From NCBI RefSeq assembly GCF_000190755.2, contig NZ_JH109152.1:2235937-2299936 (forward strand): 64,000 nucleotides of DNA. Direction: 5' to 3'. Each line of letters starts with the position of its first letter. Position 1 is the stretch's first letter. This document shows positions 1 through 64,000 of this stretch, in pieces. A model generated the notes under the pieces. That model was given only the letters and a program-made list of their open reading frames with translations. It was not told the origin of the DNA and searched no databases. The position numbers were made by a program, and so were the translations under genes. This DNA comes from Methylobacter tundripaludum SV96 (GTDB lineage: Bacteria; Pseudomonadota; Gammaproteobacteria; Methylococcales; Methylomonadaceae).

Positions 1-562
1 TTTGATACGCATCAAGCGGCAACCATTCGTACTTAACTTTACGCCAGAGTATTTCGATCAGGTTCAGCTCCGGGCTGTAAGGCGGAAGAAAATGTAAGTA
101 CACACCACGTTGTTGCCAGCCCGCCAGCTTTTCTTTGAATACGCCGCTACGATGAATGGAAGCATTATCCAACACCACACAGCACGGCACTTTAGTTTCT
201 TCGTACTTGCCTGCATACGTTTCGACAAACGCATCAAAGGCATTGACAACCGTATCCGTTGTCACCGATTGTTCGGAGCTGTGGAAAATCAGATCATTGC
301 TGCGACTCAAAAAACCTAACACATTCATGCGCTTGCTACGATAGCAGGGTATTTGTCGGGTCTCGCCAATCCGTTGCCATCCATAGGGTACACAGGGTGT
401 CGTGCTAAATCCGGATTCGTCAAAGTAGTAAAGCTTCAATTCCCCATCATCCTCTTGCTGTTTCAAGGCCTTCAGATATGCCTTATCACGTTGGAAATCT
501 GCTTCATTACGCTTTCCCTTCACTGATTGCCGACAACGTTTCCAGGCATAGGCACTTTTTTT
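1..562 (-). CDS. IS630 transposase, DDE catalytic frame (orfB), 3' truncated by window edge
   Basis: Translating the frame -1 to orfA from the A7 run gives an uninterrupted DDE domain to the window edge. The first Asp is in YYFDESGF, the second in VVLDNASIHRS and the Glu in PPYSPELNLIEILWRKVKYE, the classic IS630 triad with its SPELNxIE signature. There is no convincing independent start codon near the overlap, so expression by -1 slippage on the A run is likely. The protein would be a functional transposase if the missing end is intact. Confidence 0.85.
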
Positions 563-993
563 AAAATTCGTTTAAAGGTGTCAAAGCTGGCTTCCTTGCC
601 CGTCTCCTCCAGCAATCGTGCTGCGGCGGCCTTGGGCTGGTGTGGGTTTTTGTCAATATAGCCCAGAAAAACGGCTTGTTCCTCAACCGTGAAGCGCACA
701 GGCCTACCGCTTCGTGGACAATCGTAAAGCCCTATTAATCCCTCTGTTTCCCATTTGTCTAACCATGAGCTGACAGTCTCATGCTGGGACTCAAACAATT
801 CGCTCAGCCGTGCAATTACATACCTCCTATTATTCAATAAGATAGCATGTGCCCGTTGTCTAACCCGGAATAATGGGTGGTTACGATAGGCTTCGGTTAA
901 CGTTACTTCCTCTTCCGGGGTCAGTTTGGCGATGAATTTCAGGTGGACTCCTAATTTTTGTCTGTTATTGCAATCGTTTCCAGTTTGACACAA
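520..993 (-). CDS. IS630 transposase, N-terminal DNA-binding frame (orfA)
   Basis: 157 codons. This is the helix-turn-helix half of an IS630 transposase: after a short leader come two HTH-like segments, including the stretch RLSELFESQHETVSSWLDKW typical of IS630/Tc1 DNA recognition, and a GLIGLYDCPRSGRPVRF linker (LYD-RSGRP is characteristic). The frame ends shortly after a run of seven A (read on the minus strand; 556-562 on the plus strand). The catalytic half lies in the -1 frame from that run, as expected for programmed -1 frameshifting in this family, although a plain frameshift mutation would look the same. Confidence 0.85.
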   Translation of the reverse strand: MCQTGNDCNNRQKLGVHLKFIAKLTPEEEVTLTEAYRNHPLFRVRQRAHAILLNNRRYVIARLSELFESQHETVSSWLDKWETEGLIGLYDCPRSGRPVRFTVEEQAVFLGYIDKNPHQPKAAAARLLEETGKEASFDTFKRILKKVPMPGNVVGNQ

Positions 994-1030
994 TAAATTT
1001 ACTTCCTAATAACTTTCGCATTACTACTTA

Positions 1031-1659
1031 GCGCCGGTAAAGATCCTGTTGTTCGGGTTCAAGTCGGTCGCTTGCGTGAAAAACTTAAAACGTATTATGC
1101 GACCTTGGGAGCGGGCGCCGACATTGAAATATTAATTCCAACAGGCAGTTACAGGCCGGTTATTCAACGCAAAAGTGTTGTGGAGATCGACTCCAAGCCG
1201 TGCGGCATGTTGGCGCTCCACCCCTTTAAATGTATTTCGCATCATCAAGATGCGGTACATTTCACGCAAGGTTTGAATGAGGAGCTTATGCATCAGTTGT
1301 TTAAAGCATTTGGGAAAATAATTGTAACGCATTCATTTTTCACATCCGGCGATGCCGACCACGAAAGCTGGATTTTAAAAGATATTTCCAGTGCTGGCGT
1401 AAAGCACTTACTCGAAGGCAGCATCCAAATTGACGAAGAACGTCTTCGAGCTTCAATTCGCTTGGTTGATGTTTCAGCGGGGTGTATAGCTTGGACAGAA
1501 CAATTTGATCGACGTGTTTTTTTTGCCATCTCACATCAGGAAGAACTTGCCTCATCTATTTGCAGGGCATTAAAGCGTTTTTTTGTCACCAGTAACGGCG
1601 TCTCGCGGGCATTGTATTTCAAAGTCACGCAGCCGTATCCCATGCCGCATCAAGCTTGA
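1031..1659 (+). pseudogene. Winged-helix/TolB-like regulator, 5' end lost to IS630 insertion
   Basis: This reading frame is a paralogue of the 265-residue protein at 2100-2897, aligning from the DPVVRVQ-GRLREKLK-YYATLG segment to the C-terminus with most residues shared. The roughly 80 N-terminal residues present in the paralogue are missing because the IS630 element ends where homology begins. A late ATG at 1072 is in frame but would start inside the first domain. The remaining C-terminal part is the FlgO/TolB-like domain (FTQGLNEELMHQLFKAF, LEGSIQID, WTEQFDR). The last ~20 residues also differ from the paralogue, so the gene is probably inactive. Confidence 0.75.
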
Positions 1660-2099
1660 TCAAACCGTTCACGCCGCGATGTTACGGTAACACTGATGGA
1701 GCGTTACCGTAACGATACTTACGTTAGACGCCACTATAGCGTTATTGTTTGGCGCGTGATTTTAATTACTAATGTTACCGAGTCCACTATTTGTTGCAAG
1801 TTATTGTAAATAAATAATTAAATCCTGTTTTTTATGCGCGTATTGCGTGTTTTTTATTGAAATGATGATATTTACTGACACACCTCTTAAGTAAGTCGGG
1901 GTAACAAAACCGCTTATTTTTTATTAAATCAATATTCATGAAAAGTAGGCATATTTTTAAAACAGCATGTCAAATTTAATGGCCGGCTCAAATGAATCCA
2001 AAATTTCAGATAATTATTAAATACACTAATTATGAGTATCGTATTTAGAAGTATAAAAGCACGATTAGGTCTGCATTTCATAAACGTGATGGGCCGGTA
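1660..2099. other. Intergenic region without a gene; holds operator-like repeat copy 1
   Basis: AT-rich region with no credible ORF. It contains the hairpin-like pair GTTACGGTAAC (1681-1691) and GTTACCGTAAC (1703-1713), the latter being the start of the 68 bp repeated element. The remaining ~330 bp up to the regulator start at 2100 show no other recognised signal. Confidence 0.6.
1703..1770 (+). promoter_or_regulatory. Shared upstream element, copy 1
   Basis: Begins with GTTACCGTAACGATACTTA, followed about 20 bp later by TATTGTTT and a GTGAT-TTAATTACT block. The same order occurs at 2982-3049 (plus strand) and 6731-6789 (minus strand). Each copy sits 200-330 bp upstream of a gene of this cluster and points towards it. 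The leading 11 bp are themselves nearly palindromic and here have an exact inverted partner 11 bp upstream. An operator or promoter-linked element is inferred; the binding protein is unknown. Confidence 0.5.
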
Positions 2100-2897
2100 A
2101 TGAGCATCATGACGGCAATGAAAAACGGGAAGAATGATGTCAATGCCATTCCTGCGGGTGAGGTTCGAACCGCTCTTGAGACGATTTTGGCAAGCAGTGT
2201 GTTTATTAATGCGCCACGCATGTGTCGTTTGTTGCGCTTTCTTGTCGAGAAGGCAATCTCCGGGGCTGTGCGCGATACCAGTGAATATGCTATCGGCATA
2301 GAGGTTTTTGATAGAGATCCGGCTGCTTATAGTGTCAGTGAAGATCCTGTGGTCCGGGTTCAGATCGGTCGATTGCGTGAAAAGCTTAAAGTTTATTATG
2401 CGACGTTGGGATCTGGTTCATGCATCGAAATATCCGTCCCAATAGGCAGTTACATGCCGGTTATCAGGGCTATGAGTGCGGTGGACATTGATTTCAAGCA
2501 GTGCTGCATGTTGGTAATCCATCCCTTTAAATGTATTTCGTATCATGGAGATAACGCCCATTTCACGCAAGGCTTGAATGAGGAACTTATGCATCAGTTA
2601 TTTAAAGCATTCGGGAAAATAATTGTACCGCATTCTTTTTTCACGTCAGGCGACACCGATACTGAAAGCAGGACTTTAAAAAATGTTTCCAACGCCGGAG
2701 CAAACCATCGACTTGAAGGCAGTGTACAAATCGATGCAGAAAGCATTAGAGCCTCAATCCGCGTGGTAGATGTTTCGGTGGGTTGCATTACTTGGTCAGA
2801 ACAATTTGATCGAGATGCTTTTTTTGCCATTACGCTTCAGGAAGAGCTTGCCTCATCTATTTGCGGCTCATTAAAGAGCTTCTTCGGGCACGAATAA
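2100..2897 (+). CDS. Winged-helix-like/TolB-like (FlgO-type) putative regulatory protein
   Basis: 265 residues, two domains. Residues ~15-125 match the N-terminal domain often found ahead of adenylate-cyclase or TPR proteins (RLLRFLVE, then EYAIGIEVFDRDP-Y, then SEDPVVRVQIGRLREKL-YY). Residues ~135-260 resemble the TolB N-terminal/FlgO-like domain (FTQGLNEELMHQLFKAFGK, LEGSVQID, ITWSEQFDRD, LQEELASSI). It lacks a signal peptide and membrane span and is probably cytoplasmic. Family members usually carry an extra output domain that is absent here. It precedes the unknown genes at 3249-6493 and has a shared upstream element, so it may control them; this is inference. Starts at 2109 and 2118 are possible alternatives. 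Confidence 0.7.
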   Translation: MSIMTAMKNGKNDVNAIPAGEVRTALETILASSVFINAPRMCRLLRFLVEKAISGAVRDTSEYAIGIEVFDRDPAAYSVSEDPVVRVQIGRLREKLKVYYATLGSGSCIEISVPIGSYMPVIRAMSAVDIDFKQCCMLVIHPFKCISYHGDNAHFTQGLNEELMHQLFKAFGKIIVPHSFFTSGDTDTESRTLKNVSNAGANHRLEGSVQIDAESIRASIRVVDVSVGCITWSEQFDRDAFFAITLQEELASSICGSLKSFFGHE

Positions 2898-3248
2898 CGG
2901 CATATTCGTTCAAACTAAGCCGCCTTGTGCGGCGGCGTCTCGTAACATAAAGATAAATTTATAAAGCCGCTTATATTAAATGTTACTGTAACGATACTTA
3001 TGTTAGAGGCACTAAGGCTTTATTGTTTAGCCGTGTGATCTTAATTACTGAATACCGGTAACGATGCCACACAGTAAGTTGACCTGGATAGCTTGAAAAT
3101 AAACGCATACCGATCCTGCTTAGCTTGCAAATTTATTTACATTTACTTTGCCGTTATATTGGGCTGACCTTGAGCACTTGCCAGCCACCTGTGAATATTA
3201 GCGACATTAATGAAGTAAAAAACTCAACTTTAATTTTGGAGATAACAA
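2898..3248. other. Intergenic region with operator-like repeat copy 2
   Basis: No credible coding frame. It contains the repeated element at 2982-3049 and then ~200 bp of AT-rich leader up to the ribosome-binding sequence (GGAG) of the gene at 3249. An open frame runs into that gene from 3125, but the shared family N-terminus and the RBS place the start at 3249. Confidence 0.55.
2982..3049 (+). promoter_or_regulatory. Shared upstream element, copy 2
   Basis: Begins GTTACTGTAACGATACTTA (one difference from copy 1) and continues with TTATTGTTTAGCCGTGTGAT and TTAATTACT, the same blocks with near-identical spacing as copy 1. It lies 200 bp upstream of the unknown-family gene at 3249. The conservation exceeds that of the surrounding intergenic sequence. 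Confidence 0.5.
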
Positions 3249-3916
3249 TGGCAACACCATACGGCGTCACAATCACTATGAGTGCAAGTACCGTTACAAA
3301 TCTTATAAACGGCAATTTCAATCTATATGGCTTCAAGGCTGTACAAACTACGCAATCGGGGGGCGCGCCGCTCGTTTGGTTTAAAACGCTAAATTATTCA
3401 ACCACCACTGCCGTTTCCTGGCAGGAACAGTACCAAGCCTACACGTCTAACAGCAGTATCATTGCCAATGGCCAAATCAACGCAAGCAACTCTAACAATA
3501 TTAACCTTGGCCAAACCATGGATGTTGCTACGGGCGGGATAGGTACCGTGGTTAATGACGGCACTGATTTGGCCATTTCAATTTTAAACCAAACAACAAC
3601 TCAATACACATGCGGTATTTCACAAACAGCGACCGACGGCTCGATGAATCCGCTCTGTGCATTTCCGCTGTATGGCGGCAACATGGATGTTATAGCGCCC
3701 ATCGAGAAAATTTTACTTATGTTCTCCTCTAACCAGATCAACACCGGAACGGTAATCCAAAAAGCTTACAGCCCCGGTATTTTTATCGATCTGACGGCTA
3801 ATAATAACGTAAATGTGGCATACGACCTTAACACAGGTTGGTCGTGGGGCGGATATTCATGGGCTCAGTCAGTTACGGCTAACGCATCAATGTCTCCATT
3901 ACTCATCCAATCATAG
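3249..3916 (+). CDS. Uncharacterised beta-rich protein, family A
   Basis: 222 residues. The start at 3249 is chosen because GGAG lies about 7 bp upstream and the N-terminus (MATPYGVTITMSAS) then matches its paralogue at 4479. No signal peptide, membrane span or known motif is seen. It is rich in Asn, Thr, Ser and Gly. Conserved blocks with the paralogue are LYGFKAVQ, G-PLVWF, YSTTTAVS, YQAYTS, a C-terminal PIEKILLMFSS, and GWSWGGYSWAQ near the end. Two Cys (TCGI and LCAFPL) are conserved between the two. Function unknown; the profile suits a small soluble beta protein such as a lectin-like or pore-type fold, but nothing proves this. Confidence 0.7.
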
Positions 3917-4478
3917 TAGACCGGTTACGCAAAAAATCTCTTTAATATTTCGTATAAACATTGAAGAGAATCATGCTTGTCGGTCAGCTATGTTGAAGTA
4001 AGAAATTGAGCCTGGTTACAAATCCAGCTCGATTGATTTTGCTCCTCTACCCCCTCATAGCGTACGTCGCCATGAGGGGGTTTCCTTATCCGGTTTTATC
4101 GCGCAAAATACATGTCCATAACCTTTTCTGCGTAAGCTGTAATCGGCTGGCGCGTTATTTGATTTATTTTTAATGCGTTACATCAAACGGTTGTACAACC
4201 TGACTTGGCGAATATGTGCGGATACGGCGGCGAGTGCTGTGGCGGCAGGAGGGAGCCGCTGTTTTTGTAAAAGCTTGTGTTGGACAACCCCGCTAAAAAC
4301 CACGCAGCCGTTAATGCTTACGACGCCCCAGCCGTCCGGCTGTCACAAAACTGACGACCCATTAACCCGACGCGATTTCGTAAAGCTTTGCATTTTAGCG
4401 ACGCAAAAAACGTTACGTGCTAACTCTCAGCCTTATCTCTTCTGGGGACTGCTCGATTCCAGTCCGGAAGTACGTGCC
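3917..4478. other. Intergenic region between the two family A genes
   Basis: Holds the terminator at 4049-4081. From 4173 an open frame runs continuously into the next gene, but this ~100-codon stretch has no counterpart in the paralogue and no RBS, so it is treated as leader. No copy of the repeated upstream element is present here. Confidence 0.5.
4049..4081 (+). terminator. Probable Rho-independent terminator after the 3249 gene
   Basis: A 10 bp perfect stem (ACCCCCTCAT at 4049-4058 and ATGAGGGGGT at 4072-4081) with a 13 nt loop is followed by a short T-rich run. It lies about 130 bp downstream of the stop codon at 3916. Confidence 0.7.
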
Positions 4479-5192
4479 ATGTCGAGCTCGGCATATAATG
4501 CGACGATTAATATAAATATGAATGCGGACACCATTCAAAAGCTACTCGCCGGCCAATACATTTTATACGGGTATAAAGCAGTACAAAGTACGGACAAAGC
4601 GGGTAGGCCGTTGGTATGGTTTGGCACGCAAAGCTATTCAACGACAACTGTCGTCAGTTGTTCTGATACGTATCAAGTTTACACCTCTAGCAGTCCTATC
4701 GTGTCGGGAGAGCAAATAACCGTCGGCTTTTCAACGGATATTTTGTGCGGACAAACATTGCAAGTTATTGAGGGAGGGGTTGGGTCGGTTGTCAACACGG
4801 GACATCCTGGCGATGTCTCTATTTCCAACCAAACGACAACAGAATTTACCTGCGGCATAATGCAGGAACAAACTATCAATGGAAATCCTTCGGCTTTTGT
4901 ACCCTATTGCGCCTTTCCATTGAATGGATTAAATCTTCAGGAAATCAGGCCCCTTAATAAAATTCTTCTGATGTTCTCTACGGCGAAGACAAATAACGGT
5001 ACGGTAGTCGTAGATAGCGCAGATAGTACCGCTCTTGCCGGAGCCAATGGGCCGGGGATAATCATAGATTTTAGCGCGATGTCCTCGTGTACGGTCACCT
5101 ACGATGTGAATCTGGGCTGGGACTGGGGCAACTATGCCTGGGCGCAACAGATTCCGGCAAATGAGAACCTTACCCCGTGGCTAATCGAATAA
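4479..5192 (+). CDS. Uncharacterised beta-rich protein, family A paralogue
   Basis: 237 residues from ATG 4479, which has GGAAG 8 bp upstream and aligns with the paralogue at 3249 from the first residues (MSSSAYNATININMNADTIQ). Shared blocks: LYGYKAVQ, GRPLVWFGT, YSTTTVVS, YQVYTSSS, NQTTTEFTCGI, YCAFPLNG, LNKILLMFS, PGIIIDFS, and GWDWGNYAWAQ. It has extra Cys residues compared with the paralogue and no signal peptide. Probably a tandem duplicate that has diverged. Function unknown. Confidence 0.65.
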   Translation: MSSSAYNATININMNADTIQKLLAGQYILYGYKAVQSTDKAGRPLVWFGTQSYSTTTVVSCSDTYQVYTSSSPIVSGEQITVGFSTDILCGQTLQVIEGGVGSVVNTGHPGDVSISNQTTTEFTCGIMQEQTINGNPSAFVPYCAFPLNGLNLQEIRPLNKILLMFSTAKTNNGTVVVDSADSTALAGANGPGIIIDFSAMSSCTVTYDVNLGWDWGNYAWAQQIPANENLTPWLIE

Positions 5193-5387
5193 CATCCATA
5201 TCTGCTTAAATTAACGCTTAGATTCAACTCATAAGAGCAAGCGGCACTGATCGGAAAGAAAAAGGTTAGCTGGGACAACGCAAAACCTAACGTCTTTGTG
5301 ATTATGGTTGTGGGTTTTAGCTCCCGCCTCTACCCACTATCAAATCCGTTGATGAACCCAAAATACAGCTACAGGAAGCGAAGATTA

Positions 5388-6110
5388 TTACGCGGGTATT
5401 AGTACGCCGGGTGCTAAAGAATTTGCTTTCCATGGAAACGCATAAAAGCCCGCACCGGCAATGAGTTGAGCCGCAAGCGTCGCAGAACATGCGCTTAGGA
5501 AAGTTTCTATTGCGGCAGCATTATTCGGAATATTTATGATGTTCTGTATGGCTGTCAGACACGCAGGGTCGGCTGAATTATTCGCATCCAAATAAGTGAA
5601 TACCTGTACGTCAACTGCATTACCGGGATAGTTGCCTCGTTGTGCATCTACAGGCGCTCTACAGATATTAACCGGATTCCAGGTCATGATTGAGAAAAAG
5701 CCTCCGACTCTCGTTTCCGCATTAACCGCATTATTGAGTATAACTGGCGTCCCCCAATCAAAAAAGGCGGCTTCCGGTGCGGCAATAGGAAGAGCATTTA
5801 CATAATTCAGCACCTGTTGAAGCCAAGGCCGAGCAGGGATTTGGTTGTTAATAAAATTAACGACGTCTCCAGCATTGTTACATGCTTCTGACATTGCAAT
5901 CATTAAAGGATCCAACACGATATTGAGCATGTTTTGAGGAACGATGTGACCTTGATGGTCGTATACCTGAATCCCTGTCACTCGTCTGTAATTAAAATTA
6001 CCCGGACGACCATAGTTAAACCCAAATGAATCGAAATTGTTTCCTGGATCCACGTTCCTATTACGATAAAGCGGATTCCACCCGTGTATGTTGTCAGTAT
6101 TGCCAGCCAT
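5388..6110 (-). CDS. Uncharacterised protein
   Basis: 240 residues, start ATG 6110 preceded by GGAGG with 8 bp spacing. No signal peptide, membrane span or recognised domain. The N-terminal third is Asn- and aromatic-rich (GNNFDSFGFNYGRPGNFNYRR); the middle and C-terminus look helical with many Ala, Asn and Ile. It is convergent with the family A genes and lies 119 bp downstream of the small gene at 6230-6493, so both are probably transcribed together from the repeated element near 6.75 kb. Function unknown. Confidence 0.6.
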   Translation of the reverse strand: MAGNTDNIHGWNPLYRNRNVDPGNNFDSFGFNYGRPGNFNYRRVTGIQVYDHQGHIVPQNMLNIVLDPLMIAMSEACNNAGDVVNFINNQIPARPWLQQVLNYVNALPIAAPEAAFFDWGTPVILNNAVNAETRVGGFFSIMTWNPVNICRAPVDAQRGNYPGNAVDVQVFTYLDANNSADPACLTAIQNIINIPNNAAAIETFLSACSATLAAQLIAGAGFYAFPWKANSLAPGVLIPA

Positions 6111-6229
6111 AATTTAAGCCTCCAAAAAGTTTTAATATTTAATGAAATAAGCACCAGATGCGGGAAACCACGGGCCCGGTGGAGTGGGAAAGATGGCGGA
6201 TACAATTCCGCCATTTTGCTAATTTGAGC

Positions 6230-6493
6230 TTATGCTGTTTGTACGTTTATGGTATCGGCATTGACTGTGATATTGAGTGTCGTAGGATAACCCCTTGCGT
6301 CCACCGTTATTGCTATTTGGGCGGGTTGGGTTGTCTTGTAGACAGTTAATAATGAGTTCCCATCAGCTACATTTTGCGCCGTACCAAAGTTAGCCGTGCC
6401 GTTCAGCCCCCACCTGACATTGCCGATTGTCACCGCAGTGGTATTTTGAGCATCGGTTCCGCCAACTATGTTTACTATTACACTTGTTACCAT
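6230..6493 (-). CDS. Small uncharacterised protein
   Basis: 87 residues starting MVTSVIVNIVGG. An upstream in-frame ATG at 6526 exists, but GAGG is placed 7 bp before the ATG at 6493, which is preferred. The sequence is rich in Thr, Val and Asn and looks like an all-beta strand pattern ending ITVDARGYPTTLNITVNADT. No export signal. First gene of a probable two-gene unit with 5388-6110. Function unknown. Confidence 0.6.
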   Translation of the reverse strand: MVTSVIVNIVGGTDAQNTTAVTIGNVRWGLNGTANFGTAQNVADGNSLLTVYKTTQPAQIAITVDARGYPTTLNITVNADTINVQTA

Positions 6494-6730
6494 TTCTGTT
6501 CCTCGCTGAGTTTTATGAGCGGCCATTTAAAAGCCACATTCTGAAATACGGAACACCCATGTCAATTTCAATAAAAACAAGAATCCGGTAAACCGATAAG
6601 GTGCAATGGGTCAGACTCGATTGACCTGCCGTAGATTCGGGTTCATTCCTCACATGATGGTGATTCGTAAGACTTTGAGTTGCGACGAGTCAACCTGAAA
6701 TGATCTTTGTTGGATCGTTCGCGCTGCCGT

Positions 6731-6789
6731 CAATCTCGCGTTAAACAATAATGCCTTACCGACTTTAAAGTAAGTATCGTTACGGTAAC
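6731..6789 (-). promoter_or_regulatory. Shared upstream element, copy 3
   Basis: On the minus strand it reads GTTACCGTAACGATACTTA followed ~21 bp later by ATTGTTTAACGCGAGATT. It matches copies 1 and 2 in order and spacing but diverges at the far end. It points towards the minus-strand genes starting at 6493, ~240 bp downstream. Confidence 0.5.
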
Positions 6790-6970
6790 AGTCTTTAGGC
6801 GCTATCGGGGGACCCGTGCGACAAGCGAAGCCTGTGCATGTACCGGTCTAACATAAATGGTCATTCTAATTTGATCTGAGCCCCCTTCTGATGGAAATCG
6901 GAATACCTTCGGGTCATACGCCAGTGATCAGACGAATTCATCAAAATATCGGCCTTGCAGCTGATTGCCT

Positions 6971-7085
6971 TAATCGGAGGCAAGTTTATGCCAGGGTTTT
7001 TCGGTATCGGCATTCCCTTGTTTCAGATTGCCTGCCATAACCTGAATTCTTCCTGGAACCCTGATTTTCCGGCCAGTTGCACATC
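6971..7085 (+). pseudogene. marC fragment (relic)
   Basis: Two short stretches closely match the intact marC at 12924-13565: one around TTCGGTATCGGCATTCCC with flanks (marC ~13105-13155) and one around CCATAACCTGAA to the CGGCCAGTTGC region (marC ~13330-13377). The ~180 bp between them in marC is deleted. No reading frame survives. It lies upstream of the 7309 gene exactly as marC lies upstream of the paralogous 13791 gene, showing that a whole block was duplicated. Confidence 0.75.
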
Positions 7086-7151
7086 CTGCCATTGGCTGCG
7101 ATAACGCGTTTTGATTCCCAAAATTTATATTTTCTTTATAAAACTGAGCTT

Positions 7152-7173
7152 GATTTTTACAGCTTTCTTAAGG
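7152..7173 (+). promoter_or_regulatory. KdpE-box-like T-rich site upstream of the 7309 gene
   Basis: GATTTTTACAGCTTTCTTAAGG resembles the site upstream of kdpF (17277-17300) and the one upstream of the paralogous gene (13638-13658). E. coli KdpE binds a similar T-rich double motif. This is the weakest of the three copies, with two C interruptions. Confidence 0.35.
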
Positions 7174-7308
7174 CAATTTTTATTAACATGCAGTTAATTG
7201 CTTGATGACCGGTTTTTACAGGAACGGCTGTTTTTGGAATCAATACAGCGGCGATGGGGTCGGGAATAATTCAAGCGTTTTCCCTGCAAGTTTTTACGAG
7301 GCGCTTTT

Positions 7309-7683
7309 ATGAATAACAAGTTCATTAAATTTTTTATGATCCTGATGTCGAGTCTTATGACGCAGGCTGCATTTTCAAACACCTTTTATACAGTGGATAC
7401 GCTATCGGGATTGACGGCCGATAGGGGGATCGTCGGCACGAATGCGAACATGACCGACCGCTATACGCTGCCTCCCAACAAGGTTTACATCGAACCCTGC
7501 CAACGGGAAGGGCTGCTTCGGCATCCTGGCGTCATTGAGAAACAACAAATATTACATCGGCACGGAGATTTTTGGGTGCGGCTTGAGATACAGACGCGTG
7601 GCGGTTCGGAGTGGTTTGCGCTGTGCGACTTGAAAACCGGTAAAATCATCCGTGAGCAGAAGCTGATCGATGATGTATTCTGA
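7309..7683 (+). CDS. Small secreted protein (paralogue of 13791-14144)
   Basis: 124 residues with an N-terminal signal peptide (Lys-containing start, hydrophobic core FFMILMSSLMTQAAFS, likely cleavage after AFS), hence periplasmic. The mature part has a conserved DRYTLPPNKVYIEPCQREGL, then HPGVIEKQQILHRHGDFWVR, then WFALCDLKTGKII; the two Cys are kept in the paralogue and may form a disulfide. RBS GAGG lies ahead of ATG 7309. The leader and RBS are nearly the same as those of the paralogue. Function unknown; the neighbouring K+ and Mg2+ transport genes suggest a role linked to ion stress. Confidence 0.75.
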   Translation: MNNKFIKFFMILMSSLMTQAAFSNTFYTVDTLSGLTADRGIVGTNANMTDRYTLPPNKVYIEPCQREGLLRHPGVIEKQQILHRHGDFWVRLEIQTRGGSEWFALCDLKTGKIIREQKLIDDVF

Positions 7684-7792
7684 TGGTTTGGCAGTGTTGA
7701 GTCACAGGAATTCCATTCGTGCCTGATGCCTAACGAGTGATTTGATATTACAATTGATGGAATTACAAATTTGCCAAATTCAAAGGGACGAC

Positions 7793-9004
7793 ATGATCTT
7801 CAATCTCTACCCGTCGGTAGTATTAACCAAGGCCACTGCAAGATGGCTGACGATACTGACTTTATGCGGCCTGCAAGGTTGCTTTTCACCGATGGCGCTG
7901 GATCATGCGGTAATCGAGTATGACAAGGCAACCGCGGATATTCTGTCCAAGCAGCTGCTTTTAAATATTGCCCGTTCCCATCAGCATCAACCCATGCATT
8001 TCACCGGCGTTTCCAATATTGCCGCGACTTTTAATTTTCAATTTAATGCCGGGGCGACACCGGCGTTTACCGGTGAAACCGGCTCGTTATTGACGCCGGT
8101 GTTTGGCGGTACGATTTCCGAGAACCCGACCATCAGCATCGTGCCGATTGAAGGCGAGGAGTTTACCCGCCGTTTGCTGACGCCATTTCAAGAAAACAAA
8201 CTGACCATGCTGTTGCGGCAAGGCGCTGATGTGGACTTGATTCTGCGCCTGCTGGCCGGTGAATTACGGATTTACGACAACGGCCAGAGCGGCATTTATC
8301 TGAACAAACCCGGCGATGCCGAAGGCTACCGGTTGTTTCGGCAAGCCGTGCTGCATTTGTCGTCGATCCAGGATAGACACAAGTTGTTTGTCGAACCGTT
8401 GATGTTTGACCGGCATTGGACCTTGCCGGCCGGATCGTTGACGGCGGAACAAATGGCCGATCTGCAAAAAGAATTCAAGATCGAATATCAGGCCGAGCGT
8501 AAGGAAGTCACATTGAGCAAGCGGGTGACCGGGCATATCCTGTTGACCAATTACGATCCGACGACGCTAAGCAACGAGGAGCGCATTCGTTTGAATGCAG
8601 AAGCCGATAAAGGCGCAGTTAATGATGTCAGTGTCGATATCCGGCCCGGTTATCCGGGCGGCGAATGGCCGATACACGGGGTTTTTCGCTTGCGCAGCTT
8701 TCATAATGTGCTGAATTTTATCGGTCAGTCCATTAGTGATGACCCGGAATATACCGTTGCCAAACATCCGCAAACGCCTAACGTTAGTGAGAATCCGGTG
8801 AATACCATGGCATTGCTGGTTAGCGATGATGAGTCGGCGGCTGCCGATACCCGTGTGCAGTTTGGCGATTGGCACTACGCGCTTAAAGCTGAATCCGGCT
8901 ATCAATGGAATCGCGAAGGCTTTCGGCTGTTATGCCAGGTTTTTCAAATGACCATGACCGATCTGGCGCAGCAAGGCGCGCCGATCATTACCATTGCCAA
9001 ATAA
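7793..9004 (+). CDS. Putative lipoprotein of unknown function
   Basis: 403 residues from ATG 7793 (AAGGG 5 bp upstream; an upstream in-frame start at 7742 is less likely). The N-terminus has a hydrophobic stretch and a lipobox LQGC, so it is probably a membrane-anchored lipoprotein. The rest is soluble, with no domain I can name. The gene sits between the secreted-protein gene and corA, a place that in the paralogous block is taken by the K+ channel and HAD fragment; the spacer just upstream is conserved in both blocks. Stop is 12 bp before corA, suggesting co-transcription. Confidence 0.65.
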   Translation: MIFNLYPSVVLTKATARWLTILTLCGLQGCFSPMALDHAVIEYDKATADILSKQLLLNIARSHQHQPMHFTGVSNIAATFNFQFNAGATPAFTGETGSLLTPVFGGTISENPTISIVPIEGEEFTRRLLTPFQENKLTMLLRQGADVDLILRLLAGELRIYDNGQSGIYLNKPGDAEGYRLFRQAVLHLSSIQDRHKLFVEPLMFDRHWTLPAGSLTAEQMADLQKEFKIEYQAERKEVTLSKRVTGHILLTNYDPTTLSNEERIRLNAEADKGAVNDVSVDIRPGYPGGEWPIHGVFRLRSFHNVLNFIGQSISDDPEYTVAKHPQTPNVSENPVNTMALLVSDDESAAADTRVQFGDWHYALKAESGYQWNREGFRLLCQVFQMTMTDLAQQGAPIITIAK

Positions 9005-9016
9005 CGGGAGAAGCTT

Positions 9017-10006
9017 TTGACGGGGCAAATTGACAACAGCATGGTCATGAAATGCGTGGCCTATCAAAACGGCGTCAGCATCGGCGATGTGACCATCGAA
9101 GACATCAGCGAGGTATTGAAACGGGAACATACCTTTGTCTGGCTGGGTTTGCATGAGGCAAATGCCGCGTTGCTAGCCAAAATCCAGGAGGAATTCGGGC
9201 TGCATGACTTGGCTATCGAAGATGCCTGTGCGGCGCATCAGCGCCCGAAAATCGAGGAATACGGCGAATCGCTGTTCATGGTGCTGCACACCGCCCACCT
9301 TGCCGAAGATCAGGTCGAGTTTGGTGAAACCCATATTTTCCTCGGGCCGCGTTTTCTGGTGACGGTCAGGCACGGCGCTTCACGCAGCCACAGCAAAGTC
9401 AGGGAGCGTTGCGAGGCCATGCCGGAGCAACTGGCCAAAGGGCCCGGATTTGCGTTGTATTCGATCATGGATTTTATCGTCGACAACTATGTGCCGGTTA
9501 TCGACGGCTTGCAGGAGCGGTTCGATGTGCTGGAGTCGGCGATATTTGAATACCGGCCCAGTCGGCAGACCATCGAAGGCCTTTACGAACTAAAGCGCGA
9601 GTTGTTGCAGCTGGAAAGCGCCATTAACCCGGTCATCGATATTTGCAACGAGCTGATGCGTTTTCATGGCGGGGTTATTTCCAAGGATGTGGGGGTGTAT
9701 TTTCGCGATATTGCCGATCACATCAAACGCATCGATCAGGCGATTCATGGCATGCGGGAGATGTTGGTGGCGGCGATGCAGGTGCATCTGACTTTTGAAA
9801 CGGTGCGGCAGAACGAAGTCGTCAAAGGCTTGGCCGGTTGGGGGGCGATCCTGGCGATACCGACCATGGTCTTCAGCTGGTACGGCATGAACTTCAGGCA
9901 CATGCCGGAGCTGGATTGGGAATACAGCTATCCGGCGGTGGTTGGCGGCGTGGCGTTGTGCAGTCTGCTGCTGTATGTGCGCTTGAAAAAGGCCGGTTGG
10001 CTGTAA
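9017..10006 (+). CDS. corA: CorA-family Mg2+/divalent cation transporter (copy 1)
   Basis: 329 residues, TTG start at 9017 with GGGAG 6 bp upstream; the paralogue uses GTG at the same place. A long cytoplasmic alpha/beta domain is followed by two C-terminal membrane helices. The CorA signature YGMNF lies at ~289-293, before the second helix and an acidic periplasmic loop (MPELDWEY). It forms a pentameric channel for Mg2+ or Co2+ uptake in the inner membrane. It is very similar to the copy at 15739-16728, so this is a recent duplication. Confidence 0.93.
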   Translation: MTGQIDNSMVMKCVAYQNGVSIGDVTIEDISEVLKREHTFVWLGLHEANAALLAKIQEEFGLHDLAIEDACAAHQRPKIEEYGESLFMVLHTAHLAEDQVEFGETHIFLGPRFLVTVRHGASRSHSKVRERCEAMPEQLAKGPGFALYSIMDFIVDNYVPVIDGLQERFDVLESAIFEYRPSRQTIEGLYELKRELLQLESAINPVIDICNELMRFHGGVISKDVGVYFRDIADHIKRIDQAIHGMREMLVAAMQVHLTFETVRQNEVVKGLAGWGAILAIPTMVFSWYGMNFRHMPELDWEYSYPAVVGGVALCSLLLYVRLKKAGWL

Positions 10007-10419
10007 GTTTAATATTATCGCCGAGCGACTGGTGCGTGCTGTCAAGCGATCTGTTACCAGTCTTCAATCACAATGGATCGTGACCTCTGCGGAACGCCGA
10101 CCTTGTTAGGCCCCGATATAAGCAAAGAAATCCTGAATTTCGCCAAAACCGTAACATCACCAAGATCATGTTGGGCAAATCCCGTCACCGGGGTTGAAAG
10201 CGCATAACATTGATGTCTATTTTTCTAGATTCATGTGGACATCCTATCCGGGGCGACTTGAATTTAGTTTTTATCTAAAAGACGATCAAAATATCCCTTC
10301 TTTTACCTCCCGGTATGTTTTTACAAAACCTTTATACATTTACCGTAACGCTTTACATAAATTTTATGGGTAATTACATAAGATAGATCCTGTCTTAACA
10401 ACAAGGTGAAAAACATTCC
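10007..10419. other. Region without an intact gene: kdpD relic and leader of the 10420 gene
   Basis: 10017-10226 is a kdpD relic. The remaining ~190 bp are AT-rich and include TTACCGTAACG at 10340-10350, the core of the repeated element of the 1.7-6.8 kb cluster, 70 bp upstream of the next start; the match is only 11 bp and may be chance. Confidence 0.5.
10017..10226 (+). pseudogene. kdpD fragment (relic)
   Basis: Closely matches parts of the intact kdpD between about 25736 and 26072: the ATCGCCGAGCG-CTGGT start, the TGGATCGTGACCT block, the GATATAAGCAAAGAAATCCT block, the TTGGGCAAA-CCCGTC block and the CATAAC-AT--ATGTCTATTT block. Internal deletions break the frame. It starts a few bases after corA copy 1, while in the intact block the kdp genes follow corA copy 2. 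It therefore marks the remains of a second kdp locus. Confidence 0.8.
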
Positions 10420-10782
10420 ATGACAATTCAAACCTATTTTGGTCTTGATAATGATGAAAATTCATGGCTGCTCGTCCAGCGTAGCGAGGGAACAACCGTA
10501 TTTTTACGGCGATTCAAAAATACGGTTGATGGACTCGACGAGCTTTCGAAGTTCATAAAAAGCCGGTGCGAGAAGCCGAGAATTTATATTAAATCGACCG
10601 GCTGTGCTGCATTGGGCCTTTTGAAATATCTCTGCGGCATTCCCGGCATTGAGGTCGTATTTATTTCGCAAGCGGGATTTAAACAGTACCAAACCTGTTT
10701 GCCGAAAAGCATCATCAGAAATTCTAAAGCGACTTCCTTTGAAGCGGAGATACTTGCCGATTGCGCTGAGCGTATGATCTAA
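10420..10782 (+). CDS. Orphan RNase H-like protein resembling IS110 transposase N-terminus
   Basis: 120 residues. The layout resembles the DEDD (RuvC/RNase H-like) N-terminal domain of IS110 transposases: a first strand with FGLDNDE, then RRFKNTVDGLDELSKFI, then YIKSTGCAALGLLKYL, then VVFISQAGFKQY, and a final NSKATSFEAEILADCAERM, where IS110 has KTD-DA-LA-AE. Two of the usual acidic catalytic residues are replaced (the Glu of the second strand by Lys; Asp near the end by Ser/Glu). The C-terminal half of an IS110 transposase is absent and the stop is clean. It is either a domesticated remnant or a truncated transposase. Confidence 0.5.
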   Translation: MTIQTYFGLDNDENSWLLVQRSEGTTVFLRRFKNTVDGLDELSKFIKSRCEKPRIYIKSTGCAALGLLKYLCGIPGIEVVFISQAGFKQYQTCLPKSIIRNSKATSFEAEILADCAERMI

Positions 10783-10913
10783 GCGGCACGGTTCTGAAGT
10801 TTCGAGTACCAAAGAGCCGCCGCAACTACCCGGTTCTTTGGTCAATGATGAAATATTTGTCACTGCTCTTACCTGCACCAAAGTTAGCGCAGTTTTGTAC
10901 TCAGGAAAAGTCA

Positions 10914-12014
10914 ATGTCTAGCGAAATTACGTCACTCATCACCTTTATTGAATCCAATTTTACAGGATTCTCAAGCATGCCCGGAGACTCAGCCGCATTT
11001 ATCCTGCTGATTGCTTTTGTCGTATTGGCCGCCCTTGAGTTTAGCTTCCCCAAACGCAGATTGCCTGTTAAACAGTTGCGTCAGTCTTACCAAACCAATG
11101 CCGGTCTGTTTATTTTTAACAGTCTTATTATCTCAGCGTCGGTGACGCCTTTGTTGATGGTGGCCGACCGTTATTCGGGCCGGGGGCTGCTAAGTTATGT
11201 CGAAGGTTCTGCCTGGAAAGCCCTGTTGTCGTTTTTGTTGCTCGATTTGCTGCTTTATTGCTGGCACAGAATCAGCCACAGCTTCGATAGTCTGTGGATG
11301 TTCCACAAAGTGCACCACAACGACCCTTATTTGAATGTCTCGACCGCATTTCGACTGCATATTGTCGAACTGTTAATCATCACCGTGCTGAAATCTTCAT
11401 ATATTGTCCTGCTTGGCGTAGATAAAACGATGGTGCTGACCAATGAAACTTTATTGACCTTGTTCGTCATGTTTCATCACAGCAATATTTCATTTCGCGG
11501 CGAGAAACGCTTGGGGCAGGCCATTATCGCGCCCTATTTGCACCGCGCGCACCATTCAACGGAACGTAGTGAACACGACTCTAACTACGGTGCGGTTTTT
11601 TCAATATGGGATCGGCTGTTCGGCACGTTCACAGAACGGGAACCTCTGGAAATCGGCATTAAAAACAGCTCGCCGCAAACCGTTTTAGGCTTGGTAAAAT
11701 TCGGCTTTACTCCGGCAAATCCAGCGCCTGTGCCGGCATACGAACCGGACTTGAATGTTAACGCGATGATCGCTGAAGCGTCCTCACAAAGCCGAAAAAC
11801 ATGCTTTTATACCTGGAAAATAAGCTTCGCGACCGGCTGGAAAAGGGGAGTTAACAGGTTGGTTTATGGTGATCGGCCAGGCAGACGGTCGCAACTCTAT
11901 AAATCTTACATGCTTGCGGTTTCATCAATATCGTTTATCCGAAATGGAAAATACCATGAAATTATTGAAAGGTTCTGTTGCAGCGCTTATTACCCCCTTT
12001 ACCGACGATGCTGA
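10914..12014 (+). CDS. Fatty acid hydroxylase/sterol desaturase family membrane protein
   Basis: 366 residues from ATG 10914 (AGGAAAAG upstream). Several membrane helices carry the di-iron His boxes: HRISH (~118), FHKVHH (~130) and HRAHH (~210), with a further His pair in the MFHHSN segment. Members hydroxylate or desaturate lipids using O2 at the membrane. The frame continues ~100 residues past the usual end of the family and overlaps the first 59 bp of dapA. These last residues are poorly conserved in character and may reflect a frameshift near 11720-11950. Substrate not predictable. Confidence 0.8.
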   Translation: MSSEITSLITFIESNFTGFSSMPGDSAAFILLIAFVVLAALEFSFPKRRLPVKQLRQSYQTNAGLFIFNSLIISASVTPLLMVADRYSGRGLLSYVEGSAWKALLSFLLLDLLLYCWHRISHSFDSLWMFHKVHHNDPYLNVSTAFRLHIVELLIITVLKSSYIVLLGVDKTMVLTNETLLTLFVMFHHSNISFRGEKRLGQAIIAPYLHRAHHSTERSEHDSNYGAVFSIWDRLFGTFTEREPLEIGIKNSSPQTVLGLVKFGFTPANPAPVPAYEPDLNVNAMIAEASSQSRKTCFYTWKISFATGWKRGVNRLVYGDRPGRRSQLYKSYMLAVSSISFIRNGKYHEIIERFCCSAYYPLYRRC

Positions 12015-12921
12015 ACAATCCGTCAACCGGGACAAACTCGCCGAACTGGTCAAGCTGCACGCCGACAGCAACACTGCGGCGATTGTGCCTTGCGGCACTA
12101 CCGGCGAATCGCCGACGCTGCTGAAAGAGGAATGGGAGGCGGTTATGTCGACAGTGATCGAGGCGGCCCGAGATACAAATCTCAAAGTTATTCCCGGAAC
12201 CGGTTCGAACAGCACGCGGGAAGCGCTGAGATTCACCGAGCGGGCAGCCGAACTTGGCGCCGATGCCTGCTTGGTGGTAACGCCTTATTACAACAGGCCC
12301 AGTCCCGAAGGCATACTCGCGCATTTTCAGGAACTGGATAAAGTGGGCATACCGCTCATCCTTTATAACATCCCCAGCCGAACCGGAATCGATCTTGGCG
12401 CCGACCTGATCATGGAGCTGTGCGAAAAATGTCCGTCAATAACCGGGCTAAAAGCATCTAACGGCGATCTTGATCAAATTACCGAGGTTATTTACCGGTC
12501 TGCCCAACTTGACCGGCCTTTCTCGGTATTTTCCGGCGATGATTCGCTGACCTTGCCCATTCTTGCAGTCGGCGGTGTGGGCGTGATTTCGGTGGCGGCA
12601 AACATTATGCCGCGAGTGATGGACGAACTGGTCGCCAGTTTCATGCGTTCGGATTTGAATCGGTCCAGGAACATTATGCATGCTATTCATGGTTTCTGCC
12701 GCGCCTTACTAAAATCGGGTTCAAACCCGGCCCCGATCAAATCGATAATGAACCGTGCGGGTATGAAGGTAGGATCATGCCGAAAACCCTTGGTGGATTT
12801 ATCGCAGGATAAAGCGGCAACGCTTGTTCATGAGTCGCAAATGATGCTTGCCAAGTTTTCCGGGCATCATATCCCTTACGATGAAGTCTTAATGAAATTT
12901 GTTGGCACTGCCGTGGAATAA
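11956..12921 (+). CDS. dapA: 4-hydroxy-tetrahydrodipicolinate synthase (DapA) family
   Basis: 321 residues from ATG 11956 (a start at 11944 is also possible). TIM-barrel aldolase: GTTGES at ~47-52 with the catalytic Thr pair, the LYNIPSRTG Tyr at ~137 and the Schiff-base Lys in GLKAS at ~165. These fit DapA, which condenses pyruvate with aspartate semialdehyde in lysine and diaminopimelate synthesis. It is ~30 residues longer at the C-terminus than the common 292-residue form. The neighbours are not lysine genes and it overlaps a hydroxylase, so a related aldolase role is possible. marC follows after 2 bp. Confidence 0.85.
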   Translation: MKLLKGSVAALITPFTDDAEQSVNRDKLAELVKLHADSNTAAIVPCGTTGESPTLLKEEWEAVMSTVIEAARDTNLKVIPGTGSNSTREALRFTERAAELGADACLVVTPYYNRPSPEGILAHFQELDKVGIPLILYNIPSRTGIDLGADLIMELCEKCPSITGLKASNGDLDQITEVIYRSAQLDRPFSVFSGDDSLTLPILAVGGVGVISVAANIMPRVMDELVASFMRSDLNRSRNIMHAIHGFCRALLKSGSNPAPIKSIMNRAGMKVGSCRKPLVDLSQDKAATLVHESQMMLAKFSGHHIPYDEVLMKFVGTAVE

Positions 12922-12923
12922 CA

Positions 12924-13565
12924 ATGACGGAATTAGACGAATTCATCAAACTGCTGGCCGGGCTGCTGTCGGTGGTGGACCCTATCGGCGCGATCCCGTT
13001 GTTCATCAGCCTGACCGAGCATCGAAGTTCCGATGAGCGGCAGCATATCGCCTGGGTTTGTGCAATGTCGGTGGGTGCCGTACTGATGTTTTCATTGGTG
13101 GACGGCAAGTTTATGCTGGCGCTTTTCGGTATCGGCATTCCCTCGTTTCAGATTGCGGGCGGCATTGTCATTTTGTTAATGGGGATTTCGATGCTCAAGG
13201 CTTCGCATGACCGCTCCAGAAACACGCCGGAGGAGCGGGCCGAGTCGGTCGATAAAGCATCTATCGCCGTGGTGCCGATGGCAATTCCGCTGCTCAGCGG
13301 TCCCGGCGCAATGAGTAGCGTGATTGTCTACCATAACCTGAACCCCTCCTGGAACCATGATTTTCTGGCCGGTTGCGTTATCGCGACGGTGGCAACGCTG
13401 GTGCTGCTGTGTTTGCTGATGGCGGAAAAAATTGCCGATTGGCTGGGCACAACCGGTATGAATGTGATTACCCGCGTATTCGGTTTGATTATTTTATCCA
13501 TCGCGGTGGAGTTCATCACTAAAGGCTTGGCCGCCGTTTTTCCGATACTGGGGCAACCGGTGTGA
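12924..13565 (+). CDS. MarC family integral membrane protein
   Basis: 213 residues with six predicted hydrophobic helices. The N-terminus LLSVVDPIGAIPLFISLT and the internal AIPLLSGPGAMSSVIV are signatures of the MarC/UPF0056 family, inner-membrane proteins of unresolved transport function. It starts 2 bp after the dapA stop. A decayed fragment of the same gene lies at 6971-7085, upstream of the paralogous secreted-protein gene. Confidence 0.9.
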   Translation: MTELDEFIKLLAGLLSVVDPIGAIPLFISLTEHRSSDERQHIAWVCAMSVGAVLMFSLVDGKFMLALFGIGIPSFQIAGGIVILLMGISMLKASHDRSRNTPEERAESVDKASIAVVPMAIPLLSGPGAMSSVIVYHNLNPSWNHDFLAGCVIATVATLVLLCLLMAEKIADWLGTTGMNVITRVFGLIILSIAVEFITKGLAAVFPILGQPV

Positions 13566-13637
13566 TCTCTTAAATTGTTTTGCCTTACTCCTTTATGCCC
13601 CACATTGGCCCCAAAAAAATTTATAGCATCGAGCTTA

Positions 13638-13658
13638 GTTTTTACAATTTTTTTACAG
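13638..13658 (+). promoter_or_regulatory. KdpE-box-like T-rich site upstream of the 13791 gene
   Basis: TTTTTACAATTTTTTTACAG within 13638-13658 nearly equals the site upstream of kdpF (TTTTTACAGTTTTTTTATAA). The site lies ~130 bp upstream of the secreted-protein start. Regulation by KdpE is inferred from similarity to the E. coli kdp operator. Confidence 0.45.
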
Positions 13659-13790
13659 CGTTTTTTATATCATGCAGTTAATTGCTTGATGATCAGTTTG
13701 GCATGATTGGCTGTTTTTGAAATCAATAAAGCACCGATTGGGCCAGGATTAATTCAAGCGATTTCCTTACAGTTTTTACGAGGCGCTTCC

Positions 13791-14144
13791 ATGAATAGCA
13801 AGTTTATTAAAAAAGTTTTGATTTTGATGGTGAGTCTTGTGGCTCAGACTGCATTTTCAAACCTAGCTCATTCAGCGGATACTTTATCGAGATTGGCGAC
13901 CTATAGGGAGGTCGTCGGCGCGGATGCGAATATTACCGACCGCTATGCATTGCCTCCCAGTAAAGTCAACATCGAGCCCTGCCAACGAGAGGCGCTGCGT
14001 CTGCATCCGGGAATAATTGAGAAACAACGAATGCTGCATCGGCGCGGGGATTTCGTGGTGCGATTTCAGATACAGGCGCATGACGGTTTGGACTGGTTTA
14101 TGCTGTGTGACTTGGCAACCGGGAAAATCATTGAGGAATTCTGA
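13791..14144 (+). CDS. Small secreted protein (paralogue of 7309-7683)
   Basis: 117 residues from ATG 13791 (GAGG RBS; an in-frame start at 13707 lies in the conserved leader and is not used). Signal peptide with hydrophobic core VLILMVSLVAQTAFS. The mature part shares DRYALPPSKVNIEPCQREAL, HPGIIEKQRMLHRRGDF and WFMLCDLATGKII with the copy at 7309, including both Cys. It sits between marC and a K+ channel gene and probably has the same KdpE-box-like promoter. Function unknown. Confidence 0.75.
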   Translation: MNSKFIKKVLILMVSLVAQTAFSNLAHSADTLSRLATYREVVGADANITDRYALPPSKVNIEPCQREALRLHPGIIEKQRMLHRRGDFVVRFQIQAHDGLDWFMLCDLATGKIIEEF

Positions 14145-14258
14145 TAGGTTTCCACTGATTGGCTTGGATCAGTCTCAGAGACTCGTCAGTACCTGATACC
14201 GAGCGGATGCTTTGATATTACGATTGATCAAATAACAAACTAGAGAAGGATAAAATAT

Positions 14259-14756
14259 ATGCGTTGGTTAGCCGAATGTCATAATGCGATTCAATGGGGG
14301 AACAACCTCAGGATCGATCTCTTCAAGGTTAAGAATCTGAAACATCTGGTCTTGCTTGCGACCATGGCGACCTTGGTTGTCGGGTTGATACTTTTCCTGA
14401 TCGATCCCAATATCAAGTCGCCCTTGGACGGCATTTGGTCCGCCTGGGTAACGATGACCCATGTAGGCTTCGGCGACGTGGTTCCGGTCTCCTTTTTTGG
14501 GCGTTTGCTGGCAGCGGGGCTGATTTTGTTTGGACTGGTATTTTTTTCACTGTTCACCGCCCTGATTTCGGTGGCATTGATCGGCAGAAATATGCATGTC
14601 TTGGGGATGGATGTTCAGCAAATCGAACAGGAGACCGGTCGCATTCAAACCGGGGAAAGCCGGATTCTCGAAGAGTTAGCTCGACTGCACGAGCGCATGG
14701 CGGCGCTGGAAAAGCAGTTGTCATCGAACACAGACCAAGACCGGTCGGTTAACTAG
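14259..14756 (+). CDS. Two-helix potassium channel with C-terminal coiled coil
   Basis: 165 residues with an AGAGAAGGA RBS. Two membrane helices (~30-50 and ~85-110) flank a pore loop with the filter THVGFGD at ~68-74, a K+ channel signature with Phe in place of Tyr. The C-terminal ~50 residues form a coiled coil (ILEELARLHERMAALEKQL). The protein is an inner-membrane tetrameric K+ channel, consistent with the kdp genes downstream. A second copy of its C-terminal coding end appears at 15531-15633. Confidence 0.85.
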   Translation: MRWLAECHNAIQWGNNLRIDLFKVKNLKHLVLLATMATLVVGLILFLIDPNIKSPLDGIWSAWVTMTHVGFGDVVPVSFFGRLLAAGLILFGLVFFSLFTALISVALIGRNMHVLGMDVQQIEQETGRIQTGESRILEELARLHERMAALEKQLSSNTDQDRSVN

Positions 14757-14820
14757 CCAACGCCTGAAGCAAGACCGGCTTCTGCACCCTCTTTTAAAAT
14801 GGCAGAAATACTGGGTATTT
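14678..14820 (+). repeat. Direct repeat, left copy (K+ channel 3' end and downstream)
   Basis: The channel 3' end plus ~60 bp downstream is repeated at 15531-15711. Shared landmarks are GAACGAGCGCAT-like, AAGCAGTTGTCAT-GAACACAG, AACGCCTG-AGCAAGAC and TTTCTGC-CCCT. The right copy has a ~35 bp insertion. The two copies bracket the HAD fragment. Confidence 0.75.
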
Positions 14821-15515
14821 CCGATTTCGAGAAGAAAGTCGGGGGGCTCGCGCGCTCGAACCTTGTTCAGTCTGGCGCTGAGCTGGCTTACCTGTTGCGG
14901 CACGACCCTGCATTCCGTGGCGTTCGCCGCGAGCACCTTATTGAAGCAGGCAAGCGCGTCCGGCTCAAAGATAATGTCGAGTTGTTCGCCAAAATCTTGA
15001 GCGAAGGTGTGGGTGGAAACCGCTTCCAGTTTTTCGTGATCTCCGCCGGGCCGAGAGAAGTCGTGTGTTCGGCGCTCGAAGGCATAGTCCCGCCGGAGAA
15101 CATATTCGGCACCGAATTGGACTTCGATTCTGAAACGGGTGAGATTTGCGCGGTCCTCCGTGTACCCGCAGGTAACGGTAAGGTTGCCGTTCTGCAGGAG
15201 CTTGAGCTCAAGCTCCAGATGAGCCCGGACCGAGTCATCTATGTTGGCGACGGCAGCTCGGATCTTTACGTCATGCACGACGTGAATAGCCGCGACGGTC
15301 ACACCATCGCCGTGTCGGAGACGAAATCCATCGGCCGTATCGCCAACCGCACCGTGCTCAGCGACAGCGCGGTCGGCGTGTTGGTGCCAATTCTTGAGGA
15401 TGTCCTCAAGTGGGATTCGCTCCAGATTCGCGAACTGTTCACCTCTTATGGTTTGGCACTCCAGGATTGGGACAAAATCAGCACCGACTGGATCACGTTC
15501 CACCACAATGGTTAG
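14799..15515 (+). CDS. HAD-superfamily hydrolase lacking motif I (probably truncated)
   Basis: 238 residues from ATG 14799. It resembles phosphoserine-phosphatase-like HAD proteins: motif II in FFVISAGPREV (~82), the motif III Lys in GNGKVAVLQ (~126) and motif IV in VGDGSSDL (~150). The N-terminal DxDxT motif that carries the nucleophile Asp is missing; the first ~7 codons come from the flanking repeat. The gene is therefore probably a 5'-truncated insert between two copies of the channel 3' end. Catalysis is not expected. Confidence 0.65.
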   Translation: MAEILGISDFEKKVGGLARSNLVQSGAELAYLLRHDPAFRGVRREHLIEAGKRVRLKDNVELFAKILSEGVGGNRFQFFVISAGPREVVCSALEGIVPPENIFGTELDFDSETGEICAVLRVPAGNGKVAVLQELELKLQMSPDRVIYVGDGSSDLYVMHDVNSRDGHTIAVSETKSIGRIANRTVLSDSAVGVLVPILEDVLKWDSLQIRELFTSYGLALQDWDKISTDWITFHHNG

Positions 15516-15530
15516 TTTTGACAAATGTCA

Positions 15531-15711
15531 ATTGGCCCGACTGAACGAGCGCATAACGGCGATGGGGAAGCAGTTGTCATTGAACACAGCCGAAGACCGG
15601 CCAGTACCCGGCCCCAATGAAGAACAAGCATGAAAGACTCAACTCAGGTTCAACGCCTGGAGCAAGACTCGTTTCTGCCCCCTATTTAAAATACCGGAAA
15701 TTATTGGCATG
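15531..15711 (+). repeat. Direct repeat, right copy; relic of a second K+ channel 3' end
   Basis: Encodes a coiled-coil tail like that of the 14259 channel (LARLNERITAMGKQLSLNTA) in an open frame to 15633, without the membrane part. With the left copy it brackets the HAD fragment, so either a second channel gene was largely replaced or the host 3' end was duplicated during insertion. Confidence 0.7.
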
Positions 15712-15738
15712 GCTCCGGCCGTACAGAGGGAGAAGCTT

Positions 15739-16728
15739 GTGACAGAGCAAATTGACAGCAGCAGGGTCATGAGATGCGTGGCCTATCAAAACGGTGTCAG
15801 TATCGGCGATGTGAGAATAGAAGACATCAGCGAAGTGCTGCAACGGGAACATACCTTTGTCTGGCTGGGTTTGCGCGAAGCGAACAGTGAGTTGTTGATT
15901 AAAATCCAGCAGGAATTCGGCTTGCATGACTTAGCTATCGAAGATGCCTGCATGGCACATCAACGTCCTAAAATCGAGGAATACGGCGAATCGCTGTTCA
16001 TGGTGTTGCATACCGCCCATCCTTACGGAGATCAGATTGAGTTCGGAGAAACCCATTTTTTTCTCGGGCCGCGTTTTCTGGTGACAGTCAGGCACGGCTA
16101 TTCAACTAGTCACAGCAAAGTAAGGGAGCGTTGCGAGGCCATGCCGAAGCAATTGGCCAAAGGGCCGGGATTTGCGTTGTATTCGATCATGGATTTTATC
16201 GTCGATAACTATATGCCGGTTATCGACGGTTTACAGGAACGCTTCGATGTGTTGGAGTCGGCAATATTCGAATACCGGCCCAGCCAGCAGACCATGGAAG
16301 GCCTTTACGAACTGAAGCGCGAGTTGCTGCTATTGGAAAGCGCCATTAATCCGGTCATTGATATCTGCAATGAGCTGATGCGCTTTCATAAAGAGGCTAT
16401 TCCCAAAGATGTACGGGTGTATTTTCGCGATATTGCCGATCACATCAAACGCATCGATCAGGCGATTCACGGCATGCGCGAGATGTTGTTCGCGGCGATG
16501 CAGGTGCATCTGACCTTTGAAACGGTGCGGCAAAACGAAGTCGTCAAACGGCTGGCTGGTTGGGGGGCGATCTTGGCGATACCTACCATGGTATTTAGCT
16601 GGTACGGCATGAATTTCAGGCACATGCCGGAGCTGGATTGGGAATACAGCTATCCGGCGGTGGTCGGCGGTGTGGCGTTGTGCAGTCTGCTGCTGTATTT
16701 ACGCCTGAAAAGGGCCGGTTGGCTGTAG
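15739..16728 (+). CDS. corA: CorA-family Mg2+/divalent cation transporter (copy 2)
   Basis: 329 residues from GTG 15739, chosen because GAGGGAG lies upstream and the N-terminus then matches copy 1 (an ATG at 15709 is in frame). Cytoplasmic domain, then two C-terminal membrane helices with YGMNF at ~289 and the MPELDWEY loop. It is very similar to copy 1 along its whole length. It precedes the kdp operon by ~620 bp. Two recent corA copies within 7 kb reflect the block duplication. Confidence 0.93.
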   Translation: MTEQIDSSRVMRCVAYQNGVSIGDVRIEDISEVLQREHTFVWLGLREANSELLIKIQQEFGLHDLAIEDACMAHQRPKIEEYGESLFMVLHTAHPYGDQIEFGETHFFLGPRFLVTVRHGYSTSHSKVRERCEAMPKQLAKGPGFALYSIMDFIVDNYMPVIDGLQERFDVLESAIFEYRPSQQTMEGLYELKRELLLLESAINPVIDICNELMRFHKEAIPKDVRVYFRDIADHIKRIDQAIHGMREMLFAAMQVHLTFETVRQNEVVKRLAGWGAILAIPTMVFSWYGMNFRHMPELDWEYSYPAVVGGVALCSLLLYLRLKRAGWL

Positions 16729-17347
16729 TTAAGATGCACACACACAATGTCGTTAGACAATCATAAAGCCCCTTCCGATTAACCGCTAGCCGGCAGCCAG
16801 TATTGAGTGTTGCGTTTCTCTGGAACGTTGTTAGCGATCATGACCGTGGAAAGTCCCCCACTCCCCGTCCTATAAGCCATGGATGGCTTTAGCAGGATGA
16901 CTTTGTCGCAAATAAGTGAGGCACTATTTGCGACAGAACCATAACCTATTCACACAACAGCCACAGATTCAGGCGTATTGATGCGGATGCCGGAAAAATT
17001 TATCGCTGATTCACATCGCCGACGATTTTCCTGCAAACCATTAAAACTGGTGTTTGTACGGATTTATCATCGTTCGCAAACAGGCAATACTTCATAGCGC
17101 TGCGATTGTTTGACCAGACTCCTGAGCGTAGCCGAAGGAGACTCACCAGCTTAGTTAGTGTTCGTTCGTGATGAGCCCGTTGCACGCTCAGAAGCCCCCA
17201 GGGGCATAACCAATTTCAAAGTAAATGCTACACAACAACCGAATTTGATGATCTGGGCGCTGTAAAGATAGACCGCGATTTTTACAGTTTTTTTATAACA
17301 ATACCGTTACATTAACCATTCGGAACATCCACAAAAAAGAGGTAACC
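16729..17347. other. Intergenic region between corA and kdpF
   Basis: No gene seen. An 11 bp perfect inverted repeat (TGTCGCAAATA at 16904-16914, TATTTGCGACA at 16925-16935) lies ~175 bp after corA and could be a weak terminator without a T-tract. The kdp promoter region with its KdpE-box-like site is at the right end. Confidence 0.55.
17277..17300 (+). promoter_or_regulatory. Probable KdpE-binding site of the kdp operon
   Basis: The core TTTTTACAGTTTTTTTATAA lies ~50 bp upstream of kdpF. The E. coli kdp operator has the same arrangement of two T-rich blocks. Near-copies precede the two secreted-protein genes (13638-13658 and 7152-7173). Confidence 0.6.
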
Positions 17348-17437
17348 ATGACCATTATCTACGGCTTGAGCGGCTTGCTCGCATTCGCATTATTCATTTA
17401 TCTGCTGGTGGCGTTATTTTACCCGGAGAAATTCTGA
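17348..17437 (+). CDS. kdpF: KdpF, small subunit of K+-transporting ATPase
   Basis: 29 residues: MTIIYGLSGLLAFALFIYLL then VALFYPEKF. A single membrane helix with the typical KdpF ending YPEKF. GAGGT lies 5 bp upstream of the ATG. It stabilises the KdpABC complex in the inner membrane. Its stop overlaps the kdpA start (TGATG), so it is the first gene of the operon. Confidence 0.92.
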   Translation: MTIIYGLSGLLAFALFIYLLVALFYPEKF

Positions 17438-19179
17438 TGACTGCAAACGGCTTAGTGCAAATCACTTTATATTTTGTCGCCCTGCTGCTGTTGGCTAAGC
17501 CTTTGGGTGTTTATATGGCGGCGGTGTATGAAAATCGCCCGTTACTTCTTAAGCGCATCTTGGGGCCATTGGAAGCAGGGTTTTATCGTTTGAGCGGCGT
17601 TAACCCGGAACAAGAGATGGGTTGGAAAAGTTACGCCGCCGCCCTGCTCTGGTTCAATCTGTTCGGCGGGCTGGCGGTATTCGCATTGCAAATGCTGCAA
17701 GCCCATTTGCCGCTGAACCCGCAACAGATGGCTAACGTCACTGTCGATTCGGCATTCAATACCGCGGTCAGTTTTGCCACTAACACCAATTGGCAGGGTT
17801 ACAGCGGCGAAACGACGATGAGTTATCTGACCCAGATGCTGGGTTTGAGTGTGCAAAACTTCGTCTCGGCGGCCACCGGCATGGCGGTTTTGGTTGCCAT
17901 GATCCGCGGCTTTCAACGCACTCATGCGGACGGTATCGGCAACTTCTGGGCGGATCTGACCCGCGGCACTTTGTATATCCTGCTGCCACTGTCGTTTGTG
18001 CTGGCGTTGGTGTTGGTTGGGCAAGGCGTGGTGCAAACCTTCAAACCTTACCAAACCATTCCGTTAGTTGAGCAAGTCAGTACCGCAACGGAAAAGACTA
18101 CACAAACCTTGGCAGTAGGGCCTGCCGCCTCGCAAATTGCCATTAAGCAACTGGGTACCAACGGCGGCGGTTTTTTTAACGTCAATTCGGCGCACCCTTT
18201 CGAAAACCCGACGCCGTTGGCCAATTTCCTGGAAATGCTGTTACTGATACTGATCCCGGCAGCACTGTGTCATACCTTCGGTACGATGGTCGGCGATCCG
18301 CGTCAGGGCTGGGCGATTTTGTCTGCGATGACGCTGGTGCTGGTCAGCTTATTATTCGTCACGGTGGGTTATGAGCAAGGCGGCAATCCGGCGCTGGCTG
18401 CGCTTGGCGTCGAACAAAGCGTCAGCGTTGATCAATCCGGCGGCAACATGGAAGGCAAGGAAACGCGGTTCGGCATCGTCAATTCGGCGATCTGGGCGAC
18501 GGCGACCACAGCGGCATCGAACGGTTCAGTCAATTCGATGCACGATTCTTATACGCCGTTGGGCGGAATGATTCCGATGTGGCTGATTCAACTCGGTGAA
18601 GTCATTTTCGGCGGCGTCGGTTCCGGGCTTTACGGGATGCTGATTTTTGTACTGATCGCAGTGTTTGTCGCCGGTCTGATGATAGGCCGTACGCCGGAGT
18701 ATCTCGGCAAAAAAATTGAAGCTTTCGAGATAAAAATGGCGGCTATCGTCATTTTAATTCCGGCTTTCTTTATTCTGGGTGGAACATCGTTGGCGATCAT
18801 GGTGGAGGCAGGAAAATCAGCGGTTGCCAATCCCGGTGCGCATGGGTTTAGCGAAATTCTTTATGCATTCTCCTCCGCGGCAGGCAACAACGGCAGCGCT
18901 TTTGCAGGTCTTAGCGCCAATTCTCCGTTCTATAACACGGCGTTGGGTATCACGATGTTGTTCGGGCGCTATGGGATCATGATTCCTGTATTGGCTATTG
19001 CCGGTTCATTGGCGGCAAAAAAGACCGTGCCAACCACTGTAGGCACCTTGCCGACGCATACGCCGTTGTTCGTGATGTTGCTTATCGGCACCGTGGTTTT
19101 GGTCGGTGCGTTGACTTTCGTACCCGCGTTGGCATTAGGGCCGGTGGTCGAGCATTTAATTATGAATACAGCTTTGTAG
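17437..19179 (+). CDS. kdpA: KdpA, K+-binding and translocating subunit
   Basis: 580 residues, highly hydrophobic with about ten membrane helices and the repeated pore-loop pattern of the K+ transporter superfamily ([43 protein letters not shown]). KdpA forms the K+ channel of the P-type Kdp ATPase for high-affinity uptake under K+ limitation. The TAG stop falls inside the left end of a palindromic repeat (19176-19295) that separates kdpA from kdpB. Confidence 0.97.
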
Positions 19180-19295
19180 GCCGGAATAAGGCCATCCAAG
19201 CGCGTAGCGCGAGGTGGCGTTTCCGGCGAATTTGGGAGTTGTTTGCCGGAAACACCAGTTCTCGCTGTCGCTCGAACCGGCTTATTCCGGCCTAC
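19176..19295. repeat. Palindromic REP/MITE-like repeat, copy 1
   Basis: About 120 bp with ends GTAGGCCGGAATAAG and CTTATTCCGGCCTAC, plus inner inverted GGCGTTTCCGGC and GCCGGAAAC. Copy 2 is at 28444-28565. The left end supplies the stop codon of kdpA. It carries no gene and would form a long hairpin in the kdp mRNA. Confidence 0.8.
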
Positions 19296-19328
19296 GACTA
19301 TGAATTTAAGCAAAGTGAGAAACAATCG

Positions 19329-21398
19329 ATGAGCACAAAAAAACATACGCAACAGCTATTTAGCAGCCAGATCCTGGTGGATGCGCTAGGCGATACCCTG
19401 CGCAAACTGGCGCCTCAACAACAATGGAAAAACCCGGTGATGTTCGTGGTCTATATCGGCAGCTTGCTGACCACCGGGCTCTGGCTATGGGAATTGTTTT
19501 CCGGAGACCACACGCAAACCGGCTTCATGTTGGCCGTGACTTTCTGGCTGTGGTTCACGGTGTTGTTTGCCAACTTCGCGGAAAGCGTCGCCGAAGGCCG
19601 CAGCAAGGCGCAAGCGGCATCATTGCGTAGCGCCAAGCGCGACATCATGGCCAAGAAATTGGATAAACCGAAGTACAGCACCGAATACGCCAAAGTCGCC
19701 AGCACAACATTACGGCGCGGCGACTTGGTACTGATTGAAGCGGGCGACTTTGTCCCCGCCGACGGCGAAGTCATCGAAGGCGCCGCCAGTGTGGATGAAA
19801 GCGCTATCACCGGCGAAAGCGCGCCGGTCATTCGCGAATCGGGCGGCGATTTCAGTTCGGTAACCGGCGGTACTAGGGTATTGTCCGATTGGCTGGTAGT
19901 GAGGGTCGTTGCCAATCCCGGTGAGGCATTCCTGGATCGCATGATTGCGATGGTGGAAAGCGCATCGCGGCAAAAAACGCCTAATGAAATTGCCCTGACT
20001 ATTTTGCTGGTGGCATTGACGCTGATTTTTTTGCTGACCACCGTGACTCTGTTGCCGTTTTCCCTGTACAGCGTCGAAATCGCCAAAGCCGGTACGCCGG
20101 TTTCGATCACCGTACTGGTCGCGTTGCTGGTCTGCCTGATTCCTACCACCATCGGCGGCTTGCTGTCCGCCATCGGTGTGGCAGGCATAGGCAGGATGAT
20201 GCAGAAAAACGTTATCGCCACTTCGGGTAAAGCCATTGAAGCGGCGGGCGATGTGGATGTGTTGTTGCTGGACAAAACCGGCACGATTACCCTGGGTAAC
20301 CGTCAAGCTTCGGCATTTTTTCCGATTGGTTTGACCAGTGAAAGAGAATTGGCCGATACCGCGCAACTAGCAACGCTTGCCGACGAAACGCCGGAAGGTC
20401 GCAGCATCATTATTCTTGCCAAGCAGAAATTTGACATCCGGGAGCGCAATATTCACGAGCTGGGTGCAACGTTTGTCGCCTTTAGCGCGCAAACCCGGAT
20501 GAGCGGCGTCAATATCGGCGATCGGCAAATCCGTAAAGGCGCTGTTGATGCCATTCGCGGTTTTGTGGAAGCCCAACAGGCAAAATTCCCTGAGGAAGCG
20601 ACACGAATCGCCGATGTTGTTGCGCGGCGTGGCAGCACACCGCTGCTGGTTGTCGACGGCGGACAGGTGTTGGGCGTTATTGAGCTGAAAGACACGGTCA
20701 AGGGCGGCATCAAGGAGCGTTTTGTCGAGCTGCGCAATATGGGCATTAAAACGATCATGATCACCGGCGATAACCGTTTGACAGCCGCGGCGATTGCGGC
20801 CGAAGCGGGCGTCGACGACTTTTTGGCCGAGGCTACGCCGGAAGCCAAACTCAAGCTGATCCGCGAACACCAAGCCGAAGGCCGTCTGGTGGCGATGACC
20901 GGTGACGGCACCAACGATGCCCCTGCTTTGGCTCAGGCCGATGTGGCGGTGGCGATGAATTCGGGTACTCAGGCGGCCAAGGAAGCCGGCAACATGGTCG
21001 ACCTCGACTCTAATCCCACCAAGCTGATCGAAATCGTTGAAACCGGCAAGCAAATGCTGATGACGCGCGGCGCGTTGACCACGTTTAGCCTGGCTAATGA
21101 CTTGGCCAAGTATTTCGCCATCGTTCCGGCCGCGTTTGCAAGCACTTATCCGCAACTAGGCGCGCTTAATATCATGGGGCTTAGCAGTCCGGCCAACGCC
21201 ATACTTGCTGCCGTTATTTTTAACGCCTTGATTATTGTCGCCTTGATTCCTTTGGCGTTGAAAGGCGTGACTTACCGGCCGCAAAATGCAGCTACATTGC
21301 TGCGTAATAATTTGCTGGTTTACGGTGTCGGCGGTGTAATCGTGCCGTTTATAGGTATTAAGTTGATCGATCTTGGCTTAATTGCGTTATCGTTCTAA
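19329..21398 (+). CDS. kdpB: KdpB, P-type ATPase catalytic subunit
   Basis: 689 residues from ATG 19329 (an upstream in-frame start at 19239 lies in the repeat). P-type ATPase motifs are complete: TGES at ~161, the phosphorylated Asp in DKTGTIT at ~315, and GDGTNDAPA at ~525; the transmembrane PTTIGG segment precedes the phosphorylation site. It hydrolyses ATP to drive K+ uptake through KdpA in the inner membrane. Confidence 0.97.
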
Positions 21399-21506
21399 TT
21401 AAAGAAAGTTCTGTAGGGTGCGCATCGCGCACCATTTTCAAAGCGTTCCTGCCAAGCAATCGCCATCAAAGGTACGCTAGATAAAAGACAAACAAAGGAG
21501 TCAGCA

Positions 21507-22082
21507 ATGACAAACCAAATTAAACCCGCAATACTCATGTTATTGTTTTTTACTGTGCTAACCGGCATCGCCTATCCATTGGCTGTCACGTTTAGCGCGC
21601 AAACCCTGTTCTCCAGCCAGGCAAACGGCAGTCTGCTTGGCAGTAACGAGCTGCCGCTCGGTTCTGAATTAATCGGTCAAGCGTTTAGCCGCCCCGAGTA
21701 TTTTTGGGGACGACCTTCAGCGACTTCGCCCGCTTCCTATAACGGCGGAGCATCCAGCGGTTCCAATCAAGGGCCTACCAATCCTGCACTGATCGACGCT
21801 GTTCAGGCGCGCATCAAAGCGTTGCGCGATGCAGACCCTAGCCATTTGGAAGCTGTACCCGTGGATTTGGTGACCGCTTCGGCCAGCGGACTTGATCCCC
21901 ATATCAGCCCTGCCGCGGCCACCTATCAAATCAGCCGCGTAGCCAAAGCCAGGCAGATGTCGCCGAACAGTGTAAGCGAATTGGTTGATCGTTACACGGA
22001 AGCACGGCAATGGGGAATATTGGGTGAGCCTCGAGTGAATGTGCTGAAATTGAATCTGGCGCTGGATCAGCATCTTAAGTAA
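21507..22082 (+). CDS. kdpC: KdpC, K+-transporting ATPase subunit
   Basis: 191 residues with one N-terminal membrane helix (ILMLLFFTVLTGIAYPLAV) and a periplasmic domain with the KdpC signatures FWGRPSAT, SGSNQGPTNP and SGLDPHISPAAA. It couples or stabilises KdpAB. An AAAGGAG RBS precedes it. The 108 bp gap after kdpB contains a small inverted repeat (GGTGCGCATCGCGCACC near 21417). Confidence 0.96.
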   Translation: MTNQIKPAILMLLFFTVLTGIAYPLAVTFSAQTLFSSQANGSLLGSNELPLGSELIGQAFSRPEYFWGRPSATSPASYNGGASSGSNQGPTNPALIDAVQARIKALRDADPSHLEAVPVDLVTASASGLDPHISPAAATYQISRVAKARQMSPNSVSELVDRYTEARQWGILGEPRVNVLKLNLALDQHLK

Positions 22083-22162
22083 GGGTAACTATGCCCTGGA
22101 ACTTGAAAACTAGCGAAGACCTATAACACAAACACAGCCGGAATCTTATTTGCTTACGGTTG

Positions 22163-22183
22163 TAAAGCAGGCATTCTGCTTTA
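22163..22183 (+). promoter_or_regulatory. Small hairpin between kdpC and the porin gene
   Basis: TAAAGCAG at 22163-22170 pairs with CTGCTTTA at 22176-22183 around a 5 nt loop, just before the porin RBS. It could modulate porin translation or act as a partial terminator; the T-tract is weak. Confidence 0.3.
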
Positions 22184-22201
22184 AACTTAAGGATTTATAA
22201 T

Positions 22202-23578
22202 ATGAAAAACCATCTAAATAATAACGCCAAACTAAAGCCGCTGGCTTTGGGCATAGCGCTGATTTCTGTTTTTGGTGTAGCACAGGCAAAGAGTTTGACC
22301 GAAGCCAGCACCTTACTCGAAACCGTGGGTGACCCCAACGAAAGCCAGTTCATGAAAGACCTTGGCTTAAAAATAGGCGGCTGGGCCAACGCCGGCGTCA
22401 CCTACAACGCGGCTAGCCCCACTAACGGGTTCAACGGTCCGGTTACTTTTGGTGATCGTTCTGCCGAATTTCAATTGAACCAATTAAACATATTCGTGCA
22501 ACGCGCCGTGGCTGCAGAAGGCGACGCGTGGGATTTCGGCGGACGTTTCGATGCGATGTTCGGTACCGATTCGATTTTTACCCAAGCATACGGTTCTCCC
22601 GCACTCGATGTGAATAGCGGACTTGTTAAAAACCGGGGCAATTGGGATCTTAACTTGCTCGGCAGCGACAGCAACCGTTTTTACGACATTGCATTACCTC
22701 AAGCTTATGCCGAGGCGTATGCACCTATTGGAAATGGTTTGAATATCAAGGCCGGTCACTTTTATACGCCGATCGGGTATGAGACAGTTCCGGCTCCTGA
22801 TAACTTTTTCTACACTCATGCGTACACCATGCAATATGGCGAACCGTTCACCCATACCGGCGTGATGGGAAACTATACGGTTGATAAAAACTGGGCAGTT
22901 ATGGGCGGCGCTACCACGGGTAGCGCGACCGGTGGTTGGGATGGCAGTTTTAACCAACAACTGGGTAACTGGGGCGGCTTGGCCGGTACCACCTGGACCA
23001 GCGATGATAAGAATACTTCAGCCAATATCAGCGGTACCTATGGTTCTACTTCAGAACAGAGCAGCAAAAAATGGGGCCTGTACAGCATCGTGCTCAAGCA
23101 TAATATCACCGATAAAACCCATCTGATGTTACAACATGATCATGGTTACGCCAATGGAGCCTTAATAGCTACAGGGGTTAATAAAGATGCTGAATGGTAT
23201 GGCATCAACACACATCTAACTTACGACATCAAGGATAACCTGACTGCGGGAGTTCGAGCCGAATGGTTCCGCGATCAAGACGGTTTTAGGGTCTGGTCTC
23301 CGCAACGTGTAGCTGCGGCTTCCAGCAATGGACTAGACAGTTACGCCAGTGGTGGTCTGGGTAACTACAGCAACAGTAATCTTGGCAGCGGCGCCAGCTA
23401 TTACGGCATTACTGCCGGTATGAACTGGAAGCCAATGAAATGGTTGAATATCCGCCCTAATGTTCGTTATGACTGGGTGGATGGACAAGTTGCTGCTACT
23501 GGCGGTCAGTACCGGCCTTTCGGCAATGCCAAGCAGGATCAATTTCTGTTCTCCAGCGATTTCGCAGTCAATTTTTAA
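22202..23578 (+). CDS. Outer-membrane beta-barrel porin (OmpL-like, BBP2 type)
   Basis: 458 residues. Signal peptide ending in VFGVAQA, then repeated amphipathic strands rich in Gly, Tyr, Asn and Trp, ending in an outer-membrane C-terminus (SSDFAVNF, terminal Phe). The IKAGHFYTPIGYETVPAPDNFFY segment is characteristic of the BBP2 porin family. It lies 120 bp after kdpC on the same strand. It may let K+ or other small solutes through the outer membrane when Kdp is induced; this is inferred from position. Confidence 0.85.
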   Translation: MKNHLNNNAKLKPLALGIALISVFGVAQAKSLTEASTLLETVGDPNESQFMKDLGLKIGGWANAGVTYNAASPTNGFNGPVTFGDRSAEFQLNQLNIFVQRAVAAEGDAWDFGGRFDAMFGTDSIFTQAYGSPALDVNSGLVKNRGNWDLNLLGSDSNRFYDIALPQAYAEAYAPIGNGLNIKAGHFYTPIGYETVPAPDNFFYTHAYTMQYGEPFTHTGVMGNYTVDKNWAVMGGATTGSATGGWDGSFNQQLGNWGGLAGTTWTSDDKNTSANISGTYGSTSEQSSKKWGLYSIVLKHNITDKTHLMLQHDHGYANGALIATGVNKDAEWYGINTHLTYDIKDNLTAGVRAEWFRDQDGFRVWSPQRVAAASSNGLDSYASGGLGNYSNSNLGSGASYYGITAGMNWKPMKWLNIRPNVRYDWVDGQVAATGGQYRPFGNAKQDQFLFSSDFAVNF

Positions 23579-23602
23579 TGCAGCTTTAGGGACAGGGATG
23601 TT

Positions 23603-23638
23603 GCGCTAGTTCCCAATTTCCAGATTGGGAACTAGCGC
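23603..23638. repeat. Inverted repeat, TTCCCAA/TTGGGAA family
   Basis: Perfect 15 bp arms (GCGCTAGTTCCCAAT at 23603-23617 and ATTGGGAACTAGCGC at 23624-23638) with a 6 nt loop lie just after the porin gene. Related hairpins occur at 24875-24897 and 58741-58819. It may reduce read-through from the porin; no T-tract. Confidence 0.6.
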
Positions 23639-23710
23639 ATATTCTGTCCAAAGAAGGCTCTACAAAAGATATTCGTAGAGCGAGCTCAAACAAAGATGAG
23701 AGACTGAAGT

Positions 23711-24616
23711 ATGGAACCAAAAACAACGAAAAGATCCTATGTTTTTTTGCCATGGATACTGACTTTTACTCTGCTGGGAGCATTCACACTGTTTAGCTAT
23801 TATAGAGGAAGTTACAATCCATTCGAGACGGAGTCTATGAAGGTTGATCTACTATCAACGATGAGGATTCATCTGCTCGAAGCTATTGAGGCAGAGAAGA
23901 ACGCCGTTCTAGCCATTACGGATGAGGCGTCGGAAAATTTTGCGATCCGAGCGCGCAAGGCCGCTGATGACGTAGAAAGCAGTCGGAAGGAAATCGAAGC
24001 CATCATCAACCAGCAGAAACGCCCACGAGAGACGGAGATTCTAAATGAATTCAATATTTGCTGGGCTCAATTTAGAAAGCTGGACGAAACAATTCTGGCT
24101 CTTGCAACTCAAAACACCAATCTCAAAGCCCAAAAAATCTCCGCGACGCAAGGCGCTCAAGAAATGGGACGCTTTGAACAGAGCTTGAGCCGCCTCATCC
24201 ACCGAAACACTAACAACAAGTGTAACGAGGCCGTCACGCTCTCGTATGAAGCGCTCACTGCCAGCCTGAAAATACTGGCTCTCCACAAGCCACATATTGA
24301 AGAGGCGGACGATCAAGAGATGGATAAAATCGAGCAAAGCATCAAGTCTTATGACGAATCAGCCAGGAAGGCTCTTGGATCTCTTCGCAGCATTGCCGAT
24401 CCAAGTGGCAGTGAAGATCTGAACAATGCCGAGACGGCATACGAACAATTTATGAACCTAACGGGTGAGGTCTTAAGGCTTTCCCGGATGAATACGAATA
24501 TCAAGTCGGCCGAACTGTCCTTGGGAAGAAAAAGATTAATTTCTTCACAATGCCAGGAGATCCTCGCCACCCTACAGGAGACAGTTCAAGCCCAGCGATC
24601 CAATGCGACTAGATAG
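23711..24616 (+). CDS. Membrane-anchored helical protein (four-helix-bundle sensor-like)
   Basis: 301 residues. An N-terminal hydrophobic segment (FLPWILTFTLLGAFTLFSYY) is followed by an almost entirely helical charged domain, like the ligand-binding part of chemoreceptors but without a second membrane span, HAMP or signalling domain. It probably faces the periplasm. It lies between the porin and kdpD on the same strand. Two cysteines (NICWAQF and NNKCNEA) might pair. It could sense or modulate KdpD; this rests on position only. Confidence 0.65.
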   Translation: MEPKTTKRSYVFLPWILTFTLLGAFTLFSYYRGSYNPFETESMKVDLLSTMRIHLLEAIEAEKNAVLAITDEASENFAIRARKAADDVESSRKEIEAIINQQKRPRETEILNEFNICWAQFRKLDETILALATQNTNLKAQKISATQGAQEMGRFEQSLSRLIHRNTNNKCNEAVTLSYEALTASLKILALHKPHIEEADDQEMDKIEQSIKSYDESARKALGSLRSIADPSGSEDLNNAETAYEQFMNLTGEVLRLSRMNTNIKSAELSLGRKRLISSQCQEILATLQETVQAQRSNATR

Positions 24617-24947
24617 GGGGCGCCTCAACAAAACGGGAAGCTAAGGATTTGGTTGAAAATAACTTCCCGAAACCACTATTTTCGATCGTCGAGCCGTTCG
24701 TGCTGAGCTTGTCGAAGCATGATCGGCTTGACGCGGTAGGCCGAAATTTTCCCGCTCACCCTTCGACAAGCTCAGGGCGAACGGAAAAATTTCACTCAAT
24801 CCATATCGGGAAGTTATTACTGACCATATCCTAAGAGCCCTTCGACAAGGCTCAGGATAGGCTTCCAAAGCGAATTCCCAAGCTTTAAGTTTGGGAACCA
24901 GCGAATAATGATCTACACACTATTTTTAGCAACGACCGGACTCACGC
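24617..24947. repeat. Intergenic region with dispersed inverted repeats before kdpD
   Basis: No gene. Inverted copies CCGTTCGTGCTGAGCTTGTC (from ~24693) and the TTCGACAAGCTCAGGGCGAACGG block (~24763) pair with each other, and a third related piece (CCTTCGACAAGGCTCAGGAT) lies at ~24839. A hairpin TTCCCAA/TTGGGAA is at 24875-24897. These are dispersed repeats; a kdpDE promoter was not recognised. Confidence 0.6.
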
Positions 24948-27692
24948 ATGAACGACACACGACCAGACCCTGACGCCCTGCTAGCCCGTGTAGAGCGAGA
25001 GGAAAACCAGCGGCGACGCGGACGACTCAAGGTTTTTTTCGGCGCGGCAGCGGGAGTTGGAAAAACCTACGCCATGTTACTGGCCGCCAAAGCCAAACGG
25101 GCTGAAGGTGTCGATGTGGTGGTCGGTCTGGTGGAAACCCATGATCGGCAAGAAACCGTCGCAGTATTACAAGGCCTGGATGTGCTGCCGCCCAAACTGG
25201 TTAAACATCGCGGTACGGTACTGCGCGAGTTTGATCTGGACGGTACGCTGAAACGTCGTCCGACCTTAGTTTTAGTGGATGAATTAGCGCACAGCAATGC
25301 CGCCGGTTGCCGTCATCCCAAACGCTGGCAGGATGTAGAGGAATTACTGAACGCCGGTATCGATGTTTACAGTACCCTCAACGTCCAGCATCTGGAAAGT
25401 CTCAACGACGATGTCAGTCAAGTAACCGGGGTGCAGGTTAAGGAAACGGTGCCTGACACGGTATTCGAGCTGGCGGACGAAGTCGAATTGATTGATTTGC
25501 CGCCCGATGAATTATTGTTGCGGCTCAAAGAAGGCAAGGTTTATGTGCCGCAACAGGCGGAACGGGCGATGAACAGTTTCTTCCGCAAAGGCAATCTGAT
25601 TGCCTTGCGTGAGTTATCCTTACGCCTCACCGCTGATCGGGTCGACGCGCAAATGCAAGACTATCGGGACGACCACGCGATACGCGATGTTTGGCAGGTT
25701 GGCGACAGGATAATGGTCTGCATAGGCCCCAATGCTATCGCCGAGCGGCTGGTACGCGCCGCCAAGCGACTCGCTACCAGTCTGCATGCGCACTGGATCG
25801 TGACCTACGTGGAAACGCCGGAGTTGCAACGCCTGCCTGCCGAACGTCGCGATGAGGTATTGCGGGTGCTGCGCTTTGCCGAACAGCTGGGTGCCGAAAC
25901 GGTGACTTTGTCTGGCCCTGATATGAGCAAAGAAATCCTGAGTTTCGCCAAAAGCCGCAACGTCACCAAAATCGTGTTGGGCAAACCCCGTCGCCGGGGC
26001 TGGAAACGTTGGATGCTGGGCTCGGTCGTCGATACCCTGATTACCGATGCACATAACATCAACGTCTATTTGCTGGGCAGTCCGCGCGGCAAAGATGCTT
26101 CCGAGCAAAAAACGTCTAAGGAAATACCAGGGGCAAAAATACTACGCTCCAGTTATCCCTGGGGACGCGCCAAGCGCCGTTGGTTAAATTGGGGCTGGGC
26201 GCTGGCTATGACCAGTTGCACGACGTTGCTTGCCTGGTTAATGTCCGGGAAATTCGAGCTGGCTAATCTGGTCATGGTTTATTTGCTGGGCGTGGTTTTT
26301 ATGGCGGCCCGCTTTGGCCGTGAGGCTTCCGTTCTGACCTCGGTACTGAGCGTTGTCGCATTCGATTTTTTCTTTGTCAACCCGGTTCATACCTTTGCGG
26401 TTGCGGATGTCCAGTATTTAGTGACATTCTTAATTATGCTGCTGGTGGGGTTGATTATCAGCCATCTGACCAGCAACATGCGTTCCCAGGCGAAGGTTGC
26501 CTCGCATCGGGAACGGCGCGCTAATGTTCTTTACGCGCTGAGTGAAGAGCTGGCGGCCAGCCGCACCGTAGCGGATACTGCCAGAATCGCCGCGCGTCAT
26601 ATTCAGGATGAATTCGGTGGCGCCAGCGTATTGCTGTTTCCCGTGGATGACAGCCGGATAGCCTACCCGCTGGATCCGCCCGCCCCGGAGTCCTTGCGCG
26701 ATTGCGATCTCAGCGTGGCGCAGTGGGTTTTCGACCACGACCAAATGGCCGGACAAGGCACCGATACCTTACCCGGAGCCGGTGCGGTGTTTTTTCCTAT
26801 GTCCGGTTTTCGTGGTGTCATCGGTGTGTTGGCTTTGCGCGCCGCCAATCTACGGCGGGTGTTTCTACCCGAACAGCGTCGGCTGTTGGATACCTTTATC
26901 AGCCAGATTGCCCAAACCGTTGAACGGGTGCGTCTTTCCGAAGAAGCGCAACAGACGCAATTGCGCATGGAATCCGAGACCCTGCGCAACTCTTTGCTCA
27001 GCGCCATTTCCCATGATTTACGCACGCCTTTGGCGTCCATCGTCGGTGCCGCCAGTACCTTGGTGGAAGAGGATGCCCAGCTTGCCCCTCCTGATCGGCA
27101 GGAATTGAGTCTGACCATTTATGACGAAGCGCTACGCATGTCGAATCTGACCAATAATATTCTGGATATGGCCCGTCTGGATGCAGGGCAGGCATCGCTG
27201 AACCGGCAATGGTATCCGTTGGATGAAATTATCGGCGGCACTTTGACGCGGATGCACAAGCGGCTTGAAGGACGTGTGATCAACACCAAGCTGCCGGATG
27301 ATCTGTGTCTGGTGCGCGTTGATGCGGTACTGATCGAACAGGTGCTGGTCAATATTTTGGAAAATGCCTGCAAATATACGCCGACGGGCAGCCCTATCGA
27401 CATTATTGCCGAAATTTCCGCTCATATGTTAAAGGTGACGGTAGCGGATCGCGGCCCCGGTATCCCGCCGGGAGAAGAGGAAAAACTGTTCGATAAATTC
27501 TATCGGGTACATCGGGAAGGTACGCAAAGCGGCGTCGGCCTCGGATTGGCTATTTGCAAGGCCATTATTATCGCGCATGGCGGCGTTATCGGAGCCGCCA
27601 ATAGGCTTGGCGGCGGGGCGCAATTCTTTTTTCTGCTACCCGTAGACGAAGCGCCGCCGCAATTGGCAGTGGAACAGCTGCAAGATGAATAA
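24948..27692 (+). CDS. kdpD: KdpD, K+-responsive sensor histidine kinase
   Basis: 914 residues. Order: KdpD N-terminal domain with Walker A GAAAGVGKT (~32-40) and Walker B LVLVDELAH (~108-115), a universal-stress-like domain (~250-375), four membrane helices (~410-510), GAF-like region (~530-670), then HisKA with the phosphorylated His in AISHDLRTPL (~688) and HATPase with ILENACKY (~803) and GVGLGLAI (~862). It phosphorylates KdpE under K+ limitation. The stop overlaps the kdpE start by 8 bp. A relic of a second kdpD lies at 10017-10226. Confidence 0.96.
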   Translation: MNDTRPDPDALLARVEREENQRRRGRLKVFFGAAAGVGKTYAMLLAAKAKRAEGVDVVVGLVETHDRQETVAVLQGLDVLPPKLVKHRGTVLREFDLDGTLKRRPTLVLVDELAHSNAAGCRHPKRWQDVEELLNAGIDVYSTLNVQHLESLNDDVSQVTGVQVKETVPDTVFELADEVELIDLPPDELLLRLKEGKVYVPQQAERAMNSFFRKGNLIALRELSLRLTADRVDAQMQDYRDDHAIRDVWQVGDRIMVCIGPNAIAERLVRAAKRLATSLHAHWIVTYVETPELQRLPAERRDEVLRVLRFAEQLGAETVTLSGPDMSKEILSFAKSRNVTKIVLGKPRRRGWKRWMLGSVVDTLITDAHNINVYLLGSPRGKDASEQKTSKEIPGAKILRSSYPWGRAKRRWLNWGWALAMTSCTTLLAWLMSGKFELANLVMVYLLGVVFMAARFGREASVLTSVLSVVAFDFFFVNPVHTFAVADVQYLVTFLIMLLVGLIISHLTSNMRSQAKVASHRERRANVLYALSEELAASRTVADTARIAARHIQDEFGGASVLLFPVDDSRIAYPLDPPAPESLRDCDLSVAQWVFDHDQMAGQGTDTLPGAGAVFFPMSGFRGVIGVLALRAANLRRVFLPEQRRLLDTFISQIAQTVERVRLSEEAQQTQLRMESETLRNSLLSAISHDLRTPLASIVGAASTLVEEDAQLAPPDRQELSLTIYDEALRMSNLTNNILDMARLDAGQASLNRQWYPLDEIIGGTLTRMHKRLEGRVINTKLPDDLCLVRVDAVLIEQVLVNILENACKYTPTGSPIDIIAEISAHMLKVTVADRGPGIPPGEEEKLFDKFYRVHREGTQSGVGLGLAICKAIIIAHGGVIGAANRLGGGAQFFFLLPVDEAPPQLAVEQLQDE

Positions 27693-28386
27693 CACTAAAC
27701 CTGTCATTGTGGTCATCGAGGACGACCCGCAAATCCGCCGGTTTTTGCGTACCGGCCTGAGCGTGCAGGGATTTCAGGTGATTGAGGCCGGAACCGGCGA
27801 ACGGGGCGTTGTGGAAATCGGCACGCGCAAACCGGAGCTGGTCATCCTCGACCTGGGTTTGCCGGGCATGGATGGCATAGAGGTGATCCGCAAGGTGCGC
27901 GAGTGGTCTGCCGTGCCGATCATTGTGCTGTCGGCCAGGAGTCAGGAAAGCAACAAGATAGCCGCGCTGGATGCCGGAGCGGACGATTACTTGACTAAGC
28001 CGTTCAGCATCGGCGAACTGCTGGCGCGTATCCGCGTATCGCTACGTCATGCCGCGCAGCTTGCCGGGGACAGCGTTGAAACGCTGTTTAGCGTCGGCGA
28101 TTTACAGGTTGATTTATCCCGGCGCAGCGTACATATCGGCGACCGGGAAATTCATCTGACCCCGATCGAATACCGGCTGCTGACCGTGTTGATTCATCAT
28201 GCGGGCAAAGTACTGACGCATCGACAGTTATTGCTGGATGTTTGGGGGCCTGCCTACGTGGAGCACGCCCACTATGTGCGGATTTACATGGGACAATTGC
28301 GCCGGAAACTTGAGGCTGATCCTACTCAGCCGCGTTATCTGCTGACCGAAGCGGGCGTGGGGTATCGGTTGGCGGGTGGGGAATAA
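27685..28386 (+). CDS. kdpE: KdpE, response regulator of the kdp operon
   Basis: 233 residues. Receiver domain with the acidic pair DD near residue 13, phospho-acceptor Asp in VILDLGLPGMDG (~54) and Lys in DYLTKPFS (~103), then an OmpR-type winged helix (HLTPIEYRLL, YVRIYMGQLRRKLE, GVGYRL). It activates kdpFABC transcription. It is translationally coupled to kdpD. Its last ~122 bp are repeated at 29282-29403. Confidence 0.96.
   Translation: MNNTKPVIVVIEDDPQIRRFLRTGLSVQGFQVIEAGTGERGVVEIGTRKPELVILDLGLPGMDGIEVIRKVREWSAVPIIVLSARSQESNKIAALDAGADDYLTKPFSIGELLARIRVSLRHAAQLAGDSVETLFSVGDLQVDLSRRSVHIGDREIHLTPIEYRLLTVLIHHAGKVLTHRQLLLDVWGPAYVEHAHYVRIYMGQLRRKLEADPTQPRYLLTEAGVGYRLAGGE
28265..28386 (+). repeat. 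kdpE 3' end, left member of a direct repeat
   Basis: The final ~122 bp of kdpE match 29282-29403 at roughly nine positions in ten. The two copies bracket the palindromic repeat and the ccdAB module. Confidence 0.85.
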
Positions 28387-28443
28387 ATTGAAAAATTTTT
28401 ATCGTTTCCACGCTCCAGCGCTCATCGTCATACACATCTTGAA

Positions 28444-28565
28444 GTAGGCCGGAATAAGCCTGTCCGCGCGTTCAGCGCAGGACAGGGGTTTCCGGCATTT
28501 CGAAGCTCAAGAGTTGCCGGAAACGCCCGCCCTTGCTGTCGCCGGGCGAGCTTATTCCGGCCTAC
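28444..28565. repeat. Palindromic REP/MITE-like repeat, copy 2
   Basis: 122 bp with the same ends as 19176-19295 (GTAGGCCGGAATAAG and CTTATTCCGGCCTAC) and the same inner TTTCCGGC and GCCGGAAACG arms. It lies 58 bp after kdpE and may act in transcript termination. Confidence 0.8.
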
Positions 28566-28647
28566 ATCCGAGTCAGCCATTCCAGACGCTTAGCGTCATC
28601 CTGCAAGATTAGGTGGAGCAATTGCCGAGCAAACCGCCAATTAATGT

Positions 28648-28962
28648 TCAGAAGCCGGTGAATAGAAAATCAAGTGCAGAAATAATTTCATGACGCCGGC
28701 CTGTTAGTGAGTCGACTTTTTCACCGATAGCCCGAACTGGAACGCCAGCCAATTCCGCTGTAGACATAAACACAGCGGTATTTCTTATTGTGAATTCAGG
28801 ATTAAGATGTTTGATCGCTTTACCCATAGCCGAAGCGGATACGAGGGGTACGACTACGCGTGTTGAAAGGTTATCGAGCAAGTCAGACTGAACATCGAGT
28901 AGATAAGGAATTGTTTGATTTGTGGCTTTATTTGGGTTTTCAAAGACATCGAACTGCGCCAT
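28648..28962 (-). CDS. ccdB: CcdB-type toxin
   Basis: 104 residues starting MAQFDVFENPN, with the CcdB pattern PYLLDVQSDLLDNLSTRVVVPL, LNPEF and a C-terminus ISALDFLFTGF (CcdB ends with a W-G-F/I type segment; here F-T-G-F). CcdB poisons DNA gyrase. The start overlaps the ccdA stop; an ATG one codon upstream (28965) is possible. Opposite in strand to kdpE. Confidence 0.9.
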   Translation of the reverse strand: MAQFDVFENPNKATNQTIPYLLDVQSDLLDNLSTRVVVPLVSASAMGKAIKHLNPEFTIRNTAVFMSTAELAGVPVRAIGEKVDSLTGRRHEIISALDFLFTGF

Positions 28963-29210
28963 CAAAATTTCCTTAAACCGTCGCTGAACACGCTGTCTGT
29001 TTCAATGCGCCGATTGTAAGCGTCAATGGCTTCGCGATTTTCTTCGCGCCATTCCCTGCGTTTTTCTTCCAGCAGCATTTCGACAAGGCGTTGCTCTAAT
29101 GCCTTGGAAAGATTGATGTGCAGGGCTTTTGCCTTTTGAAGCAGGTCGCTGTTGATGCTGAGATTTGTAGGTTTTTTCGAGGCATGAGTGTCATAGAAAC
29201 TTTCTTGCAT
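28962..29210 (-). CDS. ccdA: CcdA-type antitoxin
   Basis: 82 residues from the ATG at 29210, which has GGAG 6 nt upstream; the open frame extends to 29243 but those starts lack an RBS. The N-terminus KKPTNLSINSDLLQKAKALHINLS is the ribbon-helix-helix DNA-binding part and the C-terminus REENREAIDAYNRRIE is the CcdB-binding tail. It neutralises CcdB and represses the operon. Confidence 0.9.
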   Translation of the reverse strand: MQESFYDTHASKKPTNLSINSDLLQKAKALHINLSKALEQRLVEMLLEEKRREWREENREAIDAYNRRIETDSVFSDGLRKF

Positions 29211-29281
29211 GATGCGCTCCATATACGAATTTTTGATGCGCATATTGTGTCAACCAGAATGCGCATTGGCAAGAGGTTTTA

Positions 29282-29403
29282 ATGCGCCCTATGTGCGGAT
29301 TTACAGGGGGCAATTGCGCCGGAAGCTTGAAGCGGATCCTACCCAGCCGCGTTATTTGCTGACCGAAGCGGGCGTTGGGTATCGGTTGGCGGGTGGGGAG
29401 TGA
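29282..29403 (+). pseudogene. Duplicated kdpE 3' fragment
   Basis: Encodes only the last ~40 residues of KdpE (YVRIYRGQLRRKLEADPTQP and the GVGYRLAGGE end) in a frame opening at 29209 without a promoter or true N-terminus. It is the right member of the direct repeat with 28265-28386 and marks the junction between the ccdAB insert and the defence operon. Confidence 0.85.
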
Positions 29404-29439
29404 GCTTATGGGGAGAAGGGTGTTGCCGATCAGGAAGTA

Positions 29440-30330
29440 TCAGCGGCTTTCTGCGAATCGTTCAATCGTGGTACACAGCTCTTCATCAAGCAGTTCTCTT
29501 TTGGAAGCTATTCTATTAGCAAGACAGCCTTTTACTTCATTTACAAATTGGAATCCTCCAAGTTTATATTCCCGATGGAAGATTGAACAAAATTTATACA
29601 ATGCCCTTTTCCCATCTAAAATCCTTGAAAGCTTATCCCACCGCATGTCTGGGTTTTCTTCATTGTTGGTGAATGCTGAAATTTGATTTATATCTTTTGA
29701 AAATTCGCTGGATTCAAGCGTGATTTTAGAAGATGAAAGATAATTATTTAATGCCGTATGTAAACTTTCGCCCGAATAAGCGCGTCCAAAGCCTTCGTCT
29801 GGAGCGGAAATGCTCTTCTTAGCCAGAACAGTACTAAATGCAGTGAGTTTTATTAAATCATCTTCATGATTTAGCAGCGTTCCTGTCGAAATTTCCGGCG
29901 GATTAGATGACCTACATTGCAGCTCTGCTCTAAAAGCCTCCGGCTTTAATAAATAATTTTCCATTTCCCAGCGGCGAAGCACGTGAATATTCTGTCCATA
30001 AGGCGAGGAAGCATGAAACTTGACATCATCAGTTTCCCAAAAAATATCCTGTTTATCATCATCCCCCAAAAGCTTATCCCTATCTACAATACCGTAAGCG
30101 GTTAATTGCTGGTTTTCAGCTTCCTTAACTTTGCGTAACACAGCATTGCATCCACCGCCACCTTTATTACTGCCGTCTTCCGCACTTTCAAAACTGATTT
30201 TATCTTGATAATGACTGAACCAATGATCGCTAAAAATACGCACATCTTCAGTTGACTCTAAAAATACTTTAATACCCCCCTCATACTTGCTGTCGATAAA
30301 ATCAGGTGCTATCCCTTTAAAACTACTCAT
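29440..30330 (-). CDS. DUF4435 TOPRIM-like protein (AriB-like effector candidate)
   Basis: 296 residues. Features of the DUF4435 family: an early acidic strand KVFLESTEDVRIF (Glu 25 and 28), GIVDRDKL with Asp 83 and 85 (TOPRIM-like DxD), and the family block RRWEMENYLL at ~120-128. In PARIS, AriB is a DUF4435 TOPRIM nuclease released by the AriA ATPase when a phage counter-defence protein is sensed. It lies 18 bp after the ATPase gene as the last gene of the reverse-strand operon. PARIS identity is inferred from domain pair and size; other ATPase-DUF4435 systems are possible. Confidence 0.7.
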   Translation of the reverse strand: MSSFKGIAPDFIDSKYEGGIKVFLESTEDVRIFSDHWFSHYQDKISFESAEDGSNKGGGGCNAVLRKVKEAENQQLTAYGIVDRDKLLGDDDKQDIFWETDDVKFHASSPYGQNIHVLRRWEMENYLLKPEAFRAELQCRSSNPPEISTGTLLNHEDDLIKLTAFSTVLAKKSISAPDEGFGRAYSGESLHTALNNYLSSSKITLESSEFSKDINQISAFTNNEENPDMRWDKLSRILDGKRALYKFCSIFHREYKLGGFQFVNEVKGCLANRIASKRELLDEELCTTIERFAESR

Positions 30331-30348
30331 AATATTTCCCTATTTAAT

Positions 30349-31512
30349 TCAAATTAATTCTTGTTGCTCGATTAAATCACCACCAAGATATAAACTTTCC
30401 TTCTCGATGTTCATCGACGTAGTAAAACGTCTTAGTATTTCAGTCGAATGGGTTGTCATAATAACGGTAAAGCCGGGATGATCTTCCGCCAATTTTTCCA
30501 ATGCATTATAAAGACGATGTTGCCAACGAATATGCAGATGCGCATCGATTTCATCGATCAGGATAATGGTATTGGCTGTTCCATGCGCGCCTATTCGAAG
30601 AAACAAATGGGCTAGGCTTTTTTCACCACTACTCAATCTATCCAGCCTGTGGATTTCACCATCACCCGCATCAACCAGAGCTTCAGGCGGTACCTTTCGC
30701 ACACCCTTTAAACGTTTCGGAGTGTCAACGAAAACTTGTTCGTCTATAAGTTTCTGTGCCGCTTCGAAAGAACCGTTCTCCAGCCATTTAAGCCAGATAA
30801 CCAGATTATCCAGCGAATCACGCCATAAAGTACTATGCGCATCGAAAGCATAGAGAGGCCGATAATTCCAGTGCGATGGCTGACTAATATTGCGACCGTT
30901 ACCGTTATTATCATCACTAATGCCGGGAATATCCCGATAGGCTGAAAAATAGAGCGCTGTCGGCAAATGGAAGCCAGGTTGAAGAAAGTGTTCTTCATGC
31001 GCATTTTCCAGGCTTGCCCGGATAGTTGAAGATAAGTCTAATAGCAGCTCATCTTTACGGGACATAATAGCCTCGTAACGCCCTGGAACCGGACTACGAA
31101 ACCCCACACGATGCCAATTTTCCGCGTTATGCATGGTCAATAGTTCATCCGTCCAGGGTTTAAGAAAAACCTCCTCGCCAATTCTTCCAGCAAGCACCGA
31201 TAACACAATGGACATATCCCGGCCTTGCCAATGTAAGCGCACCCAAAAATCCAATTGAGCTCGCCCGTCTTTTTTATCCAGGTCTTCATGCCCGTAAGTG
31301 GAAATTTCCTTTTTACCCAATAAATTCATCAGACAGGAAAATATCTCCAATGCCGTAGTTTTACCCATTCCATTGGCAGAAACCACCATATAAAAATTGC
31401 ACGGATGATGCTTGCTGTCAGTGAAGTCTATTTCGTGAACATTCCTAAATGGGCCAATGCGATCTAAGGTTAGAAATAAAGGCCGAAATTCATATATTTT
31501 CAATTCATCCAT
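30349..31512 (-). CDS. AAA/ABC-type ATPase (AriA-like)
   Basis: 387 residues from ATG 31512 (AAGG ~8 nt upstream; the frame opens at 31542). Walker A SANGMGKTT (Lys ~51), ABC signature LSSGEKSL, Walker B TIILIDEIDAHLH (~317) and the switch His in TTHSTEIL. Such SMC/OLD-like ATPases pair with TOPRIM or DUF4435 nucleases. The start is 19 bp from the preceding stop, so it is transcribed with the Dnd genes. Its likely role is sensing or loading for the DUF4435 partner. Confidence 0.8.
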   Translation of the reverse strand: MDELKIYEFRPLFLTLDRIGPFRNVHEIDFTDSKHHPCNFYMVVSANGMGKTTALEIFSCLMNLLGKKEISTYGHEDLDKKDGRAQLDFWVRLHWQGRDMSIVLSVLAGRIGEEVFLKPWTDELLTMHNAENWHRVGFRSPVPGRYEAIMSRKDELLLDLSSTIRASLENAHEEHFLQPGFHLPTALYFSAYRDIPGISDDNNGNGRNISQPSHWNYRPLYAFDAHSTLWRDSLDNLVIWLKWLENGSFEAAQKLIDEQVFVDTPKRLKGVRKVPPEALVDAGDGEIHRLDRLSSGEKSLAHLFLRIGAHGTANTIILIDEIDAHLHIRWQHRLYNALEKLAEDHPGFTVIMTTHSTEILRRFTTSMNIEKESLYLGGDLIEQQELI

Positions 31513-31531
31513 AGTATTTACCTTCAAGAAT

Positions 31532-33028
31532 TTATCGACCAAATTTTTGGATGGCTAAAGCAATCTCGCTATCGCCGATTTTCGCTCCGTGTACCCGTAT
31601 CGGTTCCAGTTGATCCGTCAACTTTATTAGCATGTCGCCTTTACCCAACAATGCTTCTGCGCCTTTTTGATCGAGAATGATTGAAGATTCCGTGTGTTTT
31701 TGCACTCTTAAAGCAATCCTGACCGGAATATTGCTACGCAAAAGCCCGCTGAACGTTGCTGCATCTGGTCTTTGTGTAGCCAACACCAAATGTATCCCGG
31801 TAGAACGTGCTTTTTGGGCAAGTCTCACCAATGGAGTTTCCAGTTCCCGCGATTGCATCAACAAATCGGCCAGCTCTTCAACCACCACCACAATACGGGG
31901 TAAAGCCGATTTTTTGGAAGCCTCATCAATATCACGGACCCCCATTTCTACGAATAAGCGGTTCCTGGCCTCCATCGTCTCAACCAGTTCATCTAACATA
32001 TTGGCTGCTTCTAACGTAGATTTAGCAACAAAACCACCGAATAAATTCGGCAACTTTGCATAAGCGTTCAATTCAGTGCCTTTAGGATCAATCAATGCAA
32101 ACTGAAGCTTTTCTTGGCTTTGAGTTTTAAGTAACGAGCAAATCAAACTATGCAAACAGACGGTTTTACCGCTTCCCGTAGCTCCAGCCAATAAAACATG
32201 AGGGGCTTCCGCCAAATCCATGTTGAAATTCTCGCCGAGAACGGTTTGTCCCAGCCAGACTGGTAATTTTTCAGGATGCGGGAGATCAGCCCATTCATTC
32301 AATCTGGCGGGAGCAACGGTTTTCCAATGTTCTGGGGAACGAGGAATATCCAGATTTACGACGCCCGCTTCTTTGTTGCCGGATAAGGTAATCGCATTTT
32401 CAGGAAGACCCAAACGAAAAGATAACTTACTTAAACCTTTTTTTAAGTTATCGAGATGATTGATATTGGCTAGATAAAGGGCGTAACGATCTAAACGGAT
32501 GCCTTGTTTTATATCGCGAATAGCTGCATGTACGCTGATTTCAGCCAATGCATCAAGCAATAAATCAGTCTCGGTTGCCACGGCGAGTTGGGCATTGTCG
32601 GATGTTAGACCTTGAAATAATTCTTCCCGCAACCAATTAATAAAATTATGGCCGGCGTTCCAACTGGTGCGTATTTCTCTCAGTCCTCGGCGTATATGGC
32701 GTTGCAAGAGTTTTTTATACTCTTGATCCGAAGCAAATAAATCTTCTTGATGATAAACACTTAATAAAGCGCGTACAGCATCATCAAAATCGTGAAAGCC
32801 TTTTTCATTTTCTGATTTTCCAAAGCCAGTGACCACCTCTAAATCGTAATCCCTTCCTTTCTTCTCGATAGTATCCAAACCGGATTCAGGCGGCGTTTCT
32901 ATCCTTAAAGATTTTGCCAAAGCCAAGCGCAATACCCGGTATTTTGCTGCATCAGGTGTGCGAAAACCTAAGCTTCTAACTTGCAGAATAATATTTTCAT
33001 CTTCTTCACTAATCGAGATATTAGCCAT
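31532..33028 (-). CDS. DndE-like domain fused to FtsK/HerA-type motor
   Basis: 498 residues. The first ~50 residues (ISISEEDENIILQVRSLGF, then KYRVLRLALAKSL) resemble DndE, the small DNA-binding partner of phosphorothioation. From ~230 on it is an FtsK-type ATPase: Walker A LAGATGSGKT (~285), Walker B IVVVVEELADLL, LATQRPDAATFSGLLRSNIP and LDQKGAEALLGKGDML. No membrane segments or gamma domain are evident. It overlaps DndD by 8 bp. The motor may move along DNA to place modification or to couple it to the downstream ATPase; inferred. Confidence 0.75.
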   Translation of the reverse strand: MANISISEEDENIILQVRSLGFRTPDAAKYRVLRLALAKSLRIETPPESGLDTIEKKGRDYDLEVVTGFGKSENEKGFHDFDDAVRALLSVYHQEDLFASDQEYKKLLQRHIRRGLREIRTSWNAGHNFINWLREELFQGLTSDNAQLAVATETDLLLDALAEISVHAAIRDIKQGIRLDRYALYLANINHLDNLKKGLSKLSFRLGLPENAITLSGNKEAGVVNLDIPRSPEHWKTVAPARLNEWADLPHPEKLPVWLGQTVLGENFNMDLAEAPHVLLAGATGSGKTVCLHSLICSLLKTQSQEKLQFALIDPKGTELNAYAKLPNLFGGFVAKSTLEAANMLDELVETMEARNRLFVEMGVRDIDEASKKSALPRIVVVVEELADLLMQSRELETPLVRLAQKARSTGIHLVLATQRPDAATFSGLLRSNIPVRIALRVQKHTESSIILDQKGAEALLGKGDMLIKLTDQLEPIRVHGAKIGDSEIALAIQKFGR

Positions 33029-35057
33029 GATTCACTTCCTGCCTTGAAGTAATCGGTTCCACCGTAGTGCTATTACCGTCAATGTTGTGTAAAAGATATT
33101 CCCGGTAAATATAGGGGGCTAGTAATTCCCGTTTTCTTTCGTCCAGTTCCGAGTCGGTAGGCAATAAGATGACCTGAGAGCCTGCATTGGGATAATACTT
33201 TTCCAACAAATTGTCCTGATGGCGTTTATCGATACGACCCAAGGGCGTATCAATGACGACCGGTAACTGTCGGTCGGCCGCTTCTTTTAAAGCCCACAAT
33301 AAGGCGGTAGCACAAAGCTGTTTCATGCCTGCCGACAAACTGCTCATTGGTATGATTTCGCCGGATTTGCCGTGATAACTCAATGCAAAACTATCATTAA
33401 TTTTTACCTCGGCAATAAGTTGGTTGGAATCCAATAATTCATGTAAATGACGGTTAAAAGCCTGTTCCACGCTATTCCGTTTTCTGGCTTTTATTTTTTG
33501 TTTATAAGCATCCAATAATGCCAGCATATTATCTAACAAGGTCAAACGGTCACGTGCTTTTAAGGCATTTTTCACCTGAGCTTGGGAAATATTAATAGCG
33601 CTCTCTGCTTTAGTGAGTTCTCGGCCTGTAATGTGTTGTTCCTGTTTAAGCCGTTCCGATTCGACTCTTTGATTTAATAAATGATTTTGTATCGCTTCTT
33701 CATCGTATTCTAGTTTTTTCAGATCAACTTTATTTTCATCGGAAAGTTGGCTGACAGTTTGTAACTCATCGTCTATATCTACAATTTCCTGGCTAGCGGC
33801 AATTGCATTATTTAAACGATGAAACAGCTCATTCGCCGGATTTTGTTCAGGTTGATAGGCGGCAAAAAAATTAGCCAACTTACGCGCCCTGCCGGTATCC
33901 AAAACAAACAATGCCTGTTCTTCATCATTACTAATGTCTCTGGCATCTATTAATTTGGCGATACGTTCCTGGTAAAAATTGGCTTGCGCAGTGGTTAAAC
34001 GAGTGTTTGGATAAGGTGGTTTATTAAAGATTTCAGTCAACTCATCTTTAAGCGAATGGATTAACTCAGACATTTCATTGCCTTTGCTGAAAGCACAAGT
34101 TTCGGCGACATGCATGGCTTGTAGGGCTAAATCGGCATTCAAACGCAAAAAAGCATCATGTTCAAAAGCCGTAGAAATGTCGGATAATGCCTCGGCCTGC
34201 TGCTTTTCAAGCTGGCGTTTGTTTTCTTCCAAACGAGCATTTTTTTCTATCGATCCGGTTCCGGTCAGATTGCGCATTTTGCGGCGTGTATCATTCAATG
34301 CGTCTTCCTGAGCTTCTATGTCGGCATCGATCTCTTCTTGAGCTTGTTGCAAGGTTTCTAAATGAAGATGCAGTTCTTCAAGCCGGTGCTCGGCCTTGGT
34401 ATGGGCTTCTCTTGCTTGGGCATCCATTGCATCCTTCTGATATTCCCGGCGTAGTTCCCTAACTACGGTTTTTATATTGTCCGCAGGGCGAATGTTCAGT
34501 AATAACTCCATTTTTTCAATAGTTTGATTGCGATTGGCTTCTGCCAAATAGCCTATTTCTTCTGCATCGAAAAAAAAGAAAGGGATATAATCCAAAGGCA
34601 ATAACTCGGACAAATATTGCTGCGCAGTATCACCTTTAAGCAGCGGTTTACGCGGCGCTTGGATTTCCAATTGATCATAGTAATTATCGTTGCTTAAATC
34701 CCAACAACGCGAGATATGGATTTCCTGATTGGAAGAGTCAAGTAACACTGCCTTGATGCTGCATTGCATGTTTTTCTCGGCTCTGGCTTTTTGATTTAAA
34801 ATTCCCCACCAGTCTTTGTGTCCCAAGACAAAGCTTTTCGGCTGAGTCACTGAACCCCGCTGAACGCTTGCGGTCAAATCCTTAGTGACGCCGCCAAACA
34901 GCAACTTAACACTATTGAGGAAGCTGGTTTTCCCTAAGCCATTGCGGCCCATGATAATTACAATATTCCGATGCCCGTCCGGGTTCGGGCTTAAATCGAA
35001 ATCATGGGTTCCATAATAGGAAAATAAGTTGTTTAAGGTGATAGTTTTAAAAATCAT
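33021..35057 (-). CDS. dndD: DndD, SMC/Rad50-like ATPase of DNA phosphorothioation
   Basis: 678 residues. N-terminal Walker A MGRNGLGKTS (~36-45) after LNNLFSYYGTHDF, long coiled coils with a central hinge (~200-530), C-terminal signature SLSAGMKQL (~577) and Walker B LPVVIDTPLGRID (~600). The IPFFFFDAEEI block is typical of DndD. DndD works with DndC and DndE to place sulfur in the DNA backbone. Start codon overlaps the stop of the small upstream gene. Confidence 0.87.
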   Translation of the reverse strand: MIFKTITLNNLFSYYGTHDFDLSPNPDGHRNIVIIMGRNGLGKTSFLNSVKLLFGGVTKDLTASVQRGSVTQPKSFVLGHKDWWGILNQKARAEKNMQCSIKAVLLDSSNQEIHISRCWDLSNDNYYDQLEIQAPRKPLLKGDTAQQYLSELLPLDYIPFFFFDAEEIGYLAEANRNQTIEKMELLLNIRPADNIKTVVRELRREYQKDAMDAQAREAHTKAEHRLEELHLHLETLQQAQEEIDADIEAQEDALNDTRRKMRNLTGTGSIEKNARLEENKRQLEKQQAEALSDISTAFEHDAFLRLNADLALQAMHVAETCAFSKGNEMSELIHSLKDELTEIFNKPPYPNTRLTTAQANFYQERIAKLIDARDISNDEEQALFVLDTGRARKLANFFAAYQPEQNPANELFHRLNNAIAASQEIVDIDDELQTVSQLSDENKVDLKKLEYDEEAIQNHLLNQRVESERLKQEQHITGRELTKAESAINISQAQVKNALKARDRLTLLDNMLALLDAYKQKIKARKRNSVEQAFNRHLHELLDSNQLIAEVKINDSFALSYHGKSGEIIPMSSLSAGMKQLCATALLWALKEAADRQLPVVIDTPLGRIDKRHQDNLLEKYYPNAGSQVILLPTDSELDERKRELLAPYIYREYLLHNIDGNSTTVEPITSRQEVNHG

Positions 35058-35248
35058 TCCGTTATTATCAGTTTATCCTTAAAAGCTGACTCGGTAAGCA
35101 TTTCAAGTTTGCGTTTCAATTCCGCATGACTACCCCATTGACTCAGGTCGGGATACTTTTGCATTAATTCACTTAATGATTCGGCTAGTTCATCAGGGAT
35201 ATGATGTTCTTTAGCCAGGGACAGCAATAATTCCGTATATTCATTCAT
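35054..35248 (-). CDS. Small protein in the DNA-modification operon
   Basis: 64 residues from the ATG at 35248, which overlaps the dndC stop (ATGA); the frame opens 21 bp further up inside dndC. It is charged and helical (TELLLSLAKEHHIPDELAES, KLEMLTESAFKDKL) with no known catalytic motif. It overlaps dndD by 4 bp. Small proteins are often seen between dndC and dndD; a linker or adaptor role is inferred. Confidence 0.7.
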   Translation of the reverse strand: MNEYTELLLSLAKEHHIPDELAESLSELMQKYPDLSQWGSHAELKRKLEMLTESAFKDKLIITE

Positions 35249-36393
35249 AGTGTGTTTAGGGTTAGCCAAGGCTCCCGCCCATATTTTTCTGCAATACGAA
35301 GCGCACTGTCGAAAACATCAAAGTCGTTGCTCCAGATGGATTGGATATACATAATCTCTTCATCGGAAATCAGTCTTTTGTTCACTTGTTGTTCCGTTTT
35401 AAGCAGCTCTTCCAGCATTTCTTTGCGGGTGGACGCGATAAACGGCCCGTTTCCTTCGCGCCCATCACGCCTGACGGGGCTACGGCGCGAATCATCTTCT
35501 CGAATTTCTTTGAGCCAATTGCGGTATTTATTAAGCGGCTTCATCCATGCTTCGCCATTTTCGATAAAACTTTCCATGGATTTATCGGTTTTAATCACGG
35601 TACATGTCCAACAGCCAAAACGGCTGCCGCCGCAAGATGGCGTATTGAGATCAACTACAACCGGACATTCGCCGCCGTTCGCCTGCCGGTATAAATCTAA
35701 CATAAAATCGTGGCTTTCACCCCACGGAGGCGGGTTATGCATAAAAAGATATTCCCAAACCTCATCGCTAGTCCATTTGGAGATGGGCGACAATACCAGC
35801 GCATTGGGTATTTCATGATGCGGATTAAGCATACGGCTGCTTAATTCGCGGGCATTCATACTCTGACTGCGGCTGATGCTTTCATCGGTACGCGTACCCA
35901 ATAGAAGTATAACGCTGCCGTGTTTTCGAATAACATCTTCAATAGCCGATTTAACCGGCTTAATTTTCATTTTTGAAGTACACCAGCGAAACCAGCGAGT
36001 CGGTGGTGGATACCCTTTTCCGATCAAATTCCCCCAAAAACCCTGATCAACGGCAGGCTGTATTAATTCTGCGTGAATTGGCAAATTGGAGGTAGTGGCA
36101 TGTCTATTAATCGCTGCAATACTTTCTTCCAAATAGGATTCGATATTGGGCGCTTCTACCCGAGTATCAGACGACACGATGTAGACCGGCTTGCGCTGTG
36201 TTGAATCGAGGGATAACAACAATTCATAAACCAGCTGCAAAACCAGCGTGGAATCCTTACCTCCCGAATAGGCAACAACCCAAGGTCTGGAATCGGCCAG
36301 AAAATTTGATTTAAGTAGGGCGCGAGAGTACTCAACATGAGACTCAGCCCGCTTAACAGGTGATATGGTCGATAGCGCTAAATTTGTGATCAT
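35245..36393 (-). CDS. dndC: DndC, PAPS-reductase-like sulfurtransferase
   Basis: 382 residues from ATG 36393 (a TTG at 36411 is the alternative). PP-loop SGGKDST at ~43-49, WCTSKMK at ~137, and a Cys cluster in CGGSRFGCWTCTVIK (~255-270), the DndC Fe-S signature. DndC activates the DNA backbone and passes sulfur in phosphorothioation. First gene of the reverse-strand operon; dndA and dndB are not nearby, so a housekeeping cysteine desulfurase would have to supply sulfur. Confidence 0.9.
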   Translation of the reverse strand: MITNLALSTISPVKRAESHVEYSRALLKSNFLADSRPWVVAYSGGKDSTLVLQLVYELLLSLDSTQRKPVYIVSSDTRVEAPNIESYLEESIAAINRHATTSNLPIHAELIQPAVDQGFWGNLIGKGYPPPTRWFRWCTSKMKIKPVKSAIEDVIRKHGSVILLLGTRTDESISRSQSMNARELSSRMLNPHHEIPNALVLSPISKWTSDEVWEYLFMHNPPPWGESHDFMLDLYRQANGGECPVVVDLNTPSCGGSRFGCWTCTVIKTDKSMESFIENGEAWMKPLNKYRNWLKEIREDDSRRSPVRRDGREGNGPFIASTRKEMLEELLKTEQQVNKRLISDEEIMYIQSIWSNDFDVFDSALRIAEKYGREPWLTLNTL

Positions 36394-36411
36394 GGGACGA
36401 TTATAAAACAA

Positions 36412-36924
36412 TTCATAAAATATTTTAGGGATTGTTAATTTAATAGGACTTTAGGCAGTGTGCGTTTGACGAAATAGACTGGCAACTTAAAGTAGGGCTG
36501 CGTGAATACTCTATGGCACGGGAAGTGCCGACTCTGCTTGCGAACAGGCAAAGCTTATGCTATTGATTTGTCTCGCTTTAAGTTGATAACTCCAAAGGAA
36601 ATCGATGGGTCATGCTAAGCCGCTTTTTAACTGAGTAAGCACAGCCGCTGAAATGCGAAAGTCGATGCCAATGAGTTGGCTATGATTCGTGCAAGTTTGT
36701 GTTCTGGTACTCCGCTGGGTAATGAGTGTTTTAAAAAACAGATTGAAACAATGGCTGGGCGACCTTGATAATCCGGTTCGCCGCGAATGTAGAGCTGGAA
36801 GCCTGATAGGTAGGAAACGAAACCCAACATTGATGACATTGATTGTGGCGTTATTTTAGTCAAGCAAGCCGGTAAAAACTGTAATAAGATAGCCGCAGTT
36901 TTTATTTTTACAAAGAGTCACTCT
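36412..36924. other. Intergenic region at the right edge of the defence island
   Basis: No intact gene. It contains a RAYT relic (36652-36768). The dndC promoter should lie near 36400-36470 on the minus strand, where the sequence is AT-rich (ATAAAATATTTTA), but no clear -35/-10 pair was assigned. Confidence 0.5.
36652..36768 (+). pseudogene. REP-associated tyrosine transposase (RAYT) C-terminal relic
   Basis: The plus strand reads ELAMIRASLCSGTPLGNECF followed by KKQIETMAGRP and a stop. This is the conserved C-terminal segment of RAYT transposases (IR-AL--G-PLGNERF---IE---GR). Stops lie directly upstream and the catalytic part is missing. RAYTs are linked to palindromic REP elements, two of which occur in this window (19176, 28444). 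Confidence 0.6.
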
Positions 36925-37269
36925 ATGCGACGTTTTATTCTACTGAGTTTGCTGGCCTTCCCGGTCTATGCTGTCGATGAGCGGCCGCCTGAGCTTGAGG
37001 CTGTGCCGGAAGCGCCGGAAGCGCCGGAACCGCCTTTGCCGGTGCAAAACGGTGAAACCATGGAGCCGGACATCACCATTATTCGTAAAGGTAAGGAAAC
37101 CATTCAGGAATACCGGCGCGGCGGTAGGCTTTATATGATAAAAGTCGTACCGGCTGTGGGGCCCCCGTATTATTTTATTGATACCAACGGCGATGGCAAA
37201 ATGGATGAACGCCGCAACAATATAGATAGAGAACTCGATATCAATATGTGGAAGTTGCTGGAATGGTAG
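36925..37269 (+). CDS. DUF2782 secreted protein
   Basis: 114 residues. Signal peptide (RRFILLSLLAFPVYA), a Pro/Glu-rich linker, then the DUF2782 part: MEPDITIIRKGKETIQEYRR, GRLYMIKVVP, PPYYFIDTNGDGKMD. Small periplasmic proteins of this type are common upstream of homoserine kinase genes in gammaproteobacteria. Its stop is 14 bp before thrB. Role unknown. Confidence 0.85.
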   Translation: MRRFILLSLLAFPVYAVDERPPELEAVPEAPEAPEPPLPVQNGETMEPDITIIRKGKETIQEYRRGGRLYMIKVVPAVGPPYYFIDTNGDGKMDERRNNIDRELDINMWKLLEW

Positions 37270-37282
37270 TCGCTTAAAACCG

Positions 37283-38251
37283 GTGTCTGTATTTACTCGC
37301 ATAACACGCCCGCAACTCGATCAATTCTTTAGTGCTTATACCCTCGGTGAAGTCGTCAGTTTTGAGGGTATAACGGACGGCATAGACAATACCAATTATT
37401 TCGTAACCACCACGCAAGGCAGTTTTGTGTTGACCCTGTTCGAGTCGCTGACTGCCGATGAATTGCCGCATTTTTTAAAATTACTGGCGCACCTGGGCGA
37501 AAACAACTTGCCGTGCCCTAGGCCTCAAAGCGACCGGCAGGCAAATTCGTTGCGACAGCTTAACGGTAAACCGGCTGCGGTATTCAATCGTTTATCCGGT
37601 ACGGCAACGGCAATCCCATCCATTTTGCATTGCCAGGAAATCGGCTTGCAGCTGGCAAGTTTGCATCGCTGCACGGAGGACTACGTTTTTCCGATAAAAA
37701 ACGGCAATGATTTAAGCTGGTGTAAAACGGTGCTGAGTAAAGTCGGCGCGCATTTATCGGCAAGCGATCGTGAGCTGATTGATGATGAGCTGGCTTTCCA
37801 ATCGGAAAACACCCCGGTTAATCTGCCTCGGGGCGTCATTCACGCCGATCTGTTCAGGGATAATGTGTTGTTTGTTGATGGCCAGCTCAGCGGTTTGTTG
37901 GATTTTTACAGCGCCTGCACCGATACCTTGCTGCTCGATGTTGCGATAACGGCTAACGATTGGTGCTGCGATAACGGCACGGTTAATGCCGAAAAATTCA
38001 CGGCGTTGCTATCCGCTTACGAAAGCCTGAGGCCGTTGGAGCCGCTGGAAAAACAACACTGGCCGATCCTGCTCAGGGCCGCGGCGTTGCGCTTCTGGCT
38101 GTCTCGCCTTGAACATCAATGTTATCCCCGACCCGGCGAAATAACCCAGCAAAAGGACCCGCTGGTTTTCCGGCGCATACTACTGCAACATCGGCAACAG
38201 ACTTATTTATCGAGCAATGTAAATATTTTCAACCTCAGGAGCACAGCATGA
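37283..38251 (+). CDS. thrB: Homoserine kinase (ThrB, choline-kinase-like fold)
   Basis: 322 residues, GTG start 37283. APH/choline-kinase fold: GITDGIDNTNYFV (~28-40), the catalytic loop VIHADLFRDNVLF (~189-200) and LSGLLDFYSA with the metal-binding Asp. It phosphorylates homoserine for threonine synthesis. It overlaps the next start by 4 bp (ATGA). Confidence 0.92.
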   Translation: MSVFTRITRPQLDQFFSAYTLGEVVSFEGITDGIDNTNYFVTTTQGSFVLTLFESLTADELPHFLKLLAHLGENNLPCPRPQSDRQANSLRQLNGKPAAVFNRLSGTATAIPSILHCQEIGLQLASLHRCTEDYVFPIKNGNDLSWCKTVLSKVGAHLSASDRELIDDELAFQSENTPVNLPRGVIHADLFRDNVLFVDGQLSGLLDFYSACTDTLLLDVAITANDWCCDNGTVNAEKFTALLSAYESLRPLEPLEKQHWPILLRAAALRFWLSRLEHQCYPRPGEITQQKDPLVFRRILLQHRQQTYLSSNVNIFNLRSTA

Positions 38252-38610
38252 TTAAAATTCTTCATCTCACCTTTGTTTTATTATCCATCTCCAGTTTTGT
38301 CGGCAGGGTTTATCTGGCGGAAAAGCGCCCGGAATTGCTGGAACAAAAATGGATAAAAATCGGGCCGCATATTGTCAATACCCTGCTACTGATCACCGGG
38401 TTTACGCTGGTTTTTCAAGGTTCGTGGCTGTCGGGTGAATACGGTTGGATTGTCGCTAAAATAATAGCCCTGCTGGGCTATGTCGGTTTGGGTATGGTTG
38501 CTATCAAGAGCCAGGGCGCTCTGCGCTGGCAGGCTTTTGCCGGTGCTCTTGCCTGCTTTATTTATATCGGCATAGTCGCGGTCAGCAAGAACGCATTTTT
38601 CTTTTTATAG
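38248..38610 (+). CDS. SirB family integral membrane protein
   Basis: 120 residues with AGGAG upstream of ATG 38248 (overlapping the thrB stop). Four membrane helices and the SirB2 pattern LHLTFVLLSISSFVGR, HIVNTLLLITGFTL, WIVAKIIALLGYVGLG. Function in the family is unclear. Confidence 0.85.
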   Translation: MIKILHLTFVLLSISSFVGRVYLAEKRPELLEQKWIKIGPHIVNTLLLITGFTLVFQGSWLSGEYGWIVAKIIALLGYVGLGMVAIKSQGALRWQAFAGALACFIYIGIVAVSKNAFFFL

Positions 38611-38625
38611 CGGTTTGAAAAAACG

Positions 38626-39447
38626 TTATAAGCAAAATTCAATTTCACTGATTTGTTGATCCAGCCAAAACAAGACATCTTTGCTTTTATGAAACCGGGT
38701 TTCATCAAACTCAAGGGCTTGTTGATGGGTTAATGCCGACCAGCGGGACAGCCGGTTTTTTAGCTGTCCCTGTTCGCTGGTTGTAAAATGGTAGCGTTGC
38801 GTCAACTGCTCAAACAGCTTGGGTTCCTGTACCGTTATCAGCTTCGCCAGACGGCTTAATTCTGCCAGCAGGGATTCAATTGCCGCGACATGCGCGGCTA
38901 TCAATGCCGCAACCTGCTTGGGTTGGATGTTTTCGGCAGGCGATGATTCGTTATCCGAAATAACTTTCAGGCAGTGGATTAATTCACCGGTCGAAAATCG
39001 CACAGCGGTTTCATAAAATGCAGACGCCTCCATGTCGCAAAGATGTTCCCGGTCATAAACAAGCTGCGGCCTGGATACGGTCCGGATGTTTGCAGTGGGG
39101 CAGGGCGGCGTAAAAACCAAGGGCGGATAATAGCTTTTCAGGCTGTCAACATCGGTAATTTTGTCGATTAAAAACAGGCTGCCCAGCGCATGACCAATAT
39201 GCCCGGCGATACCGATATTAAGCAGCACCGGATGTTCGACTGAAGCAAACAAAGCCTGCGTGTAAGCCACCCCGGCCGCCATCGCGCTTTTCCCCAGCCC
39301 CGTTACCGTCAGGCAGATGTCCTGATTTAAATAAACCGCAAACGGTTGAATCGTTGTATCTTTCTTTAATTTGAAATGCTCGACCAGCGGCTTGGCCTCG
39401 CAGGGCAGTGCGGCGTAGATAAAAATTCGGGGAGGGTTTTGTCGCAT
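38626..39447 (-). CDS. Nucleoside phosphorylase/hydrolase-superfamily protein
   Basis: About 273 residues from ATG 39447 (the frame opens at 39507 and no RBS is clear for either). N-terminal phosphorylase (MTAN/PNP) fold pattern: IFIYAALPCEAKPLVEHF, VTGLGKSAMAAGVAY, LLNIGIAGHIGHALGSLFLI and CDMEASAFYETA with the ribose-binding Met-Glu. A C-terminal ~80-residue helical extension lacks a known motif. The substrate is not predictable. Convergent with the SirB gene. Confidence 0.75.
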   Translation of the reverse strand: MRQNPPRIFIYAALPCEAKPLVEHFKLKKDTTIQPFAVYLNQDICLTVTGLGKSAMAAGVAYTQALFASVEHPVLLNIGIAGHIGHALGSLFLIDKITDVDSLKSYYPPLVFTPPCPTANIRTVSRPQLVYDREHLCDMEASAFYETAVRFSTGELIHCLKVISDNESSPAENIQPKQVAALIAAHVAAIESLLAELSRLAKLITVQEPKLFEQLTQRYHFTTSEQGQLKNRLSRWSALTHQQALEFDETRFHKSKDVLFWLDQQISEIEFCL

Positions 39448-39686
39448 AATTCGGATGGTTAGTGAGATTTTATTAATGGCGGGCGGCAAAAAACGGCAAG
39501 GCCACACAGGGCATAAAGTTGAAACGATGAATGAGCAGGCGTTCCAATTTTGAACATGAGCATCAATTATCCATTAAACAATACCTCGATAAAACACCGG
39601 AGATGATATTTTTAATAGCGCCAGCCCATAATCAAAGAAGCTGAAGCCGTTAAATCGATTATGCTTCAAACCCGTTACAGCTCACA

Positions 39687-40913
39687 TCACTGATAAGCGG
39701 CAGAGCTGTTAAGGGTTGCTGGTTGGGGAGACGGGCAATCCGGCTCTGGTGGTTCGTTTTTTTGAATCAGATTATCCATGATAATCGCTTGGGCCTGGGT
39801 TTCCGCATCGGCGATTTCATCGGCAAAGATGTCAGTCTGATACTCCGGGCTAGTCACTGCCGCCAGTGAAGCACCCAGCGGCTGCTCCGATTCCGTGACG
39901 TCGATTGAAGTCACGGTGGAGAGTCCGGGGCGAATTGGATTTTTCAGTATCTCGTCTTGCCGTAATGCGATACGCACGGGAATGCGTTCTACAATATGAA
40001 TGAAATTTCCGACCGCATTATCCGGGGGCAATAAAGCAAAGACGCTGCCGGTGCCGGGTATCAATCCTTCTACCGTGCCATGATAGATCCGGTTCTTCCC
40101 GTACAGATCGACGCTAACCTCTGCCGGCTGGCCGGGGCGTATCTGGGCTATCTCTGTCTCCCGCAAGTTCGCCTCCACCCACAGATGATCTAAAGGAACA
40201 ATGGTCATCAGCGGATCTCCAGGCTGAACCCGGCTTCCGACCTGAGCCCTGCGCATGGACACATAGCCGGAAACAGGAGCATGGATTTGCTGCCGCGAGT
40301 ATTCAAGATAGGCGGCGATGAATTTATACTTGGCCGCCTCTACGTCCGGGTGCAAAATTTTACTGGTGCCTCCTACTTTGGCTTCTATGGCTTTGAGTTC
40401 CGCCTCGGCTTCCCGCATCTCGGCTTCAAGGGCTGTGGCCTGATCTTCGGCATTTTGCATGACCTGCTCGGATACTGAACCGGTTGGAAGCGCCTGCCGA
40501 AAACGCGTCACATCATGGTGCACGCGGGCAAGCCGGGCCGAGCGGGCAATGAGTTTTTGGCAGATTTGCCGGCGCGTGGAAAAAACCGCCCCGATCTCGC
40601 GCACTACCTGCCCCAGTTCGCCTCGACGCTGGCCTAAAGCAGTCTGCGCGCGATGCTCGTCGAGACTCACCAGCAGATCGCCCTTGTTGACATGCTGGCT
40701 TTCCTCGACCAACACCTGCGTGACGATGCCCGTTGCATCCGCCTCCACCGGAATAAGGTTGCCGGTGATGAATGCATTATGGCTGACAACCCGGAAACGG
40801 CTGTAGTGCCACCAATAACCGGCATAAATCAAAGCACTGACAACCATTACCAGCAGAACTGACAAGAGATAGCGGTTGCGGCGGGTACGAATAATCTTGG
40901 GATGAGTTTTCAT
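39687..40913 (-). CDS. emrA: Membrane fusion protein of efflux pump (EmrA/HlyD type)
   Basis: 408 residues. One N-terminal membrane helix, a barrel-sandwich lipoyl half-motif (NLIPVEADATGIVTQVLVEE), a long coiled-coil hairpin (~85-190), then the second half (IHAPVSGYVSMRRAQVGSRV) and a beta-barrel. Bridges the inner-membrane exporter and outer-membrane channel. Last gene of the operon. Confidence 0.9.
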   Translation of the reverse strand: MKTHPKIIRTRRNRYLLSVLLVMVVSALIYAGYWWHYSRFRVVSHNAFITGNLIPVEADATGIVTQVLVEESQHVNKGDLLVSLDEHRAQTALGQRRGELGQVVREIGAVFSTRRQICQKLIARSARLARVHHDVTRFRQALPTGSVSEQVMQNAEDQATALEAEMREAEAELKAIEAKVGGTSKILHPDVEAAKYKFIAAYLEYSRQQIHAPVSGYVSMRRAQVGSRVQPGDPLMTIVPLDHLWVEANLRETEIAQIRPGQPAEVSVDLYGKNRIYHGTVEGLIPGTGSVFALLPPDNAVGNFIHIVERIPVRIALRQDEILKNPIRPGLSTVTSIDVTESEQPLGASLAAVTSPEYQTDIFADEIADAETQAQAIIMDNLIQKNEPPEPDCPSPQPATLNSSAAYQ

Positions 40914-40983
40914 AGGTCTTTATAGTGGCAGTACCGGAGTTTATTTTCGATTCGAATCCATTCGCTCAAGGCCGTCATTAAAC

Positions 40984-42522
40984 TTACCATGGCCACCAGC
41001 CGGGCTGTTCAGGGCTCTGTTGGACAGGTTGGAGCGTGTTGACGTAACCTCCGCCCAACGCTTCCATCAAATCCACCATCGCAACCAGCTGATCGGATTG
41101 CAAATTTTTCAAGACATATTCCTGGTCCAGCAAGGTGTGTCGGCGGGCCAGCAGCGCCCTGCGATCATCAAGGCCGCTGCGAAAACGCACCTGGGCTAGA
41201 TTCAGGTTTTCATGTTGAGCAGACAGCAGGCGGCCGTGCGCTTCGAGGATGGCCTGTGTCTCCTGCCAACGGCTCAGGCTATCGGCTACCTCTTGTACGG
41301 CGCGTAACAAGGTTTCGTTGTAAAGCTCCACTGCGCTATCGTACTCGGCCCTTTGCGCCGACAATTCCCCGCGCAGACGTCCGCCTTCGAACAACGGAAG
41401 CCGCAGGCCCGGTGCGATTCCATAGGAGAAACTGGAACCCGAGAACAGAAGATTAGCCAGGGAACTTGCGCCCTTCGTCATCCTGAGCGCGTTCACGCCG
41501 GCAAATGCAGTCAGGTCGATGGTGGGCAGAAAGCCGGCTTTAGCGACCTTGACCCGTTGCGCCGCCGCCTCGGTTCGGTGAAGAGCGGAGGCCAGATCGG
41601 GGCGTTGGCTGAGCAGCTCCAGCGGAAGCTGCGCAGGCAAGCGAATCCTTTCGGGGCTAAGCACGGTGTCGGCGAACAGGTTTTGTGTTGCATCCGGTCC
41701 TTTGCCTACCAGTCGAGCCAGCAAGTTCCGCTGAATATCCAACTGATCCCGGATACCGGCTTCGCGCTTATTGATCTGCTCTAATTCAATGATCGCTTGT
41801 TTCACCGGGTCGGCGGAATCCAGGCCCAACTGCAACCGGGTCTCGTCCATACTGAGCAAGTCGCGCCGTAACTTAGCCATGTCATGCGTCAGATCGAGTT
41901 GCTGACGGAGCGCCATGCCCTGTATGTAAGACCGGGCAATTGCGCCAGTCAACTGAAGCAGGACTTCGGCCTGTTCCGCTTTTTCGGCCTCCGCCTCGCC
42001 CAGAGCCGCTTCCAGTGCGGCACGATTTTTCCCCCAGAAATCAAATTCGTAGCGGAAGTTGAAGGGATTGATCCTGCCGAAGACGATATTTGCCCCTGCC
42101 GCTTCTTGGCGGTTGAGCGCGGCAAAAACACCATTCTCTGAAATACGGGTGTTCTCAAACTCCGCCTCGGCATCGAGGAATGGCAGCAGCCTTGCGCCTT
42201 CCACGCGAACCATGGCTTGCGCCTGACGCAGCCGGGCGGCAGCCACTTTGAGGCCTACGTTATCCTTTAGCGCGACATCCATCAGGCCGTTGAGCTCCGA
42301 GCTGCTGAATTCCCGCCACCAGCGTTCAGGCGGCCAATGCCCGGCAGGAGCATGCGGCTCATCGCGGCCCGTATGGGATAACGCGTGGTCCAGGGAGGGT
42401 GAATGTAAGAACTGGGCCGGCTTATCTCCTGGCGGTATCCAGGCGCAACTGGATGCCAACAGCATAAACACGACATAGGCCCCAAAAAGGCGCGATCGCT
42501 TTGGCGTAATTTGACCGATCAT
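40984..42522 (-). CDS. NodT/TolC-type outer-membrane efflux lipoprotein
   Basis: 512 residues from ATG 42522, which overlaps the emrB stop (ATGA). Lipobox LASSC at ~26-30. Two outer-membrane-efflux repeats of amphipathic helices follow (AAARLRQAQAMVRVEGARLL, and RTEAAAQRVKVAKAGFLPTI in the second half). It forms the outer-membrane exit duct of the pump. Confidence 0.9.
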   Translation of the reverse strand: MIGQITPKRSRLFGAYVVFMLLASSCAWIPPGDKPAQFLHSPSLDHALSHTGRDEPHAPAGHWPPERWWREFSSSELNGLMDVALKDNVGLKVAAARLRQAQAMVRVEGARLLPFLDAEAEFENTRISENGVFAALNRQEAAGANIVFGRINPFNFRYEFDFWGKNRAALEAALGEAEAEKAEQAEVLLQLTGAIARSYIQGMALRQQLDLTHDMAKLRRDLLSMDETRLQLGLDSADPVKQAIIELEQINKREAGIRDQLDIQRNLLARLVGKGPDATQNLFADTVLSPERIRLPAQLPLELLSQRPDLASALHRTEAAAQRVKVAKAGFLPTIDLTAFAGVNALRMTKGASSLANLLFSGSSFSYGIAPGLRLPLFEGGRLRGELSAQRAEYDSAVELYNETLLRAVQEVADSLSRWQETQAILEAHGRLLSAQHENLNLAQVRFRSGLDDRRALLARRHTLLDQEYVLKNLQSDQLVAMVDLMEALGGGYVNTLQPVQQSPEQPGWWPW

Positions 42523-44114
42523 GGTTCCACCATGAGTTCTTCCGCCTGAATGTCGCCCAGTTCCTTGATCAGGGTCGGATGCAGCGGTTGATGGGTGGGA
42601 TAGGCCAGCCACACCAACCCGGCCAAGCCGATGAACAGGAAGCTTGCCAGCAGAAAGGCGTCGTTTAAGGCCAGAAGGGTTGCCTGCTGCTTGATGAGGG
42701 TCAGGAGCCTGCCGTTGACCAGGGTTTTATCAAGGCCAAAGGCCTCCAATCTCGAAGAAAATCCTTGCAGCAAATCAATGGACGCAAACTTCCGTCCCCC
42801 GAAATGATCCGCCAATTGAAGCTGATGCAAAGGGGTACGCCGAAACAGCATGACGCCTTGCAGGGTGATGCCGAATGCTCCGGCAACAACCCGCAGCAAC
42901 CCCGTCTCTTCGGCAGCGCGTATTTCCCGGCTTCCGGACAGTCCGTGAAGAGTTAGCCTAGTCAGCGGCATGAAAAACGAACCCAGAAAAAAGCCGAGCA
43001 GCAACACGGGCCAAAAAATTTGATCGAATGAGCCGGGATCATCGAACAGGCCTAACCAATAAAAGGTAAAGGAGAAGCCAAGAAGATTCAGGCAGGCTGG
43101 CAGGCGAACGTCCAGGCTTTTGGGCAGCCGGTGTATCGCTACAGTCATGGGCGCCGCAAGCAGGATCATGGGCAGGTAAACCATGCCCGCCAGGAATGAA
43201 GAATAGCCCAGCAATACTTGCAGCTGAACAATGAGCAAAGAGAGCAGTCCCTGGATTAAAAGAAATCCAACAGAAAGACAAATGACCCCTATCGTAAAAT
43301 TACGGTCAGCGAAAAGCCGTATGCTGAACGCCGGGTGGCGTTCGTCGAGTTCCCAGATGATAAAGCAGGGTAACGCGATGATCAGGACGATCATCGTACC
43401 GCGCAGGAATGGCGAATTCAGCCAGTCGAAATCGTTGCCCAGGTTCAGAAGGGTCTGCATGCTGCCGATCACCAACGCCAGCAGAACAAAACCGATGTTA
43501 TCGAAACGGGTGTCTCTGCGCTCGAATCCCCGTCCGGCGAGCAATGACCCGCAAATGCCGGCGATAGCCAAGGCGAAGACGATGTTCAGATAAAACAGGT
43601 AGCGCCAGCCAAGTTCGTCGGCGATCAGGCCGCCTATCGGAAAGCTGATGGTAAAAGGCATCAGCGTGATCAGTCCCCATATTCCCAAACCCAGCAATTT
43701 CAGCTGATCGGGGTACTCTTTCAATAGCAGCGGCTGTCCTATATAGAGCGTAATCCCCCCTGAAAACCCGAGCACAATGCGCGCTGGAATGAACAACCAT
43801 AAGGTCTGGCTGACGGCACAGAGATAGGAAGCGAAGGCAAACACGACAAACGCCGCGATAAACAAGCGATAGTCGCCAAACCTGTCCGACAGCCAGCGTG
43901 CGATAGGGAAGGCCAGCGCCAGGGCAATGATGAAATACGTCTGCCCCCAGGTGCCGAAGCTCGGGAACACGCCGCCCAGGTCACCGGCAACATCAGGCAG
44001 CAGCGCAATATAGGCTCCGACATTGAACAGCACAACCATGTGTCCCAGACCGAGCACGACGTTAAACAGGATGAAGCGCCAACCGCGCAGGCGCCTGGCG
44101 TAGGCGACGGTCAT
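42519..44114 (-). CDS. emrB: MFS drug exporter, 14-helix DHA2 (EmrB) type
   Basis: 531 residues with about 14 hydrophobic helices. It has the MFS motif SDRFGDYRLF after helix 2, motif C-like ARIVLGFSGGITLY, and the DHA2 layout. It exports drugs or other amphipathic compounds with EmrA and the NodT channel. Start overlaps the stop of the lipoprotein gene upstream by 4 bp. Confidence 0.9.
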   Translation of the reverse strand: MTVAYARRLRGWRFILFNVVLGLGHMVVLFNVGAYIALLPDVAGDLGGVFPSFGTWGQTYFIIALALAFPIARWLSDRFGDYRLFIAAFVVFAFASYLCAVSQTLWLFIPARIVLGFSGGITLYIGQPLLLKEYPDQLKLLGLGIWGLITLMPFTISFPIGGLIADELGWRYLFYLNIVFALAIAGICGSLLAGRGFERRDTRFDNIGFVLLALVIGSMQTLLNLGNDFDWLNSPFLRGTMIVLIIALPCFIIWELDERHPAFSIRLFADRNFTIGVICLSVGFLLIQGLLSLLIVQLQVLLGYSSFLAGMVYLPMILLAAPMTVAIHRLPKSLDVRLPACLNLLGFSFTFYWLGLFDDPGSFDQIFWPVLLLGFFLGSFFMPLTRLTLHGLSGSREIRAAEETGLLRVVAGAFGITLQGVMLFRRTPLHQLQLADHFGGRKFASIDLLQGFSSRLEAFGLDKTLVNGRLLTLIKQQATLLALNDAFLLASFLFIGLAGLVWLAYPTHQPLHPTLIKELGDIQAEELMVEP

Positions 44115-45001
44115 GGCGTCAACCTGTCAACCGGTGCTTTAACCGGTAGTCCGAGGTCACTTAACCCTTCACTGACCAAGTGTGCGCCCATATCGGCCAC
44201 GAGCCATTTGAACCTTTCGGCTTCATTATTGAGCAGGCTTTCCGGCGAGTCCTCAACAGAGAGGGTTTTCGCGCTGATTCTTCCGATGACTTGCCGGGTG
44301 TTGGGATCGATTAGCTTGATCAGCACCTGCAATGACGTTTGGGCGTTGAAAATACGGTATGTCTGAATGCCCACTTCCAATACAGCGTCGACCTGCTCCA
44401 GGCCATGTCGGCGATAATCAACGGATGATATATTCAGGTTGTACCATTGCTCAATGGCGCTACGCCAATTATCGAGATTGGCGTTACGATCCCCGCTTGC
44501 CATGGGCAGGTGATAATAATGCTTGCTCAATATTGCCTTGATTCGATCTCCATTCAGCTGCGAAACCGCTTCCTGCGCTAATGTGAAAGTTGGCGTCCAG
44601 TTTTCCGAAAGCGACGCTGTCGGTTCCAGGCCGGCAATTTTTTCCATTGAAGCCGGTGTCTGGTGAATATTCGCGATGGGCATCATGTCGTCGTCTTTGC
44701 TTAGCAGACCGGCGATGAGCACTCCGCCGGGATTCTTGTAGACCGTTTTTTTCAGGTACACAGAGGAGGGTATGGATTGATACTGAAATTGGTTGTACAC
44801 GGGAAAGCGGGATTCAATCGGATCAGGCGTCACCTCCAGCGGTGGCGGCTCCACCGGCACCACAAGCATCGTGCGTATCTCATCCATTTGGTGGGGTGAA
44901 GGTTTGATCGGTGTGGCGAGGCAACCGCTTAAAATAAAGAGCAGTGGCAGCAACACGCAATAGCTTTTCATAGGGGGTAAAATCCGCTGTAGATAAAACA
45001 T
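44111..45001 (-). CDS. Lipoprotein in the efflux operon
   Basis: 296 residues from ATG 45001 (GGAGG 5 nt upstream; the frame opens further up at 45217 but overlaps the LysR start). Lipobox LSGC (~24-27). Soluble domain without a named family, though the C-terminal half with ILEVGIQTYRIF-like strands recalls assembly or LPS-associated lipoproteins. First gene of the emr operon, translationally coupled to emrB. Confidence 0.7.
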   Translation of the reverse strand: MFYLQRILPPMKSYCVLLPLLFILSGCLATPIKPSPHQMDEIRTMLVVPVEPPPLEVTPDPIESRFPVYNQFQYQSIPSSVYLKKTVYKNPGGVLIAGLLSKDDDMMPIANIHQTPASMEKIAGLEPTASLSENWTPTFTLAQEAVSQLNGDRIKAILSKHYYHLPMASGDRNANLDNWRSAIEQWYNLNISSVDYRRHGLEQVDAVLEVGIQTYRIFNAQTSLQVLIKLIDPNTRQVIGRISAKTLSVEDSPESLLNNEAERFKWLVADMGAHLVSEGLSDLGLPVKAPVDRLTP

Positions 45002-45180
45002 GTTGCCTCCGGATAGCGTTAAGGGTTGGACATTAAGAGCAGACGAATCATGCCAACAGCCATATTTATCTGCCTTATCGGTTTCAGGACGAGTAGAGCT
45101 AAAAACAGGGCGACAAGAGACTTCCTTCCGGCTAATATAAAAGCGGGGCGTTGTATAAGACAAACGATATTTATTGGACA

Positions 45181-45205
45181 TTAGTATCGATATATCCGAT
45201 ATTAA
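45181..45205. promoter_or_regulatory. Candidate LysR operator
   Basis: TTAGTATCG at 45181-45189 and CGATATTAA at 45197-45205 are inverted with one mismatch around 7 bp, directly before the LysR start codon and ~180 bp upstream of the divergent efflux operon. LysR proteins typically bind such interrupted palindromes between divergent genes. Confidence 0.4.
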
Positions 45206-45209
45206 AGCG

Positions 45210-46073
45210 ATGGACATAGATCAGATTAGAACTTTTTTAGGGGTAGTCGCCAATGGCAGCTTTCTGGAAGCGGCCAACAGACTGCATGTGACCCAATCGA
45301 CGGTGAGCACCCGCATACAGCGGCTGGAATCCTATCTGGGCGTTACCCTGTTTGTGCGCAATCGCTCCGGCGCCGCGTTAACGCCGCCAGGACATCGCTT
45401 TTTGCGCCATGCCAAATCCCTGTTATTAACACTGGAACAGGCGCGACATGATATCGGCTTACCCAGCCGTTTTCGCGCCAGTATTACCGTGGGGGCTCGA
45501 ATCGCTTTGTGGGAAGGACTGTTGCCTCGATGGGTCGGCACACTGCGAAAGCAGGCTCCGGATATTTCGATTCGCAGCGAAATCGGTTTTGAAGAAGACT
45601 TAATGCGGGCGCTGGTCGAAGGCAGGATGGATGTGGGTATGATGTACACGCCGCAGCATAGCCCCGGCCTTCAGATTGAGCATTTATTTGATGAGACACT
45701 GGTGCTGCTGACTACCGATCCCGACAAACCCTGGCCGAACGAGGATTACATTTATGTAGACTGGGGGGCGGCATTTTACGCACAGCACAGTATGAGTTAC
45801 CCTAATCTGGAGCGTCCTCCGCAGGTGGTCAATATCGGCTGGTTGGGCGTGCAGTTAATCCTCAGCAATGGCGGCTCATGTTTTCTGTCTATGCGTATGG
45901 CTGAGCCTTTAATCCAGGCCAAAAAATTGTTTCATGTGCCCGGCAGTCCGCAATTTAAGTTACCCGCTTATATGGTTTTTCCACGCGACAGCGATTCCAT
46001 GGTGTTGCAGCAGGTGCTGGATAGCTTGCGTTCATTGGCTGTTATCGAGCAACAAAAAGCGGTTATTGCCTAG
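45210..46073 (+). CDS. LysR-family transcriptional regulator
   Basis: 287 residues from ATG 45210 (frame opens at 45174). N-terminal HTH: MDIDQIRTFLGVVANGSFLE, AANRLHVTQSTVSTRIQRLE, then a periplasmic-binding-like effector domain. Divergent from the efflux operon, so it probably regulates it; the effector is unknown. Confidence 0.92.
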   Translation: MDIDQIRTFLGVVANGSFLEAANRLHVTQSTVSTRIQRLESYLGVTLFVRNRSGAALTPPGHRFLRHAKSLLLTLEQARHDIGLPSRFRASITVGARIALWEGLLPRWVGTLRKQAPDISIRSEIGFEEDLMRALVEGRMDVGMMYTPQHSPGLQIEHLFDETLVLLTTDPDKPWPNEDYIYVDWGAAFYAQHSMSYPNLERPPQVVNIGWLGVQLILSNGGSCFLSMRMAEPLIQAKKLFHVPGSPQFKLPAYMVFPRDSDSMVLQQVLDSLRSLAVIEQQKAVIA

Positions 46074-46243
46074 GCGCTCAGTTGAAGAAGGATAAGAGAA
46101 AAAATGAGTCTTTGTTAGAAACGGGGATTGTTGAAAGCGTAATAAAATTACATTTTTTGAAGTTTAAAATCGATTAAGGCGTTCACCGATGAGGCTGTGG
46201 CCTCAGGGCTCGCGTGACAGTCGTTATTCGAATACAGGAGGCA

Positions 46244-46597
46244 ATGATGAGGCTTCAACTTAAACGGGTTTACGCGTCGCCTGCGGATACTGATGGAATC
46301 CGCATCTTGGTTGATCGCCTATGGCCGCGCGGCCTCTCAAAGGCGGAGGCCAGCATCGATTTCTGGGCCAAGGAAGCGGCTCCTTCAAATGAGCTTCGGC
46401 GTTGGTATCAACATGAGCAGGAGAAATGGCCCGAATTCCAGCGTAAATACGTTGCCGAATTACAGGGCAATCCCGGTCCGGTACAGGCACTTATCGCCAA
46501 AATCGGGCATGGAAATGCCACGCTCCTGTTTAGCTCGAAGGAAGCCAGTCTCAATAATGCTGCGGTCTTGAAAGACTATTTGGAGACGCTTTTGTGA
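46244..46597 (+). CDS. DUF488 family protein
   Basis: 117 residues from ATG 46244 (AGGAGG 5 nt upstream). Contains the DUF488 signature VYASPADTDGIRILVDRLWPRGLSK split over residues ~8-32, and WYQHEQEKWPEF and NATLLFSSKE. Family function is uncertain. Single gene. Confidence 0.88.
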   Translation: MMRLQLKRVYASPADTDGIRILVDRLWPRGLSKAEASIDFWAKEAAPSNELRRWYQHEQEKWPEFQRKYVAELQGNPGPVQALIAKIGHGNATLLFSSKEASLNNAAVLKDYLETLL

Positions 46598-46750
46598 AAG
46601 AGGAAGTCCTATAGGCATGTTCCGAAGGACCGATAGCCATGTCCAGGCAGAGAGCGGTACTCTATTCTGGCGCGCCTGAAAACGAAGCTCGCCAAACAGG
46701 ACTTTTTCAAGAAACGTGGAATGAGTTAGTTTGCCGGAATCCATTCCGCG

Positions 46751-47206
46751 TCAGATGTTTTGCGGTTTATCTCCAGACAACGCTGACAGGTCGGTGTTGG
46801 GGCCGAAACCGGCCGCATCGGCTAAGGTGTATTTGTCCAGCACAGTCATAAAGGCACGCTGCGCTTCGTATAAAGTGGCCTTGAGGAAGCAGTTGCGGAT
46901 CAGGCGGCACTGATTGGTCGGGGCATCGAAGCACTCTACCAGATTCATGTTAAGTTCGGTCCGTCGCACCACTTCGCCCACGCCTATCGTATACGCGGGC
47001 CGGGCCAACTGGATGCCGCCGCCCTTGCCCCGGGTCGTCATAATAAATCCCTGATTGGCCAGGCTGTTCGCCACTTTCACCAGATGGTTGCGGGAAATTT
47101 GATGATACTCGGCGATCTCTTGAATTGTCGCCATGCCCGGTTCAGGCAGGCGGGCAAGATAAATCAGCAGGCGCAGTGAAAGGTCCGTGAATTGCGTAAG
47201 TTGCAT
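46751..47206 (-). CDS. nsrR: Rrf2-family NO-responsive repressor (NsrR-like)
   Basis: 151 residues. Winged helix (MQLTQFTDLSLRLLIYLARL, ISRNHLVKVANSLANQGFI) and three Cys at 92, 100 and 106 in ECFDAPTNQC and IRNCFL, matching the Fe-S ligands of NsrR. Divergent from the haemoglobin gene at 47401, with a clear NsrR-type palindrome between them. Represses NO-detoxification genes until NO damages the cluster. Confidence 0.88.
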   Translation of the reverse strand: MQLTQFTDLSLRLLIYLARLPEPGMATIQEIAEYHQISRNHLVKVANSLANQGFIMTTRGKGGGIQLARPAYTIGVGEVVRRTELNMNLVECFDAPTNQCRLIRNCFLKATLYEAQRAFMTVLDKYTLADAAGFGPNTDLSALSGDKPQNI

Positions 47207-47293
47207 GCTGCATACTCCTTCAAAGTCGCCTGTCTTTTAGCTTATATCTTGAAAATTAAAAGATAGGTCTTGACGATTTAATAATGGCGCAAT

Positions 47294-47316
47294 AAGATGC
47301 ATTAAGAATACATCTT
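47294..47316. promoter_or_regulatory. NsrR operator
   Basis: AAGATGCATTA, one central base, then GAATACATCTT: an 11-1-11 inverted repeat like the NsrR consensus (AAGATGCATTT and its complement). The flanks extend the palindrome (CAATAAGATG at 47290-47299, CATCTTATTG at 47311-47320). It lies 84 bp upstream of the haemoglobin start and ~90 bp upstream of nsrR. Confidence 0.75.
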
Positions 47317-47400
47317 ATTGCTGCGTCTTGGCAAAGGCCCTGAGGGTTAGGGCTATTGAAGATGTATTTTAAACGCCTTTTTAATTATTTGGAGAAAAAT

Positions 47401-47775
47401 ATGTCACAACAACAATCTTTGTACGAGAAATTGGGCGGAGAAGCCGCCGTCAATGCCGCCGTTGATATTTTTTACCGCAAGGTGTTGAGCGATGACCGCA
47501 TCAGTTCCTTTTTCGAAGGCGTGGATATGGAAACTCAGGCCGCCAAACAAAAATCATTCCTGACCATGGCTTTCGGCGGACCGCATAATTACAGCGGCCT
47601 CGATATGCGTCGCGGGCATGCCCATCTGGTCGAGCGCGGCCTGAATGACGCCCATGTCGATGCAGTGATCGAAGACCTCGCAGCGACCCTCCGCGAGTTG
47701 AATGTCGGTGAGGACCTGATCGCTCAGGTTGCCGCCATCGCCGAAAGCACACGCAACGACGTGCTGGGCCGTTAA
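47401..47775 (+). CDS. Group 1 truncated haemoglobin (copy 1)
   Basis: 124 residues from ATG 47401 (GGAG upstream; frame opens at 47356). Truncated-globin pattern LYEKLGGEAAVNAAVDIFY, FGGPHNYSG and the proximal His in MRRGHAHLV (~73). Likely binds O2 and turns NO into nitrate. Reduction is probably supplied by the reductase gene 29 bp downstream. Controlled by the NsrR site upstream. Confidence 0.92.
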   Translation: MSQQQSLYEKLGGEAAVNAAVDIFYRKVLSDDRISSFFEGVDMETQAAKQKSFLTMAFGGPHNYSGLDMRRGHAHLVERGLNDAHVDAVIEDLAATLRELNVGEDLIAQVAAIAESTRNDVLGR

Positions 47776-47804
47776 TTTTCCATCTTTGAAACAGGTGCGC
47801 CGCC

Positions 47805-48785
47805 ATGGTTAATATTCGTTACGCAAAAGACAATTTCGAACTGGGTGAAAACCAATCCGTTCTGGATTGTTTGACCGATCGCGGTGTGCCGGTTCCTTTT
47901 TCGTGCCGCAGCGGGGTCTGTCAGACCTGTCTGATGCGTGCCACTGGAGGCACGCCTCCTGAAAGTTCGCAAAACGGCTTGAAGGATACTCTCAAACTCC
48001 AGAACTATTTTCTCGCGTGTATTTGTCATCCCACCGCAGACCTCGAAGTTGCCATGCCGAATGACGATGATGTCCAGGCGGTTATTCCGGCTACCGTCAA
48101 AAGCCTGAAATTGCTCAATTCGGAAATCATGCATGTCGAGCTCGAATGTCACGCGTCGATCGAGTACAGGGCCGGGCAATTCATCAACCTGTTTCGAGAC
48201 CGGTCGCTTGGCCGCAGTTACTCGCTCGCCAGCGTGCCGCATGAAGACGACCATCTTCATCTCCATGTCCGCCGACTGCCGCAGGGGCGGGTAAGCGGCT
48301 GGATACATGAGGAATTGCGTCCCGGCGAGACGGTCGAGATTCGCGGCCCCGGCGGCGACTGCTTTTACACGCCCGGCAATACCGAGCAGGGCTTGGTGCT
48401 AATCGGTACCGGCTCAGGGCTTGCGCCGCTCTACGGTATCATCCGCGATGCCCTCAGCCGGAACCACACCGGACCTATCCATTTGTTTCACGGCAGCCGC
48501 GATTTGAACGGGCTCTATTTGACTGACGAATTGCGCGACCTGGTTCAGCAATATTCGAATTTCAACTATGTGCCCTGCCTTTCCGGCGGGGATGCGCCCC
48601 ACGGCTTTGCGGCTGGGCGGGCCGATGACGTAGCCTTTCAACAGATTCCCAATCTCAAAAATTGGCGCATGTTTCTCTGCGGGCACCCGGATATGGTTAA
48701 AGCGGCCAAGAAGAAAGCTTTTATGGCAGGGGCCTCTATGAAGGACATTTATGCCGATGCGTTCAATGTCAGCCAGTCTTCCTGA
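47805..48785 (+). CDS. Ferredoxin-FAD/NAD reductase (copy 1)
   Basis: 326 residues. N-terminal plant-type [2Fe-2S] domain with Cys in FSCRSGVCQTCLM (~35-43) and FLACICHP (~70-75), then an FAD domain (RSYSLASVP) and an NAD domain (LVLIGTGSGLAPLYGI, FLCGHPDMVKAAK). It resembles the reductase half of oxygenase systems and probably reduces the haemoglobin, making a split version of flavohaemoglobin. Second gene of the operon. Confidence 0.9.
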   Translation: MVNIRYAKDNFELGENQSVLDCLTDRGVPVPFSCRSGVCQTCLMRATGGTPPESSQNGLKDTLKLQNYFLACICHPTADLEVAMPNDDDVQAVIPATVKSLKLLNSEIMHVELECHASIEYRAGQFINLFRDRSLGRSYSLASVPHEDDHLHLHVRRLPQGRVSGWIHEELRPGETVEIRGPGGDCFYTPGNTEQGLVLIGTGSGLAPLYGIIRDALSRNHTGPIHLFHGSRDLNGLYLTDELRDLVQQYSNFNYVPCLSGGDAPHGFAAGRADDVAFQQIPNLKNWRMFLCGHPDMVKAAKKKAFMAGASMKDIYADAFNVSQSS

Positions 48786-48890
48786 TAAAAGCCCAGCGCT
48801 GGGTTTTCGCCATTCTTTCGGGGGGTGTCAAATTGATGTAATACCTCTCGCTGGAGAATAATGGAAAATGTTTATGGATGGAGATTTCCT

Positions 48891-49682
48891 ATGCCTCAAG
48901 TCGTTGCCTTATATCGTTATCCAGTGAAGGGCTTCACGCCTGAAAGGTGTGAAGTTGTCGATGTTCTCGATGAAGGGCGAATCGCCGGCGACAGGGTTCT
49001 CGGTATCCGCTTTGCCAATTCAGGCGTCGTGGATGATGCCTGGAGTAAAAAACACGAGTTCGTTGCGTTGGTGAACACGCCCGGCATAGCGCGCCTCCAG
49101 CTTCGGTTCGATCATAAGGCACTTGGATTATGCATCAGTTTGGAAGGCACGGTTTTGGTCAATGAAGCGCTGGACGAGACGGGGCGTAAGAACATTGCGG
49201 CCGCGATCGAAAATTATGTGCTCAAGCTGGACGAAAATCCGCTGTCTTCTCATCTGGACAGGTTGCCGTTGCGCTTAGTCGGGGACGGGGTTACGCCCCG
49301 GTATCAGGACAACGAGGCAGGCCAGATAACCTTGCACGGCCGCGCGAGCGTGGCGGCTGTCGGCACTGCCGTCGGCGATAACGATCTCAGTGAACGCCGT
49401 TTCCGCTCAAATATCGTCATCGACGGTCTGGAGGCATGGGAGGAGCAAAGTTGGGTGGGGCGCAAGATTCGTATCGGGCAGGTCAACTTCGATGTCGTCA
49501 TGCCGAAGACCCGATGTCTCGCTACGCAGGCGAATCCCGACTCCGGCAACCGGGACTTGCCGATTCTGAAAACGCTGACCCATGCCTTTAGCCAGGAAAA
49601 GCCGACTTTTGCGATTGCGATGGTTACCCGCGGCGCCGGGGGGCAGGTTCACGTTGGGGATAAAGTCAGTCTTCTGGATTGA
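48891..49682 (+). CDS. MOSC-domain protein
   Basis: 263 residues from ATG 48891 (GGAGA 7 nt upstream; a start at 48861 is also possible). N-terminal MOSC_N-like YRYPVKGFTPERCEVVDV, then the MOSC domain with the Cys in PKTRCLAT, expected to bind sulfur or the molybdenum cofactor. Such proteins handle Moco-dependent reductions. Follows the NO module on the same strand. Confidence 0.88.
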   Translation: MPQVVALYRYPVKGFTPERCEVVDVLDEGRIAGDRVLGIRFANSGVVDDAWSKKHEFVALVNTPGIARLQLRFDHKALGLCISLEGTVLVNEALDETGRKNIAAAIENYVLKLDENPLSSHLDRLPLRLVGDGVTPRYQDNEAGQITLHGRASVAAVGTAVGDNDLSERRFRSNIVIDGLEAWEEQSWVGRKIRIGQVNFDVVMPKTRCLATQANPDSGNRDLPILKTLTHAFSQEKPTFAIAMVTRGAGGQVHVGDKVSLLD

Positions 49683-49735
49683 GAAACATCAATCCAGGAA
49701 CGCGTCCCTTTGAGTGTATTCGTATTGAGTGGGGT

Positions 49736-50713
49736 CTATTTTTCAGTTTGGATCACATGAAAAGCGTCGACGTAAATATCGCTCATAGACGCGCCTTTCA
49801 TAAACGCCATTTTCTTGGTCTGGTTGACCATTTCCGGGTGTCCGCACAGGAAAACCCGCCAGCCGTTTAAAGTTTCAGTAGATGATAAGGCAATGTCGTG
49901 AGCGCGGCCTTGGACATGGTCCGATTCAATGCCTTCTCCTGAAATACAGGGCGTGTAATGAAAATTATCGAACTTCTCGGCAAGCTCACGCATTTCATCA
50001 ACAAAATACAGGCCGTTAAGATCGCGGCTGCCATGAAACAAGTGGATGGGGCCTGAGTGATCCTGCGCCAAAGCGTCGGCAATAATGCCGTAAAGCGGCG
50101 CCAAACCACTGCCGGTTCCGACCAGCATTAAGGGTTGTTCGGCGCGTCCGGGCAGGTAATGACAAGAGCCTTGCGCTTCTGAAATAGTTAATTGAGCGCC
50201 TACTTCCAATTCGTCATACACCCAGCTGCTGAATTGGCCGTTCGGCAAGCGGCGAATATGAAATTCCAGGATGTTTTTGGCTAGCGGGATATTCGCAATC
50301 GAATAGCTCCGGGTTAAACCATCGGGTCGTTTTAAATTAACAAACTGACCGGCGAAGAAATTAAACGGGCTTTGGTATTCCAAAACCAACTGGACGATGT
50401 CAGGCGTTAACAGCTGTTTTTTGATGACGCCTGCTTCAATTGAAGCGCCTTGCTGGTTGGGCAACGCAACGGTCATATCCTGCTCAGGATGACAAGCGCA
50501 AGCCAGGAAGTAGTTCTGCTTTTGCAGCGTGTCTTTAAGACCGACTTGGGCGGAGACAGGTGGAGAGTTATCAAGGCTGCGCATCAGGCAGGCTTGGCAA
50601 AGGCCTTGGCGACAACCGTTAGGCACCTGTATGTTTCCCCTTAACAGGGTCTCCAATACAGTCTCATTCGGTTGGCAGGAAAATGTTGATTCGCCAATAG
50701 TTATGCTTCGCAT
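49736..50713 (-). CDS. Ferredoxin-FAD/NAD reductase (copy 2)
   Basis: 325 residues from ATG 50713 (AGGTGGAG upstream; a GTG at 50722 is in frame). Same layout as copy 1: Cys in NGCRQGLCQACLM and FLACACHP, RSYSIANIP, LVGTGSGLAPLYGI and FLCGHPEMV. Pairs with the second truncated haemoglobin, whose stop is 21 bp upstream. Convergent with the MOSC gene. Confidence 0.9.
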   Translation of the reverse strand: MRSITIGESTFSCQPNETVLETLLRGNIQVPNGCRQGLCQACLMRSLDNSPPVSAQVGLKDTLQKQNYFLACACHPEQDMTVALPNQQGASIEAGVIKKQLLTPDIVQLVLEYQSPFNFFAGQFVNLKRPDGLTRSYSIANIPLAKNILEFHIRRLPNGQFSSWVYDELEVGAQLTISEAQGSCHYLPGRAEQPLMLVGTGSGLAPLYGIIADALAQDHSGPIHLFHGSRDLNGLYFVDEMRELAEKFDNFHYTPCISGEGIESDHVQGRAHDIALSSTETLNGWRVFLCGHPEMVNQTKKMAFMKGASMSDIYVDAFHVIQTEK

Positions 50714-50734
50714 GGTCTCCACCTGATATTTCGG

Positions 50735-51121
50735 TTATTTGCCCAATACGTCGTTGCGTGTGCTTTCCGCAATGGCTGCTGCTTGAGCGATCAGTTCTTG
50801 CGGTACATTCAACTCGGTTAATGTTGCGCCAAGGTGCTCCATCACTGCATCAAAATGACTTGCATTCAAGCCCATTTTGACCAGACGCGCATGAGCATTA
50901 CGCATGTCTTGACCGCTATAATTATTTGGACCGCCAAATGCCATGGTAAAAAAGGCCTTTTGTTTGGCAATTTGTTGATCCATGTCAGTGTTGTCGAAAA
51001 AACGGTTAATCCGGTAATCCGCCAGCACTTTGCGATAAAAAATATCTACGGCAGCATTAACAGCCGCTTCGCCGCCGATTTTTTCATAGAGTGTTTGGCT
51101 TGTTTCTTGAGAATCGCTCAT
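50735..51121 (-). CDS. Group 1 truncated haemoglobin (copy 2)
   Basis: 128 residues, closely similar to copy 1 (LYEKIGGEAAVNAAVDIFYR, FGGPNNYSGQD, proximal His in MRNAHARLV ~77, ending in AIAESTRNDVLGK). First gene of the second, inverted NO module. No NsrR palindrome was found upstream; a different regulator gene is divergent. Confidence 0.92.
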   Translation of the reverse strand: MSDSQETSQTLYEKIGGEAAVNAAVDIFYRKVLADYRINRFFDNTDMDQQIAKQKAFFTMAFGGPNNYSGQDMRNAHARLVKMGLNASHFDAVMEHLGATLTELNVPQELIAQAAAIAESTRNDVLGK

Positions 51122-51298
51122 TATTTGTCTCCAGTTGTGTGGGTAATTATTATTATTTAAGCAAACTTGCTCATAGAAGAGTTTATAACAACAGGCGATT
51201 TTTTGCTATATAAAACTTTTACAAGTTATATGTGTCATAATGAGCTATTATCACTGCACGCTTAACAACAAAGTCACGACCAAAGGATGAATCCGCTA

Positions 51299-51925
51299 AT
51301 GCTTCAAAAGATAAGTTCGCGCCAACATCAGATACTTGAATATTTGCTGGAAAGCAGGAATGGCTTGAGTGTTGATGAGCTGGCTAAAGCGCTGGATATT
51401 TCCAGAACGGGGGTGCAGCAGCATTTTGTTGTTCTTGAGCGGGATGGCTATATCAGGAAAAGCACTCTCAATAAAACGGCCGGGCGTCCGGTGACTATTT
51501 ACGTCATCACCGACAAAGGCAACAATTATTTCCCCAAGCAATATGCCTGGTTTTCAGAATTAATTCTTAGCGATTTGCAGCAGGAAATAGGCCCTGAACG
51601 CTTTAACGCGTATATGCAAAAACTGGGTAGCAAGCTGGCGGATAAGCTGCGTGGCAAATTTGAAGGAAAAAATTTAAACGAACGCGTTGATGAGCTGGCC
51701 ATCGTCATGACCGATCTTGGTTTTCAAGTGAAAGTGGATATGGAGTCCGAAACTGAAAGCCCGAATATGGAGGCTTATAATTGTATTTATCACGATCTGG
51801 CCCAGAAACATCATGAGATCTGCGCGTTCGATTTGGCGCTTATGTCTTCGTTGCTGGATAAAGAAGTTGAGCAGTTAAGTTGTATGGCCAAGGGCGATTG
51901 CAACTGTAGCTTTAGAGTCAAATAG
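51299..51925 (+). CDS. SufR-like Fe-S transcriptional regulator
   Basis: 208 residues from ATG 51299 (AAGGA ~9 nt upstream; an ATG at 51287 overlaps the RBS). N-terminal winged helix (RQHQILEYLLESRNGLSVDE, ISRTGVQQHFVVLERDGYI, GRPVTIYVIT). C-terminal Cys in YNCIYHD, EICAF, LSCMAKGDCNCSF match the SufR pattern of Fe-S ligands. Divergent from haemoglobin copy 2, so it may control that module in response to NO, O2 or Fe-S status. Confidence 0.8.
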   Translation: MLQKISSRQHQILEYLLESRNGLSVDELAKALDISRTGVQQHFVVLERDGYIRKSTLNKTAGRPVTIYVITDKGNNYFPKQYAWFSELILSDLQQEIGPERFNAYMQKLGSKLADKLRGKFEGKNLNERVDELAIVMTDLGFQVKVDMESETESPNMEAYNCIYHDLAQKHHEICAFDLALMSSLLDKEVEQLSCMAKGDCNCSFRVK

Positions 51926-52072
51926 GCGATTAAAAGTGATTTATTCACCACGAACGACTGCATGGACAGATATTTGCTCCTGCAATATCTGCATTCCCCA
52001 CATCCCTGTGGGTTATGCAGGAGGTAGAGCACCAACAGTAGGCGCTTTAGGCGACGCAGGAGCAGTTGCCGA

Positions 52073-52116
52073 GACACGAAGGACACGAAGTTTTATTTCT
52101 TCGTGTCCTTCGTGTC
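52073..52116. repeat. 18 bp inverted repeat after the SufR-like gene
   Basis: GACACGAAGGACACGAAG (52073-52090) and its complement (52099-52116) with an 8 nt loop. Internally repetitive (ACACGAAG). Lies between two convergent genes and may terminate both; dispersed-repeat character. Confidence 0.6.
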
Positions 52117-52153
52117 TTCGTGGTGAGGATCTTTTAAGGTTTTTAACTGAATG

Positions 52154-52984
52154 TTAATCAACATCCATTGCATAGCGCTCAATGAGTTGTCGGTAATAGT
52201 CCGCTTCATCGGTTTTGCCGCGTTTGATAACGCCGTTAAGGTAAATACCGGCTTTTTTTAGCAGCATATTGACCGCCGCCTCCCGGTTTTGCTCGGACAA
52301 TTGACCGGCATCAATGCTTTTTTGCAAGGCGCTGATCCGGAACCGGTCCATGCCCCAAAATGCACAAGATAACTGGTCTTCATGACCGCCATGCTTGTTT
52401 ATTTGCGGCTGTTCAACCAATAGAATGGGGTAATTTGCGGTGATTCGTAGCCACAGGTCGTAGTCTTCGCAGGCCGGAAGCCGGACGTCAAACAGGCCGA
52501 TGTCGGTCAATACCGAGCGATGGATCAATACGGTGGACGGCGACACCGCGCAGAGCGGCAAGCAATGGCTAAATATCCAGCCGCCGGTCTTGGCGTATTT
52601 TTTGGGTACGTCAACCTGGGTTCCGTTGCGTATCCAGTTTTCTTCGGTGTGGCAAATCCTGTGTTCGGGGTGGGTCGCCAACGCCGCCTTCTGGTTGGCC
52701 AGTTTTTCAGGCAGCCATTCATCATCGGAATCCAGAAAAGCCAGCCAGTCGCCGGTCGCTTGTTGTATGCCAAGATTACGTGCCGCACTGACGCCGAGGT
52801 TTTCCTGATAGTAATAATTCACCTCGGGAAACTCCCGGCGGAGCATGGCTTCCGTGCCATCGGTAGAGCCGTCATCAATCACCACAATTTCAGCCGGTAA
52901 TGAGGTTTGTGAATACACGGATAGTAGCGCGCGTTTTAGCCGTTCTCGGCGATTGTAGCTGGGAATAACAACTGAAATTTTTAT
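52154..52984 (-). CDS. Glycosyltransferase family 2, start codon apparently ATA
   Basis: About 277 codons. GT-A fold: KISVVIPSYNRRERL, VVIDDGSTDGTEAM, NLGVSAARNLGIQQA, DWLAFLDSDDEWLP (DxD) and CEDYDLWLRI. The family N-terminus begins at K-I-S-V-V-I-P, preceded in this gene by an ATA codon with AAGG 8 nt upstream; no ATG, GTG or TTG is near. The first usual start is GTG 52918, which would cut the first beta strand. So initiation at a rare ATA, or loss of an ATG, is likely. Acceptor unknown. Confidence 0.8.
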   Translation of the reverse strand: MKISVVIPSYNRRERLKRALLSVYSQTSLPAEIVVIDDGSTDGTEAMLRREFPEVNYYYQENLGVSAARNLGIQQATGDWLAFLDSDDEWLPEKLANQKAALATHPEHRICHTEENWIRNGTQVDVPKKYAKTGGWIFSHCLPLCAVSPSTVLIHRSVLTDIGLFDVRLPACEDYDLWLRITANYPILLVEQPQINKHGGHEDQLSCAFWGMDRFRISALQKSIDAGQLSEQNREAAVNMLLKKAGIYLNGVIKRGKTDEADYYRQLIERYAMDVD

Positions 52985-53081
52985 AAGAGTTACCTTATTT
53001 TGCTTGGATGACCTGGAGCAGGATTGATCCGCCTTGGGGGAAGGCCGGGCAAAAGAATCGATTTGGCAGTGACCGGTAAAA

Positions 53082-53109
53082 GGACCGGCGGATAGTGTTC
53101 CGCCGGTCC
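53082..53109 (-). terminator. Rho-independent terminator after the UPF0182 gene
   Basis: On the minus strand an 11 bp perfect GC-rich stem (arms 53099-53109 and 53082-53092) with a 6 nt loop is followed by TTTTACC. It lies 17 bp after the UPF0182 stop. Confidence 0.75.
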
Positions 53110-53125
53110 CGGTTCGCTATCTTGA

Positions 53126-55783
53126 TTATTTAATTATCTCCTGATTCATAATGGCTTTAGGCGTTTCTGTCCCGTCGCTGTCGGCGGCATGTTGGATATA
53201 AATTTGCTTTAAACGGTTAAAAGCCGACCACAAGGTTTTATCCATAACCACCACGTTGCCAATGGAAACAATGACCCGGGTTAATTCAGGTATTTTGTTT
53301 TTGGTTGAGGCCAGGTAAATGGGTTGCACATACAGAACGGTATTGCCCATCGGCAGGATGATCATACGGCCCATTTCAACAACGGAACCGGCCTGACCCC
53401 ATAATGTAAATTGGGCGGAGATTTCAGGGTCTTGGTTAATCAGCGCTTCAACCTGCGCAGGGCCGTTTACCTGAACATCCTTGCCGAACTTATAAACGGT
53501 AATACCGGGCTTGTAATCCAGGTTGCAGTTGGATTTATCCAGGGTTCCCGCCACACCTATCATGCTGAGATTGCCCCTGTTAACCGGCGTCATCGGGTTG
53601 ATCAGGACAAATTCTTCGGTATCGTTACAGTTGCCAAAGTCCATGGTCTGATAATACGGCAATACCGGTTGTCCTCGGACATTGGCAAATTGCCAGGTTT
53701 CGGCCTGTTCGTAGAATAGCTCAGGGGTTTGTTGATGATATTTGGCATACACCTTCATCTGTAGATAATAAAGATCCCTAGGATAGCGTAGGTGCTGCTT
53801 TAATTCGGCCGGCATTTCCTCCAGATTTTTAAATAATCCGGGATATGCATTGCTGTATGCCTGAATGATGGCATCCGACGGGTCGGAAATATAAAAATCG
53901 ACACCACCATCGAACGCATCGACAACCACCTTAACCGAATTGCGGATGTAGTTGAAATTCTGTTTGCCTTCCAGGAAATCATCGTCCGCAGGCTTGGAAA
54001 CCGGATACCGGTTAGATAAGGTATAGGCATCCTGTATCCAGTAGAACCGATCCTTGGTTATCACCAGATAAGGGTCTTTATCCAGATGCAGGAAAGGGGT
54101 CAGCGTATTAATGCGCTCGGTTATATTTCGGCGTATCTTGACTTTGCTCTGTGTAGAGATGTTGGTTGAAAAGAATATTTTTTCGTCTTTGAAATAAAAG
54201 GAAAATAATGCTTTTCTGAACAGGGACGGAATGGGGACGCCTCCTTCGCCGTGGTAAGCTTCTGCAATGCCGGGATCAGAGGAGCCGGCAATGCCTACGA
54301 CGTTGAGCTTATTGGGGACGATGGCATAGTCGAATTTTTCCTGGCCGTAGTAGATGTCCGGGTGTTTGACGCTGAAACCGACATCGGAATGCATGTTTAA
54401 ATCGCGTAAATACCAGATGAGCGGGTTATCGGCATCCTGCGCGGCGGGGGTGACGACAGCGCCATAACCATGGGTATAGCGCAAGTGGGCGTTTTCCCAG
54501 TTTTGCGCTTCAGGCGGCAGCTTTGAAATATTAACTTCTCTGGCTGCCAGATTAACCTGCCGGGTATGGTCAAGAATAAAATAGCGGTCTTCGTCGACAG
54601 ACATGATTTTGTAATAAGGCCTGATCTCCTGTAATTGCTTATAGCCGTCAATGATAAATTCCCTGTCCCAGACCGGAAGATTCTCAAAATGTTTTTGCGT
54701 GCTCCACGTTTCAATGTCCTTGGTCGCATTCAGCTTAATAGTCATATCAACCGTCTTGATATTCTTCAAATCGTAAGCGTTCATCGTCGCATCGATGTTG
54801 TATTGTATCAGCGACTTATTGGTTTTGACCGGATTCGGGTTGACGATATATTTTTGAATTAAATCGGGAATAAATTGAATCTTCGGTAAACCTGCGACAC
54901 AGAGGAACAGGGTCAGCGATATTAAAAACGGCGCTTTTACCCGGTGTTTTTCTGAAAAAATAAACAGGCCTGCCGTTATCGCTGTCGCCACGAAGGTAAC
55001 GATTTCCAGCCAGATCAGCGGCAACTGATAGCGTAATTCAACAAAGCCGGGACCGTAAAATACCGGTTCGTGTTTATCGGTATAAAGCAGGGTAAAGCGG
55101 TCCAGCATGAAGCCCCAGACCACAAAAGCAACCACAAAGCCGATCAGGGTGGTTAGATGAACCTTGGCTCCCAGCGGGAATTCCGAGCTTTGGTCAGGTA
55201 TAAAAACATGTTCCAGCCAATATAAAATGCCGACCATGCAAAAAATGAGCGAGGCGGTTGTCAGCAGCTCTTGCTGAATCAGCATGTAGGTCGGATAGGA
55301 CAGCATATAAAAGCTGACATCCTTGCCGTAAACCGATTCGGTTACGCCCGAATCGCTGCCGAAAAAGTACAGCAGTGTCGTTTCCCACTGATTGTAAAAG
55401 GGGATGGCGATAAATATGGCCAGTATCAAGGATATGGGTGTGTATACGGTTGCCGAACCATTCATAAAGGTATCGGCAAAACGCTGGAAGCGTCGGCGCT
55501 GATCTAAAGTGCTGAGAACCTCATCCGGCGGGTTTAAGCCCAGATAACGCGAGGCGACCCAGAAATGAAAAAAGAAAATGGCAAAAAACGCCAGCGTGAC
55601 TCCGCCGGAAAGGAAAAACTTGTAGAGCAGTCTAAGCCAGAAGTAGGCTTCAAGTTTTAATGATTCGTACCACCATAAGTCAACAAACAGATCAAGAAAT
55701 ATGAAGTAGAAGGCGACATATAAAATGATAGCGATGACAAGTGTCGCCCCAATTAACGCGGGTAAAAGCTTCAGGTTCCGCAT
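53126..55783 (-). CDS. UPF0182 family membrane protein
   Basis: 885 residues. Seven or so N-terminal membrane helices (to ~310) and a large extracytoplasmic domain with UPF0182 blocks such as ETWSTQKHFENLPVWDREFI, LRYTHGYGAVVTP and DRFYWIQDAYT. Function unknown. It stands alone between a glycosyltransferase and an ion ATPase. Confidence 0.92.
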   Translation of the reverse strand: MRNLKLLPALIGATLVIAIILYVAFYFIFLDLFVDLWWYESLKLEAYFWLRLLYKFFLSGGVTLAFFAIFFFHFWVASRYLGLNPPDEVLSTLDQRRRFQRFADTFMNGSATVYTPISLILAIFIAIPFYNQWETTLLYFFGSDSGVTESVYGKDVSFYMLSYPTYMLIQQELLTTASLIFCMVGILYWLEHVFIPDQSSEFPLGAKVHLTTLIGFVVAFVVWGFMLDRFTLLYTDKHEPVFYGPGFVELRYQLPLIWLEIVTFVATAITAGLFIFSEKHRVKAPFLISLTLFLCVAGLPKIQFIPDLIQKYIVNPNPVKTNKSLIQYNIDATMNAYDLKNIKTVDMTIKLNATKDIETWSTQKHFENLPVWDREFIIDGYKQLQEIRPYYKIMSVDEDRYFILDHTRQVNLAAREVNISKLPPEAQNWENAHLRYTHGYGAVVTPAAQDADNPLIWYLRDLNMHSDVGFSVKHPDIYYGQEKFDYAIVPNKLNVVGIAGSSDPGIAEAYHGEGGVPIPSLFRKALFSFYFKDEKIFFSTNISTQSKVKIRRNITERINTLTPFLHLDKDPYLVITKDRFYWIQDAYTLSNRYPVSKPADDDFLEGKQNFNYIRNSVKVVVDAFDGGVDFYISDPSDAIIQAYSNAYPGLFKNLEEMPAELKQHLRYPRDLYYLQMKVYAKYHQQTPELFYEQAETWQFANVRGQPVLPYYQTMDFGNCNDTEEFVLINPMTPVNRGNLSMIGVAGTLDKSNCNLDYKPGITVYKFGKDVQVNGPAQVEALINQDPEISAQFTLWGQAGSVVEMGRMIILPMGNTVLYVQPIYLASTKNKIPELTRVIVSIGNVVVMDKTLWSAFNRLKQIYIQHAADSDGTETPKAIMNQEIIK

Positions 55784-55957
55784 AGTGTCCTCTTAATGGA
55801 AAATGTTTTTAACGTATTCGTTTTGTGCATTTTTCAGATTACAGCTCGGGGCAAACGCACAGTTCTAATCGTATTCTAACACCCAATAAAATGTTCGTAA
55901 TGATTTAGGCGTTATCGTTTAGCCGGGAAAAATCATTTCGCGGACTAATCGAAGTTT

Positions 55958-58639
55958 TTAGGTTGACCGGCCTGATCCGGCAGGCAGCGGCCCATTCCGG
56001 TAAATCCAGCCCCGGCGGCGCATCCACTTTTCAATTTCCACCACAAAGAACACGAGCGAAGAAAGCGCCAGACAGAACAATAGCTCATCGCGGTTCAACG
56101 CATCGGTCTTGAAGATCGGCTGCAAGACCGGCACATACAGCACCGCCATTTGCAGGCCGAAGGTCAACAGCACCGCGCCCAACAGCGGTTTGTTGGAAAA
56201 CAGTCCCTGACTGAACAGCGACTCCCGTTCCGACCTGATCGCCAGCACATGGCCCATCTGCGACAAGGTCAGCACCGTGAACACCATGCTCTGCCAGTGG
56301 GTGGAACCCGTAACATAAGCCCAGCCCTGGGCGAACAAGGAAACGCTGCCCATCAGCAGGCCGATCCACAAGATATGCTGCCACATGCCCTGAGCAAAAA
56401 TGCTTTCCTGGGGCGCTCGGGGCGGACGCTGCATGATGCCGCGTTCTTCCGGCTCGACGGCCAGGGCCAGCCCCGGCAGGCCGTCGGTAACCAGATTGAT
56501 CCAGAGAATGTGGATCGGCAGCAACGGGATAGGCAAGCCCAGAAAAGGTGCCAGAAACAGCGTCCAGATCTCCGCCGAGTTGCTGGTCATCGTGTATTTG
56601 ATGAATTTTCGGATGTTGTCGAAAATCCGCCTTCCTTCGCGCACAGCGGTGACGATGGTGGCGAAATTATCATCCAGCAATACCATATGCGATGCCTCCC
56701 GCGCCACATCGGTGCCGATCTTGCCCATCGCGATGCCGATATTGGCGGCTCTCAACGCCGGGGCATCGTTGACGCCATCCCCAGTCATCGCTACGAATTC
56801 CCCCCGATCCTGTAGCGCCTTGACGATTTTGATCTTTTGCTCCGGCGCAACGCGGGCATAAACACGAACCTCTTCGACTTCTTTCTCGAATTCCTCAAGA
56901 CTCATCCCTGCCATTTGCGACCCGGTCAGCACCTTGCAACCGTCATCGACGATGCCGAGCCTGATCGCGATGGCACGGGCAGTCGCCGGGTGGTCGCCGG
57001 TGATCATGACCGGCGTGATCCCGGCAGTCTTACAAAGCGCCACGGCTTCCTTGGCTTCCGGGCGCGGCGGATCCATCAGTCCCGCCAAACCCAGAAAACA
57101 CAATTCGACTTCGACAGAATCGGCGCTCAGCGTTGGCGGGCGTTCAGGGAACTGCCGGTACGCGAGGGCCAGCACCCGCAGGCCTTCCTCGGCCATTTGC
57201 TCGGCGGCGGCCAGTATCGTTTCCTTCTGTAGAGGCTGCGGGCCGTCACCGATCCATTGGTTAACGCAGCGCGGCAGCACATTCTCCGGCGCGCCTTTGG
57301 TGTAAGCGACAAGCGCGCCATTTTCCTGATGCAGCGTAGTCATCAGTTTACGCTCGGAATCGAAGGGAATTTCATCCAGCCGCGGCGCGTCTTTGGCTAG
57401 ATCGGCACCAACATAGCCCACGCTTTCGGCCGCTTCGTACAGGGCGATTTCGGTGGGGTCGCCCAGCAGTCGGCCGTCGTGGTCGCGGCGGGCGTCGTTG
57501 TTCAGGGCCAGCGCCCATAACAGCGGTGCCGGAAAGTCGGCGGCTATGCCTCCCCGTAAACCCTCATCGACGTAGAACGCTTCGGCATGCATGCGGTTTT
57601 GCGTCAGCGTGCCGGTCTTGTCCGAGCAGATGAAGGTCACTGAACCCAAGGTTTCCACGGCGGGCAGGCGCCGGATCAGCGCGTTTTTCGCGACCAAATT
57701 GCGCGCGCCTATGGCTAAGGTCACCGTGGCCACGGCGGGCAAGGCTTCAGGAATGGCGGCCACGGCCAGACTGACGGCAGTCAGAAACATCAGCACGGGC
57801 GGTTCGCCGCGCAGTAAACCCACCACGAAAATGATCGCGCAGACCGCCAAAACCAAAAGGGCAAGGCGCACGCCGAAACTGGCAAGGCGTTGTTGCAGCG
57901 GGGTTTTAGTCTCCTTTTCCTGGCGCAGCAGTTCGGCGATTTTACCGAGTTCGGTGTCCATTCCCGTGGCGATGACAATTCCGACGCCACGGCCGTAGGT
58001 CGCAATCGTACCCTTGTAAGCCATGTTGAGCCGGTCGCCGAGCGGCGAATCCAGCTCCCGGATCAACGCCCCGGATTTTTCGACCGGCAGCGATTCGCCG
58101 GTCAGCGCGGCCTCCTCCACCTTGAGCCGCGCCACATCCAATAGTTTGAGGTCGGCCGGGACGACATTGCCTGCTTCAAGCATGACCAGGTCGCCGGGAA
58201 CCAGCTCATGCGCCGCTATGGTATGGGTTTTTCCCTCGCGGAGCACCTGCGCGGTGGGGCTGGACAAGCGTTTCAGAGCCGCTACGGCTTTTTCCGCACG
58301 GTACTCCTGGATGAAGCCGATGATCGCGTTCAACACGATGATCACGAGAATGACGATCGTATCCGTCACGTCGCCGACCAAACCTGAAACGATGCAGGCC
58401 AAAATCAGCACGATGATCATGAAATCGGCGAATTGCCCCAAAAACATCCGAATCGGCCCCCGGCGGCTTTGCTCTTGGATGGCGTTCGGGCCGTAGGTTT
58501 CGAGGCGTTCTTTTGCCTCCTGATGATTCAGACCCTTTTCGGGATCGACCTTGAGCCACGCGGTGGTCTGCCAGGGTTCAAGAAGATGCCACGGCGGTGC
58601 GGGAGGTTGGGGTTTTTGAATCTTTGGTCGCTTAGTCAA
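55958..58639 (-). CDS. Calcium-type (SERCA-like, P2A) P-type ATPase
   Basis: 893 residues. Cation ATPase N-terminal domain ([20 protein letters not shown]), TGES at ~179, phosphorylation motif [10 protein letters not shown] at ~336, [10 protein letters not shown] at ~628, and ten membrane helices. The fourth helix [10 protein letters not shown] and the sixth [11 protein letters not shown] fit the calcium or mixed-cation P2 group. Likely exports Ca2+ or Mn2+ from the cytoplasm. Confidence 0.93.
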
Positions 58640-59015
58640 GGTTCGGTCTTCTGTAAAAACGGACGCTACAAGTATCTCAGTTTATATAGTGATTGCAATA
58701 GTCCTTAAAAAATGAAAATAAGATAGCGTGGACATATTGCTAGTTCCCAAGCTCCTGCTTGGGAACTCAGTGCAGGAAGCTCCAGCTTCCTAGTTGCGAA
58801 GCTAGAGCTTCGCAACTAGGAGCGTGGGAGAGCCAGCTAAATACAACTATCAGATTATTTTTTCGCCATTACTATCATGTAGAATGGGCGGCTAAAAACA
58901 GCACATAAATACTAGCCCCCAACAAAAGACTTATGCACACCACATCGATGGGATCGCCAAGTTCATCAACTTACGAGCTATATATTTGCTGCACTAAAAC
59001 TATTTGTAGAGGGAT
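58640..59015. other. Intergenic region with hairpin repeats
   Basis: No gene. The cluster of three hairpins is at 58741-58819. The remaining sequence up to 59016 is AT-rich leader for the HD/HSP90-like gene. Confidence 0.5.
58741..58819. repeat. Three tandem hairpins, dispersed-repeat family
   Basis: Consecutive palindromes: AGTTCCCAAGC with GCTTGGGAACT, AGGAAGCT with AGCTTCCT, and TAGTTGCGAAGC with GCTTCGCAACTA. The first belongs to the same family as 23603-23638 and 24875-24897. Confidence 0.6.
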
Positions 59016-61679
59016 GTGATGAAAAGATTTGAGAATACCAGCCTATGGCAGAAGACCCTCGCAACTCAGCTTGAGCCTGATGTTGAAGCTCAAAATCGAG
59101 CTCGTCTTAGAGCCGCTTATGAAAATTTTAGAGAACGTGCGGAAATACTCGCTGGCGAAATTGCCATTGATCTCCCTGAATTTACTGTGCATGACATTAC
59201 CCACTTGGATGCACTATGGGAAATGGCGCAACTCATTGCCGGACAAGACTTTCCGTTAACACCCGCTGAAGCATTTGTTTTAGGCGGTGCATTCTTAATT
59301 CACGATTTGGGGATGGGACTCGCTGCATATCCAGAAGGTATTGGCACATTACGAAAAGCAGAGCTATGGGACGACACTGTTGCTGCTTTGCTTAAAAAAG
59401 AACATGGATGCCAACCAACGCCTGATGCAATAAAAAATCCTCCTGAAAACATTCAGAATCAAGCGATGCGTCAAGTGCTGAGAGAGTTACACGCAAAACA
59501 TGCCGAGCGCTTGGCGCTTATTTCTTGGGCAGATCGTCATAAGAGCGCTGATAAATACTTCCTGATTGATGATCCAACTTTAAGAAACACATACGGACCA
59601 ATAATTGGGAAGATCGCTCATAGCCACTGGTGGCCCGCCGAACAATTAGTACAAGACTTGCCACGTGAAATGGGTGCGCCGGGTGGATTTGACAACAGTT
59701 GGACTGTTGATCCGGTCAAGCTTGCATGCATTTTGCGAACAGCGGACGCCAGCCATCTTGACGAAAGACGGGCTCCAGGTTTCTTGGCAGCCCTTCGAAA
59801 GCCCGTTGGAACCAGTGCCAACCATTGGTCATTTCAAGAGAAGTTATATCAGCCACGGCTTGAGTCTGATCGACTGGTTTACTCCTCCAAAGACAACTTC
59901 TCGGTCGACGAGGCTTCTGCTTGGTGGACCTGTTTTGATGCACTACAAGTCGTTGATAGGGAATTGAGGCAAGTTGATTCTTTACTTGCCGATACAAAGA
60001 GGCCAAGGCTTACAGCGCGAGGCGTTTCCTATGCAGATGACCCACAGCGACTGGCGAAACTTATTGGAACATCGAATTGGGTGCCTATCGACGCAAAAAT
60101 CCAGGTTGGAGATGTGGCAAGGCTAATCGGAAATCTTGGCGGAGAAAAGTTATATGGGCACAATGAAACTGTTCCACTGAGAGAGCTAATTCAGAATGCC
60201 TCTGATGCTGTTAGAGCGCGTCGACTTGCCGAAGACCAAGCGTCAGATTGGGGCAGCGTTATTGTTCGGAGCGGCGAAGATGCAAACGGGCGATGGATTG
60301 AGGTTGAAGATTGCGGTATCGGTATGTCAATCAACGTATTGACTGGGCCATTCTTAGACTTCGGCACCTCGTTTTGGGGTACTTCACTTATGCATAAGGA
60401 ACTGCCCGGCTTGGAGTCGAAAGGATTTTCGTCCTCGGGGCAGTTTGGAATTGGCTTTTTTTCCGTGTTTATGTGGGGAAAAAAAGTCCAAGTCATTACC
60501 AGACGCGCAGAACGGGCACGTGATGAAACCTTAGTCTTAGAGTTTCAAAATGGCCTGACTTCTCGGCCAATTCTTAGAAAAGCTGATAGTCATGAGTGTT
60601 TGATTGACGGGGGTACGCGAGTTCGGGTTTGGATGAATAGTCCAGCAATCTTTGACCAAATGCTTTCTGAGTCAAATATACAAAAAACATGGACGCTTGA
60701 GGAGCGATGCGCTTGGCTATGCCCAACATTGGATGTCAACCTTTACGTAGAGCAAAAGAAGAAGACATTAGTTGTCGGGGCGTCTGACTGGATTACGATA
60801 AAAGGAAGCAAGCTTTTGCAACGCCTTTTGGGTTCTAGAGCAAACAAAAAAAGTGCAGAGGTCATTGCATTGCAAAAGATGATAGAGCCAAATTTGCGAT
60901 TAATGAAGAGTATATCTGGTGAAGTCGTTGGGCGCGCATGTGTCAGCGTAATGTCGCATAATAGAAAAGATTTCTCTGATGTTTATGGGCATGTCACTTC
61001 TGGTGTTGTAACTATTGGCGGATTTCGTTCGTGTGAATTAAGCGGGATATGTGGAGTGCTTGTCGGGAGGCCACATACCGCAGCACGTAATATTGGGGTT
61101 CCCGTCGCCGATTTAAATGCTTTTCAGCCATGGGCATCAGAACAGGCGGAACTGATCTTTAAGGATTCTCTGGATAGTGAATATCAGTCAGACTGTGCCT
61201 CCACTATACGAGCTCTTCATGGTTCCACACAAAAGCTCCATATAGCCGAGGGCAAGGGTGGTTGGAAGAGTGCAGATGGTCTCTCAAGAGAAAATCTTGA
61301 CGATGAGATTTTAATCCTTCAGGACGCTTCACTTTCGATAGCCCGTATGGATGTTGGAGAAATCGAGCTTCATAAAAATGTCTTTGCAGTTGATATGGGA
61401 ATCACCGGAATTTTACAAACTGACCGCCACGACATATGGGTTGATTGGCCGCCCGAAGATAACTCCGAAAACATCTGGGGTGGTGAATGGAGTTTTCATT
61501 CCAAGTCATTGCAAGGAGCATTAATGGAAGCGATTGCAATAGCTTGGGGTGTGCCATTACGTCATGTATTGGAGGTTTCACAGCGAAGTACAGATAATAA
61601 ATCCATAAAGAAAGAGATTGGCCTCTGTAATGGAAAACCTGTTGTGCTGAGGGTTAATGTAATTAGAAGGCCTAAATAG
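59016..61679 (+). CDS. HD-domain plus HSP90-like ATPase protein, candidate defence protein
   Basis: 887 residues. N-terminal HD-type metal-hydrolase region: FTVHDITHLDALW (His 59, Asp 60, His 63) and FLIHDLGMG (His 96, Asp 97), with a long insert to ~330. Then a GHKL/HSP90-like ATPase: LRELIQNASDAVRARR (~387), VEDCGIGMS (~429), GQFGIGFFSVF (~475). The C-terminal ~350 residues have no named domain. This HD plus HSP90-like layout is known from predicted immunity proteins (HD-CE group). Stand-alone, next to toxin-antitoxin genes, base composition lower in GC than its neighbours. Role inferred. Confidence 0.75.
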   Translation: MMKRFENTSLWQKTLATQLEPDVEAQNRARLRAAYENFRERAEILAGEIAIDLPEFTVHDITHLDALWEMAQLIAGQDFPLTPAEAFVLGGAFLIHDLGMGLAAYPEGIGTLRKAELWDDTVAALLKKEHGCQPTPDAIKNPPENIQNQAMRQVLRELHAKHAERLALISWADRHKSADKYFLIDDPTLRNTYGPIIGKIAHSHWWPAEQLVQDLPREMGAPGGFDNSWTVDPVKLACILRTADASHLDERRAPGFLAALRKPVGTSANHWSFQEKLYQPRLESDRLVYSSKDNFSVDEASAWWTCFDALQVVDRELRQVDSLLADTKRPRLTARGVSYADDPQRLAKLIGTSNWVPIDAKIQVGDVARLIGNLGGEKLYGHNETVPLRELIQNASDAVRARRLAEDQASDWGSVIVRSGEDANGRWIEVEDCGIGMSINVLTGPFLDFGTSFWGTSLMHKELPGLESKGFSSSGQFGIGFFSVFMWGKKVQVITRRAERARDETLVLEFQNGLTSRPILRKADSHECLIDGGTRVRVWMNSPAIFDQMLSESNIQKTWTLEERCAWLCPTLDVNLYVEQKKKTLVVGASDWITIKGSKLLQRLLGSRANKKSAEVIALQKMIEPNLRLMKSISGEVVGRACVSVMSHNRKDFSDVYGHVTSGVVTIGGFRSCELSGICGVLVGRPHTAARNIGVPVADLNAFQPWASEQAELIFKDSLDSEYQSDCASTIRALHGSTQKLHIAEGKGGWKSADGLSRENLDDEILILQDASLSIARMDVGEIELHKNVFAVDMGITGILQTDRHDIWVDWPPEDNSENIWGGEWSFHSKSLQGALMEAIAIAWGVPLRHVLEVSQRSTDNKSIKKEIGLCNGKPVVLRVNVIRRPK

Positions 61680-61746
61680 TTGTAGAGCTGCAATGCCGAT
61701 GCCGGGTAGAACCAACCAACATGTCTGCCCGACTGGACTTACTGGT

Positions 61747-62025
61747 TTACCGCTTCAAGTCCCGGTAAAAGTTTTCATGGGAACCCAGCAACAGCAATAG
61801 ACGAGTACCGGGATCGTATTCGTAAGCCAGTAACATCAGTTGTTCGTTGCACTTGAACTTATGCACAAACACCCCCGCCAGATCGCCTTTCTTGGCTTCG
61901 CCAATGGTCGGGTCATGAACAATTTCAGCTATGGCATCATCCACATCGGCTTTTTGATTCGGATGCAAGCGTTTATAAGCCCGTTTGAACGTCGCGCTTT
62001 GCCGTACCTGAACGGCATCAGCCAT
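61747..62025 (-). CDS. RelE/ParE-superfamily toxin
   Basis: 92 residues from ATG 62025, which overlaps the antitoxin stop (TGATG). Pattern ATFKRAYKRLHPNQKADVDD, GVFVHKFKCNEQLMLLAYEY and HENFYRDLKR typical of RelE/YafQ-like mRNA-cleaving toxins. The C-terminal aromatic and basic residues (YRDLKR) are in place. Confidence 0.85.
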   Translation of the reverse strand: MADAVQVRQSATFKRAYKRLHPNQKADVDDAIAEIVHDPTIGEAKKGDLAGVFVHKFKCNEQLMLLAYEYDPGTRLLLLLGSHENFYRDLKR

Positions 62026-62252
62026 CAATCACGCTTTCCTTCGGGTACGAAGGGTGTGGCAAGCGTCGGCCCTTCTGCACGGGCAACCAACAAGTCACGG
62101 ACGAAATCAATCGGCAGATCGGGGTTGTCCAAGGCTGTTCTTCCCACCACGGCCCAAAATTCTATTTGTCCGGCAATCGTGCGTCGCTCGGCCTGCGCTT
62201 GCGCCCGTGCCTGTTCGTACAAATCATCGTTTATGCGTACCGGCATTCCCAT
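62025..62252 (-). CDS. ParD-like antitoxin
   Basis: 75 residues from ATG 62252 (GGAG 7 nt upstream; frame opens at 62306). N-terminal ribbon-helix-helix PVRINDDLYEQARAQAQAER and RTIAGQIEFWAVVGR, as in ParD-like antitoxins. Pairs with the downstream RelE-type toxin. Confidence 0.85.
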   Translation of the reverse strand: MGMPVRINDDLYEQARAQAQAERRTIAGQIEFWAVVGRTALDNPDLPIDFVRDLLVARAEGPTLATPFVPEGKRD

Positions 62253-62407
62253 AGCTTCACTCCGAAATAAAACACTACAAAAGTAGTTCCATGCTAAGGC
62301 AGGCACATTAGAAATGCAAATACAATGTAGCCAAAAGAAGTGTCAGGTTTTGCATTGTGCATGCCTATGAAAATCCATGATGTTTAATACAAGCGTGAAG
62401 GTGCATT

Positions 62408-63046
62408 TCATGCAGATTCATCCATGCGGGTTAGTTCATCAAGGATGAATCGTTGTAATTGACGATTATCGGCCCTTTGCATACAGGCAATCGACGCTTC
62501 AATATAAGAATTGGGAGCAGTGTCTTGGTTCAGGGCTTGGCTATAGTCAATCGGTTAATAGCCGTTGGCAATGGCAATCAGGTCGAAAAACTGCCGGGTG
62601 ATGCGGCCATTAAGTTCATAAAAGGGATGAAGGGCAATCAGTTCGCATTGGTAGTAGGCCAGCCGCTCGGCAAAATGTTTCTTAGCCGCACTGTTGGCTT
62701 GCCTCAAAAACTGCTCTTGCTCCAGATTGTGGAATAACCGTTTCATCTGTGCAGGGAGGTGCTGTGCCAAACAAAACAAGCTTCCGCCTTTGCTCATGTC
62801 CTCGCTACGGTATTCTCCCGCCCAATCGTACAGGCTGGCAAAGGTGTGTTTGTGCAAGCCGATAAAATAGGCTTCATCAAATCGCGTGTCGGGTTGCAGT
62901 TCTGATACTTGAATTCTGTAGGACGCTATTAACAGGTTTGTTTCGATTTCATGCAACAGTTCGGCATCATCTATTCCTAAACGATTTTTAGGGATGTCTG
63001 TACCTGGCAGATAAATGTCACTTGCTTTGAACTGATACTTGGACAC
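62408..63046 (-). pseudogene. Fic-family toxin gene interrupted by an in-frame stop
   Basis: Read through, the gene has 212 codons from GTG 63046. The Fic core is HPFYELNGRITRQFF (~143-157; core motif HxFxxxNGRxxR with Leu in place of Gly). The frame stops at 62555 after ANGY, yet the sequence beyond continues in the same frame as PIDYSQALNQDT and ends in RFILDELTRMDESA, a normal Fic C-terminus. So a TAA (probably from CAA) splits the gene. The truncated 163-residue protein retains the catalytic motif but lacks its last helices. Confidence 0.8.
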
Positions 63047-63176
63047 CTTTTTGCTCCATCAGCTGTTTTGCCTGTTGTCTCAGCTGTTCGGTGCGTGCAG
63101 GCTGATAGCCCTCAATGCGCATGGATATTTGTACGGCTTTAAGGAGCATTTCATCCAGCTTGGGATTAGTCGGCAT
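63018..63176 (-). CDS. Small Fic antitoxin (VbhA-like)
   Basis: 52 residues beginning MPTNPKLDEMLLKAVQISMR then IEGYQPA. Overlaps the Fic start by 29 bp in another frame, the usual arrangement of Fic modules. GGGA lies 9 nt before the ATG. The S-x-R-I-E-G helix matches the inhibitory (S/T)xxxE(G/N) motif of VbhA-type antitoxins (SMRIEG). Confidence 0.75.
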   Translation of the reverse strand: MPTNPKLDEMLLKAVQISMRIEGYQPARTEQLRQQAKQLMEQKGVQVSVQSK

Positions 63177-63179
63177 GAG

Positions 63180-63428
63180 TTATATTCCCATGATAAGTAA
63201 TGCGGCAGGAAATAAGCCTGAGGTCCTGCTTAGGATAAAACAAGAGGCTAGTCCAATAATTCCGCGTGGAACCATTGGACTAGCCTCCTGCCTTGGGTGT
63301 TTCGCTTTGCGGCTGTATTTGCTTTTATCGCAAAAGGTTTGTGCTTTGTTAAACAGGTGCGCGTGCTTCGCGACCAGGTTTTGAATAGGGGCAATTTGCG
63401 GCCCTTTCGGATTTTTACGTTTTTTCAT
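63180..63428 (-). CDS. Small conserved basic protein with altered C-terminus
   Basis: 82 residues. The first ~44 (MKKRKNPKGPQIAPIQNLVA, KHAHLFNKAQTFCDKSKYSR, KAKH) match a family of small basic proteins of about 50 residues. GAGG lies 7 nt before the ATG. From PRQEASP on, the frame runs through a 44 bp palindrome (63244-63287) and ends in a hydrophobic tail unlike the family, suggesting that the palindrome replaced the normal end. Confidence 0.65.
   Translation of the reverse strand: MKKRKNPKGPQIAPIQNLVAKHAHLFNKAQTFCDKSKYSRKAKHPRQEASPMVPRGIIGLASCFILSRTSGLFPAALLIMGI
63244..63287. repeat. 44 bp near-perfect palindrome
   Basis: Arms GAGGCTAGTCCAAT (63244-63257) and ATTGGACTAGCCTC (63274-63287), with inner TTCC and GGAA also paired. 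On the minus strand it is followed by TTGTTTTATCC, so it may serve as a terminator for the small gene even though the open frame passes through it. Confidence 0.6.
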
Positions 63429-63508
63429 CGTTTACCTCTTATAATAAGACAAGTTTGTGTGACTCCACACATTGATAATATACCATTTTTTAAGAGTACA
63501 TAGCGCTA

Positions 63509-64000
63509 GTGAAATTTAGAAGAGACTTTGATGTCATTGTGGTTGGCGGCGGTCATGCGGGTACGGAGGCTGCGCTGGCATCGGCTCGGTGCGGCGCGAA
63601 CACTTTGTTGCTGACGCAAAATATCGACACCTTGGGACAGATGAGCTGCAACCCCGCTATCGGCGGAATAGGCAAGGGTCATCTGGTTAAGGAAGTCGAT
63701 GCATTAGGCGGGGTGATGGCTCAGGCTATCGACCGTGGCGGCATTCAGTTTCGTACCCTGAATGCCAGCAAAGGACCGGCAGTCAGGGCGACCCGCGCTC
63801 AGGCGGATCGGCAGCTTTATAAGCAGGCGGTAAGAACGGCGCTGGAAAACCAGCCTAATCTGGCCTTGTTTCAGCAAACCGTGTCCGACTTGATTGTCGA
63901 AGGCGATAGGGTTGCCGGTGTTAAAACTCAAATGGGCTTAAACTTTACGGCAAGGGCTGTGGTTTTAACCACAGGCACTTTCCTGGGCGGCAAAATACAT
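63509..64000 (+). CDS. mnmG: MnmG (GidA), tRNA uridine modification enzyme, 5' part
   Basis: GTG start at 63509; 164 codons visible, continuing past the window. FAD-binding [19 protein letters not shown] (~9-27), then [19 protein letters not shown] and [20 protein letters not shown], all MnmG signatures. With MnmE it makes the 5-carboxymethylaminomethyl group at tRNA wobble uridine. Confidence 0.96.

Follow-up and report, generated by a model that had tools for sequence, protein, structure and literature searches.

A conserved palindromic element as the candidate control region of an activator-dependent promoter in Methylobacter tundripaludum SV96

Three copies of the element in one gene cluster

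The window analysed here, a stretch of 64,000 nucleotides of the Methylobacter tundripaludum SV96 genome (contig NZ_JH109152.1, positions 2,235,937 to 2,299,936), begins with a gene cluster in which a regulator-like gene is tandemly duplicated, the two gene copies being about 79% identical at a spacing of 1301 bp. The second of them (2100 to 2897, forward strand) encodes the candidate regulator, a protein with an N-terminal winged helix of the OmpR/PhoB type, recognised by a weak match, and a C-terminal TolB_N/PelC-like domain. The first is present as a 3' remnant (1029 to 1659, forward strand) whose 5' end is on the far side of an IS630-type insertion; the transposase gene, at window positions 1-993, splits this copy, and the part encoding its N terminus is found before the insertion, at G000:C1:2235635-2235859. 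The genes that follow, referred to here as cargo, encode a 222-aa protein of unknown family (3248 to 3916, forward strand), its paralogue of about 50% identity, which lacks an element of its own (4479 to 5192, forward strand), and, on the reverse strand, an 87-aa and a 240-aa unknown protein (6230 to 6493 and 5388 to 6110, the first and the second cargo gene behind the third element copy, respectively). Comparison of the window's own cargo with Pfam and NCBIfam gave nothing above cut-off, and the structure model of the 3248 gene product (pLDDT 65) had its best PDB match at E 0.41. The open reading frame at window 4173-5192 carries a Tat-signal-like TRRDFVK motif before its domain, a feature kept in G012, and those at 7309-7683 and 13707-14144, 6 kb apart, look like paralogues that share MNxKFIK... 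starts.

Three copies of an element of about 50-68 bp accompany these genes: copy 1 at 1703-1770 and copy 2 at 2982-3049, both on the forward strand, and copy 3 at 6731-6789 on the reverse strand. The 19-base core of the element, GTTACNGTAACGATACTTA, has three perfect matches in a scan of the entire 4.85 Mb genome, all of them within the cluster and every one oriented toward a cluster gene. When up to three mismatches are allowed, the window still yields exactly three matches, each of them perfect; shuffles gave 0.01 on average, and none of 100 reached three. The next-best places in the genome are three with two or three mismatches, the level of a reversed control pattern. These scans bear out the description given in an earlier note on this DNA, which had reported three copies, each upstream of a cluster gene and oriented with it at 200-330 bp, and the measured distances between the element and the next gene are indeed about 200-330 bp. 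The composition that it had assigned to the element was correct in part: the core is common to all three copies, as is TATTGTTT, and the GTGAT block is missing from copy 3. The end block TTAATTACT, said to be shared by copies 1 and 2, is found in those two copies, the same two that carry GTGAT, and is absent from copy 3, which has GCGAGATTGACGG. The genome-wide scan that had been proposed did not reveal a dispersed repeat with many copies, and the restriction of the three copies to the cluster rules out a dispersed repeat, REP or MITE. A structured RNA element was also considered and rejected, window 1-9000 giving only a chance-level snoRNA match in Rfam.

It is important to consider how far the copies are independent of each other. 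Copies 1 and 2 follow the two copies of the regulator gene and are not fully independent, because both come after its tandem duplication. Copy 3 can be regarded as independent of them, because it shares the element without the flanks: its 50-bp element is 80-82% identical to those of copies 1 and 2, and its flanks match theirs only at shuffle level. The same distinction is seen between genomes, since the orthologous copy 3 of G012 is 94% identical over the element and at shuffle level over the 150 bp behind it.

Element anatomy and the predicted promoter

In an alignment of 20 elements, positions 1-11 (GTTACNGTAAC) and 12-19 (G[AT]TACTTA) are nearly invariant, and the flanks drop to background. 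The half-sites stand in an 11-bp register before the predicted -10, with GTTAC at position 1, G[AT]TAC at position 12 and TAnnnT at 40/41. According to the core scans of the window and the genome, the main palindrome of copy 1, GTTACCGTAAC, and its adjoining half-site GATACTTA occupy 1703 to 1721 on the forward strand; the palindrome and half-site of copy 2 lie at 2982 to 3000 on the same strand, and those of copy 3 at 6771 to 6789 on the reverse strand. Thirteen of the 20 elements possess a further palindrome upstream, usually at 22 bp (G012_1, G003_C445, G010, G119, G174, G116, G269, G270 and G271) and sometimes at 20 bp (G100 and G120). Copy 1 exemplifies the longer spacing, with GTTACGGTAAC at 1681 to 1691 (forward strand), 22 bp from the main palindrome, a feature that the earlier note had overlooked.

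Beyond the half-sites, all 12 non-redundant elements have TAnnnT with its first base at position 40 or 41; at offsets deviating by more than one base, the motif is present in at most four of the 12. Some of these elements share descent within a genus, so that the 12 are not fully independent. The first T, the A and the last T correspond to the best-conserved positions of the sigma-70 -10. At this fixed distance the three copies of the window present the same predicted -10 hexamer, TATTGT, located at 1743 to 1748 (copy 1) and 3021 to 3026 (copy 2) on the forward strand and at 6745 to 6750 on the reverse strand (copy 3, reading ACAATA on the forward strand). A -35 hexamer at 17 bp, placed by position only, would coincide with the end of the downstream half-site and would match the consensus poorly, which is what would usually be expected of an activator-dependent promoter. 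The leaders calculated from the coordinates would measure about 24-345 nt. TTGTTT was also considered as the -35 and discarded: when the alignment was read by eye, no -10 was seen to follow it at an unvarying spacing, in contrast to TAnnnT with its fixed start at 40/41. The predicted element promoters were absent from the output of a generic sigma-70 scan, which gave no excess over shuffles.

The candidate regulator and its association with the element

The 11 orthologues of the regulator have in common an almost invariant segment around DPIVRVQVGRLREKLK. The putative recognition-helix segment (residues 80-98) can be aligned with those of PhoB, OmpR and CadC (hhalign E 0.0023 over 19 columns, with a probability of 12%), and the structure model (mean pLDDT 71) contains a long helix at 83-102 followed by two strands. 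The whole-protein match to Trans_reg_C (PF00486) is below the curated cut-off (E 0.29; 11.7 bits vs 26.2), and weak matches of this kind, with E values of 0.13-0.29 and likewise below cut-off, occur in four of the 11 members. The C-terminal half resembles in fold PelC, FlgT, TolB and LpoB, which are among the top PDB matches (best E 1.9e-6); the top Foldseek matches span mainly this domain, and the matches to TolB_N and FlgO are weak by sequence. Inspection by eye revealed no evident membrane segment. It is plausible that the protein functions in the manner of OmpR-type winged-helix regulators, a membership that sequence alone does not establish.

The distribution of the element follows that of the regulator. 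In a set of 81 genomes formed by the own genome and 80 relatives, the core occurs at one mismatch or less in only four (the own genome, G003, G010 and G012), and these same four are the ones that have an orthologue of the 2100-2897 gene among the 23 genomes of the genus Methylobacter (site in 4/4 genomes with the gene vs 0/19 without it; Fisher p = 1e-4). Since the site lies next to the gene, common inheritance accounts for part of this co-occurrence. A profile search extended the set of regulator orthologues to two further genera of the family, and the arrangement GTTACNGTAAC-N9/N11-GTTACNGTAACG[AT]TACT is found downstream of the regulator gene in G119, G174, G100, G116 and G120, the usual location of the element being directly 3' of the regulator gene and before the cargo. 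An independent scan for the tandem palindrome across the DNA of about 85,000 species (257 Gb) returned 26 stretches, where about one would be expected under uniform base composition. The regulator is present in 11 of the 26, distributed over Methylobacter, Crenothrix, other Methylococcales, a Gallionellaceae, a Nitrosomonas and another proteobacterium, and all 11 show the N9 or N11 spacing together with the third half-site G[AT]TACT. Among the 15 stretches without the regulator this half-site appears only in L067, where the contig ends just short of the expected regulator position, and in L070, a GTTAC-rich repeat. On a wider scale, the full pattern is confined to the own genome in a phylum-wide sample of 398 genomes, and the regulator is rare, being limited to the own genome and two remote matches among 369 genomes of the wider class. 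No target site was found away from the regulator locus in these searches.

The earlier note had also named the winged-helix/TolB-like protein as the possible regulator and the element as its dedicated operator. The first proposal is strengthened, on sequence grounds, by the presence of site and protein in the same four of 23 genomes and by their tracking across genera; the second holds in that the element is a candidate operator, and the sites together with the fixed -10 would fit an activator-type promoter better than an operator alone. The element is most likely the binding site of the linked regulator and, at the same time, a promoter. Against this stands G115 (L058), whose regulator orthologue has a rearranged downstream side and lacks the site, the only such case among the orthologues of other genera.

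Proposed control and the genes behind the element

The element is quite probably the control region of an activator-dependent promoter recognised by the linked one-component regulator. The regulator would bind the palindrome and, in 11-bp register with it, the adjoining G[AT]TAC half-site, often with an additional contribution of the second palindrome two helical turns upstream, and the downstream half-site would run into a degenerate -35, with the -10 (TATTGT) at a fixed distance beyond. Because the half-site meets the -35 and the -10 is held at this distance, the bound regulator would bring RNA polymerase to the cargo gene. Copy 1 would in this way serve the second copy of the regulator gene, copy 2 the 3248 gene and copy 3 the 6493-5388 operon. 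The arrangement recalls the pho box and the PhoP box, whose half-sites stand in an 11-bp register upstream of the -10, and it resembles OmpR/PhoB-type activators and their targets in this register, in the position of the element before a -10 whose -35 is poor and in the alignable, putative recognition-helix segment of the regulator. It differs from them in the palindromic pairs of half-sites, in their sequence, in a TolB_N/PelC-like domain that takes the place of the receiver domain, and in a whole-protein Trans_reg_C match below the curated cut-off. The fusion of an N-terminal winged helix to a non-receiver domain is also typical of CadC/ToxR-type one-component regulators, from which the candidate departs by its TolB_N/FlgO/PelC-like C-terminal domain and by having no membrane segment evident by eye.

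That the regulator activates rather than represses is what we infer from this layout. A repressor bound to the same sites would block RNA polymerase at the -35 until a signal relieved the block, and several features would accommodate such a mechanism, given that the array extends to the -35 position, that sites adjoining a promoter are compatible with either sign of control and that palindromes are common as repressor operators. The absence of a good -35 hexamer, typical of activator-dependent promoters, argues against it, as does the usual role of OmpR/PhoB-type winged helices as activators when they sit on 11-bp repeats upstream of the -10; repression is considered unlikely. It is much less probable that a different, unlinked factor, for instance of the LacI type, binds the palindrome and that the TolB-like gene is a passenger. 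The GTTAC...GTAAC half-sites do resemble the operators of GntR-type regulators (GntR/IdnR, LacI family), such as the E. coli GntR operator ATGTTACCGGTAACAT. However, the element has a centre of one base instead of two, a tandem array with a third half-site and a linked regulator from another family; within the genus the site is found only in genomes with the TolB-like gene, and in several genera the sites adjoin this gene.

The front of the element is kept while the genes behind it differ from genome to genome. The cargo consists of DUF2589 proteins in G100, of a phosphatidylserine decarboxylase-like protein in G270 and of a DyP-type peroxidase at the G119 locus, and a first cargo gene family beginning with MADIQLNL... 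is common to G010, G116 and G271. In G120, one locus has a tyrosinase, LodA and a multicopper oxidase behind the element, and the other an FMP-type peroxidase with a GoxA-like oxidase and a radical SAM protein; the 60 bp preceding the element are 98% identical between these loci, whose sequences diverge once past it. An Evf-family protein lies behind the element in G003 (PF18270, E 2e-30). In Erwinia carotovora, Evf serves as an infection factor for Drosophila (PMC7315124).

This variation of cargo, and above all the single genome with two near-identical fronts and different cargo, might suggest that the element serves for recombination or insertion in the exchange of cargo and has no regulatory role. 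Nevertheless, the identity of the fronts carries on beyond the palindromes and ends at differing points downstream, such a site would have no need of a -10 at fixed distance, and no recombinase gene was seen travelling with the element, so that this explanation appears highly improbable. The chance that the element is a plain functionless repeat, spread by tandem duplication or by a small mobile element, is negligible: copies 1 and 2 do follow the duplicated regulator gene, but only three copies exist in the genome, copy 3 has the element without the shared flanks, and the core is kept across genera where the flanks are not.

Returning to the promoter recognised by its linked regulator, it can be tentatively proposed, at somewhat less than an even chance, that regulator and promoter form a constant head in methanotrophs and nitrifiers behind which cargo is exchanged between genomes, so that new secreted or redox proteins gain the same control. 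Provided that the head stays the same under changing cargo, it would offer acquired genes a simple route into existing control. Control by a site and its activator is already known; the regulator class with this candidate site, and a head that remains constant as its cargo changes, seem to be a novel form of it. Within the collection searched, the publications found to contain the palindrome deal with other subjects according to their titles and abstracts, none of them concerning a regulator of this kind or showing the palindrome as an operator, and a search of the literature for this type of regulator found nothing relevant. For the uncharacterised class of winged-helix/TolB-like regulators, a candidate binding site and a promoter layout are now available in concrete, directly testable form. 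In addition, a short DNA tag becomes available to locate otherwise unannotated cargo across methane and ammonia oxidisers, including LodA/GoxA-like oxidases, peroxidases, tyrosinase, the Evf-family protein and many unknown families.

Two further observations concern individual loci. A Methylobacter genome has a gene of the Evf family (PF18270) behind a copy of the element, at L032:962-1771 (reverse strand), and L061 and L107, which belong to one uncultured Methylococcaceae genome, present two element fronts with differing oxidase/peroxidase cargo that includes tyrosinase and LodA/GoxA-like proteins.
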